Positions 1 to 64,000 of a stretch of 64,000 nt of DNA are shown piece after piece. The notes beneath the pieces were generated by a model. The model was not told where the DNA came from and ran no database searches. It saw nothing but the letters and a program-made list of their open reading frames with translations. The DNA is from Tubulanus polymorphus (lineage: Eukaryota; Nemertea; Palaeonemertea; Tubulaniformes; Tubulanidae), in contig NC_134036.1 in assembly GCF_964204645.1 (NCBI RefSeq), positions 9,286,704 to 9,350,703 on the forward strand, given 5' to 3'. The position numbers were made by a program, and so were the translations under genes. Within the stretch, counting starts at the first letter, position 1, and each line of letters opens with the position of its first letter.

Positions 1-1
1 A

Positions 2-1225
2 TTAACTAATTTAGAAATTTATGTTACTGAATCACAGTTTTTTATTTCTAAAATGGAAAATATATTTAATACATATGAAGTTACTTTTACTCGAGATGAA
101 TATAATATATATAAAGTAAAATCTAATATGAAATATTGGCAGAATCAATTAAATTTTGCTGTTTATTGTGCAACAACAGGATGTGGAATTAGTTGGAATG
201 ATCATTTAAATAACTTAGATAAAAATTTGAAGTATTCTGATTTAAAATTAATTCACACAATATTTAGATTTCACACATATTTTCAAATCAGAATAATATT
301 AAATGAATTAGAATGTCCTTTACCTGGGTCTAAATATTTTAAAGAATTGGATAATAATATTAATATATCCAAGTTTTATAAAATATGTAATGAATTTAAT
401 ATAAATATTAATTCCGATTTTAGAGCGCATGGTAAATTGCAAGGTGTCGGTGAACAGTATGAAATAAAAAGAATTGATTATATGCATAGAATTGGAGCTT
501 ATCATAATTATAAAATTGATAATAATAATGGTTGGGTTAATTTCATTTTAGAAAATGGTGAAGGTTTTACAAAATCAGGTATACAAAGAATAAATCAATC
601 TATTAGAATTTATTTGATATGTATTCTAGGCGCTCAAGTTGAAACAAGATCCCCAATAATTGGAAATGATAACACTTCATTCGATGCGCAGAAACAGTTT
701 AAAGTTTTATTTGAAGATTCAATTCATAATGATAAAAATAGATCGATTCCAGAAAACATTATAAGATATCAAAATTATTTAGATAAATCTCATGTAAGAC
801 TTAATTATTGTATAGGCCCTAATCTATTAATTATTTCTAATGATTTAGTATTGAAGATGGGAAATATAATTGGTTATAATAATCTAATTAAAACTGCAAC
901 AATAAATAATTCATTTGGATTAAATGATATAAATAAAAAGATTATTACTGCCCCAAAATTAATGGAAGGTGAAAAAAATAAAAAACATATTCAATCAACA
1001 GAAACTAAAACTAAGAATATTAAATTAAATAATGATTCCAAAATAAAAGATTACAATACATCAGAAAATGGTGCCGTACGGCACCCACACGGTGATAATA
1101 GAACTGATAAAATTCAACATGATATAATTAAACAAAATGATGATAATAAATCACATGAAAATACTAAATTAGCTATAACTTGTATAGGAATTGTAATCGG
1201 AGGAATATTATATTTTAAATTTTAA
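2..1225 (+). CDS. Penton-like minor capsid protein, 5' partial, with C-terminal membrane segment
   Basis: The frame is open from base 2, and the ATG at 53 is internal: the copy in element 2 begins about 220 codons earlier, with a start region (YRIFVDSRRLTNY) typical of Polinton penton proteins. In the family this single-jelly-roll protein caps the capsid vertices. The visible part is rich in Asn and Ile. Its last 70 residues are a hydrophilic, probably disordered linker followed by a hydrophobic tail (LAITCIGIVIGGILYF), which would anchor the protein in a membrane and is unexpected for a penton. A 27-bp palindromic insert lies in the linker (1070-1096). The next gene starts 17 nt after the stop. 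Penton identity is by family resemblance and position and is moderately sure. Confidence 0.75.
   Translation, partial: LTNLEIYVTESQFFISKMENIFNTYEVTFTRDEYNIYKVKSNMKYWQNQLNFAVYCATTGCGISWNDHLNNLDKNLKYSDLKLIHTIFRFHTYFQIRIILNELECPLPGSKYFKELDNNINISKFYKICNEFNININSDFRAHGKLQGVGEQYEIKRIDYMHRIGAYHNYKIDNNNGWVNFILENGEGFTKSGIQRINQSIRIYLICILGAQVETRSPIIGNDNTSFDAQKQFKVLFEDSIHNDKNRSIPENIIRYQNYLDKSHVRLNYCIGPNLLIISNDLVLKMGNIIGYNNLIKTATINNSFGLNDINKKIITAPKLMEGEKNKKHIQSTETKTKNIKLNNDSKIKDYNTSENGAVRHPHGDNRTDKIQHDIIKQNDDNKSHENTKLAITCIGIVIGGILYFKF
1070..1096 (+). repeat. 27-bp in-frame palindromic insert, copy 1 (penton gene)
   Basis: It begins with the perfect 16-nt palindrome GGTGCCGTACGGCACC and continues CACACGGTGAT. 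It reads G-A-V-R-H-P-H-G-D in frame. The matching place in element 2 (near 41700) lacks it. The same unit occurs at 4979-5005 and 7321-7347. Confidence 0.85.
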
Positions 1226-1241
1226 TTTTTTTATTATGTAA

Positions 1242-2915
1242 ATGGATGTAGAAGGTGGAGAAGATATTCCATTGGATCCTTTAGATGAACCTGGTATAAG
1301 TGATGAACAACAACCTGATTTTGATGAAACAAGTTTCAGTAATGATAATAAAACGGCATATAATACTAATTTAGGTGAAGATGATGATTATGATGATGAT
1401 CCCGAATTACGTGAAAAATTAAATAAATATTTAGAAGCTCCTGAAAGGGGTAGAATTTCAACTAGAACAGAAAGAAAAGAATTTATGAAACTATTAGTAA
1501 AACAACAAGAAAAATATCCTGATAAACCTATGGAATTATATAAAATGAAATCTAGAGTAACAGATACAATTGTTAACGAATTACTACCAATAGCTGTAAT
1601 AGATGAAATTGATACTGAAGATATTGTAGAACAAATTTTTAAAGATGACCCATATTTCACGAATAATTTAGAATTTAAAAATGATTCATGGTATTATAAT
1701 CTTGAATTAAATAGGAATACTGTATCAATTCAATTATCTAGAATGGGTCAAGAAAATATTTTTGAACCTGGAATGCGAGCATTATCTACAATTGAAGGTT
1801 CAAAAGGTGGTAGAGAATTTCTCAGAATTATATGGAATGCAATCGATAGAATAAATGAAAAAGAACCAATTCCTAATATTGATATAAACAAATATTCACC
1901 ATTTAAAAATCCAAATCCAAATCCTACTGATTTTGATCCAGAAATGGAAGAGAATAGAAATCGATTAGATAGATTAAGATCTTCAACACCCGAAACATCG
2001 AGAAGAGACACTCAACAAATTGATAATGATTCAAGTAAATTACAATTAGAAAAACAAATTGATAGATTAAGAGATTCAGAAGAAGAAATGAATAGTACTG
2101 GAATAAATCGACTGCAATATTTACTAGAAAAAGGATTATTTGATTTAACTGATGATGAATTAGAAGCATTTCCTGAACAAACACGTAGAGAAATTAAAGG
2201 TACGCAAGAATCAGCTGATAAAATTGCGCATGATAAAAGTATAAGAGATTTTAAAATTAGAACTTTAGAAAAAGAATTAACTGATAAAAATAAAGAAATA
2301 GAACAATTAAAATTAGATAGAGATAATAAAGTTATTGAAGAAATTGAATTTAAAAAAAGAAATGCATATTTAGAAAAAGAAATTGATGATTTAGAATATA
2401 ACATAGAATTACAAAAAGAAGAAATTAAATTATTATTAAAATCATATGATTATAATATTAATAGATTAAAAGTTATTTTTAAAGATTTGTTGATTAAACC
2501 AAATTCTGAAATATCATTAAAAGACAGAATAAAGTTATTATTTAAATTAGAAGGAATAACAATTCTTTCAATTCTAACAGCTGTAACTATGTTATTTACA
2601 ACAATTGGTTTAGCAATATCAAATGCTTTGAAATCTACTCCTACTCCAAATAAACCAGATAAACCTCCAGGCAATAATTCTATACAAGATAAAGTTAAAG
2701 ATGGTTTAAAGAAATTAGCAAAATATTTATGGGAACTATCAAAGAAATCTGCTGCAGCCTTACCAGGAGTTATTGCTTCAATTGTTGGTTTTATATTGAA
2801 ATCTGCAGGAAACATTATTAACTTTGCTGCTGAACATATTATTTTATTTTTAATTACAGTTGTAAGTGCTATTATTTTTGGTTTAGTAAATATGATATCA
2901 AAAAATATCAAGTAA
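1242..2915 (+). CDS. Coiled-coil protein with C-terminal hydrophobic segments, probable virion component
   Basis: I do not recognise a named family. The 557-aa product has an acidic N-terminus (first 60 residues) and charged helical sequence. A long heptad-like coiled coil rich in K/E/L/I spans about residues 265-410. Three hydrophobic stretches follow at about 436-461, 505-527 and 532-552, separated by a Pro/Lys linker. It lies between penton and major capsid genes, on the same strand with short spacers, so a structural or membrane-remodelling role in the particle is likely (inference). The element 2 copy (39894-41563) keeps the same plan but is frameshifted. The start is fixed by conservation with that copy and the A-rich leader before ATG. 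Confidence 0.8.
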   Translation: MDVEGGEDIPLDPLDEPGISDEQQPDFDETSFSNDNKTAYNTNLGEDDDYDDDPELREKLNKYLEAPERGRISTRTERKEFMKLLVKQQEKYPDKPMELYKMKSRVTDTIVNELLPIAVIDEIDTEDIVEQIFKDDPYFTNNLEFKNDSWYYNLELNRNTVSIQLSRMGQENIFEPGMRALSTIEGSKGGREFLRIIWNAIDRINEKEPIPNIDINKYSPFKNPNPNPTDFDPEMEENRNRLDRLRSSTPETSRRDTQQIDNDSSKLQLEKQIDRLRDSEEEMNSTGINRLQYLLEKGLFDLTDDELEAFPEQTRREIKGTQESADKIAHDKSIRDFKIRTLEKELTDKNKEIEQLKLDRDNKVIEEIEFKKRNAYLEKEIDDLEYNIELQKEEIKLLLKSYDYNINRLKVIFKDLLIKPNSEISLKDRIKLLFKLEGITILSILTAVTMLFTTIGLAISNALKSTPTPNKPDKPPGNNSIQDKVKDGLKKLAKYLWELSKKSAAALPGVIASIVGFILKSAGNIINFAAEHIILFLITVVSAIIFGLVNMISKNIK

Positions 2916-2945
2916 ACCATGATATCAAAAAATATCAAGTAAACC
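2892..2945 (+). repeat. Tandem 27-nt duplication over a stop codon
   Basis: The unit atgatatcaaaaaatatcaa plus gtaaacc occurs twice head to tail. The stop of the coiled-coil gene lies in the first unit. Element 2 has one copy, so the duplication is recent and lies just outside the coding sequence. Confidence 0.85.
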
Positions 2946-2984
2946 ATGATTAAAAATAAATAATTAATTTTTTTTGTTAAATAA

Positions 2985-4232
2985 ATGAGTGGGAGTTATA
3001 TAAGTCCTTCTAAGATTTCTAGAATATCTAATGCTATTAAAGCAGAAAGATCACATCATATAATTACTCATAACCCTTCAAATATTAATCCCGATGAAAC
3101 GTTATATGTTAGAATTCCTCGATTAACACAAAATACTTTTTATGTTCCAAATAGTATTTATTTATCAGCTGATATAAAAGTAATCGGTAATAATAATAAT
3201 TATGTCGTTGATAATGTTGGAAGATATTTGATTAAAAAGTTAACAATAAAGATTGGTCCGGAAACAGTTTTCTCATTAGATGATTATAATTTATTTATGC
3301 ATTATAAAGATTTATGGTTAACTAAAGAAAATAGAAATAATATGATATTTCAGGGTATTCAATCAGAAAACCAAAATAAATTAAGATCAGAAGCTAATAG
3401 CGCAATATTAACAAATGATGTAGATAAATTGATAAAAAGTATATATGGAAGTAAATATAAAATTCCATTAGATTTTGAATTGATAAATAATAATGCACCT
3501 TTATATAAATACGCAATTCAAGAAGATATTATATTTGAGATAACATTTGCTCCTGTAAATGAAATTGTATTATCTAGCGTTAATAAAGATATGAGTTATA
3601 AATTATCGAATATATGTTTAGAATATGATACAGTAACTGATGAAAATATTTCAAGTATAATTCAAATTCAATACAATCAAGGGTTTTCATTATTATATGA
3701 TTATATTGATAAATTTAAAACTGTAACTATTAATGCAAATGATGAAATAATTAATGAGAATATTAACTTCCCTAGAAGATCTATTAAAGGTATATTAATA
3801 TTTTTTACCATTGGAACGTATACTAATGGCGCAATAAATGTTGATAATTATTATAATCCTGAAATAACAAAAGTAGAAATAACTATCGAAGGAATAGCGA
3901 ATAAAATATTTTGTCAAGGAATGAGAATGATTGATCAATGGGTAGAAATTAAAAAACATTTTATGAATGAAAAAATAAAATCATTTGAAAATTGTAACAT
4001 TAATCAAATTGATTATTATACCGGTAATAAATATGCATTATGGTTAGATTTTAGAACAACTGAAGATAATTCATTACATGGTTCTGGAAAAAAATTACAA
4101 AATACAAAAGATGGAATACAATTATTCATGACAAAGAAAAAGGGAATCAAAAATTTTAAAATGCATATTTATATTTTATCTGACGCGCAATTAAATATTG
4201 TAAATTCACAATTAGATAGTGTTATGTATTAA
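2985..4232 (+). CDS. MCP: Major capsid protein, double jelly-roll
   Basis: The 415-aa product matches the Polinton/adintovirus major capsid family in length, gene position and N-terminal layout: a short basic arm, then beta-rich sequence with the family-like run RIPRLTQNTFYVPNSIYLSA. Double-jelly-roll proteins trimerise into the hexons of an icosahedral shell. No membrane segment or signal is visible. It sits between the coiled-coil gene (69-nt spacer) and the zinc-finger gene (32-nt spacer), and the ATG is preceded by a T-rich run and AAATAA. The frame is fully open, while the element 2 copy has a frameshift and a nonsense codon. Family assignment is from memory of the group and has not been searched. 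Confidence 0.85.
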   Translation: MSGSYISPSKISRISNAIKAERSHHIITHNPSNINPDETLYVRIPRLTQNTFYVPNSIYLSADIKVIGNNNNYVVDNVGRYLIKKLTIKIGPETVFSLDDYNLFMHYKDLWLTKENRNNMIFQGIQSENQNKLRSEANSAILTNDVDKLIKSIYGSKYKIPLDFELINNNAPLYKYAIQEDIIFEITFAPVNEIVLSSVNKDMSYKLSNICLEYDTVTDENISSIIQIQYNQGFSLLYDYIDKFKTVTINANDEIINENINFPRRSIKGILIFFTIGTYTNGAINVDNYYNPEITKVEITIEGIANKIFCQGMRMIDQWVEIKKHFMNEKIKSFENCNINQIDYYTGNKYALWLDFRTTEDNSLHGSGKKLQNTKDGIQLFMTKKKGIKNFKMHIYILSDAQLNIVNSQLDSVMY

Positions 4233-4264
4233 AATTTTAACTTTAATAAAAATGTATATAATAA

Positions 4265-5254
4265 ATGGAAGGAGGTAAAGTATATAAACATATTCCATAC
4301 ATCGATACACATGAAAATAATGATGGTTTATATTATGTAATACCTTGTAATATAGCATTGATATTTGATCCTATTTTTAAAAATTATAAAACTAAACTGA
4401 TAGAAATCGATAATAATAAAAGTGGTGTTGTTGATAATTTAAGTAATGTAATACCTACTACACCTATAATACCTACTACTACACCTGTAATACCTACTAC
4501 TACATCTGTAATACCTACTACTACATCTGTAATACCTACTACATCTGTAATACCTTCTACATCTAATAACGTAATACCTTCTACACCTGTAATACCTTCT
4601 ACATCTAATAATGTAATACCTTCTACATCTAATAATGCAATAATATTAAATGTTAGTGAAAATAGAAATTATTGTGGTTATTGTAATGGTGAATTTTCAA
4701 ACGCTCCATCAAATTGGAATAAACATATGAATACAAATTCACATATTACTAATGTTATAGAACGTGTTGGCAAAAAAGAATTTATAGAACACCCATTTAG
4801 ATATGTTACAAAATTTGTTTCAAATAAAAAAGTAAATGGTAAAGAATTATATAAAGATTTATTATTAGCAACACCTAATAACGATGAATTAGATTTAACC
4901 GATGCTAATGAAATATTAGGATCAAACACTGTAAATGAAATATTAGGAGCAAACACTAATAAAGATAATAATGAAAATGGTGCCATACAGCACCCACAAA
5001 GTGATATAGTTACAGATAAACATATTGATAATAAATATTCTATGAAACATGAAGAAGAAACTATTGATGATATAATAGAAAGGATGAATAAGCATAACAA
5101 TGAAACAACTATTGATGATTTGGTAAAAAAGGTGAAAAAGGTGGAAAAAAATTATAAAGATGTTGATGTAGATTCGGTAGAGCAGTTAAATATGTTGTTA
5201 GGGTCGTCTGATAGTGAAAGTGATTCAGAAATTAATTATCTAACACTCGAATAA
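4265..5254 (+). CDS. Zinc-finger protein with VIPTT repeat
   Basis: The 329-aa product starts with about 55 conserved residues (MEGGKVYKHIPYID). A tandem low-complexity block of V-I-P-T-T/S units follows at about 60-125. One C2H2-type finger (YCGYCNGEF, with H-x5-H) lies near 138-162, and a hydrophilic acidic tail ends in SDSESDSEI. The third copy of the 27-bp insert lies at 4979-5005. The element 2 counterpart shares start and position but has a different repeat (IETKIED) and three fingers. Element 3 keeps only the tail. Function is unknown. Fingers of this form suggest nucleic-acid binding, and the position next to MCP suggests a late gene. Confidence 0.75.
   Translation: MEGGKVYKHIPYIDTHENNDGLYYVIPCNIALIFDPIFKNYKTKLIEIDNNKSGVVDNLSNVIPTTPIIPTTTPVIPTTTSVIPTTTSVIPTTSVIPSTSNNVIPSTPVIPSTSNNVIPSTSNNAIILNVSENRNYCGYCNGEFSNAPSNWNKHMNTNSHITNVIERVGKKEFIEHPFRYVTKFVSNKKVNGKELYKDLLLATPNNDELDLTDANEILGSNTVNEILGANTNKDNNENGAIQHPQSDIVTDKHIDNKYSMKHEEETIDDIIERMNKHNNETTIDDLVKKVKKVEKNYKDVDVDSVEQLNMLLGSSDSESDSEINYLTLE
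4979..5005 (+). repeat. 27-bp in-frame palindromic insert, copy 2 (zinc-finger gene)
   Basis: GGTGCCATACAGCACC plus CACAAAGTGAT, reading G-A-I-Q-H-P-Q-S-D. The palindrome carries paired changes (CGTACG to CATACAG). Element 3 has the same flanks (GAAAAT then ATAGTTACAGAT) joined without the insert, near 54700. Confidence 0.85.
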
Positions 5255-5393
5255 TAAAGGTTGAAAATTATATAAAATAATAGTAAATAAAAAAAGGTTT
5301 TAATTATTTAAGGTATCTAATAGGGTATCAGGTATTAGGGCATCTAATGGGGTATTAGGTATTAAGGTATCTAATACATAGGTATACAAATAG
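5255..5393. repeat. Convergent intergenic minisatellite
   Basis: A/T-rich spacer between the two convergent gene groups, with degenerate direct repeats around GGTATCTAATAGGGTATCAGGTATTAG. It probably holds transcription ends for both sides (inference). Elements 2 and 3 have other tandem repeats at the same place. Confidence 0.6.
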
Positions 5394-6008
5394 TTATTTT
5401 ATAAATTTATATTCATATGGAAATTGTAATCTCATAAGTAATTTGGAACCTTTATTATTCTTTAATTTATTCATATATTCATCATGTAATTCAGTAGGTA
5501 TAATTTGATTTTCTTCTAATGATTGTTGCATAGATTTTTTATCTTTGTTATAAAATAAAACTAGAAATCTTATATTCTCTCTAAAATCTTTCACAATTGA
5601 ATTATATTTTTGATTTAAAACCCATGTTGTTATCCCAAAATGTCTACCAGAGAAAGCTAAATAACATAACTCACTTTCTCTAACTTTTGAATCATGTAAA
5701 TTTGCGCAATCATCAATAATAAATAATGTATTAGATCCTTTATAAATATCTATTGCAATTTTTATACAATTATCTAAATTATCTTTCACTGTTTTAGAAT
5801 TTAATATAATAAACTTTTTATCTTTAAAAACTATATCTCTATTATACGTTTCATTCATTTCATAAGTAGGACAGAATAATATTATATTATCAAAATGATT
5901 CTTATAAATAGTTTCTAACAAGTCTAATATGAAGTGTGTTTTACCACAATTTGTAACTCCAGTAACTAACATATTATGTGGTTCAAATATAAATAAATCT
6001 TTATTCAT
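5394..6008 (-). CDS. Genome-packaging ATPase, FtsK/HerA (A32-like)
   Basis: The 204-aa protein has Walker A near residues 16-23 (GVTNCGKT), Walker B near 94-98 (LFIIDDCA) and a later Asn (TTWVLNQK) where these ATPases keep a sensor. In Polintons and nucleocytoplasmic viruses this enzyme hydrolyses ATP to pump DNA into the procapsid. Size fits the short Polinton form. Its ATG overlaps the end of the integrase gene by 8 nt (ATGAATAA), and all three elements keep this overlap. Element 3 has an intact copy and element 2 a copy with one nonsense codon. Conservation here is the highest of any gene in the family. Confidence 0.92.
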   Translation of the reverse strand: MNKDLFIFEPHNMLVTGVTNCGKTHFILDLLETIYKNHFDNIILFCPTYEMNETYNRDIVFKDKKFIILNSKTVKDNLDNCIKIAIDIYKGSNTLFIIDDCANLHDSKVRESELCYLAFSGRHFGITTWVLNQKYNSIVKDFRENIRFLVLFYNKDKKSMQQSLEENQIIPTELHDEYMNKLKNNKGSKLLMRLQFPYEYKFIK

Positions 6009-7086
6009 TTATTCTTTTAATTTTACTAGATAAAATCCATTCATTGAATTTATCATCATATCCTTTATATTTCACCAAAGAATACTTTTTTCCTTTAAGA
6101 GTTTTAGTTTTTAATACTTTTTCTATTTTGTATTCTATTTCATCTGGATTTGGTACAAGTGATAATTCTTGTTCATAGAAATAACCTAATATTTCTTCAT
6201 CTTTTAGATCTTCTAATTTATAAACAAATGGTTTAGTTAATATTATCTTTTTAATTTTAAATATTTCTTCAGTAAAATTAGGGGTATAACCTTTATAAAA
6301 TGTTTTTCTATATTTAGAAATTCTAACGTGTTGTCCTATTTTAAATTTAGGTTCTCCAAAATCATGTGTAACAAACGCACCATATAAATTATTCCAAACT
6401 ATTTCTGAATTTTCTTCTTTTCTAGCTTGTATAGGTTTCATATTTATAGAACTATGTTTAGAATTATTATAACCTTTAACTAAATCATCTAACACATCGA
6501 TATATTTATATGTTTCATTAGCGGTGAAATATTTCCACATTCTAGTTTTCAATGTTTTATTAAATCTTTCTATAACGGATGCTTTTTTATCTGAATGTGT
6601 TGAAAAATATTCTACATCGTTATCAGATAATAGTTTTTTGAAATGTTTGTTATAAAATTCTTTACCTTCATCAAATTGTATTTTATCTGGGATAGCTTCT
6701 TTAAATATTAATTTGAAAGAATTTGTAACTTCTATACCAGTTTTATTTTTAATCGGGATACTCCATGCGTATCTACTGAATATATCTATAACATTTAGTA
6801 TCCAAAAATATCCTTTGTTATATTCTTCTAAGTTTTTCATGTCAATTAAATCAGCTTGCCATTGTTGGTCAATATATGAAACCATTACTTTTCTTGTTAA
6901 ATATTTTTTATCCATCTTTTTATGAATTTGATATGTGGGTTGATTTTGTAACCATGATTTTAATTCACTATATTTTATTTTTTCTTTATCAGATTTAATT
7001 TTATCCCATAATTCTGAAACGTTAGAATATGATACTTCACGTTCTGGGTTGTAATATAAATCTCTCAAATATTGTTCTTTTTTCAT
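6001..7086 (-). CDS. INT: Retroviral-type integrase with C-terminal chromodomain
   Basis: A 361-aa DDE integrase. An N-terminal helical region (1-60) precedes the rve core. Catalytic residues are D79 (WQADLIDM), D139 (IQFDEGKEF) and E173 (SVIERFNKTLK). A small SH3-like stretch follows near 235-290, and a chromodomain lies at about 312-358 (VLKTKTLKGKKYSLVKYKGY, W near 350). It inserts element DNA with a short target duplication. The chromodomain may steer insertion to marked chromatin (known for related integrases, not shown here). It is followed after an 8-nt overlap by the ATPase. The frame is intact here, broken in element 2, and reduced to the tail in element 3. Confidence 0.93.
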   Translation of the reverse strand: MKKEQYLRDLYYNPEREVSYSNVSELWDKIKSDKEKIKYSELKSWLQNQPTYQIHKKMDKKYLTRKVMVSYIDQQWQADLIDMKNLEEYNKGYFWILNVIDIFSRYAWSIPIKNKTGIEVTNSFKLIFKEAIPDKIQFDEGKEFYNKHFKKLLSDNDVEYFSTHSDKKASVIERFNKTLKTRMWKYFTANETYKYIDVLDDLVKGYNNSKHSSINMKPIQARKEENSEIVWNNLYGAFVTHDFGEPKFKIGQHVRISKYRKTFYKGYTPNFTEEIFKIKKIILTKPFVYKLEDLKDEEILGYFYEQELSLVPNPDEIEYKIEKVLKTKTLKGKKYSLVKYKGYDDKFNEWILSSKIKRINE

Positions 7087-7092
7087 CTTATT

Positions 7093-7488
7093 TTAATCCA
7101 TTAATAATAATCTTGGTTTATTTTCAATGACTTTATCATTTGACTTATTTTCTGGTATGATAGGTTTATTGTCATTGGAATCATCTTTATCATCAGATTT
7201 GAATTTTGATTTATATATTACACCAGATAATATAATAACTGTTACTAATCCAATTGTAATATATAATTTATAATTACTTCCAGCATTAGAAGAATTAGAT
7301 GGATTATTATTTGAATCAATACCACCGTGTGGGTGCCGTACGGCACCATCAGATAATTTCTGTGATTCATTTATATCAGTTAATTTCTTTTTCTTAGCTT
7401 TTTTTAATTCTGATGATCTTTTACCTAATTCTCTTGCCCATTTAATTTGTTTCTCGGATCTAGCCTTTTTCTTAACTCCATCACTCAT
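7093..7488 (-). CDS. Small one-pass membrane protein
   Basis: The 131-aa product has a strongly basic N-terminus (KKKARSEKQIKWAREL and a KKAKKKK run), a Ser/Asn linker, one transmembrane segment near 78-97 (LYITIGLVTVIILSGVIY) and a charged tail. No signal peptide is seen. A 27-bp palindromic insert sits in the linker and is absent from the element 2 copy. It overlaps the upstream gene by 8 nt (ATGAGTGA), as in element 2. Role unknown. With two other membrane-segment proteins in the element, a membrane step in particle formation is possible (inference). Confidence 0.75.
   Translation of the reverse strand: MSDGVKKKARSEKQIKWARELGKRSSELKKAKKKKLTDINESQKLSDGAVRHPHGGIDSNNNPSNSSNAGSNYKLYITIGLVTVIILSGVIYKSKFKSDDKDDSNDNKPIIPENKSNDKVIENKPRLLLMD
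7321..7347 (-). repeat. 27-bp in-frame palindromic insert, copy 3 (membrane protein gene)
   Basis: Read on -, GGTGCCGTACGGCACC plus CACACGGTGGT, encoding G-A-V-R-H-P-H-G-G. In element 2 the flanks TCTGAT and ATTGAT are directly joined (near 35075), so the insert is exactly nine codons. Confidence 0.88.
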
Positions 7489-8083
7489 TTATTTTAGTTA
7501 ATTTTTGTTCTGATTCATTTTCTGTTTCGACGTTTGGTTGTAGTACATCTGTTTCGTTCTTACCTGATTTATATTCCATAGGTTTGATGTTCGAAAATGT
7601 TATGACGCCAGTAGAAATCAATGTCATAACCGATCCTAATTGAAATGAAGCATAACCGACCCATTTTTGTAATTCAGTCATAACTAAGTAGTCATTTTTC
7701 AAATCATTATATAATTTATTTTCATCATCAATTGGTATTAACTGGTTACATAATTTTGAATAACATTTGACAATACCATTCGAAATAGAATCATTTATTT
7801 TAGATAATCTTGCCTCTTCATAAATCTTAAAATATTTTATTACTTTTTCTTTATTCATATTATCTAATTCTTGAAAAGTTGTTGTTTTACCAATAAACTC
7901 TTTAGTTTTTCCACTCGCAATCAATAGTTCTAGATGATGCTTACAATATAAATAGTATTCATAATCTATATTGTTATTAACTTGAATAGAATTAGAAACA
8001 ACTGTATCCTTATTATCACTAATACCTAAATCATCTAATGTTTTTTCAATATCAATACTATTCTTATTAGATTTCTTTGACAT
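7481..8083 (-). CDS. Conserved element protein of unknown function, 200 aa
   Basis: Not recognised. It has a hydrophilic Lys/Asn/Asp-rich N-terminus, a helical middle (about 40-130) with several Cys (YCKHHLELL; VKCYSKLCNQL), and a moderately hydrophobic stretch near 145-165 (ASFQLGSVMTLISTGVITF) that could be membrane-inserted. No catalytic motif of a protease or nuclease is visible. It is conserved in element 2 (34343-34944, broken) with the same neighbours and the same 8-nt overlap with the membrane gene, so it belongs to the element's core set. Confidence 0.7.
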   Translation of the reverse strand: MSKKSNKNSIDIEKTLDDLGISDNKDTVVSNSIQVNNNIDYEYYLYCKHHLELLIASGKTKEFIGKTTTFQELDNMNKEKVIKYFKIYEEARLSKINDSISNGIVKCYSKLCNQLIPIDDENKLYNDLKNDYLVMTELQKWVGYASFQLGSVMTLISTGVITFSNIKPMEYKSGKNETDVLQPNVETENESEQKLTKINE

Positions 8084-8331
8084 TTATATTAGAGAAATTT
8101 AATAAGAATAGTATTATAAGTATTATAAAATGATACTAGCTAGTTAAAGTTAAAGAATTCTAGTATTGACTACTGATACTAGCTATTTGAATTTAAAGAA
8201 TTTCTATTCGGATCTATTCAAAATATAAAGTATTCTCTTTTTGAAAAGAAAATATTAAAAATATAATAGAATTCGATAGCTAGTTGAAGTGATTGTTTTT
8301 TAAATACTTTTTATTTAAAATCTATTATTCT
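8084..8331. repeat. A/T-rich spacer with ctagctagttaaag repeats
   Basis: Short direct repeats of gatactagctagtta and ttaaagaattct flank runs of A/T. Element 2 has a similar block at about 34100-34320. It lies upstream of the 200-aa gene and downstream of HNH, so it may contain the promoter of the four-gene minus group. No defined signal is visible. Confidence 0.45.
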
Positions 8332-8994
8332 TTAACCACTCATTAAAGACTCAACGTATTGTTCATTATGTGTTGAATTCCATAATTCAATAAATTTTTT
8401 TACTTTTTCCAGTTGATTCAAATATAACTGTAAATCTATTCTATTAGATTTGATTTGATTTTCTTTCTTTTCTAAGGTCTTAAATTTTTCCAATTCCAAA
8501 TAAGTTTTTTATTGTATTCATCGTTCCTTTTTAAATTTAGATATTGGTAACACGTGATCAATATGAAAGTATTCACCGTAATTATCTATATTCATTTTAT
8601 CATCGAATTGAAATATAATCCATGATTTGAGAAATTCATCTGAACAACCCAATAAATTAGATAGTGTTTCTGAATATGTTTCTTTGTTAAATAATTGTGT
8701 TAATCTAGACCGTAAACATTGTTTCAATCTAAAATTAAGATCTGTTTGATATCTTTCTCTCATATATTCTGTCATATAATCATTATAAGATTCTCTATTA
8801 TCTTCTCGATATTGTTTGGTATATAGTTTAATGCAAGTTTTACAGTAATATTGAAAACCATCTTTGCTAATCTTACGCTTACTAAATTCTGTTAATGATT
8901 TATCTAATTCACATTTAGAACATTTCTTGTAACATATATTTATAACACCAGTGTTATTTGTAATATTGATAGTTTGTGGTTGTTCTGGTTCCAT
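8332..8994 (-). pseudogene. HNH endonuclease, frameshifted
   Basis: The N-terminal zinc-binding part (KKCSKCELDKSLTEFSKR then YYCKTCIKLY) and the nuclease core (YFHIDHVLPISKF) mark a CxxC-CxxC HNH nuclease like those found as free-standing or homing enzymes in phages and giant viruses. Compared with element 2 there is a one-base gain just after LPISKF that leads to a stop, and a one-base loss about 45 nt later restores the frame into the conserved C-terminus (FIELWNSTHNEQYVES). The product would stop at 158 aa, after the HNH core but without the tail. It is the only broken gene seen in element 1. Confidence 0.85.
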
Positions 8995-9031
8995 TTATTA
9001 TACGTATTTTTTTACTAAATTGGTTAATAAT

Positions 9032-9076
9032 TTATAATCCTCTTCTATTTCTTCGACTAACGTTATCCTTTTTCAT
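9032..9076 (-). other. Conserved 14-codon mini-ORF upstream of HNH
   Basis: ATG to stop, 14 residues (MKKDNVSRRNRRGL), 37 nt upstream of the HNH start. Element 2 has the equivalent at 33288-33332 (MKKDDVGRRNGRGF), the same length with substitutions. It may act as an upstream ORF. Because the DNA itself is conserved here, this could be chance. Confidence 0.35.
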
Positions 9077-9130
9077 TCCTAGCTGCTTTTGATAAGTTTT
9101 TTCGATTCCTTGATATATAAATAATACAAG

Positions 9131-9440
9131 CGGCCGGCCATTTATGGCCGGTTTTGCTTAATGCGCATGCGTTAAACATAATTATAAATTCATTCTATAA
9201 ATTCTGTAAAATAGAAACAACACATGCGTTACATGCGGCCATTTATGGCCGGTTTTGCTTAATGCGTATGCGTTAAACATAATTATAAATTCATTCTATA
9301 AATTCTGTAAAATAGAAACAACTGAATATAGAAAATTCAAACGCATTCATGTTCTCGTCACATACGTTACATGTGTCAAATGCGTCACATGCGGCCATTG
9401 ATGGCCGGTTTTGCTTAATTCGCATGTGTTAAACATAATA
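9131..9440. repeat. Subterminal direct repeats, each with a GGCCAT hairpin (3 copies)
   Basis: Hairpins at 9134-9151, 9235-9252 and 9391-9408 (GGCCATTTATGGCC or GGCCATTGATGGCC). Each is followed by GGTTTTGCTTAATGCGCATGCG and an A/T-rich stretch ending TAAAATAGAAACAAC. Element 2 has the same unit with different stem bases (32925-33235). The position between terminal repeat and first gene suits an origin, packaging signal or promoter (inference). Confidence 0.8.
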
Positions 9441-9589
9441 GAAACGACTGAACATAAAAATTCACAAATCAGATTTACACAATACATTATACAAGTTGTT
9501 CAGTCATTTCTTCTAATACATCATTTGATTTCTATAAATACAATTTATAATTACAAACATTTTTTCAATTGCTGGTAAATATTTAACTA

Positions 9590-9861
9590 CATCAACAAAT
9601 GTTAAACTAAATCATTGGAGTCTTAATGTTTTTGAAATTCTTATATTTCTTCTTCGATCTTTTAGCGATTCTATTGGTTTGATATCCACCGGTTTGTGCG
9701 TGTTTAATTTGACACCAGTTCCACAGTTGTATATAGGTTTATTTGACTCTGGGCCTAGTTCCACAGTTATCTAAAAGATATATCAAAATATAAATTGCTA
9801 CACATAAATATATTTAAAGGTTTCATATTTAGCGGCCTTAATAAACAAAAACTGTACTTAC
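9590..9861 (-). ncRNA. Conserved leader region with a predicted 91-nt intron
   Basis: Read on -, GTAAGTACAG at 9861 is a strong splice donor and TATATCTTTTAG at 9771 a strong acceptor. Both are conserved in element 2 (32453-32535). Downstream at 9590-9690 is a block nearly identical to 32680-32830 containing a basic short reading frame (RIAKRSKKKYKNFKNIKTP). Between acceptor and that block element 1 has a MITE-like sequence (9715-9770) instead of element 2's short ORF. It is probably part of a spliced transcript, with coding capacity doubtful. Confidence 0.45.
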
Positions 9862-9889
9862 ATTTAACTCGCGAACTGTAAACTGTATA

Positions 9890-10300
9890 TGATGTGGCGT
9901 TTATGAGACTGTTATGATACAGCGTTTATGAGAATATCCTGGTTATGACACAATGTTTATGAGACTATATCCGTTGAAAAGCGATCGATATATGCTGGTA
10001 TTTCGTTTTGTGTGTATACGCAACTAATTGCTTTTCACCCGTAGACTGTCAAGCGTCTGATGTGCGCGCCTATTTATACTATTCTATGCTCAGAAACATC
10101 TAGATTAAGTGTGTTGAGACTTGCGAATTATGAGATTTTTGATTGGTTAGAGCTTAGTTGTCCAGAAACATCTAAAAAGCGCGTTGAGACTTGTAAATTA
10201 TGAGATTTGTGATTCGCTAACGTCCGCCGTATGATGTATAATACACAACGCGTTGAGACTTGTAAATATAGTTGAAAAAAATCAATAATAAAGGCATTTA
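9890..10300. repeat. Subterminal degenerate direct repeats
   Basis: Three copies around GCGTTTATGAGACT (9895-9975), then three copies around GAAACATCTA / GCGTTGAGACTTGTAAATTATGAGATT (10090-10265). No gene is seen. Element 2 has a different set here (CGTGTAGAATATTCTAGAAA type, 32200-32360). Confidence 0.55.
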
Positions 10301-10403
10301 GATCAATGAAATTAATTAACTCTTTACAATTGAAATATAAGCTGGTAACATATGTTTACTAGAGCTAATACAACCAACTATATAGCTGAGTATTATCAGG
10401 CGT

Positions 10404-10577
10404 TTATAACGATTCAACATATTTTTCACTATATGTTGAGTTCCTTAATTCGATAAATGTCTTTGCTTTAACCAACTGGACTAAAAACAAATGTGTTCTA
10501 GTTTTATTGTGTCTTGCTTTTTGGGATTTATCTATATCGATATTACATGTTGGGCAGTAGTACTTATTTGCTTCCAT
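10404..10577 (-). CDS. Chimeric ORF: PolB first zinc finger joined to HNH-like C-terminal tail
   Basis: A 57-aa ORF starting with the same MEANKYYCPTCN as the PolB gene of this family (PolB starts inside the terminal repeat) and running through the first finger (C-x2-C ... H). Near residue 30 it switches to a sequence like the HNH C-terminus (VKAKTFIELRNSTYSEKYVES). Element 2 has an equivalent at 31862-32065 whose tail resembles that element's own HNH. Both chimeras are open, which suggests they may be expressed from the terminal-repeat promoter. Function unknown. Confidence 0.6.
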   Translation of the reverse strand: MEANKYYCPTCNIDIDKSQKARHNKTRTHLFLVQLVKAKTFIELRNSTYSEKYVESL

Positions 10578-10654
10578 TTTAATACTATATTTTTTATTAA
10601 AATTGATTTTAGAAGTTCAATGATTTATATTTTATTCATATATATATGAATATG

Positions 10655-10861
10655 AGTAATAGGGGTTTAGTTGTTTCATATCAAAGGTCGAAAGGTTGAG
10701 GTTGATAAATTTTCCAAATGTTAAAATAATAATAATTTCTACTTGAATTAGGAGTGTACGCGACTAATTCAAGTAGAAATTATTGTTATTTTAACATTTT
10801 GGAAAATTTCTCGGGCTCGACCTTTCGACCTTTGGTATGAAACAACTAAACCCCTATTACT
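10655..10861. repeat. Right terminal hairpin of element 1
   Basis: Near-perfect inverted repeat: arm 10655-10750 and arm 10766-10861, around a 15-nt centre. Both arms begin AGTAATAGGGGTTTAGTTG and contain a CAAAGGTCGAAAGG motif. Host sequence begins directly after ...CCCCTATTACT. The hairpin plus the adjoining PolB start (to about 10488) is the element's terminal inverted repeat. Confidence 0.88.
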
Positions 10862-11034
10862 CATGTATATATGGCATTGCATTGTAATAGTGAAGTCATT
10901 GTATTTCTCAAAGCAGTCGTTGTAAGGCAATAACAATTTAATATTTTTCATGCATTATTTCGATTAGAGTATCGAAAATATTGGAAAATTGAGATGATAT
11001 TTTCAGGGTTGTTGCATAATGACAAAATACCTAC

Positions 11035-11156
11035 CTTTTATTTGCTCTATAAAATCGACAAAATACCAGCCAATAACAGCAGGGTCATTATTTGTATTGC
11101 TTACGTTGAGCCAAAGAATCCTCCTAGAATAACTATACATTGGAGCAATACCTTAG

Positions 11157-11187
<31 letters not shown>

Positions 11188-12195
11188 TATCAGATCAAAT
11201 AATAGAACAATCCAGGCCAGCATATGGAAAAACAACCGATTACCTACCCATCTATGGCTCCATGTATAGCAAAGCCGTACGGCTTAAGCTTATCATGCCC
11301 ATCAACATGTATCAAATAATTAGGACCTTTGGCTGAATAATTACGGCGACGGAGGATACCACTAGCTCTTTCCCTGACTCCTTCTGGATCAATCAAGTGC
11401 TGGACACCCGAAACAACTGTCCTGAAAATAATTCATCAATGCTGGGTTAAAATATAGGTTAACAGTCGATGTATCACTCCTGATAATTACGGACCATCAT
11501 CGTACCTAGGAACACGAATTCCATAGCGATTCCTCAATCGACTAGTCATGGCTCTGTAGCCCAAACAGCTACCACTGCCACGTACCTCTTCCTATAATTA
11601 AAGAAACCTATATTACTGGCAGTAATTAACTTGTCAGAATGATATCTGAATCTCCATTCATACATTCTTGATATTACGATGACACATTTTGATATTAATG
11701 AAACACTAGAAATTAAATATGGATAGGTCTCACCGTATAATTACCTCTACTACACTGACAACTTCATGTAATTGATAGTTACATCTCCTTTTTAATCCCA
11801 GTTTGTTGAGTCGCCGTTTTAATGTACGCTCACTGCAAAGAGAGCAAGGTTTTGAGAACGATTCTGCGAATATTTTAGCAAAAATGCATAATTAAGCCTA
11901 ATCGATCTCTCAGCATGTAACATTAATTTAGGGGCTACATAACCTCTTACCTCATTGCCAATCCAAAATAAGTCTCGAGTGAGTGGCAAATTTCCTTATT
12001 AGTAAATCCGTCGTTGAACAATTGTGTGATGATATTGTCCTCTATAAAGAAATATAACCAGTTTTCAGAGTGGATTAGAATACCAAGAATTAATATTTTG
12101 ATGAAATTTCGAAATATCAGTATTGACAATCAGACAATTTCCATACCTGAGCTGACATCATCATCCTGTCCTTCTTCTTGTAGAAAACACGACAT
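11035..12195 (-). CDS. Host integrase-core (DDE/rve-like) gene, 3' exons missing
   Basis: Six exons read in one continuous frame with GT-AG introns: 12195-12147, 12041-11951, 11832-11745, 11591-11506, 11421-11248 and 11132-11035 (195 codons, then a donor). The N-terminus has a helix-turn-helix-like part (LSERTLKRRLNKLGLKRR). The core motif GPNYLIHVDGHDKLKPYGF with HGAIDG and YSRRILWLNV matches a widespread animal family of integrase-core proteins. The D in HVDG would be the first catalytic residue, and the usual Trp before it is Ile. Exons with the second D and E should follow but element 1 begins 174 nt away, inside this intron. Clean splicing suggests the gene was functional until recently. 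Confidence 0.82.
11159..11190. repeat. (CA)n microsatellite
   Basis: About 15 CA units within the last visible intron of the integrase-core gene. Confidence 0.95.
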
Positions 12196-12199
12196 GATC

Positions 12200-12665
12200 T
12201 ACCGCGCGAGGGGTTTATTTGTGGGATTTGGGAGGCCGTAGCGGCGTAGGAACCCTTATAGCGCGTCGTCAATATCACACGTATCAATGGGGCAGTCAGA
12301 CGTTCAACTGAACTGACCTTATTGTATTGTATTAAAACTACACGCGCACGCCCTACTCTCTTCTCAACCGTGAATATAACCACTATTCTTGACGCACTGG
12401 CTACCGCATCAAAACGTCAATTTTTACAAATATTTAATTTGAATTTGTTTACTTTTAAGTGAAGGCAGTGCTACTGGCTTTCGTAAAAAATCAGAAAATC
12501 ACCGATAAAGGAAGTTTTATTGCGTATAAACGTAACTCTGAAAATTAAATTAATTAGAAAATAATTGGTATAATAATACAACGTTTTAAGGCCGTAATTA
12601 GTATCACGAGATGAACCCTGGCGCCACCATCCGACCAAAATTACCGCGCATGAACGAAGAAACGA
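12200..12665. other. Upstream region of the integrase-core gene
   Basis: Holds the 5' side of the minus-strand integrase gene (GC-richer stretch 12190-12300). No other gene or strong motif is seen. Confidence 0.4.
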
Positions 12666-12666
12666 A

Positions 12667-12960
12667 GTTCGTTTTTGCGCGGCGCAAAAACGAGAAATCA
12701 CCGCGCTAAAACGCGCCAAAACGGGCGCTAAAACGAAAGTTCGTTTCTGCGCTCGTTTTAGCGCGTTTCTGCGCGGTAAATTTCGTTTTTGCGCCGCGCA
12801 AAAACGGACGCAGAAACGAACTTCGTTTTTGCGGGGCGCAAAAACGAGAAATCACCGCGCTAAAACGAAGGTTCGTTTCTGCGCTCGTTTTGGCGCGTTT
12901 CTGCGCGGTAAATTTCGTTTTTGCGCCGCGCAGAAACGGACGCAGAAACGAAGCAATATA
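12667..12960. repeat. GC-rich tandem repeat, period about 155 bp
   Basis: Nearly two units built of AAAACG, GCGCC and CGTTTCTGCGC words. Each contains nested palindromes (TTTTTGCGCGGCGCAAAAA). The second copy starts near 12825. Every frame is partly open only because of the repeat, and I do not call it coding. Confidence 0.8.
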
Positions 12961-13126
12961 TTTTTTGCATGGTATATTGCACGAATTTTTTTTTTTTTAA
13001 CTTGGCCCTAATCAGCCACCATAGTTTTGAAAACAATCAAATTCTAATTTTATAGCATGATGTGTGATTTTCTTTTTCCATGAGACGAAGAAAAGAGGAG
13101 ACTGTGAAACTGTGAATAGAAATCAG

Positions 13127-13250
13127 CGGCGAACTTTCGAGATTAGCACTCCTTATGAAGCGACGACTTATGCCGGAGATGTAGCTCTGGCGCTATACAG
13201 CGACCCAGAACTCTTGGAACGGGGAGAATACGACGATCCCCCGATGACTG
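13127..13250 (+). CDS. Possible host exon, unassigned
   Basis: Reading frame with protein-like composition (TPYEATTYAGDVALALYSDP, then LLERGEYDDPP) after a tcag acceptor-like site. The donor side is weak and no partner exon was found. It could be a gene fragment. Confidence 0.3.
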
Positions 13251-13299
13251 TAATTATTATTCATCAAATCTATACTTATAAAGAAAACTGAAAAAACTA

Positions 13300-16200
13300 C
13301 CTGTAAACAACGGTTCAAATGCCGTCTGATTTTTTCAAACAAGAACGGCTCGATTAAACCAAGTATCTTACTATTATTTTCACTTTTCCCATTTTCGGTC
13401 TACGAAAATGGTTGATCGCGGTAAGGCTACGGGGACTCCTAGGTTTCCACGTTTGGTGATGTGGCAAAACTTATGATAGAAGATGCAGAATTTCCCTAAT
13501 AAAGATATATCTTGCTCTGTATGTCCTTTTGGATGGCGATACTAAAAGGGGAATTCGTTGTTTTGCACGGACTTTTAATAAACATTGTAATTGCACCGTA
13601 TCATCAGTTGCGCGACAAAATCAAACTTAAGGACAGGTCCTTTGGTAAGAATTGGACTTTATTTCATAATTGTAAACACATTTTCGTGCTCTTTATTTCG
13701 TATTTGTAAATGCATTTTTGTATGTTAATTGACCATATGCATGTTTTAAGATATTCGAGAGCAACGACATTATTTAAAACGCATCTATCATATCAATCTT
13801 TATCTATCATCAATTCAACAGTCAGAAAACACGTCTTAAGCACGTGTCCTAATTGCGAATGCCCAGATTTCACAAACTGTTTTTTAGTGTCTTCGAGATC
13901 TGAAAAATGTAGATGCTCGTTTAAAACTTAGTGGTTTGGAGACTTGTACAGTAATAACGATATTTGAATGAATGATTGAAAAATACATACACCCACTTAA
14001 CACAAATTTTAAAAGATTTAGTATTAAATCAGACCAATCAAAAACAATTGTTGTTTACTGATAATTGAGATTCTGATTTATATCCAAAACATGCTATAAA
14101 ATCAAGCGTATTAAACTGCCTGCATTAATTACCTGCAGCAAACGACTACAGACTACAATCAGACCTTTAACAAATACGAGAATCATTAGAAAAAGCAATC
14201 ATTTTTACCGCCAAGAATTTGAATTCAATATAGTAGCAATTTGGCATTTTGAGAAATCATTACCACGTATTCAATGGGCTCTCAGTAAAAAGTCTTTCAC
14301 AGATTGAAAATAATGCTGCATCAAAACAAATTACTCCATAGATGAATAACGCAGCGATAACGATTTTTTCTGCATTGCTGGTTTAAGTGCTATACTATGA
14401 AAAGTTTTGATTTTCATCTAAGTCTCATCTTTTTTTTAATGAGAATAAAAGATATGACCAATTTAGTGAATATTTTCTTGTAACATTTCATCAATTTGAA
14501 GTCACTTCAATGGCATATACAGTACTTCTTGTAGTCACGTGACTTTCTGTTGGCGGAGTGTTTCAATAGCCGTTAGTGCGAGGCGGTCAAATTGCTTGTG
14601 ATTGGCATCAGACAAACAGGAAAAATCGTCGGTCTCTCTTCCCTGTGTCTGCTGGGAATTATTAGACACGGTTAATAGTTCAACGTATTGTGAACACGAA
14701 GGTCGATTAATTGAAATAAGTTTACAGATTCCTTTATTTGTCGAGAATCTTTTGAATGAAATAAAGTCTGCGCCATAGTTACAAAATGAATTTAAGGCTA
14801 TGAAATTCATAAAAATTGAATCGAAATCATCTAAAAATAATAAGAATCTCTTAATAAACTACACGATACGGTCATCGCGGCCACTTTCTTATCTACTTAC
14901 GGTTCTGCCTTCTAGTTAAAGTTCGGTTGCAGCATTAAGTATTGGAACCTTTAAGCTGAAAATTCGCTCATAAATTTTATGCTTCATACATTAAATATAG
15001 TATTTGATTATCTATTCAATGCTGTCAACAGGTGCTAATTTCAGTACTTGAAACCTGAGTGGAAACGGGTGAAATATGAAACTTTTTCGTCTGGAATATT
15101 TTTCTTAAAATTCAGGATCCGATATTATTAAACTAAATAACGTTTTCAAACTTGTTATGTCAAATAGACCTAAAATGTATGGGACTGGATGCAAAGTCAA
15201 ATTAGTCCCTAATGACCGTGATAGAGGCGTATGAAACTGACTAAATGGTGGAACGGGATAACAAGTCAAAGCAAACAAGACTGTAAAACTTGATTCAGGG
15301 ACACGTGGAACAAAATAACTGTAAAACTGGGCCCTTAATAGAAACCATTTGTTGAACTGGGAGCAGTTTCAAACCCTCAAGATTGTGAAATTGGATTTAT
15401 TGACAGATTAAATCACGTCAATTTTAATCTATGTTACTATAGAGTTGCGATTGACGACTGTATTAACTCCTTGGGCTGAAGATAATTGGGTCTTACATTG
15501 ATTCAATGTGAATGATTGTGAGTTCAATGAGAAATAGAAAAAGAAAATTGTTTGGGCTCAATGCTCAGAACAAAACCTTAATTACCCATTTATATAGGCT
15601 GAATTGGTAATGCTAAAAGTAAAATAGTCTTGAGATTGAAATATATAATCCCTGTGTTGGTTCGGACATTTCCAAGTCAGGTTTGCCTTTAGCACACACA
15701 TCTTTAGTATGAATTTGATTTTTTCATATTTCTTTTTGGCGGGAGGCGGGTTACGGGGCCTTCTGCTCATGATGCGTAACTCAAGATGTGCCTTACTTTC
15801 ACTCGCACATATGGCTTATCAATTGCTAAAGGTTGAACTTTTGGGCTGAGTACACATGGCAAATGCAAGCTAGCTCCCCAACTATATATCATATATTGAA
15901 CGCATTCCATATTAAATCGCTTGCTGAAATTTGGTATCGAATAACCAAAATTGTACAAGGATGTCATCATCGGGAACATATGAGCAAATAGTGTGATGAA
16001 AGATATGAAATCAATACGACGTCCTTTCTATATTTATATTCATATTCGGATTCAAACTCTGACGATCCATCACAATAGCATCAGCACTGGTGACGAAACT
16101 TCAAGTAAGTAATGGATGGGGTGGTAATAATAGCTAGACATGCAATCATAAATGGTGCATTTAATAGGAATATTGTATATCGTATGGTATTTTGGTCAGA

Positions 16201-16555
16201 TGACAATTCATACAATATAGTATATATGATTTCTTAGATTAGAACAGATCTCATACTGTGTTACCTACAATATAAAACAGCGTATTTCAAATCAATGGCT
16301 TCTTGCTATATGGGTAAGAAAATAAAACTCTTTTTGACAAACATCTGGGACATTTGAGTTGGCTGATTGGTAAATAGTTTGAAAAATTAATGATCTCGAA
16401 ATGAACATTTCATTTTCGGTCATTTAATCATGCTCCGTTTCCTAAGGGTTTCGGCGTAAGGGTATTTCTTCGTTTCTTATCGTAACGAAACTTCATCCAC
16501 TCCCTCAGTATTTGAGCCGGGAAGCCTTAGAGGCGCTAGTTTATTGCACTCACCT
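13300..16555. other. Host noncoding sequence
   Basis: No convincing gene or repeat. A 91-aa minus reading frame at 14535-14810 has fairly protein-like sequence at its C-terminal half, but no splice context supports it. Confidence 0.4.
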
Positions 16556-16558
16556 GTT

Positions 16559-16668
16559 CAGTTCCACGGTTCGGAGTTAAGATTTGACCCTGAGTTAACT
16601 CATTGAAAATGAACTTATTTTAACTCAGAGTTAACTCTAACTCACAACTGTGGAACTGAGTCCTGGGC
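16559..16668. repeat. Palindromic MITE-like repeat, copy 1
   Basis: Inverted repeat of about 110 bp opening CAGTTCCACGG and closing CAACTGTGGAACTGAGTCCTG, with GAGTTAA words between. Relatives lie at 24908-25015, 51505-51616 and, shortened, 9715-9770. Confidence 0.75.
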
Positions 16669-16669
16669 G

Positions 16670-18245
16670 ATAGTACGGTGAATATTGTTGTTGCAACCAC
16701 ACCCTGCAACCACGACGTTGCATTACATCAGTTCAACGTAAATGTTGCTATGAGTTTTGTTTAGCTTACATTCTATAAAATTTACATCATATAGAATCTA
16801 GAAAGGCTTGGTTTATATGACTGCACTAGGTGGCATAATTGACACGTCGTTAAACAATTTGCCGTTGGATCAAAGTCAGTATAGTTATATCTAGTCGCTT
16901 GTTGCATTGAAAGCGGCTTCCGGCTCGATGAACAATCATCTTACCAGTCACCTGTTGCACTCGAGGTTCTTGAAACTGAAAATTCTGTGCATGAACTATC
17001 ATCCTGAATTGATGAGCAAATACTTGTCTACCAGTCACCTGTTGCACTTGAGGTTGTGGTTACTGAAATTTCAGTTCGCTGAACAATCATTGTTAATCGA
17101 TGAGCAGATGAGAAAATACGTGAATACCACAGACTGACGGAATCAATACTGATTCTTAACTATGGAACTTGAAAGGTTTCTGGAATTAATCGAATTAAAA
17201 TGTCCGATTGATCTTGACGTTGAGGCGCACAGGAGCAGCGAGAAAAACTGAAATACATGTATCAAACTTCTAACATCGTCGTCGTCGTCGATATCAATGC
17301 ATACTCGAAATTTAATTACAAGTTCGCCTAACCTTTATTGTACCTTTTGCGATTATATAAATAAGTATACATTCCATAAGAATTCCTTTTAGGAGGGGTT
17401 TCAAGCTGTCTGGCGCCTATGCATATGCAACTTAGTTTTGGCTTCAGTAACCTTCCTATATATAGCAATTACACGTAGAACAACAACTTAAGTAAACGGA
17501 ATCAAAAACGCAACAGGTGACTAAATATTTTTCTGCTGAAATCTATGCAACAGTTAATTGTTCGATGACGTGTCACAGATCATACCGTCTAGTATTTCTA
17601 GTATATCCCTAGATTTATGATATTTTAAATTCAGCAGAAAATTCATGACCCATTTCTGTTTTATAACAGTTGTGAGGTGATGACAAAATTTCAATCAAAT
17701 TATTGCGGTGTTTAAAACAGAACGCAACGATTGTGCAGAATGGGGAGTTTATTTCAATCAAACGTGTTCTAATGACAAAAAAATTAATTTCAATGATTAT
17801 CTGTATAACAAACATACATCTAAACAATACATTAAAAAAGCTCATCATATATGAAAATATGATAAGAAACAGAATGAATGCCAGAGATACAGAATGTTAC
17901 GTGACTATAAAATGTTCAGCGAATGCCATTCAATGGACTTCAAATCTAACAAACCAATATTCACAAAATTAGTCATTGCTTCTATCATCACTAAATGTGA
18001 TACTAATTTCGACGAAACCAGTTTCATTATTACGGCATTCGAACCAGCAATAAAAACAATCCGTAATCGCTGCTTCGCACGACGAGTATTGTAAGCTTTT
18101 GTTTTGTCTGAAGCAGACTTATTCTTAACCTGGCACGTGATCTGACAAAAATTCATTCACTGAAAGCCATATAAAATGACTTTCTGTATGGCTATAATTT
18201 AGGATTTTCCGAAATTGCTAATATCTTTTCAATCGGATTCTAGAC
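16670..18245. other. Host noncoding sequence upstream of the ICK gene
   Basis: A short GTC repeat lies at 17277-17291 (cgtcgtcgtcgt), and partial duplications of CAGTCACCTGTTGCACT lie at 16943-17050. No gene is seen. The promoter of the following gene should be near its right end, but no clear TATA box stands out. Confidence 0.4.
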
Positions 18246-18249
18246 GAAA

Positions 18250-21200
18250 ATGCTCGCAAATCTGATTTATCGTATATGTGCTATTATTGTGATTGTGGTC
18301 AACGCTGCGCCATTTGCAGAGTCAGTAGTTGGTGAGTAACGACTGGGAATAATACATAATTTCAAAATAGCTCATGAATACTATACATTTAAGTAGCAGT
18401 AAGCAGTTATTTACTGATTCAACAGATTAATTTTACGAGTTTCATTTCATAGATTATATTATGTAATTTGTGATATTCTGACAAGTATCAATTTAATTGA
18501 CACGCAATATTGTTTTTATATACATGAATTTCCCAAACTCGGCTTAGAGACGTTTGGCGACGTGACAAGGGGTAGTTATGATGATCATCATCGTCGGCGT
18601 CAGTCCTACATCAGGGGAGGAGTTCAATTATTTTTTCCTATAAGTAAAACATATGTTTCACTCCAAATTTTCATTTTGTTTCTTATGTTTTTAGCAAATA
18701 CCAGGTGTTCACGTACGTACAGACAATGCTAAGAATAAGAGACCTTGAAGTTTCGCGTAATTGTTGTGACCTTTAAGGAAATCAATATTATTCGGTGGCC
18801 GCGAACAAATCTATTGCGCGCGATCACCATCTTCAGCAAGACGTGGAGTCATCCTCGCTAGACACGATGGTTAAAATATCGGAGTGTATCATGAATTGGT
18901 TGCCTTTGAAACGATTCCAGTTGCTTTAATGGGTGTCATTTGTTAATGTAAGTAAAGAATTACGTTTGTGGCCGTTAATGGTGTATGTTTGCTGCATGTT
19001 GACCCAATAAATGTAAAAATACGACTGAATTTGTTTACTTACTTCCGGGTTCGCTGAAACCCGGAAATATTTCCACTTCAAATTCTTAACTCAGACCGCG
19101 GCCTATATTGAAGTAATTCTGTTAAGATGTCAACCCATAATGAAAAAAAGATTCGTATCAACAGTTAACCGCATTCACCTTCAGGCCTAGCTCATCGATG
19201 GGCCTATTTCATGTATTGAAGTGCAAACTGTCAGATAATTTGACCCGTCCCAGGCTAGTAAATTCCCTCAGTTATTTGTTTTTTCGGGGCAGTCGAAGCA
19301 GGGATGGGTTGTGACCACAATGAATTGTAGTAAGAGTTGTAATATTGTCAGGTAGGCCTAGAGAGTGGGCGATAATCTGATAATCTGTGGCAATCGACGC
19401 CGTGCGATTATAGTCAATCTAGGCCTAAAGCCTCCAGTACATTTCGTAAGCCCTATCATATTATATATTACAGGTTTTTTTAAGACAGCAAATGTTTTTC
19501 AAAGGGGACAGACAAAGCTATTCAAGTAAGTTTAATCGATCGCCATTCTCATAACAATACAAGCATGAAAGCCCTGCTCGCAAGTAGAACAATATCTGTA
19601 AATAATTTTTATGACTTTTTAGTGTATTATTTATTGAAAAATCTTGTTATTTCAGATTTACCGCCTCGTATCGGAGACGATATTTTTGAAAAAAATCCGC
19701 ACTGGCATTTACGGACAATTGGACTACGCTTATTCGAATTAGTTGCATAAAGTGCCGAACTAGTGTCGTACGTTGGATATCGTGATTTGAACAATTCACG
19801 AACATCTCTAGAGCAATACTAAGAATAAGCTTCGCGCACTCATCGTGACCTTTTAGGAAATCGATATTTTTTGGTATCGAAGAAGGGGTTGCGGTTAAAA
19901 GTGTTTCATTGCTTTCATCTGCCAACTGCATGTCACTTTTCGCTGATTTTCTCCTAGAGCCTGTTAGATTGATTGAAAGAACATTCTACTCATTAGATAA
20001 AAACTTAAGGTACAACCCAGTAATTATTGTAAATAAAATTCATATGGTGCAGCTTGCACGAGCGTACTTTAAAAACTGTTAATGCAACTAACATTTTGTA
20101 ATATTACAATTTAAAACATAAAGGTATCAGCATTTTTTGCTTTTAATTAATTATATATAAGGTAATACATGTATTTAGTTTGACGCAATTTGTCTATTGT
20201 GAAACAATGATTTCAATAAATTCTATGTCTACCACTTGCTGAAAATGGAATAGTTTTAAATTTGTTGGTATGTTGCATGCAGAGGAAATTAAATGATTAA
20301 TTAGGCAAAAGAAAAATTAACCAGTCTGTCATCAGATAGAAATTGTTAGTGATAATTCGATATTTCACCATGTCAAATGCTACCACTTTTGGAACACTAT
20401 TTTGACTAACAATTGTCCTGTAACAAACTTCAATTTCACTCAAGGACAGACTCAAGTTAGTTTGAAAATGAACTTGGAAATAGTCAAGAAACTCACCTTT
20501 ATAATACAGCTGTCAGAACCACACTTCTTTTACAAAAACTTTATCCTGAGACTCATTTCCTTTCACTTATTGTAAATAATTTATACACAGGGTACCCATA
20601 ATATACGATATGTTAGAGGAATATTTCGATCCAGATACATTCTTTATGAATAAAATTACCATCCTGCTATAAATTTGATCCAAGAACCCCAAGTAACCTT
20701 TCTTGAATTAGATGGCTAAGAAAGACAAACACAGTCATATATAATTTTTGAAAGGTTTTTATTGAAACAACAATATGAATTGAAAATGATGGATGTATAA
20801 AAGAAAAAAACAGTCAACATATGTAAAATTAGAGAATTGATCAACTTGAATTTTTATCAACTAGTCTTTAACAAACATTCAATGGAACATTGTCAAAATA
20901 AACTTCACAGCAATTAACAAAATTGATCGGTAAATTGACTGTCTGCTATAACGAGCAGTATTCCTTTTATTGCGAATTATATTTTTCACTAACTATTATA
21001 CACCGGAGTTTGTTAGAACAACAGTTCCATTGAATTTACAATCTTTCAAATACAATTGACTTGATTTTTTGGCATTATTTCACAAGGTTACCACCAATTG
21101 CGGAATTAAGAAATCATTGCCAATCTTTGCCATAAGTCATTTTTAATTATCAGAGCAACTTTCCAAAATCATAATCAGGGTAGAGTCATAATGTAATGAA

Positions 21201-23122
21201 CAATAGAAAAAAATATCAACATCTAATACAAAATGCTGCAGAATCACTTACTATGAAGCTTAGCCATTTTTTCTTTAAATGATATTTTTTTCCACGCTGT
21301 ACCATAGTAGATCTTTCTTGCAGAACCCAACATGCTGGTAACCTTCCCAGCTACCCTGCCCCAGGGCTCGCGGTCTACTGCTTTCTGACCTACAAAAAAT
21401 TACACAATATATCAATGTATGTTCTAACTATAGGCCTAAAAATTTCTTTAAATCCATTGACTTACCACTGTGTTCAACAATTACTGAATCCTTTCAATGA
21501 TTACGACTAGGTTTGACGATTACAACTTCGTTCAACGATTACGACTCGTTTAACGACTACGACTCTGTTCATCGATTACGACTTCGTTCAGCAACTACGC
21601 TTCCGTTAAACGATTACGACTCCATTCAGCGACTACGACTCCGTTCAACAATTACGACTCCGTTCAGCGACTACGACTCTGTTCAACGATTACGCTTCCA
21701 TTCAGCGACTACGACTCCATTTAACGATTGCGACTCCGTTAAACGATTACGACTCCATTCAGCGACTACGACTCCGTTCAACGATTACGCTTCCATTCAG
21801 CGACTACGACTCCATTTAACGATTGCGACTCCGTTAAACGATTACGACTCCATTCAGCGACTACGACTCCGTTCAACGATTACGCTTCCATTCAGCGACT
21901 ACGACTCCGTTCAACGATTACTGAATCCCTTCATCGATTACGACTCTGCTCAATCCTTTATGACGAACCCGACTATGTTGAAAAACAAATCTATTCCGAC
22001 TATGACAAATACATCTACAATTACAAAAAAAGTACCAATAGTTATTACCATTTGGAGGCCCGAGAGACCTCAAATGCAATGGACCTAGGCCTATACATTA
22101 ATCAAACTACATGTATTTGATTTGGTAATTTTACAAGGTCGAAAGGCCGTAAAAGGCTTATACTATATGAAATAGACAGACTTGATAAGCGCCAAGGCTC
22201 GAGAAACTATAGTAGACGATAGAGGCCTATCACTCGCCCACCTAGACTGCAACAATTTCTAGTTTAGGCCTATATAAGTGTCATTTTTGCTGTCTATGAG
22301 AATGGGTTGTTTTGAAGTTGAAGACATATCACTATTAACACATAAAAGCTCCTGCGTTAAACATAACTCTGTCGAATAAAATTTAATTTTGCTTGATTTT
22401 GAAAACCATCTTAATTTTCACTTCTTTTTTAACAAGGACACAATTTCACTTGAATAGAATGAAATCTAATTGATCTCAATCAACTGTTTAAAATACTTAA
22501 CAGTAGAAATAAGCAGTTTAGTGACTATGTGCAATGTAAAAAGACGAAACGTAATACGATTATTATGGGCGCCAAAAAAATTTTTAATAATTGTGCAAAT
22601 TTACAGACGAGTGTCACTTTTTTGACATTATACAATGACAGAGACCCATAAAAGTACATAGTTATAGAAACTACATGCTAATATCTAGTTCGTCACATTT
22701 TGTTTTTTTAAGTTAGGCCTGTTGTATGGATAGAAATCGCACATTTGTAGCGGAAAATGTCGAAAATTTTATTTCCGGGTTACGAAATTCAGGATTGACA
22801 AAAAACGAGAATGTTAATAGAAATTCCGAAAATTCTACGAACTAGTGGCGGATGTTTACTAAAAATCTAATCATATTAGGTTCGAATCCCACATTTACTG
22901 ACGATGTATTCGGAGCACTCCCGAGTCACTCCAAGTCTATATCTCACAGCATTAGCACAAAATGGCGCGAAGCTCAGCGCGCGATATCGATTAATACGAT
23001 CAATAATTAAAGTTGGCGAGATTCGTATTGTCTGTACGTACGTGTGTTGGGGAAAGCTCGTAGAATGTTTCTATAACGAGGACTGTTGCAGCGGCAAATG
23101 TAAAGGCCAATTTTGTTCATAA
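18250..23122 (+). CDS. Secreted inhibitor-cystine-knot peptide precursor, two exons
   Basis: Exon 1 (18250-18331) encodes a start Met and a hydrophobic signal peptide (MLANLIYRICAIIVIVVNAA) and ends at a GTGAGT donor in phase 1. Exon 2 (22950-23122) follows a pyrimidine-rich ctcacag acceptor, is in matching phase, and ends with a cysteine module of spacing C-x6-C-x5-CC-x3-C-x4-C, directly before the stop. That is the C-C-CC-C-C framework of ICK peptides, which in molluscs include venom and non-venom members. Total length would be 84 residues, normal for such precursors. An AATAAA follows at 23272. The two exons are linked by inference across a 4.6-kb intron, and nearer acceptors exist (18696, 19471). 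Function cannot be told from sequence. Confidence 0.6.
18695..19880. repeat. Duplicated segment inside the ICK intron
   Basis: 18715-18795 and 19800-19875 share CAATRCTAAGAATAAG, TTCGCG and TGTGACCTT..AGGAAATC blocks. Between them at 19472-19523 is an exon-like 52-nt segment with good acceptor (attacag) and donor (GTAAGT). These may be remnants of duplicated short exons of the same locus. Confidence 0.35.
19930..21490. other. Intronic/noncoding host sequence
   Basis: A/T-rich, with no gene, RNA or clear repeat seen before the VNTR at 21491. Confidence 0.45.
21491..21935. repeat. VNTR with GTTCAACGATTACGACTCC units
   Basis: About twenty degenerate units of 20-22 bp with a higher-order period (CGACTACGACTCC then CGATTACGCTTCCATT). 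The open frame across it (21513-22088 on +) is explained by the repeat. Confidence 0.85.
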
Positions 23123-23271
23123 GCGTTTGGTGACAATGGTTTATAATCGGATATAATTGTGGCAGTTTTGGAAATATCTGATTATGAAACTCTCGGTGTA
23201 GGTTAGCAAAAAGCTCGAATTGAATTTATATTTAAAACTCATTCGTAAAATCTCGTGTTGTAATTTGATTC

Positions 23272-23277
23272 AATAAA
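23272..23277 (+). terminator. Poly(A) signal AATAAA
   Basis: 150 nt after the ICK peptide stop codon. It fits the 3' end of that gene. Confidence 0.5.
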
Positions 23278-23672
23278 AGCGTCGGTAAATAAATCAAAAA
23301 ACGTGTTTTCACCTGTTTAGGAATCGTGGATGAAGATTGTAATGTGATCAATTATAGGATGCGCCGTGAGGAATCCTACTTCAAGGAAAACAAATACTAT
23401 GACCGTCACTGGTTTCTATAAATACATGCGCAGACTCAAGGAACAGAGAGTTGTCACTGAACCAAGTTGCACACACTACTCGAGCAACTCATTGGTTCAT
23501 AAAATATCCGAGTAGAATTGGTGTTCTCTTGGTTTAGGGGTTTTGAAGATTAGGTTCCTACATTTAGGTGAACGCTAGATAATTAGGTCTAATTCTAATC
23601 TAATTTTTTTGGATTAAACTTTGTATCCAGCACCAGTGAGTGAGTTACATTTGACTCCGGATCCTGGTCCAC

Positions 23673-23764
23673 AGTTCTGAGGCTCCGTCAGAACCGGGAA
23701 CCGAACACACGGACCATTGACTGGTGAGACCAGTAACCGGCGGTTTTAACCGCTCGACCAGAAC
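23673..23764 (-). repeat. tRNA-like (SINE head or tRNA-derived) sequence
   Basis: Read on -, it begins GTTCTGGTCGAGCGGTTAAA, an A-box-like class II (Leu/Ser) tRNA D-arm, and has a TTCGGTTCCCGG B-box-like part and a 3' end able to pair with the start. Stems are imperfect, so it is a tRNA-derived repeat or pseudogene rather than a working tRNA. Confidence 0.4.
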
Positions 23765-23945
23765 GAAAAGATCTCGGAACATTTCGAATTTCCGTCAATA
23801 GGATTGATTTTTTATATAAATATAACATTTTCGGGAATTAATGCAACCGGTGTCAATTGATTAAGAAATGAGTCGAAGAACAAGATCATTTTCAGTAAAT
23901 TCTTATTGACGTCTTTAATGAATGAGCATTGAATTTGTCGCGTAT

Positions 23946-26553
23946 CTAATTATCAGAAGTAATGTACACAGAATTCCTCGCTTTGCCTCCGCATTTTTCG
24001 GTAGGGTTTCCTGCGCAATTCATATCGCATTCAGATTCTGGTGCTGAACCATATTCGCCGACACGGTTACCACAGAAACAATGCCATCTATGTCGAAGTC
24101 CAGCAAATATATATCCTGAAAAGAAAACAAACAGTCAAAAGTTGTGATTCCTATTAATAATGCCTTTGTTGCAAACTGAGTCTGACGTCTTAAGAAATCT
24201 TCCGGTGTTGTCATATCGCGGAAAGACGGAATCGCGGAATTTTCCAAAAACGCGGAATTTCTTCATTTTTACTTTAAATAGTAAACGGGTTTTCCCACGG
24301 GGATACCCACTGTCGGACAGGGCACCGGACCGATCGATGCAACGAGTTAAGTTCGAATCCCATTATTTGCAGGCAATTTTATATGGAATTATTATATTAC
24401 GATACCGTTGACTGGCTGCCACCTGTAGAAGAATTCAGAATCAAGTGGGGTGAAAGAGACCAGGCACCTAATGTCTATTTCTACTAGGCAAACTTCGGTT
24501 ATCGAAGTTCATCGACTTTTTGAGAACGTCAGAAACGAATATTATCAGATAAATATTGAGCACGTTCGCGGTGTCGGACCGTAGTTGTAGATGGTTGCAA
24601 ACATGAAATCCTACGACCAAGTACCGGTTCAAATTCCTTTGAAATTATTATAATTTTACGGCCGTCCAGTACCGGTACCAATAAGATTCTTTTGATCTAA
24701 ATAATCAGCATAGGGACATATATGTTATAGCAGTCACAAAGTAAACATTAAAAAAAACGAAACCATTTTATAATCTTTCATATCATTTAATTCTAAAAGA
24801 TAAACCACATTCGCTAATAACAACAATGTAGACACACAACACGCATGAACAATCCTAAACCAGAATGAAATATACATAATGTCTATTTATTTTCGTCTGA
24901 CATCGATCCAGTTCCACAGTTGTGAGTTAACTCTCAGTTACTTAGAATCAATTCATTTCCAATGTTTTAAATCCAAAGACCAGAGTCAAATCTTAACTCG
25001 GAAATGAGTCCTGGGGAATGACCCATGGTGTCATCACAAATCCTACGTTTACGTACCATCAATTTGTATTCCTTCAGTTAATGCAGCGATACTCTGTATC
25101 ACTGAATTCGCAAAGCACGTATTGCCTAGGTTCCCCATTATTTGGAACAGTATCGTTAAGTTGTTGACTGGCGATATAATAAATTATCAAATACTAATTC
25201 CCGGTGTTGAAAACCTGGGTCCGGTGCCCTGTCCGACAGTGGGTATCCCCGTGGGAAAACCCGTTCACTATTTATAGTAAAAATGAAGCAATTCCACGTT
25301 TTTGGAAAATTCCGCGATTCCGTCTTTCTGTGATATGACAACACCGGAAATCTTCAACAAGCTCAACGAGAGTGGGGCTCTCCAAAATGCAATGGCAAAA
25401 ATTGTTATCTAAACATTGGTGAGGTGTTTTTACCACACATGCACGCACACACACATACACACACACACGCGAATTCGTATGACACCCTCAGAATCTGAAA
25501 CATGTCCCTATTGAACGAAGAACTGTGAGTATTCTTACCTCTGTCCTTACACATACCAATGCATTTCTCGATAGTCATGCTTCTGTCCCCGTTCATCGCA
25601 AACAATGTGAGATCTCTTTTTGGACCGTCTTTAAAACATCCAACGTAGTTTCGACAATCTGATGAAAAAAAGTTACGTCAAAAAAGACAAAATATATGAA
25701 TGTTGAAAAAGTCGCCAGGAAAAGAATTACGAACACACTTCTTGATTTGTCGGTTAGGCTATTTTTCTCTGGAATTTCTCCCTTTCAATTGCAGTCAAAT
25801 GTAATTTTGCGATTGGGGATGAAGATAGAAACTAATGGTACCTTGTACATGACTCAACATTGAAATACCAAAAAGTGATGATATATAAACCACTGTATTT
25901 ACTCGGCTAAGATAACCACGACTTAATAGCATTTAGGAACTACATACAGATAAACCTGCCGAATCGAAAATACTTTTAATTATACCCTGCAAATAAAAAC
26001 TGGCATATAACATTGCCACAATTAAATCAACATCATCACCATGACGTATTGAAATAACGGGATACCCGTAAAACCAGCTATCCCACCAGATGGCATAACC
26101 AGCAGTAGGTTGTCCGATGTCAACGTAAGTTTATTTTCAATTAACTTTGAACTGGATTTGTTAGACTCCTGAATCCATTATCACAGGACTCTCCTAATTT
26201 GTAAAACTTTCATTCTTCTTATCAGATTTGGATAGTCTTCATAAAATATCGATTCATGTAAGAAAAATGTTCATTCAGATTTCCTTGAAATGTAGAAGGA
26301 AATTGAAAGCGGACGAGCAACTATCTACTAGCCAACCTGGTGGATCTTCGCCTGCCATACGTGGAATCCTTGATTGTCCCAGTAGTACTGCGGGTACCAT
26401 ACCCCATTACTCAGGCGTGTGATTGAAAGTACCAGTACATTGAGACTCACCGTTGTTAGCCTGCGTTGTCGTGCGTGACCCCGCGTCAGGTGATGACGAC
26501 ACGTATGACGCTGTCAACAACAGCATCGCTCCCAGTGTTAGGAAATAGTTCAT
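23946..26553 (-). CDS. Secreted WSC-domain protein, three exons
   Basis: Exons 26553-26451, 25658-25539 and 24115-23946 join in frame to give 130 residues plus stop. Exon 1 carries a signal peptide (MNYFLTLGAMLLLTASYVSS) and a short Ser/Thr linker. Exons 2 and 3 make one WSC domain: YVGCFKDG, then EKCIGMCKDR, FAGLRHRWHCFCGN, CDMNCAGNPTEKCGG and a closing NSVY. WSC domains bind carbohydrate, so a secreted glycan-binding role is likely. All introns are GT-AG, in phase 1. An acceptor lies right before the ATG, so a 5' untranslated exon is probable, perhaps with its donor near 27238. The stop follows the domain by five residues. Confidence 0.85.
24202..24331 (+). repeat. Dispersed repeat R1, short copy
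   Basis: Matches the first 130 bp of the copies at 25061-25347 and 29405-29691 (TTGTCATATCGCGGAAAGAC to GGGCACCGGACC), then diverges. It lies in the second intron of the WSC gene. Confidence 0.85.
24908..25015. repeat. Palindromic MITE-like repeat, copy 2
   Basis: Opens CAGTTCCACAGTTGTGAGTTAA and closes TTAACTCGGAAATGAGTCCTGG. The right arm is more diverged. Confidence 0.7.
25061..25347 (-). repeat. Dispersed repeat R1, full copy
   Basis: About 287 bp, inverted relative to 29405-29691 and highly similar throughout. Together with that copy it defines both ends of the repeat. No coding capacity is evident. Confidence 0.88.
25436..25470. repeat. CA-rich microsatellite
   Basis: Interrupted (CA)n tract in the first intron of the WSC gene. 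Confidence 0.85.
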
Positions 26554-26559
26554 CTGAAA

Positions 26560-27240
26560 TGACGCACACGTGATTCTTACTGCCTACGAAAAATGTAATA
26601 TTAAACGTATTCGATTGAAATGACATCTTCGATTTCTTAACTGTAGTTAAATAGTTTTATATCATTGTTGTACTTTTTCTCATTCAGTGAAATTGAAGGA
26701 ATTAAAAAATAAATGCAGATACTCGAGTTGTAACTAGAGTAGACCTGGTGAATTCTAGCGAGCGCCATCGCTTGGTATAGTAAGATAAAGAGACCGGAAA
26801 TCCAGAAAGATTGATTATTTATGTGAATTTATTAAAGTGACGAAAAAGATGTTAAAATAACTGAGATTGAAATGCCAAAAAAGAGTTTTGCTAAAAAATG
26901 AATTGTAGATTTCAACTGACTCCATTTACTTCAAGCGGCCACATCATTTGTTTCAAATTCTCGGCCCAGTCTCACGTTTTGACGCTTGAGTACGAAGTAG
27001 TTCGTAACCGACGTTGAAACTCAAATTTGAAGTATAGTTACTTCAAAAGGGTAGATGTTCTTATTCGAAAACTTCGGACGAAATGACGAATGAATCATGA
27101 TATAGATATGAAAGAATTGAACTGTTTGTTTTGTTACGGATTTTACTAACGCTGAACTCTCTAGCATATCATAAATAATGAATACGTACACAGCTTCAGT
27201 AATGTCCGAATTAGAAAATCGTACCCGAGTTTACTTACAT
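26560..27240. promoter_or_regulatory. Upstream/5' UTR intron region of the WSC gene
   Basis: No gene on either strand. A minus-strand donor-like GTAAGTAAAC near 27238 could end a 5' untranslated exon of the WSC gene. Confidence 0.3.
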
Positions 27241-27285
27241 TCCTACATTCTCGGACATTGACAACAAAAAAATGAACCGTTATTT

Positions 27286-27620
27286 ACTACCTTGTTCCTG
27301 GTGTCGCAAATTGTCTGTGTATTTCAGCCTTCGGAGTTGCGCAGCCAAGAATGTAGTTGCTTTAGAAGCAGTCACCAAAATGTGAATATAAATATCGCTG
27401 AGAACAGGTGCCGGGAACAAGAGACATTACATTTGAAGAGAACTGTGAAGTGTTCTAAGGAGCCTAGATCGGAACTGCTAACAGTTTGAAGAGCACCGGG
27501 CTAGACAGTATATTTGAAGTCTCTGATCTCGCCATTATTACCTATTGACTGTACGTCTCCAGCCTTGACAATTGCCGTCTAGGATCGAAATGATAGATTC
27601 AGTCGTTCAGTGCAGTCGTT
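27286..27620 (-). repeat. Dispersed repeat R2, copy A
   Basis: Shares with 31200-31432 the order CTGGTGT, AGCAG, GTGAATATAAA, CAGGTG, GAAGAGA, AGTCTCTGATCTCGCC. It continues through CCTATTGACTGTAC, which is also present in 29735-29880 and 30981-31110. Confidence 0.75.
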
Positions 27621-27989
27621 TTAGCAAAACAGCTGTTCAATACATTCATTTTCCAACAAGGATAGACTTTAAACCTAACACTCAGTAGAATTTCAATCTT
27701 GGTTTGTATTTTGACAACGTCAAAGCCATTAAACTAAAACGTGAGCCAATGAATGCAGAGGGGAGAATTACATCTTTACATTGAGAATAAGAAAAGTATA
27801 TGTTTTGATGCTGTCAAATACTTTTTCAATTTTGTGTTTTACATTTCTTTATTCGTCGAAAGGCACAAGGCAAACACGAATTAGAACATATATTTCATTA
27901 TCTTTCTTGACGCTAGCAAAACATCGATCGCGGTTTGCTCGAGCACCTCAGCCGATCGTCATAGTCGAGGAACCGAGCTCACCCAGCCA

Positions 27990-28140
27990 GCCACAAGTCG
28001 CGGAGTGCCACAAGGATCAGTTCTTGGTCATATTCTGTTTATTATCTCGACGTTAATCACCTACACGAACTTTTCGCCGATGATCACCAGATCAACGAGG
28101 TGGTTCAACCTAACAAGTGTTTACAGTGTAATGTCTAAAC
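27990..28140 (+). mobile_element. LINE reverse-transcriptase fragment
   Basis: The frame at 27999 reads RGVPQGSVLGHILF, the conserved RT block before the catalytic box. The catalytic LFADDHQI follows about 45 nt later in another frame, so a frameshift separates them. It is a short, decayed piece of a non-LTR retrotransposon (Jockey/CR1-like from this motif only). Confidence 0.75.
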
Positions 28141-28199
28141 TGTCATACAGATGTAAATCTGACTTCATAACCCTGGTTTCTTCGCATGGAAAATATCAT

Positions 28200-29100
28200 T
28201 AACCGGTTGATATCCATTCAGAAATTGATGGAACTGATATTGCACAATCATATAACGTTTAGAACCTAGGGACAATTGACGAATCGCATAACCAACTCAA
28301 AATCTTAGTTTTGAATTCTGTAAATAAAATACGCTTTTCAAAAGTCGGTGTTGAAGTTTTAATAGTAACAATTGAATTCTCACATTCACCTCATCGCCAC
28401 CTGGTGTATGATGACGGCATGACTATAAAAATCCGACACTAACTATAAAAAGTGAAACACTAACTGTTGTAAAACGCATTTGGCAATAGAATTCAAAACT
28501 AACTTTGTTAGATCGTGCGTTCGTTTGTACGATTGCAAACGTTGTAAAAATCCGATATAGAGCGTGTGCTATGATTGCGTTCCAAACGTAGATCGTGCAA
28601 GGCCAATAGTAACAAGGCTTTAATCGTACTCAGGGTACGTTGTGTGAGAATATTACTTTCTTGTTCAAACACTTATTTAACGTTGTTATCTATTACCATT
28701 CAATATGATATTTTATTCTGTAGTCGGTCACACCGTATTGATTACCACTACTGAAATATAGGAAGTATCTTATGCCTGAAACGACAGCTGTTAATTCTTC
28801 TACAAATCATATTATATCTATTACCGATGAATAATAGATTCGAGAGCTGATATAATGGACGTTCCTACGTACGCATATTGATATATAATCAAAACTACAA
28901 TTGAGACGAAGTCAATTTGTCATCTTGTGAATATATTTTAACTCACTATATTCAAACATTTTTCAGCTAGTATCACATCCTTCATCATAATCATTTTTAT
29001 CAAATATCTCCTAAAGTCTATTCTATTACATACCTTTCAATAATCACGTGTAATTAATTATTTATTAGTGAATGTGTGACATTATCATCGCATCATTCAA
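28200..29100. other. Host noncoding sequence
   Basis: Nothing recognisable beyond scattered A/T-rich words. Confidence 0.4.
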
Positions 29101-29107
29101 CTGAGTA

Positions 29108-29310
29108 TTGTTTTACTATCAACGTATTACTATCACTGTATTACTACCACTGTATAACTATCACTATATATTACTATCACTGTATTACTATCACTGCATT
29201 ACTATATCCGTACTACCACCACCGTATTAGTATCGCTGTCACTGTCTAACCATCATTTTCTCTATCACCCTATAACTATCATTGTATTACTATCACTGTA
29301 TGGTACTAGT
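29108..29310. repeat. Minisatellite TACTATCACTGTAT
   Basis: About thirteen degenerate 14-bp units. Confidence 0.85.
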
Positions 29311-29404
29311 ATCAATGTCTTACCATAAGTAACACTTTTTAAACGGTAAAAGGCAAGAATAATAGTATGCGGTAAACAGATAATCCTGATTCTAGGTTAT
29401 TAAT

Positions 29405-29691
29405 GCGGTGTTGTCATATCGCGGAAAGACGGAATCGCGGAATTTTCCAAAAACGCGGAATTTCTTCAGTTTTACTATAAATAGTATACGGGTTTTCCCA
29501 CGGGGATACCCACTGTCGGACAGGGCACCGGACCCAGGTTTTCAACACCGGGAATTAGTATTTGATAATTTTTTATATCGCCAGTCAACAACTTAACGAT
29601 ACTGTTCCAAATAATGGAGAACCTAGGCAATACGTGCTTTGCGAATTCAGTGATACAGAGTATCGCTGCATTAACTGAAGGAATACAAATT
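29405..29691 (+). repeat. Dispersed repeat R1, full copy
   Basis: Inverted partner of 25061-25347, with a few substitutions only. Confidence 0.88.
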
Positions 29692-29734
29692 TTAGGTGTA
29701 ACGTATATTCATATTTAGAACATAACTAAAGAAC

Positions 29735-29880
29735 AGCTGTTCGGCTAGAACTACTGATTCTAATGTTTCGATCGTAGATGCCAATTATCAAGGTTGAAGC
29801 CGTACAGTCAATAGGTAACACAATCGACATGAGAGACTTCAGAAAGACTAACTAGCTCGCTGCTCTTCAAAACAGTTAAA
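29735..29880 (+). repeat. Dispersed repeat R2, copy B (one end)
   Basis: Contains GCCGTACAGTCAATAGGTAACAC and GAGAGACTTCAGAAAGACTAACTAG, matching the inner half of the family. Confidence 0.75.
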
Positions 29881-29884
29881 AGTT

Positions 29885-30975
29885 CTTTTCAATATTGCCA
29901 AAAACAATTCATACTGCTCTTCAAACCGAATAACTCGTGATCTCGTCACTTGTTACTGGCGCTATTCTCACGTTTTTCTAGCTGCTCTTAGGTACTGAAT
30001 GTGAACGTAGCGTGTTTTAGGTATTAAGTCTATCAATTGTTCGACAATATATGTAAGGCTGAACAAAAGATATGCCTCGTTTCTCATTAAAGGAAAACTA
30101 TTTTTTTTAATTATTTTAGTTGAGAACAAGATTCTACTGTAAAGAAGAGTTATTACCGTTACAAATATGCATTCTATTAGTGAATACCAGTGGTTGTTAT
30201 GGTTATGGAACAATGGCTAAATTATTGACTAGAGAGAGAGAGAGAGTAGTAGGTTTGAGTTCCGACCTCACGCTATTTGGCATCCATTTTTAAAGTACTA
30301 AAATCGATAATACATAGTACATATATTTTTTATTTTTATCATAAAAAGATGCTCACTCTAGACCCAGCCGGCAGAATTTTACTTTTCGATGTTGAGTGTT
30401 TCTGCAGCTTCCCAATGTTTATTGAGTATACGCGGTAAAGTTCGGTTTCAAAGTCCGCGTATGTGCTGTATGCTACAGTAAGAGTAAACTATCGCTGATA
30501 AATGAAAACAAAAACAACTTTATTGAAAATCATTGCTTATTTCTAAGTGCAAATTTCTTACTGAACATTGGCGAAATTGATGCGTAATGAAGGTAGATCA
30601 ACCGATTGTTAACGAACGGATCAAAACGCGCACAGAGATATGGATAGATAAGTTCATGCAACTGCCACCAAACACCAGATCTTCGGTAGCCGCAATGCCA
30701 TTTTGACTAGACTTGGTACATTAGTACTTTTAACGTGGTATACCTTATGGGTTCACATATCCAGCATAGTGTTGACCACCAGTTTGCGTTTCTTCGAAAT
30801 AGTCATATGTTATGCAATGATCAGAATTATTTCGATGAAATCTATGTACGCTTCCCAGTGCGACATTTGAACCAGTGAGGCAGAAACCCGTTCTGCTTTG
30901 CAGCTACAGCTGTATTTTTCATTTAATTTTTTCGGACACAGCTGGGGAATGAGAAACGATGTATCATTGTTTGCC
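29885..30975. other. Host noncoding sequence
   Basis: A GA-rich microsatellite lies at 30229-30246. No gene is seen. Confidence 0.4.
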
Positions 30976-30980
30976 CTAAG

Positions 30981-31432
30981 GAACGGTTGTTCGGCTAAAA
31001 TGACTTAATGAATTATTTCGATCCTAGATGGCAATTATCATGGCTGAAGCCGTACAGTCAATAGGTAACACTGGCAAGATGAGAGACTTCAGAAATACTA
31101 ACTAGCTAGTGAAAATTTACCGTGAGATAGAAAATAGTACATATTTTTACTTACATTCTCGTGCGCTGATAATTAAGAAATGAACTATGTTACATAAATA
31201 CATTTTTTCTGATGTCTGGTGTATTTGTGCCGTTGGAGTTGATACAAGCAAGCTCAGAGCAGCCTAAATGCAAATAGTCTGTGAATATAAAGGGCAATGA
31301 AAACAGGTGACGGGATTAAGAATCATTGCATATGAAGAGAGTTTGAATTGTTTTAAGGAACTGTTAACAGTTAACAGTTTAAGAGCAGCGAGCTAGTTAG
31401 TATTTCTGAAGTCTCTCATCTCGCCAGTGTTA
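30981..31432. repeat. Dispersed repeat R2, copies C (+) and D (-), interrupted by element 2
   Basis: Copy C at 30981-31110 and copy D at 31200-31432 face each other. Copy D stops at ...CGCCAGTGTT, exactly where AGTAATAGGGG of element 2 begins. The next bases in other copies (ACCTATTGACTG) are not found beyond element 2's right end. Confidence 0.7.
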
Positions 31433-31975
31433 GTAATAGGGGTAATGGGCTTTCAGATCAAAGGTCGAACGGTCGAGCTCATTAAAAAACAAAACATTAA
31501 AAGTAATTTAAAACTATAATATATTTTCATAACCGTGTGCATTTTATATTATAACTAAATATTTATTCTAAGATATCAATAATTTAAAAAGCATATTGAT
31601 TTATTTACAATACACAAATTCATATAATCAAATATATTCAAATAATAATAATTATTCTATTATTCAACTGAAATACACACGGTTATGAAAATATATTATA
31701 GTTTTAAATTACTTTTAATATTTGTTTTTAATGAACTCGACCATTCAACCTTTAACCCGAAAGCCCATTACCCCTATTACTCTTAAAATATTCATATAAA
31801 TGAATAACATTTAAATCATTGAACTTCTAAAATCAATTTTAATAAAAAATTTAGTATAGAAATGGAAGCAAATAAGTACTACTGTCCAACATGTAATATC
31901 AATATAGATAAATCCCAAAAAGCAAGACACAATAAAACTAAAACACATTTAGAGAATAAATTGAAACTAGAATAT
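31432..31975. repeat. Left terminal inverted repeat with terminal hairpin
   Basis: Hairpin arms 31432-31544 and 31671-31781 with a 126-nt A/T loop. The inner part 31782-31975 runs into the PolB start. The inner part and one arm recur inverted at 47543-47867. Confidence 0.88.
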
Positions 31976-32065
31976 TTACAGTTATATTCAGAACAGTTAA
32001 CAAAGGCAAAGAAATTTATTGAATTATGGAATAATGATCCAAATAATGAACAATACGTTGAGTAA
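31862..32065 (+). CDS. Chimeric ORF: PolB first zinc finger joined to HNH C-terminal tail
   Basis: 67 aa. Residues 1-38 equal the PolB start (MEANKYYCPTCNI ... LENKLKLEY). From LQLYSEQLTKAKKFIELW it equals the end of the HNH gene at 33930-34020, almost base for base, and ends with an early stop after NEQYVE. It arises where the terminal repeat meets an HNH-tail duplicate. The open frame and the parallel chimera in element 1 (10404-10577) argue against pure chance. Confidence 0.6.
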   Translation: MEANKYYCPTCNINIDKSQKARHNKTKTHLENKLKLEYLQLYSEQLTKAKKFIELWNNDPNNEQYVE

Positions 32066-32452
32066 TTTGATATCAAGGATCCGATGTTTATACTAGAACA
32101 TGATTCTATTTGAACCTATATACATTCTATGTAAAGAGCTATGGAATAAATCTATAAATTCACAGCTGTTACAGCCGTTACGCCGAGACATTATGACTCA
32201 TAATATTACAAACGTGTATAGAAAATTCTAGAAAGGTGTGCTGGAACTCTGAATAGAGATGACACGTCATAATCAGAAACGTGTAGAATATTCTAGAAAA
32301 GGCGCGCCGGAACCAGATGACGTGGCATAATCAACGACGTGTCATTCTAGAAATCGCCCCGGAAATGAACAGACGCTGTAATATTGTGCTCAGGATATTC
32401 TATCTATCGAAACGAAATTAGGAGATTATAGTTTACAATTATAAATCTAAAT
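32066..32452. other. Subterminal noncoding block
   Basis: Contains degenerate repeats GTAGAATATTCTAGAAA and GACGTGTCATTCTAGAAAT. No ORF of note. Probable leader/promoter of the spliced region that follows. Confidence 0.4.
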
Positions 32453-32535
32453 GTAAGTACTGTTTGTTGTAGTTATTAGGGCTATTAAATATGAAACCTT
32501 TAGATGTATTTAAGTGTATTTAGTATATCTTTTAG
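32453..32535 (+). other. Predicted intron of the leader region
   Basis: Donor GTAAGTACTG and acceptor TATATCTTTTAG, both conserved with element 1 (9771-9861, minus). The exon after it begins with ATG. Confidence 0.5.
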
Positions 32536-32628
32536 ATGGCTAGAGTTGCCGCTAATATCTTTTTGATTAATAAAACGCCATACGCATCAAGAAGTGATAG
32601 AGAAACTCAAGATACTCTTTCTGACTGA
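32536..32628 (+). CDS. Small ORF starting at a predicted splice acceptor, 30 aa
   Basis: Starts MARVAANIFLINKTPYASRS. Its ATG is the first codon after the acceptor. Element 1 has unrelated MITE-like sequence here. Weakly supported. Confidence 0.3.
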   Translation: MARVAANIFLINKTPYASRSDRETQDTLSD

Positions 32629-32641
32629 GGAATCAACAGCA

Positions 32642-32764
32642 ATGGATATCGAACCAATAGAAATAAGCACAAGAAACACAAGAATCGCCAAAAGATCGAC
32701 GAAGAAACTATATAAGGATTTCAAAAACATTAAGACTCCAATGATTAAGTTTAACATTTGTTGA
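32642..32764 (+). CDS. Small basic ORF, 40 aa
   Basis: MDIEPIEISTRNTRIAKRST, then KKLYKDFKNIKTPMI. The second half is conserved in element 1 near 9610-9690 (RIAKRSKKKYKNFKNIKTP). Basic and NLS-like. The flanking DNA is equally conserved, so it may instead be a regulatory block. Confidence 0.35.
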   Translation: MDIEPIEISTRNTRIAKRSTKKLYKDFKNIKTPMIKFNIC

Positions 32765-32924
32765 TGTAGTTAAATATTTACCAGCAATTGAAAAAATGTT
32801 TGTAATTATAAATTGTATTTATAGAAATCAAATGATGTATTGGAAGAAACGGCCGAACAACTTGTATAATGTATTGTGTAAATCTGTTTGGTGAATTTTT
32901 ATGTTCGGTCGTTTCTATTCATTA

Positions 32925-33235
32925 TGTAAATATAATTATGATTAGCGCATGCGCATTGATCAAAAGCGCGCACGAATGCGCGGTTTGCTCAGTGGTATGA
33001 TTTAGATATTCCATGTCGGTTGTTTCTAATTACATAATGAATATATAATTAGGATTAACGCATGCGCATTAAGCAAAAGCGCGCATGAATGCGCGGTTTG
33101 CCTAATGCGAACACGTTTAGATATTTCATGTCGGTTGTTTCTATTTACATAATTATATATTCATTATGTAAATATAATTATGATTAACGCATGCGCATTG
33201 ATCAAAAGCGCGCATGAATGCGCGGTTTGCTCAGT
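32925..33235. repeat. Subterminal direct repeats, each with a CGCGCAT hairpin (3 copies)
   Basis: Hairpins near 32966-32982, 33079-33095 and 33209-33225 (CGCGCATGAATGCGCG type), each preceded by ACGCATGCGCATT(A/G)A(G/T)CAAAAG and by GGTTGTTTCTA-containing A/T sequence. They are homologous to 9131-9440 but with other stem bases. Confidence 0.8.
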
Positions 33236-33287
33236 GGTATGATTTAGATATCAAGGAATCGAAACAACTTATCAAAAGCAACGAGGA

Positions 33288-33332
33288 ATGAAAAAGGATG
33301 ACGTTGGTCGAAGAAATGGAAGAGGATTCTAA
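33288..33332 (+). other. Conserved 14-codon mini-ORF upstream of HNH
   Basis: MKKDDVGRRNGRGF, matching 9032-9076 in element 1 in length and position. Confidence 0.35.
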
Positions 33333-33368
33333 AATATTAACCAATTTAGTAAAAAATACATATAATAA

Positions 33369-34041
33369 ATGGAACCAGAACAACCACAAATTATCAATAT
33401 TACAAATAACACGTGTTATAAATATATATTACAAGAAGTGTTCTAAGTGTGAATTAGATAAATCATTAACAGAATTTAGTAAGCGTAAGATTAGCAAAGA
33501 TGGTCTTCAATATTGCTGTAAAACTTGCACTAAACTATATACTAAACAATATCGAGAAGATAATATAGAACATTATAATTATTATATGGCAGAATATATG
33601 AGAGAAAGATATCAAACAGATCTTAATTTTAGATTGAAACAATGCTTAAGATCTAGATTAACACAATTATTCAACAAAGAAACACATTAAGAAACATTAT
33701 CTAATTTATTGGGTTGTTCAGATGAATTTCTCAAATCATGGATTATATTTCAATTCGATGATAAAATGAATATAGATAATTATGGGGATTATTACCATAT
33801 TGATCATACGTTACCGATTTCTAAATTTAACATGAATGATGAATACAATAAAAAACTTATTTGGAATTGGAAGAATTTAAGACCTTTAGAAAAGAAGGAA
33901 AACATAATTAAATCTTATAAACTAGATTTACAGTTATATTTAGAACAGTTAACAAAGGCAAAGAAATTTATTGAATTATGGAATAATGATCCAAATAATG
34001 AACAATACGTTGAGGAATTTGATATCAAGGATCCGAAATGA
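33369..34041 (+). pseudogene. HNH endonuclease, broken
   Basis: Same protein as at 8332-8994. A small deletion near 33412 shifts the frame before the CxxC pair (KKCSKCELDKS), and a nonsense codon stands at about 33688 (TCA to TAA type). The nuclease core YYHIDHTLPISKF and the C-terminal tail are intact and show the undisturbed sequence where element 1 is frameshifted. Confidence 0.85.
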
Positions 34042-34342
34042 CTTATCTGGACAGTTATAATTACTGCTCCTAATAGATAAACAAAAGTAGTGAGATATCA
34101 AATAGATTTTAAATAAAAAGTATTTAAAAAACAATAACTTCAACTAGCTTGTGAATTCTATTATATTTTTAATATTTTCTTTTCAAAAAAGAATACTTTA
34201 TATCACAAATAAAAAATACTAAAAAAACAATAACTAATACTAAAATTCTTTACCTTTAACTAAGCTAGTATTAATCTAAAGAGATACTGGTATCATTTGA
34301 AGAATACTTAAAATATTTTTTTTGCTTTTTTCTCTAATATAT

Positions 34343-34944
34343 ATGTCAAAGAAATCTAATAAGAATAGTATTGATATTAAAAAAACATTAGATGATTTAG
34401 GTATTAGTGATAATAAAGATACAGTTGTTTCTAATTCTATTCAAGTTAATAACAATATAGATTATGAATACTATTTATATTGTAAGCATCATCTAGAACT
34501 ATTGATTGCCGGTGGAAAAACTAATGAGTTTTTAAATAGAATCATTACTTTTCAAGAACTAGACTGTATGAAACCAGATAAAGTAAAAAAATATTTTAAG
34601 ATTTATGAAGAAGCTAGATTAGCTAGAATAAATGATTCTATTTCAGATGGTATTGTCAAATGTTATTCTAAGTTATGTAACCAGTTAATACCAATTGATG
34701 ATTAAATAAATTATATAGTGATTTAAAAAGTGACTACTTAGTTATGACTGAATTACAAAAATGGGTTGGTTATGCTTCATTTCAATTAGGATCGGTTATG
34801 ACATTAATTTCTACTGGTGTCATAACATTTTCGAACATCAAACCTATAGAATGTAAATCAGGTAAGAACGAAACAGATGTACTACAACCAAACGTCGAAA
34901 CAGATAATGAATCAGAACAAAAATTAACTAAAATAAATGAGTGA
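34343..34944 (+). pseudogene. Copy of the 200-aa unknown protein, broken
   Basis: About 90% like 7481-8083 in sequence. One base is lost at about 34703, giving a stop after LIPIDD. Downstream MTELQKWVGYASFQLG remains. Overlaps the next gene by 8 nt, as in element 1. Confidence 0.85.
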
Positions 34945-35304
34945 TGGCGTAAGAAAAAGCCTAGATCCGAGAAACAAATTAAATGGGCAAGAGAATTAGG
35001 TAAAAGATCTTCAGAATTAAAAAAAGCTAAGAAAAAGAAATTAACTGATATAAATGAATCACAGACTTTATCTGATATTGATACGAATGATAATCCATCT
35101 AATTCTTCTAATGCTGGAAGTAATTATAAATTATATATTACAATTGGATTAGTAACAGTTATTATATTATCCGGTGTAATATATAAATCAAAATTCAAAT
35201 CTGATGATAAAGATGATTCCAATGACAATAAACCTATCATACCAGAAAATAAGTCAAATCATAAAGCCATTGAAACTAAATCTAAGTTATTATTAATGGA
35301 TTAA
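34937..35304 (+). pseudogene. Copy of the small membrane protein, frameshifted near start
   Basis: A two-base loss within the first 12 codons removes the frame. The rest, including the membrane segment (LYITIGLVTVIILSGVIY), is preserved. It lacks the 27-bp insert found in element 1. Confidence 0.82.
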
Positions 35305-35310
35305 AATAAG

Positions 35311-36408
35311 ATGAAAAAAGAAAAATATTTAAGAGATTTATATTATAACCCAGAGAGTGAAGTATCATATTCTAACGTTTCAGAATTATGGAATAAAATT
35401 AAATCTGATAATGGTGGTATAACATATAGTGAATTAAAATCATGGTTACAAAATCAACCAACATATCAAATACACAAGAAAATGGATAAAACTTATTTAA
35501 CAAGAAAAGTTATGGTTTCATATATTGATCAACAATGGCAAGCAGATTTAATTGACATGAAGAACTTAGAAGAATACAACAAAGGATATTTCTGGATATT
35601 AAATGTTATAGACATATTCAGTAGATACGCATGGTCAATTCCAATCAAAAATAAAACTGGAATAGAAGTAACAAATGCTTTTAAATCAATATTTAAAGAA
35701 GCTATTCCAGATAAGATACAATTTGATGAAGGTAAGGAATTTTATAACAAACATTTCAAAAAACTATTATCTGATAACGATGTAGATTATTTTTCAACAC
35801 ACTCAGATAAAAAAGCATCTATTATAGAAAGATTTAATAAAACATTGAAAACTAGAATGTGGAAATATTTTACTGCTAATGAAACATATAAATATATCGA
35901 TGAGTCTATAAATATATTAGATGATTTAGTGAAAGGTTATAATAATTCTAAAAATAGTTCTATAAATATGAAACCTATACAAGCTAGACAAGATGATAAT
36001 TGAGAAATAGTACGGAATAATTTATATGGAGCGTTTGTTACACATGATTTCGGTGAACCTAGATTTAAAATTGGACAACATGTTAGAATATCTAAATATA
36101 GAAAAACCTTTTATAAAGGTTATACCCCAAATTTTACAGAAGAAATATTCAAGATTAAAAAGATAATATTAACTTAACCTTTTGTTTATAAATTAGAAGA
36201 TCTAAAAGATGAAGAAATATTAGGTTATTTCTATGAACAAGAATTATCACTTGTACCAAATCCAGATGAAATAGAATACAAAATAGAAAAAGTATTGAAA
36301 ACAAAAACTCTTAAAGGAAAAAAGTATTCTTTGGTGAAATATAAAGGATATGATGATAAATTTAATGAATGGATTTTATCTAGTAAAATTAAAAGAATAA
36401 ATGAATAA
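35311..36408 (+). pseudogene. Integrase with chromodomain, two nonsense codons
   Basis: Catalytic D, D and E regions are intact (WQADLIDM, IQFDEGKEF, SIIERFNKTLK). Stops at about 36001 (after RQDDN) and 36176 (in ILT*PF) cut off the chromodomain (KYKGYDDKFNEW). Two extra residues (ESIN) lie in the middle relative to element 1. The end overlaps the ATPase start by 8 nt. Confidence 0.9.
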
Positions 36409-37012
36409 AGATTTATTTATATTTGAACCGCATAATATGTTAGTTACTGGAGTAACCAATTGTGGTAAAACACATTTCATATTAGATTTGTTAGAAACTA
36501 TTTATAAGAATCATTTTGATAATATAATATTATTCTGTCCTACTTATGAAATGAATAAAACGTATAATAGAGATATAGTTAAGATAAAAAAGTTTATTAT
36601 ATTAAATCCTAAAACAGTAAAAGAAAATTTAGATAATTGTATTAAAATAGCAATTGATACTTATAAAGGATCAAATACATTATTCATTATAGATGATTGC
36701 GCAAATTTACATGATTCAAAAGTTAGAGAAAGTGAGTTATGTTATCTAGCTTTCTCTGGGAGACATTTTGGGATAACAACATGGGTTTTAAATCAAAAAT
36801 GTAATTCAATTGTTAAAGACTTTAGGGAGAATATAAGATTTCTAGTTTTATTTTATAACAAAGATAAAAAATCTATGCAACAATCATTGGAAGAAAATCA
36901 AATTATACCTACTGAATTACATGATGAATATATGAATAAATAAAAGAATAATAAAGGTTCAAAATTATTACTGAGACTTCAATTTCCCTATGAATATAAA
37001 TTTATAAAATAA
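36401..37012 (+). pseudogene. Packaging ATPase, late nonsense codon
   Basis: Walker A GVTNCGKT and Walker B LFIIDDCA are present. TTA to TAA at about 36941 removes the last 23 residues. One residue is missing before KIKKFII compared with element 1. Otherwise very similar. Confidence 0.9.
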
Positions 37013-37407
37013 CTATTTATAATTTGGAATATTATAGAAACTAATTTATATATCTATGTACTAGACGTACGAGTAAGAAAGTAAGATTCTTACCTTTTTA
37101 CTTTCTTGGCAAGAATCTTGGATTCTTACGTACGTCTAGTCCATAGAAATATGAATTATTAAATGAAATATATAATAATGAATAAATTATATATTAAAAC
37201 TATGTTTATAATTTATGTTTATAATTTATGTTTATAATTTATGTTTATAATTCATGTTTATAATTTATGTTTATAATCTATGTTTATAATTTATGTTTAT
37301 AATTTATATTTCTTGGCAAGGATTCTTGGATTCTTACTTTCTTACTCATACGTCTAGTGCATAGATATATAAATAGTTTTACAGATATATAAATAGTTTT
37401 ATAATAA
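37013..37407. repeat. Convergent intergenic repeats: TATGTTTATAATT array and inverted repeat
   Basis: Nine or so 14-bp units (37200-37310), preceded by an inverted repeat GTACTAGACGTACG ... CGTACGTCTAGTCC (37057-37142) and a partial second copy near 37320-37365. Same place as 5255-5393 in element 1, but unrelated sequence. Confidence 0.75.
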
Positions 37408-38573
37408 TTATTCTAATTTTGTTTCTAATACATTTATAAAATCATCTTCGTTTATATCAAATTCTCCATAAGTCTTTGGTATATTTATTGAGTTTAGTCG
37501 AGCCATCATTAATCTATAATCAGTAGGCATATTAATTTTTTCTTTTATTTTTTCAAAGTTTTCATCAAAATCATAATGATAAAAATCAACATCATATCCA
37601 AAATTAATTATCAAATAAGTTGAATCTTTTCTTCTCAAATATAATAATTTATACATTTGTTCAAGATTATCGTTTGCATAATCTAAAAATTTACGTAATA
37701 ACAAATTATAGAATATTTCATATTGGTTAATATTATAATCAAAATATTTGATATATTCTAAAGGGTTATTTAACAATGGTAACATACCCACTTTTTTATA
37801 AACATTAATTAGATGTAATTTTGATTCATAATGAGTAATTTTATCAACAGGTTCAATTTCTTTATTACAATAATCACATATTAATCCTTTTCATTTTCTA
37901 TGTGCCCCTTAGATTTTTTATGTTTAGAAAAATTACTTTTAGAAATATCTAAATTACAAATGTTACAATGTTTTTTAGAATCATCAATTATTTCATTATC
38001 TGTTATATCATTATCATTAGTTTCGATTGGGTTAACATTATTTATTACATTATCTGTTATATTATCTATGTTATCATTAGTTTCAATTGGGTTAACATTA
38101 TCTTTTATATTACTAACTGATATATTATAATCATTATTATTCTTTTCTTTTTCTATATGTTTCTTTGATTTCTTATGTGATGCCCAATTTTTATATGATA
38201 TATATATCTTACATACATCACAATATTTTGGATTATAATAATCTTTTTTTGATTCAATATCATATGTAGAGGGTATATTATAAGATGTAGATGCTGTTAC
38301 ATCTTCTATTTTAGTTTCAATATTATTACTATCTTCTATTTTAGTCTCAATATTATCTTCTATTTTGTATTCAATATCATTCTTATCTTCTATTTTAGTT
38401 TCAATATTATTTTCTATTTTAGTTTCAATATTATCTTTTATTTTACTTATTCTATATTTGAATTGATTAAAGTAATCTCCAAAATATTTAATGTATTCAT
38501 CATAAGGTAATATATAATATATATCTGATATCATTTCACTTGGAGTTTGTATTTCATATATTCCACCTTCCAT
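37408..38573 (-). pseudogene. Zinc-finger protein with IETKIED repeat, frameshifted
   Basis: Counterpart of 4265-5254. It starts MEGGIYEIQTPSEMISDIYY, followed by a tandem acidic/basic repeat (ETKIEDN units, about residues 48-88). Three C2H2-type fingers follow (YCDVCKIYISYKNW..H; HCNICNLDISKSNF..H; ICDYCNKEIEPVDK..H). One base change in length near 37885 separates the third finger and a conserved-looking C-terminal part (37408-37791). Sequence and repeat differ strongly from element 1. Confidence 0.78.
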
Positions 38574-38605
38574 TTATTATATAAATTTTTTTTAAAGTTA
38601 AAATT

Positions 38606-39854
38606 TTAATACATAACACTATCTAATTGTGAATTTACAATATTTAATTGCGCGTCAGATATAATATAAATGTGCATTTTGAAATTTTTGATTCCCTTAT
38701 TCTTTGTCATGAATAATTGTATGCCATCTTTAGTGTTCTGTAGTTTTTTTCAAGAACCATGTAATGAATTATCCTCTGTTGTTCTAAAATCTAACCATAA
38801 TGCATATTTATTACCGGTATAATAATCAATTTGATTAATGTTACAATTTTCAGATGATTTTACTCTTTCATTCATAATATGTTTTCTAATTTCTGGCCAC
38901 TGATCTATCATTCTCATTCCTTGACAAAATATTTTATTTGCTATTCCTTCGATAGTTATTTCTACTTTTGTTATTTCAGGATTATAATAATTATCAACAT
39001 TTATTGCGCCATTAGTATATGTTGCAATGGTAAAAAATATTAATATACCTTTAATAGATCTTCTTGGGAAGTTAATATTCTCATTAATTATTTCATCATT
39101 TGCATTAATAGTTACGGTTTTAAATTTATCAATATAATCATATAATAATGAAAATCCTTGATTGTATTGAGTTTGAATTATACTTGAAATATTTTCATCA
39201 GTTACTGTATCATATTCTAAACATATATTCGATAATTTATAACCCATATCTTTAACAACGCCAGATAATACAATTTCATTTACAGGAGCAAATGTTATCT
39301 CAAATATAATATCTTCTTGAATTACATATTTATATAAAGGTGCATTATTATTTATCAATTCAAAGTCTAATGGAATTTTATATTTGCTTCCATAAATCTT
39401 TTTTTATCAAATTATCTGTGGCACGAGTTACTATTGCGTCATTAGCTCCCGATCTTAATTTATTATGGTTTTCCGATTGAATACCCTGAAATATCATATT
39501 ATTTCTATTTTCTTTAGTTAACCATAAATCTTTATAATGCATAAATAAATTATAATCATCTAATGAGAAAACTGTTTCTGGACCAATTTTTATAGTTAAT
39601 TTTTTAATCAAATACCTTCCAACATTATCAACAACATAATTATTATCATGACCAATTACTTTTATATCAGCTGATAAATAAATACTATTTGGAACATAAA
39701 AAGTATTTTGTGTTAATCTATGAATTCTAACATATAAAGTTTCATCGGGATTGATATTAGAAGGGTTATGAGTAATTATATGATGTGATCTTTCTGCTTT
39801 AATAGCATTAGATATTCTATGATTCTTAGAAGGGTTGATATAACTCCCACTCAT
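38606..39854 (-). pseudogene. MCP: Major capsid protein, broken
   Basis: Same protein as 2985-4232. A frameshift in an A-run near 39400 and a GGA-to-TGA nonsense codon at about 38750 (after LHGS) break it. Both lie where element 1 is open. Confidence 0.9.
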
Positions 39855-39893
39855 TTATTTAACAAAAAATTAATTATTTATTTTTGATCATGG

Positions 39894-41563
39894 TTACTTG
39901 ATATTTTTTGATATCATATTCACTAACCCAAAAATAATAGCACTTACAACTGTAATTAAAAATAAAATAATATGTTCAGCAGCAAAGTTAATAATGTTTC
40001 CTGCAGATTTCAATATAAAACCAACAATTGATGCAATAATTCCTGGTAAAGCTGCAGCAGATTTTTTAGATAGTTCCCATAAATATTTTGCTAATTTCTT
40101 TAAACCATCTTTAACTTTATCTTGTATAGAATTATTATCATTCGGGGGTTTATCCGGTTCATTGGGAGTAGGAGTAGATTTTAAAGCATTTGATATTGCT
40201 AAACCAATTGTTGTAAATAACATAGTTACAGCTGTTAGAATTGAAAGAATTGTTATTCCTTCTAAATTAAATAATAACTTTATTCTATCTTTCAATGATA
40301 TTTTAGAATCTGGTTTAATTATTAAATCTTTAAAAATAATTTTTTAATATGATTAAGATCATATGATTTTAATAATGTATCTCTTTCTTCTTTTTGTAAT
40401 TTTATGTTATATTCTAAATCATCTATTTCTTTTACTAAAGCTAACTTTCTACTTTCATAATCAGCTTCATAAACTACTTGATGATCTCTATTTAATTCTA
40501 ATTGTTTTAATTCTTCATCTGCATTAGCTAATTCTTTTTCTAACATGGTTATTTTAGAAAATCTCATCTTAATATTAGCAATTTCATCAGCTGATACTTG
40601 TATACCTTTAATTTCTCTACGTATTTGTTCGGGAAATGTTTCTAATTCTTCATCAGTTAAATTAAGAAATCCTTTTTCTAGTAAATATTGCAGTCGATTT
40701 ATTCCAGCACTATTCATCTCTTTTTCTGAGTCTCTTAATCTATCAATTTGTTTTTCTAATTTTAATTGACTTGAATAATTATCAATTGGTTGAGTGTCTC
40801 TTCTCGATGTTTCGGGTGTTGAAGATCTTAATCTATCTAATCGATCTCTATTCTCTTCCATTTCTGGATCAAAATCAGTAGGATTTGGATTTGGATTTTT
40901 AAATGGTGAATATTTGTTTATATCAATATTAGGAATTGGTTCTTCTTTATTTATTCTATCGAGTGCATTCCATATAATTCTGAGAAATTCTGCGCCACCT
41001 TTTGAACGTTCAATTGTAGATCTTGCTAACATTTCAGGTTCAAAAATATTTTCTTGACCCATTTTAGATAATTGTATTGATGCAGTTTTGTTATTTAATT
41101 CAACATTATAATACCATGAATCATTTTTAAATTCTAAATTATTCGTGAAATATGGGTCATCTTTTAAAATTTGTTCTACAACATCTTCAGTATCAATTTC
41201 ATGTATTACAACTATTGGTAATAATTCGTTAACAATTGTATCTGTTACTCTAGATTTCATTTTATATAATTCCATTTTTTTATCAGGATATTTTTCTTGT
41301 TGTTTTTCTAATAGTTCCATAAATTCTTTTTTTTCTCTTCTAGTTGAAATTCTACCACTTTCAGGAGCTTTTAAATATTTATTTAATTTTTCACGTAATT
41401 CAGAATTAATTCCATCATAATCATCATCTTCATCTAAATTAGTATTATATTCTGTTTTATTATCATTACTAAAACTTGCTTCATCAAAATCAGGTTGATG
41501 TTCATCACTTATACCAGGTTCATCTAAAGGATCCATTGGAAAATCTTCTCCACCTTCTGCCAT
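39894..41563 (-). pseudogene. Coiled-coil membrane protein, frameshifted
   Basis: Counterpart of 1242-2915. The frame is lost near 40320, between the coiled coil (LEKELANADEELKQLELN) and the hydrophobic C-terminus (ITILSILTAVTMLFTTIGLA). Confidence 0.85.
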
Positions 41564-41579
41564 TTACATAATACAAAAA

Positions 41580-43342
41580 TTAAATCTTAAAATATAATAT
41601 TCCTCCGATTACAATTCCTATACAAGTTATAGCTAATTTAGTATTTTCATGGGATTTATTATCATCATTTAGTTTAATTATATCATGTTGAATAATATCA
41701 GTTTTTATATCTTCTGATGTATTATAATCTTTTATTTTAGAATCATTATTTAATTTAATATTATTAGTTTTAGTTTCAGTTGATTGAATATGTTTTTTAT
41801 TTTTTTCACCTTCCATTAATTTTGGAGCAGTGATAATCTTTTTATTTATATCATTTAATCCAAATGAATTATTTATTGTTGCAGTTTTAATTAGATTATT
41901 ATAACCAATTATGTTTCCCATCTTTAATACTAAATCATTAGAAATAATAAATAGATTAGGGCCTATACAATAATTTAATCTAATATGTGATTTATCTAAA
42001 TAATTTTGATATCTTACAATGTTTTCTGGAATCGATCTATTTTTATCATTATGAATTGAATCTTCAAATAATACTTTAAACTATTTCTGCGCATCGAATG
42101 AAGTGTTATAATTTCCAATTATTGGGGATCTTTTTTCAACTTGCGCACCTAAAATACATATCAAATAAGTTCTAATAGATTGATTTATTCTTTGTATACC
42201 TGATTTTGTAAAACCTTCACCATTTTCTAAAATGAAATTAACCCAACCATTATTATTATCAATTTTATAATTATGATAAGCTGAAATTCTATGCATATAA
42301 TCAATTCTTTTTATTTCAAACTCTTCACTTTATAAAACTTAGATAGATTAATATTATTATCCAATTCTTTAAAATATTTAGACCCGGGTAAAGGACATTC
42401 TAATTCATTTAATATTATTCTGATTTGAAAATATGTGTGAAATCTAAATATTGTGTGAATTAATTTTAAATCAGAATACTTCAAATTTTTATCTAAGTTA
42501 TTTAAATGATCATTCCAACTTATTCCACATCCTGTTGTTGCACAATAAACAGCAAAATCTAATTGGTTCTGCCAATATTTCATATTAGATTTTACTTTAT
42601 ATATATGATATTCATCTCGAGTAAAAGTAACTTCATATGTATTAAATACATTTTCCATTTTAGAAATAAAAAACTGTGATTCAGTGACATAAATTTCTAA
42701 ATTAGTTAATGAATTTAAAACTACATTTCTATATGTAATATTTTTCTTAAAATCTATTGCAGGAATATTATATTTAATTGATTTATTATATTGGAAAGCT
42801 TTAGTTGCTTCGAATGTTTTTGTAGGATCGATTAAATTGCAATAAATATAAAAATGTGTGTGAGGTATTAAGTTTGGTGTAACAGCATCAATATTTGTAA
42901 AAGATCTATCTGGAAGAATTCCTAACAGTTTAGCTATAGGTTTTTTTACCATAAATTTATGTTTTTCACTATTAGACAACCTTATCTTTATTCTATCAGA
43001 ACTCTCACTTTTTAAAAATCTAATACTAAACCCAGAACTACTACCTAATTTGTGCCAGGCTTTTCTATTAATTTCTTGTGCCAATGTATCTAAATTATAT
43101 AACCCTGGCTTTAAATATATATAGACCCATTCATTTTTGTTTTTATTAAAAATTAAAAAAGCTCTTTGTTCAATAGTTTTATTCGATATACTGTAAAATG
43201 AGTTACATAAACTTATATTTACTAATTTTAAATCTACACAATTTTTATATTCCCTATCTAATTGAACTAGTAAATTATGAGATTTATAATTTGTAAGTCT
43301 TCTAGAATCTACAAATATTCTGTATTCTTTTAATTCTACCAT
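41580..43342 (-). pseudogene. Penton-like minor capsid protein, broken
   Basis: Gives the N-terminus missing in element 1: YRIFVDSRRLTNYKSHNLLV and VDLKLVNISLCNSFYSI, the usual opening of Polinton pentons. A deletion of about 75 nt with frame loss near 42311 and a nonsense codon near 42080 break it. The hydrophobic C-terminal anchor is kept. It has no 27-bp insert. Confidence 0.82.
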
Positions 43343-43359
43343 TTATTTTACATATTTTC

Positions 43360-43719
43360 TTATTCGAAATCTATTTCATGGTGCCCCTCTTGGTGCCCAT
43401 TCTTACCTTTGTATACGAAATAGAAATCTCCAGAACATAATTCTTCTAAATCTTCACTTGATAATCTATGAAATCTATCAGGTAAATATGTTCTGAATTT
43501 ATATGTATTTCCTTTTAATCCTTCATATTCTAAGTGTATAACTAATTTATCTCCATAGTTATTAGTAACTGTATCAATATTTGTAATTAGATATTTCTTA
43601 TCAATTGTTAATTCTGTTAACTTTTTGAGTTTATAATCTACAGATTTTACATTTGTTATATGTTTAATTCTATCTAGAAATAATTTGTTGTTCTCACTGT
43701 GTGCTTGTTTACTCTCCAT
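43360..43719 (-). CDS. Small OB-fold-like (SSB-like) protein
   Basis: 119 aa, intact. The pattern YLITNIDTVTNNYGDKLVIH then FRTYLPDRFHRLS resembles small proteins found next to PolB in many Polintons, which look like OB-fold single-strand DNA binders. That role is inferred. It lies between PolB (29-nt gap) and penton (17-nt gap). The only long gene in element 2 without a break. Confidence 0.6.
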   Translation of the reverse strand: MESKQAHSENNKLFLDRIKHITNVKSVDYKLKKLTELTIDKKYLITNIDTVTNNYGDKLVIHLEYEGLKGNTYKFRTYLPDRFHRLSSEDLEELCSGDFYFVYKGKNGHQEGHHEIDFE

Positions 43720-43748
43720 TTTAATAACATATTTTTATTAAAATTTGA

Positions 43749-46700
43749 TTAACACGTTAGAATTCTTTTCATTATCTCGTTCTCTTTTGTTTCTTCTCTT
43801 TTAAATTTTAAGTATTCATCTAAATTGCAACCATAAGCAACTGTATGAATTCCATCATCTAAAATATATCTTTTATCATCAAATGGGTTTAGACTTATCT
43901 TTTCAATTTCTTCAATAAACATTTCATGATCTTCAGATCTTAAACATCTCATCTTATGTTTTCTAACTTCTTCTTTGAATATACAATTGATGTAATCTTT
44001 GAAATGAATATTCTTTTCTACTACACTTTTGGTTATTCCTTTTAACTTTTTAGCTTCATGTTCTTTAGTTTTATATGAATACATTTTAGATCTAATACCA
44101 ATGAATTCAATCATTTCTTCACCACCTAATTCATCTTTGAATTTACCGGGAACTTTTTTATTATCATTGCTAAACAATTCATGATCTTTAGGATAATTAC
44201 TAAAATCAAAATGATGTTTTAATGTTTTTAAATCATCAGTTATGTTATCAGTTTTTATCTTTAATATGTAAGAATCGGTATCAAAATATAATATTTCTAT
44301 ATGTTTTTCTCCAAAATGAGGTTGTAATACGTTATAATAGAATTCATACATTAGTAATTTTGATAATTCTAAAACTGAAGCGCCAACATAGATTGGTTTA
44401 TTAAATTTCATTGATGTTCTTCTCATCTTAACTGCGGCTAAATTTTCATCAAATATTCTGTTTCCAATGAACTTAGGATATGTTTGTAAATGTCTAATTC
44501 TTTTACCATTACTGACTAACTCAATATCATTTCTATTTCTAATATTTTCACAAGTCTTACCATAGAATGCATTATTCATTAACTTGAAGAAATCTTTTTT
44601 CGAAATCAGTTTTAGCTTTAGTTCTCTGTTTGGTGTTAAAATCTATATATTTTTCTAACCACTTAGATTGACTAAATGAAATATATCTATGTACTTTTTT
44701 TAGGATCATTCCTTGATTCAAATAAAACTTTAACATTCTATAATGTACTACATAATTATATTTATCTTCTTGAGTTACCATTAACTTTTCTGTATGAATA
44801 TGATTTTCGGGTTTAATTCTTTTTTGGTAATTTGATAATTCTTCATGAGTTACAGTTTTATGTTCGGGACAGTATGCTAGATTTCTAGATTTAAATCCAA
44901 ATACTCCATAAGGTTGTGGTTCCATCATTGCCCAACCATAAAGATTATTTGCATCTATATATAATAACTTATATCCGGGGTTATCATTTACATTGAAATA
45001 TCTATCCCCTAATACACCTGAAACTCCTCCTCTTATAGATTTTTCAAATAATAATAATTGATCTATATTTGTTAACAAATCCATTTTTATATTTGTAAAT
45101 TTTAATCCACAATCCCATGTTAAACCTGGTGATGAATAACAATGACAAGGATCAATATTGAAATATTTTAGGTTTACATCTCTAAACCTTTCGAATATAT
45201 CGGTTAATAATAATACATCTGATTTTAAATATATATCTACTAATTGTCCATGATTTTCTATTTTGAAATGATTCCAAATATTCAATGTTCTATTATAGAC
45301 TTCATCTTTAACATATTCATTTTTTAATTCATCATAGAATTGTTCTTTCAATAATTCAGTTATATTGAAATCATTATGATTCTTATAAAATGAATATGGA
45401 ATTGCTCCTTTATATCTCATTAATTTAAAATCATCATTATTTGGGTAATGTTGTTTTAATATCTTTAATTCATCATCAACTAATGATTTTGGTAAGTTAT
45501 CTAATGAACTATTTAAAAATCTATATGAATCTATAAATCTTTAACACCCAAATTGGAATGATATATAATTCTCAGATGTTTTAGCTAACATTCTAAATTT
45601 ATAAGTTGGTATTTTATCTTTTGATCTATTTGAATTTAATATTTCTATTTCATTATTGATTTTTTCTATTTTATGGCATAACTGTTTGATGAATAAATGT
45701 GCATCATATCCTGATAGATTATGAAATATAACTGGTACAAAGTTAATTTTCTTAGCTTGTAAGTTACAATTTTCATGTGCAGCACCTCTAAACTTTCCAT
45801 TCAAATGATCATGGTCTCTTACTTTTTTATCTTTATAATTAAATATCTTTTCACAATAATAACATTTACCTGCAAACACAAATTCTTCTTTAAATTCTTC
45901 TGTCATTATAATTTCTATATTTGTATTCAATAATTTACTAAATCTTATTTCATATTCAATTAATAAGTCACAAAAATCATTGATAACATTTTCATTTCTG
46001 TAATGATAATATTCACTTTCAATTAGTTCTGGATAATCAGATTTTATATATAACCCGAAAGCAGCAGCTGATTGATGAATCTTTTTAATTGTATTTGTTT
46101 TTGGTGGTTCATCTGAAAAATCATTTTCATTAGAATTTAATTTCTTTCTTTTATAATATATTTCTTTTCTATCTTGATCAGTTAGTTCTTTATTTAATGA
46201 TTCAAAATCTCCATATATTACAAATGGTACTTTATTTTTGTAATCATAGTTTTTGAATTCTAATATTTTATACTTTTCATTTGGTAAAACTAATTTACAA
46301 TAATCATGATTTTCACATAATTGTTTATGATTTAATAATGTACTTTCATTACTGAATTTATGTAAACATTTTCTACTAAGATATATTTTATGGTGATCAT
46401 TTTCTGATTTAAAAAATAAATCTATTTGTTTAATCCACATACAATGATTCTCATGATATAATATATCTATAACATCATTTGAATCATAATCTTTTGATAG
46501 ATATAAAGGTTCTAATGTATAATGTTTTATATTGTTACCTTTTGTATTTGGTAATTTGATTAAATCAAATACATTTATTCTTAAATTATTATCTCTTTCT
46601 ATCTTTGGGACGTTTTTAATTCTAACAGGATACTTATCTATCTTATAATTATTTTCAAATGGTTTATAATGAGTTAATCTACAAATATTATAAGTTGCAG

Positions 46701-47652
46701 GATGTAAACAACTTATTATAGTCCATAGTAAACATTTATCATCAAAATTTTGTACATTTATTACAGCATAAGTTTTAAATGGTAGTTTAATATAACTTGT
46801 TCCATTTATACTATCATCTTTATAATATGATAAATTATTTTCATCAATTGGTTTTGATTTAGTTAACTTATTATATTTTGTGTTATAAACATGTAAAGTC
46901 ATAAATATTATTTCATCAAATATTAAACCAGATCCTTCAAAATATTTCTCTTCTATTTTAGTTTTTACTTCATTAGAACATTTATCTAATTTATGATCTA
47001 TATGTTGTTTAGATATAATATGTTGTGAATGAGAATTTATATTATATATTGGTTTATCTTCAGATTTTATGAATTTAACTTTTGATGAAATACTTATTTT
47101 AGGATATTCAACATCAGTTATTATTTTTATTATTTCTTTCATATTTTCTAAATGTTTTTTATTTTCTTCTAATGTTTTTCCTTTATGAAATTTAAACTCA
47201 ATAGCTGCTGGGCCAATATCACTTTTAAATGCTTCGGTTATCTCTATATCTTTTTTATTATCTAATGAATTAATATAATTTCTTATATCTTCCATGTATG
47301 GTCTTTTATTGTTTAATCTATTTTTTATGCTTTTAATTGTCTTCTGTTTCTTATCGTTATCATTATCAAAATAATCTTCACCTAAAATATCATTATTCTT
47401 ATTTCTAATATGACTTATAGATTTTAAATGTTCTTTATAATATCTTTTATCACTGAATGATTGATTACATGCATCACATTTATATGTTTCTTTTTCATTC
47501 TTTAATTCTTCTAATTTAGTTTCTAATATATCATCTTTATATTCTAGTTTCAATTTATTCTCTAAATGTGTATTAGTTTTATTGTGTCTTGCTTTTTGGG
47601 ATTTATCTATATTGATATTACATGATGGACAGTAGTACTTATTTGCTTCCAT
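43749..47652 (-). pseudogene. PolB: Protein-primed family B DNA polymerase, two breaks, no intein
   Basis: About 1300 codons. Two N-terminal zinc fingers (YYCPSCN..; YKCDACNQSF..), exonuclease motif FVIYGDFESL, an endonuclease-VII-like zinc element (KVRDHDHLNGKFRGAAHENC) followed by HNLSGYDAHL, motif A YIDANNLYGWAM, motif B NNAFYGKTCEN and motif C YFDTDSYI. It replicates the element from protein-primed ends. A TAA at 45541 and an extra A in an A-run near 44595 break it. Motif C is uninterrupted, unlike element 3. The gene start lies within the terminal repeat. Confidence 0.93.
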
Positions 47653-47867
47653 TTTAATACTAAATTTTTTATTAAAATTGATTTTAGAAGTTCAATGATT
47701 TAAATGTTATTCATTTATATGAATATTTTAAGAGTAATAGGGGTAATGGGCTTTCGGGTTAAAGGTTGAATGGTCGAGTTCATTAAAAACAAATATTAAA
47801 AGTAATTTGAAACTATAATATATTTTCATAACCGTGTGCATTTCAGTTAAATAATGGAATAATAATC
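47543..47867. repeat. Right terminal inverted repeat, cut in the hairpin loop
   Basis: Inverted match to the left end through PolB start, then AGTAATAGGGGTAATGGGC (from 47733), one hairpin arm and about half the loop. Similarity stops near 47867, so the outer arm and true end are lost. Confidence 0.82.
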
Positions 47868-48675
47868 AAATCACCATATGTCCAGGAAAAAGACACTCGT
47901 TTGCATACTATACTGTATAATTCCTAAACTGAATGATCAGCCGGTATTGAACAGTATTTGCCAATTCTTTCTACATTTGAATGAATCATTTACAAATTAA
48001 AATGGAATTTTCCGTTATTAATCTAGGGAGTCAGTACATTTCCTCGAGTAGTAATTTATCTACATGGTGAATGAAACGTATACTTTCAGCCGGAACAAAT
48101 TACTGAAAAAGAGGTTTTGAGTCCTGTTATGGTAAGTGTTGATTGAAAAAATTTATAAGCTAGTGTAAAAGTAGCGCCGTTTATTTTCGATCTGGTTTCA
48201 CTTATCATAATAATGTAACTTTGGCTTTTTTCATCAGATGATTGATATTAGGGATATTGATTGATTGATTTATTGTTTGGAATTGTGTGTAGTATTTGAA
48301 TGTTTTATAATTTTGTCTCATTCCAGATCATGTTCTGAATTGTAGATTGGGGGTTACCGCGGCCCAAATTAGAAAGAAAATTGGACAAATGCTGAAACAG
48401 TATAAATTGACGAAGTAAATCTGTAAATATTTGAAAATAAAATTCCCATCAACATGTAAGCTTACACAAGTGAGTTATTACATTTGGTTGGTAATTTTGA
48501 AACTTCATTTTGTTTTGCCACTATGTGGATCTCCTTTCAGGCAATGAGTTTTTAGGAAATTGTGAAATATGGATGAAACAATGAAAGAAGTGGTCAAATT
48601 TTGACCATTATGAATGTGTGCTTATACTTCTTCTTGAATACAGTCGTGTGGAGCTTGAACAATGAGGATGACTGC
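47868..48675. other. Host noncoding sequence
   Basis: No gene or repeat recognised. It does not continue repeat R2, so it is not the original right flank of element 2. Confidence 0.4.
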
Positions 48676-48679
48676 AGAT

Positions 48680-48925
48680 CACATGCGTTAAAAATCACAC
48701 ATGACTGTGTTATGTGACATGTGTGATTTACATTCAGGGCCGTATCACACGTATGATTCACATGTGTAAAAATGGGTTAATTAGATTAGAAAATCACACG
48801 TGTGATTCACATACAAAATCACACGTGTGATTCACATACAAAATCACATGTGTGATAATGTCCCATTTTTACACATGTGAATCACACGTGTTTTTTAAAA
48901 AATCACATGTGTGATTTTTTTGTTA
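48680..48925. repeat. Cluster of TCACACGTGTGA palindromes
   Basis: At least eight ACACGTGTG/ACATGTGTG words in alternating orientation, nested within a larger inverted repeat (CACATGTGTAAAAATGGG ... CCCATTTTTACACATGTG). Confidence 0.8.
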
Positions 48926-49059
48926 GGGAAGTTTACTGAAAGTGTTTGTTGGCCGGGCTAGTTATTTTTAAACAGTTTTTAAATAGTTTTTATTTAAACA
49001 TAACTAGAACTTGTCATGATCCAATGAAAACATATAACATCTAAATAAAAGAAATCTTA

Positions 49060-49700
49060 ACATTCATTATATCAGTATATCATCGTAGTTTTCTTATTTT
49101 TCATTGGTTTTGTACACTTGATCAAAATGCATAATATAGACACGGACATACGTATAGCGGAGAAAGAATTCCCGAGATATCTAGAGCTCGTATATGCTTT
49201 GCGGATCCTGTTGCCTGCAGTGCGTATATAAGTGCTGAAAGTACTAAAACAAAAGAATACGTAATACAGATTATTCACGAAACCGCATATATCCGTTCGT
49301 ATGGGGATCAACAGACGGGTGTCCAATCAAAATACGTTTGCATATACGGGATAATCGCTTCGAATCCGCAATGTATCCATTCATTGCGGTTATGACTAAT
49401 CAAAGAATACGTCATATAACCGATGCGGATACTGCGGATAATTGTTTCAACTCGTCGAAACCGTCGAGTCGGATTTCTTTAATCCGTCAAGCATACGTCA
49501 AGTGTCAGTTGCGTATCTGTCTAAGTATCAGCAACGGACAACCGACGTATGGTCGGGGATCTATCAATACATACGCAGATCCGTTTTCCCGGATTCTTCA
49601 ATGTCAGTTACGGATTGGGGTCAGATATCAAACATATACGACCATTATCCGTTAAGAATACGTCATAAATACGAGGTCGGATATTGGTACTTTTCACCCT
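49060..49700. other. Unassigned region rich in ATACGTCA and TATCCG words
   Basis: Unusual CpG-containing words (ATACGTCA, GGATAT, CCGTTA) recur without tandem order. Open frames on + at 49338-49882 have no protein-like features. Possibly an old repeat. Confidence 0.3.
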
Positions 49701-50086
49701 GTGGTCAGAGTATCGGTCACGTGCCAGGTGACCCCAGATGTCACAATACGCGTGTCCATTGTAGGACACGTGGGCGTGGTCGGAGATTGACGGAATTTAC
49801 CGAGTGCTCACGGAAAACGAGATACCATCATCATGAATATAATCATATATTTGTAACTGTAGCATCATTGCTTGTTGATTGATCTAATTAAGTGTAATAT
49901 AAATTTGGATAAAATTATGACTGAAATCTGTGGAACCTTCTGGCTAAAAGACCGATTTTGTGGCGGGAAAAAATCTAAATTTTGTCGAAAGTAAAACACC
50001 GTGTGTAAAGGTAATGGTTTCGGGGTATGAATACCTCGAGGACTCAGGGTAGGTAGGTACCTCCGGTTTCTCTTCAACCTCGTTTA

Positions 50087-50300
<214 letters not shown>

Positions 50301-50659
50301 TAGACTTGTTAATTCTGTAAATGTGTATATATTGAAGGATGATAGACTATTTGATAACGATGTCTAGTATGTAAATACGATTCTGTACCGATAACTGTAT
50401 ATAATTTTTCAAAATTTTAAGAAAAAAACAAAAGCAATATAAAAAAAAGATAAAAAGTACTGAAAAAAAGGGAAAAAAAGTTAAAAAAGAACGAAAATTT
50501 TTTATATCCTATTTGGAAAGAGTAGAACAACCTAAAATGAAAAGAGATAACAGTTATTTAAGAACTTTCCCTCTCGGTCGTAAGGTGTTTTTACACCTAA
50601 TACACGGAGCTAGAGGTGATTTTTTTTTTCTTTTTAAACTGCATATTCTCGCTACAATC

Positions 50660-51200
50660 ATGTAACAATTATTCAGTCCCCCACATGACTCCAGTGGGTG
50701 CGATGTAGATGTAATGGAGCTTTCCATTAAATAATAAAGTAAGATAAAAAAAAAAAAAAAAAAAAAAAAAAATCGTTTAAATCTTTCGCCTTTTACTAAA
50801 GACTTCCGTGGAGAGGAACAATCAATGAGTCTATGGACTTAATTTTAAAAGCCCTCCTTATGACAATAATATAGGAAATGTACTGTCATTCAATCACAAC
50901 CAGCCAACTAAATAACGGGGTCAATCTCTTGGTTCTATACTGTAAATCTAAATGTATAGATTTAACAACTTAGTTTAATCAATGTAACCTCATTGTATTT
51001 AGAAGCGGGGGTTTCGACCCCCCACCTCGATTCAGCTCCCCACTAGACCCAGGTGGGTGATTAGCGCCGTTGTAAATGGGGTCAATCAATTGAGGGACAC
51101 GTTCCCAATAAAAGAAAGATAAGATTTTTTTTTTAAATTTCCGTGGAGAGGAACAACCAATGAGTCTATTGACTGATTTTTGAAGCCCTCCTGACCAGGA
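50660..51200. repeat. Pair of related poly(A)-tailed repeats
   Basis: 50670-50875 and 51030-51210 share CCCCAC..GACYCCAGTGGGTG, A-rich tails (AGATAAAAAAAA at 50743; AAGATAAGATT at 51110) and, after the tail, TTCCGTGGAGAGGAACAA with AATGAGTCTAT and GCCCTCCT. Consistent with tandem retroposon copies. Confidence 0.5.
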
Positions 51201-51504
51201 TGGTAACTTATAACATTAATGTAAGATTTCATCCTGCCAATCACCTACGGCATACCGACTATCCGCGTCAACCGGTGGCCTAGCTTAGATTTAAGTCCAG
51301 TCTAACACTATTTTGGTTATATAGTCGATGTAACATTTTACTACCGATCAGATAACTCTTGGACTACTTAAGGCTCTATTTTAGGGCGGGTGATTAGCTG
51401 TAGCATTTTTACAACCTGATAATTCAAATGGTGAAGGAATGCAAAATAACCTGTTTTGTAAAAAACTAACCCCAGTTTTGATGTCAGTTTCATGAATTCA
51501 TCAG

Positions 51505-51616
51505 GATCCAGTTCCACAGTTGTGAGTTAGAGTTAACTCTTAAGTTAAAGTTAGTTCATTTTCAATGAGTTTACTCAAATTCAAATCTTAACTCACAACT
51601 GTGGAACTGGGTCCTG
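51505..51616. repeat. Palindromic MITE-like repeat, copy 3
   Basis: Best-preserved copy: CAGTTCCACAGTTGTGAGTTA at the left, TAACTCACAACTGTGGAACTG at the right. A perfect 21-nt terminal inverted repeat. Confidence 0.85.
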
Positions 51617-51619
51617 TTT

Positions 51620-53276
51620 CATAAACATTATTTAAATACCATCGTCCTTTTTGTCCTTTATAGTTGAAAAAAAAGTTGATTGACGCCACGGGTGTGTCCA
51701 TTCATGTCAATGTCTTGTCATTTAAGTGTACACAATGACACTGCATACTAGTACACCGGTCACGGTTCTGGTTCTGTCACTGCAGAGATAGCGTGTCCGT
51801 GTACAATCCATATTAAAGAAACTTTGTAATGCTGGATATTGAATAATAAAATGCCCATGGGCAAAGTGTGGTTTACCTTGAAAGCTAAAGGTTGTTTGGA
51901 ATGAGGGCATTGTTTGAAAAATCATCTCCGTAGTGCACGGGAAATTTGTCTAATAGCGTAGATTTCGAGAATTATTCTAAAATTATAACTTCGTCCAGAG
52001 CGTCATCTCTGTGTTAAAAATGAAACAGTACATTGAATATGTGCGCTTGTACGTTACCAGCTTTTTAATATAGTCACTATGAGAATGAATGGCAGCTTAT
52101 TGGAACACTGCCAGTTTCCTGGAAAACTTAAGTTAGGCCACATGTCAAGGCATGTTTTCACACGATGCACACTTGAATTCAAACATACGTACCTCATACG
52201 TAGGCAGTGGGTCGGTCGGCCGTTTTTATCAAAAATAAAATGTATTTCAATGAATCCCAATAAAAAGTTTTCACTCGGTACCTTTGAAGTCGGGTCGGTG
52301 GGGGTATGGCAAAAAGACCATTAACATGGGATGGCCTAAAATTCATATGATGTCACATCTCAGAGGGTGGCTGAATATTGGGTCTTCGAAACCCCTCTTC
52401 CAATGTTGGCGGCCGAAGTTAAAATACCGGTTCGTGTTATAATAGATATAATATATAACAGATCGTGTTATATCCAGGAATTAACGACTACTACATTTAG
52501 ACCTCGACCTATACTTTGGATTGCTGCTTAATATTTTCAGGTCACAAGAAATTGCAATTTATTACAGCGCTCATCTTCTGCTAGGATCATTCAGCCTATT
52601 TTCATGCCAAACGTGCACGCGTTACATCATCACCATTAGTAGTGTACTGTACGAGCTTGTGTGAGTGTCGTGTAGCACTCCGTGCGCACGTGGAGGCCTC
52701 GTGTAAGTGAATGTTCGCTTACACTTAAATTTCATTCAAAACAATCACCGGGTATTACAATGAAACAATACCTATGGCGGATGTATGAAATATTTACATC
52801 CTCACCAGCAATGAGCATTTAAAATTCGCATGTATACGGCACCTAGTCTAATGAAACCTACGCCATTCTATGGCTTTCCCATAATTATTTTAGTAATGCC
52901 GGAATTCCCCGTATATCCCAAAAACAGCCAATCCCATTCGCTCGTAGAATATATCGAGGTCATTATTATTATTCATAAAATTTTATAAGCGAGAGCTAAG
53001 AATTTTCCCGCAAAAAACAGTTTTTCGTTGAATTTTAACTCAGTTGACCATGTCATCGACGATGGTTCGCCATGTCTTCAATCGCATCGATTATACGTAA
53101 TTTAAGCCGAGAACCAATGAAACAAATGCTCACATAAAAAAAACGTAGCGCGATTTTACATGAATTGGCTCAATGCCAACATCATATCGCAATAATATAT
53201 AAATATATTGTCGTTTACCCTATATTCTGTACACTATTCCAGTGTCAGCATTCGGAATCAGTATTTCTCAAAAGCT
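51620..53276. other. Host noncoding sequence left of element 3
   Basis: No gene seen. Ends at ...AGCTGTTAC, where element 3 homology starts. Confidence 0.4.
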
Positions 53277-53493
53277 GTTACTTAGAAGATCTAAAAGATG
53301 AAGAAATATTAGGTTATTTCTATGAACAAGAATTATCACTTGTACCAAATCCAGATGAAATAGAATACAAAATAGAAAAAGTATTGAAAACAAAAACTTA
53401 CAGGAAAAAAGTATTCTTTGGTGAAATATAAAGGATACGATGATAAATTTAATGAATGGATTGTACCTAGTAAAATTAAAAGAATAAATGAAT
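53277..53493 (+). pseudogene. Integrase C-terminal fragment (chromodomain)
   Basis: Starts abruptly at LEDLKDEEILGYFYEQ, has a small length change near 53397 that shifts the frame within the chromodomain, and ends overlapping the ATPase start by 8 nt. Confidence 0.88.
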
Positions 53494-54099
53494 AAAGATT
53501 TATTTATATTTGAACCGCATAATATGTTAGTTACTGGAGTAACCAATTGTGGTAAAACACATTTCATATTAGATTTGTTAGAAACTATTTATAAGAATCA
53601 TTTTGATAATATAATATTATTCGGTCCTACTTATGAAATGAATAAAACATATAATAGGGATATAGTTAAAATAAAAAAGTTTATTATATTAGATCCTAAA
53701 ACAGTAAAAGAAAATTTAGATAATTGTATAAAAATAGCAATTGATACTTATAAAGGATCAAATACATTATTCATTGTAGATGATTGCGCTAATTTACATG
53801 ATTCAAAAGTGAGAGAAAGTGAGTTATGTTACTTAGCTTTCTCTGGGAGACATTTTGGGATAACAACATGGGTTTTAAATCAAAAACATAATTCAATTGT
53901 TAAAGACTTTAGGGAGAATATAAGATTTCTAGTTTTATTCTACAATAAAGATAGAAAATCTATGCAACAATCATTGGAAGAAAATCAAATTATACCTACT
54001 GAATTACATGATGAATATATGAATAAATTAAAGAATAATAAAGGTTCAAAATTATTACTGAGACTACAATTTCCCTATGAATATAAATTTATAAAATAA
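53488..54099 (+). CDS. Packaging ATPase, intact
   Basis: 203 aa. Walker A GVTNCGKT and Walker B LFIVDDCA. Very similar to the copy at 5394-6008 despite the decay around it, and lacks one residue relative to it, as in element 2. FCPTYE is changed to FGPTYE. Confidence 0.9.
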   Translation: MNKDLFIFEPHNMLVTGVTNCGKTHFILDLLETIYKNHFDNIILFGPTYEMNKTYNRDIVKIKKFIILDPKTVKENLDNCIKIAIDTYKGSNTLFIVDDCANLHDSKVRESELCYLAFSGRHFGITTWVLNQKHNSIVKDFRENIRFLVLFYNKDRKSMQQSLEENQIIPTELHDEYMNKLKNNKGSKLLLRLQFPYEYKFIK

Positions 54100-54490
54100 C
54101 TATTAGTATACCTATGTATTACATACCCTAATACCTGATACCCTATTAGATACCCTAATACCTACTATGTATTAGATACCCTATTAGATACCTTAAATAC
54201 TTAAAACCCCCTTTTTTAAAATAAATATTATCTATACAATTTTCAACCAATTTATTTTTATTTTTTCAACTATTATATGAATAAGTTTGAAATAATAAAG
54301 GTTATATATTATTACTGAGGTTTCAATATAAATTTAAAAAAGAAATATAATTTAAGGTATTTTCAAATAATATGTATTAGATATGTATTAGATATGTATT
54401 AGATACCTTAAATACTTAAAACCCCCTTTTTTATTTACTATTATTTTATACAATTTTGAACTAATATTATTATTTGAGTTAAATATAATT
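54100..54490. repeat. Convergent intergenic minisatellite (GTATTAGATACC)
   Basis: Two related blocks, each an array of TATTAGATACCCTAATACC-type units followed by TTAAATACTTAAAACCCCCTTTTTT (54105-54215 and 54365-54435). Related to 5255-5393 in element 1. Confidence 0.75.
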
Positions 54491-54496
54491 AATATT

Positions 54497-54893
54497 TTAA
54501 TCACTTTCACTATCATACCCTAACATTTTTTTCAAATTCTCTACCGAATTTTCTTCTTCAAATTCTTTATTATTTTTATACTTATTCTTCACCCTTTTTA
54601 TCGCATCATCAATAGTTGTTTCACTGTTATGCTTATTCATCCAATCAAATTTATCACTATTTTCTACTTTATGTTTCATAGAATCTTTAATATCAATATC
54701 TGTAACTATATTTTCATTATCATCTTTATTAGTGTTTGCTCCTAATATTTCATTTACAATGTTTGATCCTAATATTTTATTAGCATCGGTTAAATCTAAT
54801 TCATCTTTATTAGGTGTTGCTAATAATAAATCTTCATATAATTCTTTACCGTTTACTTTTTTATTTGAAACAAACTTTGTAACATATTTAAAT
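54497..54893 (-). pseudogene. Zinc-finger protein C-terminal remnant
   Basis: Counterpart of the last 40% of 4265-5254 (VTKFVSNKKVNGKELYEDLL to the acidic SESD end). It has no start and no finger. It shows the site of the 27-bp insert in its empty form. Its 5' side is fused by deletion to PolB. Confidence 0.85.
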
Positions 54894-57800
54894 GGGTGTT
54901 TTTAAGTCTTTTGTTATGTCATTTGTCTTGATTTTTAGTATGTACGCATCAGTATTGAAGCAAATTAATGGAAATCCGCAGTTAAATGTACGATCTTCAG
55001 TTGATAAATCATAAACATAATCTGTTGGGTTATATATTTCAAATAAATCTTTAACTTCTTCAGTTAAATCTTTTTCTGTGTGGCTTAAATTAAAGCAATT
55101 TGGTTTAGATTTAATCAATCCAATATTCATATTGAAGCCTAATGAATTACATAATATGTTTAACCCTGATATAGCAACTTTTCCGTTTTGAGCTAAAGAT
55201 ATTGCTGGAGAACTCGTAAATTTTTAGCACCATCTGCTGCGTAGAATCAAATGAAGAACCATTTTCTTAAATTATCTTTTGCATTTAATACATAATCTGG
55301 AACTATCTTTTCTTTTGTTGAAGTATTACTTTTCACTATTGCATGAATATAGAATTCATCATTATATTTTATAGCAAAATCTTTAGGATTATTTACAAGT
55401 ATTCTATTAACTGCTGATGATTTCATAACATCCAGGATTCTAAATGTTTTATGTGAATAAACTTCTTCACAGAATTTCTTAATTCTTTCTAATAATTTCA
55501 AGTCTTGATTGCATAAATACCAACAATATTTATTACCCCAAACATAATTATACACACCTGCTGAACCATCTCCCATAAAAAATCCTTTGATAAAATATTC
55601 TTTTTCTTCTAATGTTTCGGGTTCTTTATTATAAATATTATCAATTATTTCATCAAATGACATATGATTCATTCTTGGGAAAAATCTTTTATGTAATAAT
55701 TCATCTCCAATTTTTATATCAGTTGGTTTTATTTCATCGCCATTTCGTTTAATTAAACTATGATCTTCTGTAACATCTACAAACCCTAATTTAGTTCTAA
55801 CTCTATAGATCTTCTTATTTGTTTTATGCCTAATAATATTCTTTAATTTTTTCCATCCATTTCTTGTCCAAACATCCATTAAACCATTTATTTATATCAA
55901 TTCTTTTTCACCATATGAAATATAACATTCATTTTGTTTTGGAATTATTTCTGAAATTCTTCTTATCAATATTTTATCATTACATTTTAATAATATTGGG
56001 GTGTCAGCTGTTACAGAATCAAAAAATAATATTTCAATATGCTTTTTCCCAAAAAGCGGTTGTAAAACATTATAATAAAAATCATACATTAATAATTTTG
56101 ATACTTCTAAAACAGTTGAACCAATGAATATAGGTTTATTAAATTTCATTGACGTTCTTTTTAATTTTACTGCTGTTAAATAATCTTCAAATCTTTTATT
56201 TCCTAAATGTCTAGGACTTGATTGTAAATGTCTTAATCTTTCAGAATTATTTACTAATTCAATATCATTTCTATTTCTAATATTTTCACATGTTTTACCA
56301 TAAAAACTATCATTCATTAATTTGAAGAAATCTTTTTCAAAATCTGTTTTTGATATGGTTCTCTGTTGAGTATTGAAATCTATATATTTTTCTAACCACT
56401 TCGATTGATTAAATTCAATATATCTATGTACTATCTTCAATTTCATTCCTTTTCTTCAATTTCATTCCTTGTTATAGATAAAATTTTAACATTCTATGAT
56501 GAACGATATAATTGTATTTATTATTTTGAGTAAGTATTAATTTTTCTGTAAAAACATGATCTTTCGGTTTTATTTTCTTCTGGTATTCACTTAAATAACT
56601 ATCATCTACGGTTAAATGTTCTCGGCAATAAGGTAAGTTTCTTGTTTTAAACTTTAAATCTTCAGGATATTCTAAATCAACTACAAAGAAATAACCAATT
56701 GGTGCTTCATCTTTTAAACTCGCAATTGCGCTTTCCCAATCAGTTTTATTATCATTTTCAACTTCTGTCAATATAAAATGTTTATATGGTTGAGGTTGCA
56801 TCATTGCCCAACCATATAAATTATTGGCGTCAATATATAATAATCTATATTCATCATTTGCTTTAAAATATCTATCTCCCATAACACCACTAATTCCACC
56901 TCTAATTGATTTTTCAAATAATAAAACCATGTCTGGTTCTTTTAATAAATCTAACTCTACATTTGTGTATTTTAAACCACATTGCCAGGTTAAACCAGGA
57001 CTAGAGTAGCAATAACAAGGATCAACATTAAAATGATTCAAATTAACTTCTCTAAATTTTTCAAATATGTCAGCCAATATCATAACATCTGATTTTAAAT
57101 ATAAATCAACTAATTCACCATGATTTTTCATCTTAAAATGGTTCCAAATATTTAATGTTCTATTAAACACTTCATCTTTCACATACTCCTCTTTTAATTG
57201 ATCATAAAATTGATCTTTTAATAATTCTGTTACATTAAAATCATTGTGTGTTTTATAAAATGAATAAGGAATTGCACCTTTATATCTCAATAATTTAAAA
57301 TCTTGTTCATTTGGATAATAATATCGAGTTATTATAAAATCATTATCAACTAAACTTTTTGAGAAATTATCTTATGAACTTGCAAGAAATCTATAAGAAT
57401 CTAAAAATCTAATGCAACCAAATTGAACTGAAATATAATTTACAGATGTTTTAGCTAATAGTTTAAAATCATATTTTCTTACATTTACCCCATTCATAGC
57501 ATTATATTCTTCTATTTCTTGATTAATTGCACACAATTTTCCCGATAATTGTTTTATAAATAGATGGGTATCATAACCTGATAAATTATGAAATAATATT
57601 GGTACGAAATTTACTTTTTTAGCTTGTAAATTACAATCTTCATGAGCAGCTCCACGATATTTTGAATTTAAATGATCATGATCTCTAACTTTTTTATCAA
57701 ATGAATAAAAACGTTTTTCACAATAACAACAATGAGTTGCATAATTAAAATTCATCTTCAATCAATTTCATCTTCTTTTGTCATAACTATTCTTTTATTT

Positions 57801-59597
57801 TTGTTTAATAATTTTGCAAAATCACTTTCTAATTCAATTATTTTTGTAATAAAATCATTAACTACATCTTCACCTCTAAAAGAAATATATTGACTTTCAT
57901 ATAATTCAGGATAATTTGATTTGATGTAAATTCCATAAGCAGCAGCTCTTTGATGAACTTTTTAAATTGTATTTATAATTGGTGGGTCTTGTATTGTGTC
58001 TTCATTTAATTCATTTCCTTTATCCATTGATTTTAATAATTGCTTTTTGTTATATATTTCTTTTCTATCTTGATCAGTTAATTCTTTATTCAACGATTCA
58101 AAACCCCCATAAATTAGTAATGGAACAATATTCTTAAATTTATGATTAGTAAATTTCAATTTATAATCTTTTTCTGTTGGCATTATTAATTTACAAAAAT
58201 CTTTATTATCACATAATTCTTTATGTTTTAATAATGTATTCTCAGACATAAATTTAGATAAACATTTTCTACATAGATAAATTTTATGATGATGATCACT
58301 TTCTGTTCTAAAGAATAAATCAATTTGTTTTAACCACATATAATGTTCATTTTCATCTTTTTTGTAATATAACAAATCTATAGCATTTTCATCATCATAA
58401 TATTCTGTTAAATCTTATAATCTGTATAATCTTTAATATTTTCACCTTTTTGTCTTTGGTAATTGCATTAATTCAAATACATTTATTTTTTTAAATTATT
58501 AACTTTTTCTATTTTAGGAATCATTTTTATATAGTTACTGAATATTGATCAATTTTATATAATGTTTCATATTTCTAGTAATTTGTTATTCTAAAACTAT
58601 GCGTTATATCTTCTGTTGGGTGTAAACAACTAATAATTGACCATAGAAAACATTTATTATCTTCATTTTGAACATTTATTACTGCTTTTGTTGTGAATGG
58701 TAATTTAATTTAACTCGATGCTTTAATATCCTTTTCTGTAGTACAGTTTGAATCATTTTTAAACATTGTTTTACTTTTTGATGTTTTATTCCTTTTTGTA
58801 TTATAAACATTTAAATCTAAAAATATAATTCCATTCAATGTTAAACCAGAACCCTCAAAATATCTTTCTTCAATATGACGTTTCAATTCATTAAATATTT
58901 TTTCTAACTTCTCTTTTATTTGCGTTTTTGAAATTATTTCTTCAGAGAGTGTTTGAATATTATAATCTATTTTCTCTTCTGACTTTAAAAAACTTACTTT
59001 CCCAGAGATACTAATTTTTGGATATTCAACATCTGTTATCAAATCTAGTATTGTTTCTATTATTTCATTAAATTTACTATAATCTTGTATTGTTGTACCT
59101 TTAAAAAATCTAAATATAATAGCTGCATGACCAATTTTACTACGTAATGTTCCTAAAATTTCAATTGTATCTTTTATTTCTAGTGAATCAATATAATTTC
59201 TAACATTTTCCATGTAAGGTTTATTTGAAATGGATTTTGTTTTTGAGGTTGGTTTTTTTTACTTTTGAGGTTTATCATCGAAATAATCTTTTCCTAAAAC
59301 ATTATTACTCAAATTTTGATGGTGTTTTTGTGATTCGAGATGTCTATTATAATTCCTTTTTACTATAAATTCATTACAAACTTCACATTTTATTTCATCC
59401 ACATTCATATTTTCTAATCGTTCTTTTCTTTCATTGGAATTTTCTGAAGTTTCAAAATCTATAACATTTTTTATATGATTTGAAGATTTTTCATGTTTAG
59501 ATTTATTAGATTTATCGATGTATTTTTTACAATATGGGCAATAATATTGATTTTTATTAACATTATTGTTTTCTGGTTGGTGTTCATTCTCCCCCAT
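54894..59597 (-). pseudogene. PolB: Protein-primed PolB, decayed, with intein at motif C
   Basis: Pieces in order: N-terminal fingers (YYCPYCKKYIDKSNKSKHEK; IKCEVCNEFIVKRNYNRH), GGFESLNKELTDQDRKE (exonuclease region, Asp changed to Gly), KVRDHDHLNSKYRGAAHEDC, HNLSGYDTHL, motif A YIDANNLYGWAM, motif B NDSFYGKTCEN and motif C split by the intein after FFD. The C-terminal quarter after NDITKDLKT is deleted. Several stops and frameshifts (near 59250, 58700, 58400, 57960, 57770, 57370, 56460). The start at 59597 lacks the MEANKYY sequence of the other elements. Confidence 0.9.
54954..56017 (-). other. Intein with LAGLIDADG endonuclease inserted in PolB motif C (degenerate)
   Basis: Starts with Ser directly after FFD (SVTADTPILLK, block A) and ends with Asn before TDAYIL, so it splits the YFD/TDSY polymerase site, a known intein site in other family B polymerases. 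Block B is VDVTEDHSLI. The two dodecapeptides are FIKGFFMGDGSA and FYAADGAK. The C-terminal block is VYDLSTEDRTFNCG and the end is ICFN, with Phe where His is usual. Two in-frame stops (about 55892 and 55247) and a frameshift near 55195 mean it can no longer splice. Confidence 0.88.
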
Positions 59598-59622
59598 TTA
59601 TAAGGGAAAAAAATTACTTATG

Positions 59623-60487
59623 GTGATGAGAGCTAGTACTCTCGTACTATGGTATGAAAGCCCACTTTTCCAATTACTCAGAGCTTGTCGTCACCGACAT
59701 GCCGCAGGGCGATATAACCGTAAGTATTCTTTCGTAACCCGGTCGCTCGATTTTCTCCGCCCGTCGCTATTCGATCGCGTCGCTGGGATTATATAGCCAT
59801 TTGTTTTCGTTTCGGTCTCCAGATCCTCAACTATCCCGCCGACGAGTCATCGGAATACGATAGCGTCTGGATGCCTGCGGCGCAATCGACGGACAAATCC
59901 AATACATACGACGACGACCTGTTGCTGTTGCGCAAGTGTCCGCTCGGTGAAATAAACGTAAGTATGCCGTGTTACCGTTCGTAAGGCAGGCGGGCGGGCG
60001 GGCGGTAATTGTCGTGTCGGTCGATCGAATAACGACGATTGTGCGCGAATTTCTTTCTTTTCCAGATCTAAACGTATCCATCCTCCAAATCGGACGACGA
60101 CGACGACGATTTCGTAGCGAACGAAGACGATCTTCGCGCCGCCGATTATACCGACTCCGACGACGACGACGCCGAAGACAACAACGATGAAGATTACCAC
60201 CCGGGATCAGAAGCGGACGCCGACAGCGACGACGAAGACGAAGGCGAGAACGTCGGCCGAGGTAGCCGCAGCCGCTGCCGCAACCACGAACCCGTTCCTC
60301 AGCGGAGAAAGCGGATAAGTACGGCTCAAGTTCGGCAATGCCCGGTATGCGAAATCGAGGCCGTGTCCGTTGTGCGGGAAGGATGTCACCAGGCTCGACG
60401 TACACCTGACGCGGCCGGGGACGCATGGCTGGGACAAAGTTTAAACTCGCCATGTGCGGGGACGGCAGCGGCCTGGAACCGTACGTA
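59623..60487 (+). pseudogene. Host gene with repeated acidic exons, unrecognised
   Basis: Exon A (to 59719, ending MPQGDIT then GTAAGT) and exon B (59823-59957, ILNYPADESSEYDSVW ... CPLGEIN then GTAAGTATG) are in phase 0. Exon C (from 60066) starts with a damaged copy of exon B's opening and has an early stop, but then a long acidic stretch in another frame (SDDDDDDFV, YTDSDDDDAEDNNDEDYHPG). A zinc-finger-like CPLCGKDVTRLDVHL follows in a third frame. Repeated exons and frame changes suggest a decaying gene. The 5' part is cut by element 3. Confidence 0.45.
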
Positions 60488-60489
60488 GA

Positions 60490-62090
60490 ACCCGGTCTAT
60501 TGGCGAGCGCCCTGCGGGCGTACGGCGAAAGCCAGAAAGATCGCGGTCACGGCCGTCCTTACACCGACGGTACGATCACGGTTCATTGCACCGGCGTGCG
60601 GTTAAAAACGCAGCCCTGAACATTTTCCTTATCGTTATTGTTGAATAATTTTCGATATTTACGACGGGTCAGAATATTCATTCAACTCAAAATGTTCTTC
60701 AATTCGTCTAGCGCATGTCTAGATATTTCGCCGTTTCGTCAAATATTGTCGTGAGTTCGGGTTTTTTCGGGACTTGACATGACAGGTTCTGGAAACTCTG
60801 CAGACACACATTATTCGATGGCGGACGAATCAATTGCAATTTTTACTTGAAATATTTAGAAGCTTCTCTGTCAACGCAGAACCGACAGAATGTCTTCAAA
60901 CCATTTCAACATTGAAATACAGTAAGTAAATTTACTTATTAATCGAATACTTCTTTTGTACGGTTAAAGGTGATTCAAGATGGAAAGGTGTCGGAACACA
61001 GGGGGCTTGTCACAATTTGATGTGGTCCGTAACCTGACTGTGGTTAAGTTTCACGATCGGATATTTTCACAAACCACAGTCAGGAATGGGAAGGTCATTT
61101 TTGGTTCGAAGAATGAGAACCTAAGCTATCGTCAAGTTGCAGTCATGAAGTCACGTGACAGGATCGGATGATTTTTTTTTCAGATTGCGTGATACGCCTC
61201 AATAAAATAGGTCCACAGACGTAATTCGCTTGTCTTAAGAATATTATAATTATCATGATAAAGATATCTAAATAAATATTAATTTTGAAAGGATGCGTAA
61301 TGAACGCCGATTTAGCGGTTAAAATTTCAATCATTTCATCTACTCGCGCATAAATACACCATCAATGATGCGCCTGTTGTAAGCGCCAGTACCCGGTACG
61401 TACAGCCTTACACACGACACCGGCCTCCACTTCAAAAGTTATGAACAAAATATTAGAAACATTTTGGATCCGATTAACACCAAATAAACCTTCAAAGCAA
61501 GGTATTTAGCATCGGATATTGTGCCGAAAATTCCAGATTGATACACAACATAGCTTTTCAAGTAACCGCATTTTTAGTGTAAACCAATTATGTTGATTGA
61601 CAGGCAGGCTCAGCTGCGTGCCTCACTTGATCTCTGTACTGTTTATATTAGCCTGCACACGTCCCCTGTAAATAGACAGGGTGGGGATATCTCTGAAATC
61701 CTCGAAGAAGATATATCCAAATACTCACAATTGGGTGAGTGTATTGTCTCTGTTGACTCCAACGTAAGGACTGCGATAAACCCTGATTATTGTATTGATG
61801 ATAACTCACGCAATTAACTGTTCAGGATACATTTTTCAGTTCTTTTTTATTTTTTTTTGCAGTCCATCGAGGTTTTCATCGAAGTGGAAAATAATAAGAA
61901 AAACGAATTTCAAATAATTTTGTTTTGTTCCAATCCATGTTAAAATGCAATCAAAAAATATTTCAACCCACGTAAAGGAACTACGTGCGATCAATCAAAA
62001 GCCCATTCAAGAATATTCAATATATTCTAGTTTTAAAATTGTATATAGTTTCAGTTGTAATGTCAAAGGTGATCTGATATCGTGCAAAAT
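60490..62090. other. Mostly noncoding host sequence
   Basis: An inverted repeat CCTGACTGTGGTT ... AACCACAGTCAGG lies at 61033-61085. An exon-like segment at 61611-61735 (ASLDLCTVYISLH, LEEDISKYSQLG, donor GTGAGT) cannot be assigned. Confidence 0.35.
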
Positions 62091-62102
62091 GTCATGGCAA
62101 TA

Positions 62103-64000
62103 TGGTGTGCCGCAGAACCTGGAAAAGGCACAAGAGAAAATTTGAAGATGTTCTAACTAACGAAAGTACAAAAGAATTAAAGGCAAGTCCTAATGGCTGG
62201 GACTCAAATAATAAGGAAATTTAGCAAAACCGTTTACTACCTCATTAATGACCTTGAAATAAATTTACTTACCAACTCGCCCAGAATTATCCTTTTTATC
62301 TGGCTAAATGTTATGTATATTAAGTTATAAGTTATTGCTTTATAAATCATGCTTATTTACATAGATTAGCGTGTTATGTGGTATCAGTGAAAATACAGTT
62401 GAAGGTGCAGGAAATCATGCCGAATAAGACGGTGGAAATAACAATAGAAGATTTGAAGATGATGGAGGGGATGGTGATGGAGATGATCATAGAGAGGATG
62501 AAGATGGAGCGAATGGTGAGATGGAGCGATTGGAGATGGAGCAGATGGGGGAGATGGACGGGATGATGATGGTGATGATAATGGTGATTATGACGGAGGG
62601 GAAGATGATGATGATGATGTAGGTAACTATGGTGACCACGAGATATTTCAACAACCTATTTATAAGGGTTCCGATATCAATCTAATACAGTATATTGGAA
62701 TTGTTACATCACTTTATGCGAGAGCAACCACCGGTATATCGAAAACAGAAATGACAAGAACACTGAATATGATACACCACATTTTACCCCAACCGAATAT
62801 AACACCACGCTCTGTAAAACAGCTAGAGACGTTAGAAAAATATATATTCGGGAATATGCGTAACGAAAAAGTGTGTACGAATGGTTGTATGATGTTTTGG
62901 AGGAACAATCGCCATCTCGAACGATGTGACAAATGTGGGTCTGCTGAGACTGCTATATTCACGTGGATGCCACTAATCCCATATCTGAAAGGTAAACCAT
63001 CTAAGATACATGATCTCTGCATAATGGTTAATTATTTGATTTCATCTAGGTATGAATAAAACTAGATTCTGTTTAGAAGTGTTAAAATACATCTCTTTGA
63101 TCTCTCTCTAGGACAATATGAACACTTCAACATGGTGCGCAGGGTCATTGAATATTGGAGACCAAATGATGGTGAAAGGTAGGTAGCTACTATTCTACAT
63201 AATGGGGTTGTGATGACGTCATCATCAGAACGATTGCAATAGCTTACTAAAATATATCTACACATTTTTATAGAATATTCAACCTACATTAAACGGAAAC
63301 ATGGCAACGTCTCTTTTCTGAAGATGGACTGTTTCCAGGAGATAGGCGATGCCTAGGATTGGCCCTAACGATGGACGGCACTAACAAATTCAGACACAAG
63401 AAATATATAGTGTGGCCGATGATGATCAACTTTTTAAATCTAAGGTACATGTAGTGAAATTGATGTCTCCGACATACGACATATCATGAAATTAATTGAT
63501 AGAAGTCTGAGGAATAATAACAACTGGTTTTATCAATTTAAGACCATCAGAAGGGAAGGCATATGAAAATACGTTCATACATGGATTAATGAAAATGAAC
63601 AAACGACAAAGCGTAAACGGCTTTTTAGAGCCATTAATTACTGAACTCAATGAATTATTGCAAGGCGCAACAAACGAAAGACGGAAGTCGTTATCTTGAA
63701 CACTTCGAATTAAAGGTAATTCATATCAGAATACCCCAGTCAAAATTATTTGTTCTCGACTCGAAAAATATGTACTCTAAAAATAAATGTAGTGCATTCA
63801 CCATAAGTACATTTTATCAATCAGGGCAAGTTGATAATAGTCGGGGGTGATAACGAGAGTCACTGTTTGACATTAATGCATCAGACGGCAGCTGGCTTTG
63901 ATGGGTGCATAAAATGCTGCCATCATGGTAACCCACAACTATTGAATAGAATGATCTACCATCAGAATCGGAGGCAAGAAAAAATTCTACATTTGAATAC
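62103..64000 (+). mobile_element. CACTA/EnSpm (Tnp2-type) transposase gene, fragmentary, runs off the window
   Basis: Pieces match the order of Tnp2-type transposases: a basic start CRRTWKRHKRKFEDVL (62110), an acidic Asp/Gly stretch (62440-62640), HEIFQQPIYKGSDINLIQYI to a CxxC knuckle (CDKCGSAE) and WMPLIPYLKGK (62640-63000), then RCLGLALTMDGTNKF with VWPMMINFLNL (63340-63445; the DG is the first catalytic region), NGFLEPLITEL (63610) and GFDGCIKCCHHGNPQL (63897). Joined by several introns. A frame slip in the acidic repeat near 62518 and a stop just before TETWQRLF suggest decay. Family from motif resemblance only. Confidence 0.65.

Follow-up and report, generated by a model that had tools for sequence, protein, structure and literature searches.

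A 25-bp GC-rich palindromic unit inserted in frame in Polinton genes of Tubulanus polymorphus, a probable mini-element

How does the same short palindrome come to lie, in one sense frame, in three different genes of a single mobile element? This question is raised by a stretch of 64,000 nucleotides of the Tubulanus polymorphus genome (contig NC_134036.1, positions 9,286,704 to 9,350,703; hereafter the window), in which an earlier note had described a peptide-coding palindromic unit of 27 bp at three places. All three copies are real; however, the core conserved genome-wide is 25 bp long (GGTGCCGTACGGCACCCACACGGTG), and the next two bases in the window are AT or GT, the insertion measuring 27 bp when the duplicated AT is counted. 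The first 16 bp of the unit form a perfect palindrome, which a scan of the window found without mismatch at 1070-1085 and 7332-7347, and at 4979-4994 with two mismatches (four over the 25-mer). The carrier of these copies is a Polinton by its integrase, its A32-type ATPase and its B-family DNA polymerase; a capsid protein was not identified. The Pfam matches are PF00665 (rve integrase, 6.7e-9) and PF04665 (A32-like ATPase, 2.1e-12) in element 1, and PF03175 (B-family DNA polymerase, 6e-10) in element 2. The coordinates of the units, of the genes holding them and of the corresponding empty sites are collected in the table.

Table. Units, carrier genes and empty sites in the window (positions of the window)
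Feature	Position	Strand	Remarks
25-bp unit, site A1	1070..1094	+	exact; AT at 1095-1096 is the duplicated dinucleotide
25-bp unit, site F	4979..5003	+	four mismatches; AT at 5004-5005 duplicated
25-bp unit, site B	7323..7347	-	exact; 7321-7322 reads GT in the sense direction instead of AT
Gene A	53..1225	+	no Pfam match; carries A1; A2 and A3 filled in other copies
Gene F	4265..5254	+	weak C2H2 zinc-finger match, below cut-off; carries site F
Integrase	6001..7086	-	rve; chromo match just under cut-off; site C (at about 6977-6979) empty
Gene B	7093..7488	-	small protein with membrane-like stretch (by eye); carries site B
Gene E	7481..8083	-	site E, with a shortened form of the unit
Empty site A1, element 2	41709..41710	-	single AT in GAAGATATAAAAAC
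Empty site B, element 2	35075..35076	+	single AT in TCTGATATTGAT
Empty site F, element 3	54710..54711	-	single AT in GAAAATATAG
Empty intergenic site D, element 2	34095..34096	+	GAGATATCAAAT
GGTGGT at site C, element 2	35413..35418	+	remnant expected of a deletion between the GGTG ends of the unit
Element-2 protein with endonuclease VII domain	45544..47652	-	candidate branched-DNA nuclease

The unit stands out from its surroundings in composition, with G or C at 18 of its 25 bases in DNA of about 24% GC, and it could form a hairpin of six pairs through a GGTGCC/GGCACC stem. Its folding energy is unexceptional (z of -0.7 to -1.6), many shuffled sequences folding as strongly. Dinucleotide shuffles predict 0.02 matches to the 16-mer in the window. 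The genome search that the earlier note had proposed bore the repeat out, returning 143 exact 16-mers in the 268-Mb assembly and 509 25-mers with at most three mismatches (70 of them exact), with none for the reversed control in either case. A chance origin is excluded by these shuffles and reversed controls.

A total of 172 units was read, namely 171 of the 509 together with the window copy bearing four mismatches; they were chosen from lists sorted by mismatches, which over-represents young copies. All but one lie on contigs of 11-32 Mb, the exception (L101) being on a contig of 156 kb. By their flanks, all 172 could be assigned to nine sites of Polinton-type elements, with none left over: 56 at A1, 11 at A2, 1 at A3, 28 at B, 58 at C, 10 at D, 4 at E, 2 at F and 2 at G. 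A tenth site, D2, holds a variant unit with a longer loop in two copies (L077 and L149). Sites D and D2 are intergenic, and the other eight are coding and fall in five genes: A1, A2 and A3 in gene A, B and the N-terminal G (filled in L130/L131) in the small membrane-like protein, C in the integrase, and E and F in the genes of the same letters. By eye, the protein segments around the inserts are rich in N, D, K and S.

Filled and empty forms could be compared at six sites, A1, B, F and D within the window and C and D2 in other copies, the empty form being AGCAATATAAAA at C (L045, L076 and L093) and coming from L085 at D2. At all six, the left side of the filled form ends in RAT and is followed by the unit, then by AT, or at B by GT, before the right side resumes; this adds 25 bp plus 2, or 27 plus 2 at D2. 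The clean empty sites first claimed for element 2 (site B) and element 3 (site F) are upheld; these two, and A1 of element 2, each differ from the filled counterpart by 27 bp. T precedes the unit in 172 of 172 units read, and a degenerate pattern for units preceded by any other base had no match in the genome. On the right side, the signature of a target duplication is present in part: a second AT flanks the unit at A1, D, F, G and most C units; however, the repeat is imperfect at B, A2, A3 and E. The bases after the unit are GT in all 28 B units, AA at E and A3, TT or AC in 6 of 11 A2 units and other than AT in 14 of 58 C units, and T is absent at +2 after the unit in eight matches. The targets at A1 in L156 and at D2 consist of AT followed by something other than AT, for which reason a duplication of AT is favoured over a fixed ATAT target. 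In the cleanest pair at C, an empty copy (L084) and a filled copy (L010) are almost identical in their flanks over about 150 bases and differ in the insert; here T-unit-AC replaces a single A, which is not a pure AT duplication, and therefore conversion or later mutation must be added.

The relatives of the carrier genes bear on whether the unit was gained or lost. The five closest relatives of gene A (P0121-P0125, 63-67% identity) have no insert at A1 and run uninterrupted from (S/N/Y)EN to I(K/T)TD, and the nearest integrase relatives cross site C without the peptide. GAVRHPHGD, allowing up to three substitutions, is absent from the 240 listed relatives of gene A and the integrase (120 of 2096 and 120 of 351), the 120 listed integrase relatives included, and the peptide is likewise absent from eight relatives of gene E. 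Given the five empty gene A relatives and the 240 listed relatives without the peptide, sequence comparison indicates that the unit is a derived, mobile mini-element, and the view that it spread through the genes agrees with the listed relatives of genes A, C and E. Searches further afield gave no match to the exact 25-mer in 84,980 bacterial and archaeal genomes (one per species), none to the degenerate 25-mer in viral contigs, no relative of the window integrase in viral contigs and no Rfam family at gathering score in the window, with one sub-threshold Rfam match among six D-site loci. A cellular or viral source was considered and rejected; the 16-mer does occur in five stretches of viral contigs, in unlike sequence.

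We consider that the unit is probably a palindromic mini-element, 25 bp long, rich in GC and non-autonomous, that lives in the AT-rich Polintons of this genome. New insertions would be rare and would take place at the DNA level, a hairpin-forming copy being joined into a break whose ends are offset by two bases at AT. Amplification of the Polintons would then give rise to most copies, gene conversion would carry filled sites between element copies, and selection would purge gene-breaking insertions, so that the insertions remaining would lie in flexible linkers and read G-A-V-R-H-P-H-G-D. As for the acting enzyme, the first candidate is perhaps a Polinton-encoded endonuclease VII/HNH protein, which might cut the cruciform and so start the repair that copies the unit; enzymes of the endonuclease VII family cut branched DNA.

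Copies of the element differ in ways that suggest turnover of the unit. Five copies carry two units in gene A (L033, L036, L043, L092 and L124), a single unit in L158 joins A1-left and A2-right flanks, and L118 is a rearranged copy. The GGTGGT found at site C of element 2, an element that groups among filled copies in the integrase tree, is what would remain if a unit were deleted between its GGTG ends. Taken together, the double units, L158, L118 and GGTGGT point to loss and recombination. Site E is shortened or altered in most copies compared; a near-exact unit stands there in L098 and L101, and L028 and L089 have a form of 25 bases there, 18 of which agree with the unit. Of all the sites, E may have been filled first, which seems likelier than its being the source of the unit. 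At B, each of three upstream haplotypes occurs both filled and empty, and GT is common to all filled copies, a pattern that would fit one insertion later exchanged between copies. Haplotypes at C, too, occur filled and empty. A first look at integrase-bearing copies gave 2068 candidates; those scored are mostly empty at C, the frame there being nine residues longer in 8 of 113, though they come from a list biased towards copies that resemble the query, itself empty. In a tree built from 49 integrase fragments there are two changes at C and one at B; the rows of the tree were nearly all picked for carrying the unit and the branch of L111 is very long, and little was drawn from it.

Such exchange raises the alternative that there was no transposition at all, and that one old insertion was spread by ectopic gene conversion or by microhomology-mediated template switching during Polinton replication. 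The haplotypes at B and C that are both filled and empty are in line with this, as are the mixed flanks round the one unit of L158 and the short common flanks (GAAAAT-unit-ATATA) at A1, C and F. However, the likeness of flanks between sites extends over just a few bases, the flanks of D, E and G differ, and a second AT is present at several sites; we regard this course of events as possible but rather unlikely. A more active role is proposed in a tentative and, in our judgement, improbable reading, in which the unit is a moving, Polinton-dependent hyperparasite that would insert after RAT with a 2-base AT duplication by means of a Polinton cruciform nuclease, its target preference favouring the frame. 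Were that so, the preference for RAT would itself place the unit in Asn/Asp-rich linkers and spare the carrier, and this would be the smallest protein-coding mobile element known to us.

The constancy of the frame is the feature that most invites an explanation at the protein level. The reading frames first given for the three window copies are correct, GAVRHPHGD at A1, GAIQHPQSD at F and GAVRHPHGG at B, with nine codons added. All 162 units read in genes run in the sense direction and in one frame, so that the eight coding sites all read G-A-V-R-H-P-H-G and none is out of frame. Genes hold 143 of the first 151 units read, and in 136 of these the frame stays open over 10 codons or more ahead of the unit and 20 or more behind it; of the seven genic units without such a frame, two lack it because G lies close to the start codon. 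None of the eight D units in that set has such an open frame. Possible targets were counted in the nine genes of element 1, which puts the chance of the observed frame at 0.26 for any AT, 0.36 for RAT and 0.48 for RAT in linkers whose bounds we set ourselves. The probability that eight of eight fall in frame is then 2e-5, 3e-4 and 3e-3, respectively; if A2 and A3 are left out as possibly non-independent, it is 2e-3 for RAT and 1e-2 for RAT in linkers. A residual bias of frame remains at the coding sites (2e-5 to 1e-2, depending on the null and on the independence assumed). A bias of strand does not extend to D, where, of 10 copies, 5 have the unit in the direction of gene E, 3 (L077, L081 and L085) have the next gene found on the opposite strand, and 2 lie in stretches whose shortness prevents a decision. 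From this mixed orientation it follows that there is no strand rule outside genes. The frame bias is probably real, but it is in part a by-product of RAT positions, since insertion follows RAT, which here is often an in-frame Asn or Asp codon.

A functional peptide is a further alternative, in which GAVRHPHGD would be a binding or cleavage motif kept and spread in linkers by selection. The use of one sense frame at all eight coding sites speaks for it, as only one frame of the insert contains a stop codon and five of six are stop-free. Against it, 12 of 39 distinct coding changes are synonymous where 11.5 are expected, and the variants R to W and G to D are common within the peptide, so that no purifying selection on the peptide is visible; CpG positions hold 22 of the 43 changes when D is included. 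In addition, the DNA is almost letter-perfect across genes, which a peptide would not need, and the motif is absent from the 248 relatives read among the matches listed. The original question of whether the unit is equally common in noncoding and out-of-frame positions receives a divided answer, as 2 of 10 sites are noncoding but all 8 coding sites are in frame. With two intergenic sites, no purifying selection and RAT explaining part of the frame, the description of the unit as in essence peptide-coding is not sustained, and selection for a peptide module appears quite improbable. The unit is better understood as a mini-element of DNA that genes tolerate in frame than as a module selected for its peptide.

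Still less expected would be an origin of the unit from the terminus of a larger transposon, whose enzyme would have moved it; the unit could then be a Helitron-like 3′ hairpin inserted between A and T, or else a REP/MITE relic. The 3′ ends of Helitrons consist of a palindrome followed by a short tail and close with CTRR. If no duplication is assumed, the insert can equally be described as 27 bp placed between A and T, and the palindrome with its 9-base tail recalls such ends; however, the tail of the unit lacks CTRR. Of the 168 right-half matches, 100 were read, 99 of them in complete units and one in the rearranged copy (L118), and among these listed matches there is neither a longer element with the end of the unit nor an autonomous partner. 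Least credible is that the unit is ancestral and that elements 2 and 3 lost it: units do appear to be lost at times, as at C of element 2 and at the shortened E site, but the relatives of genes A, C and E among the matches listed lack the unit, and the empty A1, B, D and F carry a single AT and no remnant.

A mini-element of this kind, as we prefer to see the unit, would suggest a route by which virus-like elements gain new codons while their genes stay intact. Bacteria and organelles are already known to harbour palindromic mini-repeats that spread through genes by means that are unresolved. Here, hundreds of copies, pairs of filled and empty sites and ten target sites in a single genome make insertion preference, duplication, loss and conversion measurable. 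The 16-mer was not found in the open-licence PMC literature, and no palindromic mini-element in Polintons is reported among the matches listed there (titles and starts of abstracts), in keeping with the initial remark that none was known.

Several known systems share features with the unit. Retrotransposons nested in Polinton-like viruses, as presented in the excerpted text of PMC12220804, likewise parasitise a Polinton relative in coding and intergenic places; however, they are about 4-9.5 kb long and disrupt genes when inside them, whereas the unit has 25 bp and lies in frame. Repetitive hairpin elements of sponge and placozoan mitochondria are, like the unit, scattered hairpin-forming repeats, but in the portions of PMC2800124 and PMC7813641 drawn on here they are organellar and largely intergenic, and the placozoan family GGVBCC-N3-GGVBCC given there is not fitted by the GGTGCC/GGCACC stem. 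Yeast mitochondrial GC clusters (GC42 and others) resemble the unit more closely, being described in the relevant extract of PMC4478555 as short, GC-rich, palindromic and non-autonomous units in AT-rich DNA, with sporadic presence, footprints and mergers and a mechanism of mobility that is unresolved. In the same extract they bear a direct repeat of 2-3 bp that resembles a target-site duplication, which here is AT and imperfect at B, A2, A3 and E. The likeness claimed is one of anatomy; the present unit measures 25 bp, has an AT repeat, is mostly coding and resides in Polintons on chromosome-size contigs. Rickettsia palindromic elements, as summarised in part of a review (PMC10969869), are also palindromic, enter unrelated genes in frame and encode a peptide that recurs; they are about 150 bp long and bacterial, with ten families in the genome reviewed, whereas here one family of 25 bp inhabits a eukaryotic mobile element. 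The likeness in behaviour to these elements that had been proposed at the outset holds, with in-frame insertion at eight coding sites in five genes. Of the known systems, the GC clusters come nearest in anatomy and the Rickettsia palindromic elements in behaviour, and the unit is placed in neither group.

The Tubulanus polymorphus genome holds a large and young Polinton population: an integrase search gave 2068 first-look candidates, on contigs C1-C12 and some small contigs, 113 of which were scored, at 95-100% identity. By eye, the listed integrase places on most of the large contigs stay away from the contig ends.

Several further features of two Polinton-type elements in the window (elements 1 and 2) are collected in the table below. 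The inverted short repeats lie outside the outermost genes of both elements, and the nuclease-like protein of element 2 also has a sub-threshold zinc-finger match. By eye, short tandem repeats encoding VIPTTTS/VIPSTSNN run through 4438-4640 inside gene F (4265-5254, + strand), itself a weak, below-cut-off match to C2H2 zinc fingers.

Features of elements 1 and 2
Feature	Position	Element	Remark
Short inverted sequences, repeated and GC-rich (GGCCATTTATGGCC; GCGCATGCGCATTGATCAAAAGCGCGC)	9124-9262 and 32945-33216	1 and 2	
GGTGCCC, two direct copies	43373-43410	2	GC-rich island, intergenic
Endonuclease VII-domain protein, 703 aa	45544-47652	2	domain match
Small protein, paired CxxC and HNH-like end	8518-8994	1	by eye
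Conserved block before site D	34024-34096	2	also L010, L077, L081, L082, L085, L087, L089, L095, L146, L149

Upstream of site D, an intergenic insertion site of the palindromic unit that is empty in element 2, lies a conserved intergenic block of ~70 bp, TCCGAAATGACTTATCTGGACAGT...ACTGCTCC..., which is found in differing contexts. An Rfam search of this block at six loci gave no match. The CAGT/ACTG of most copies is replaced by CAAT/ATTG at three loci (L077, L085 and L149), a switch of the kind that a paired stem would produce.
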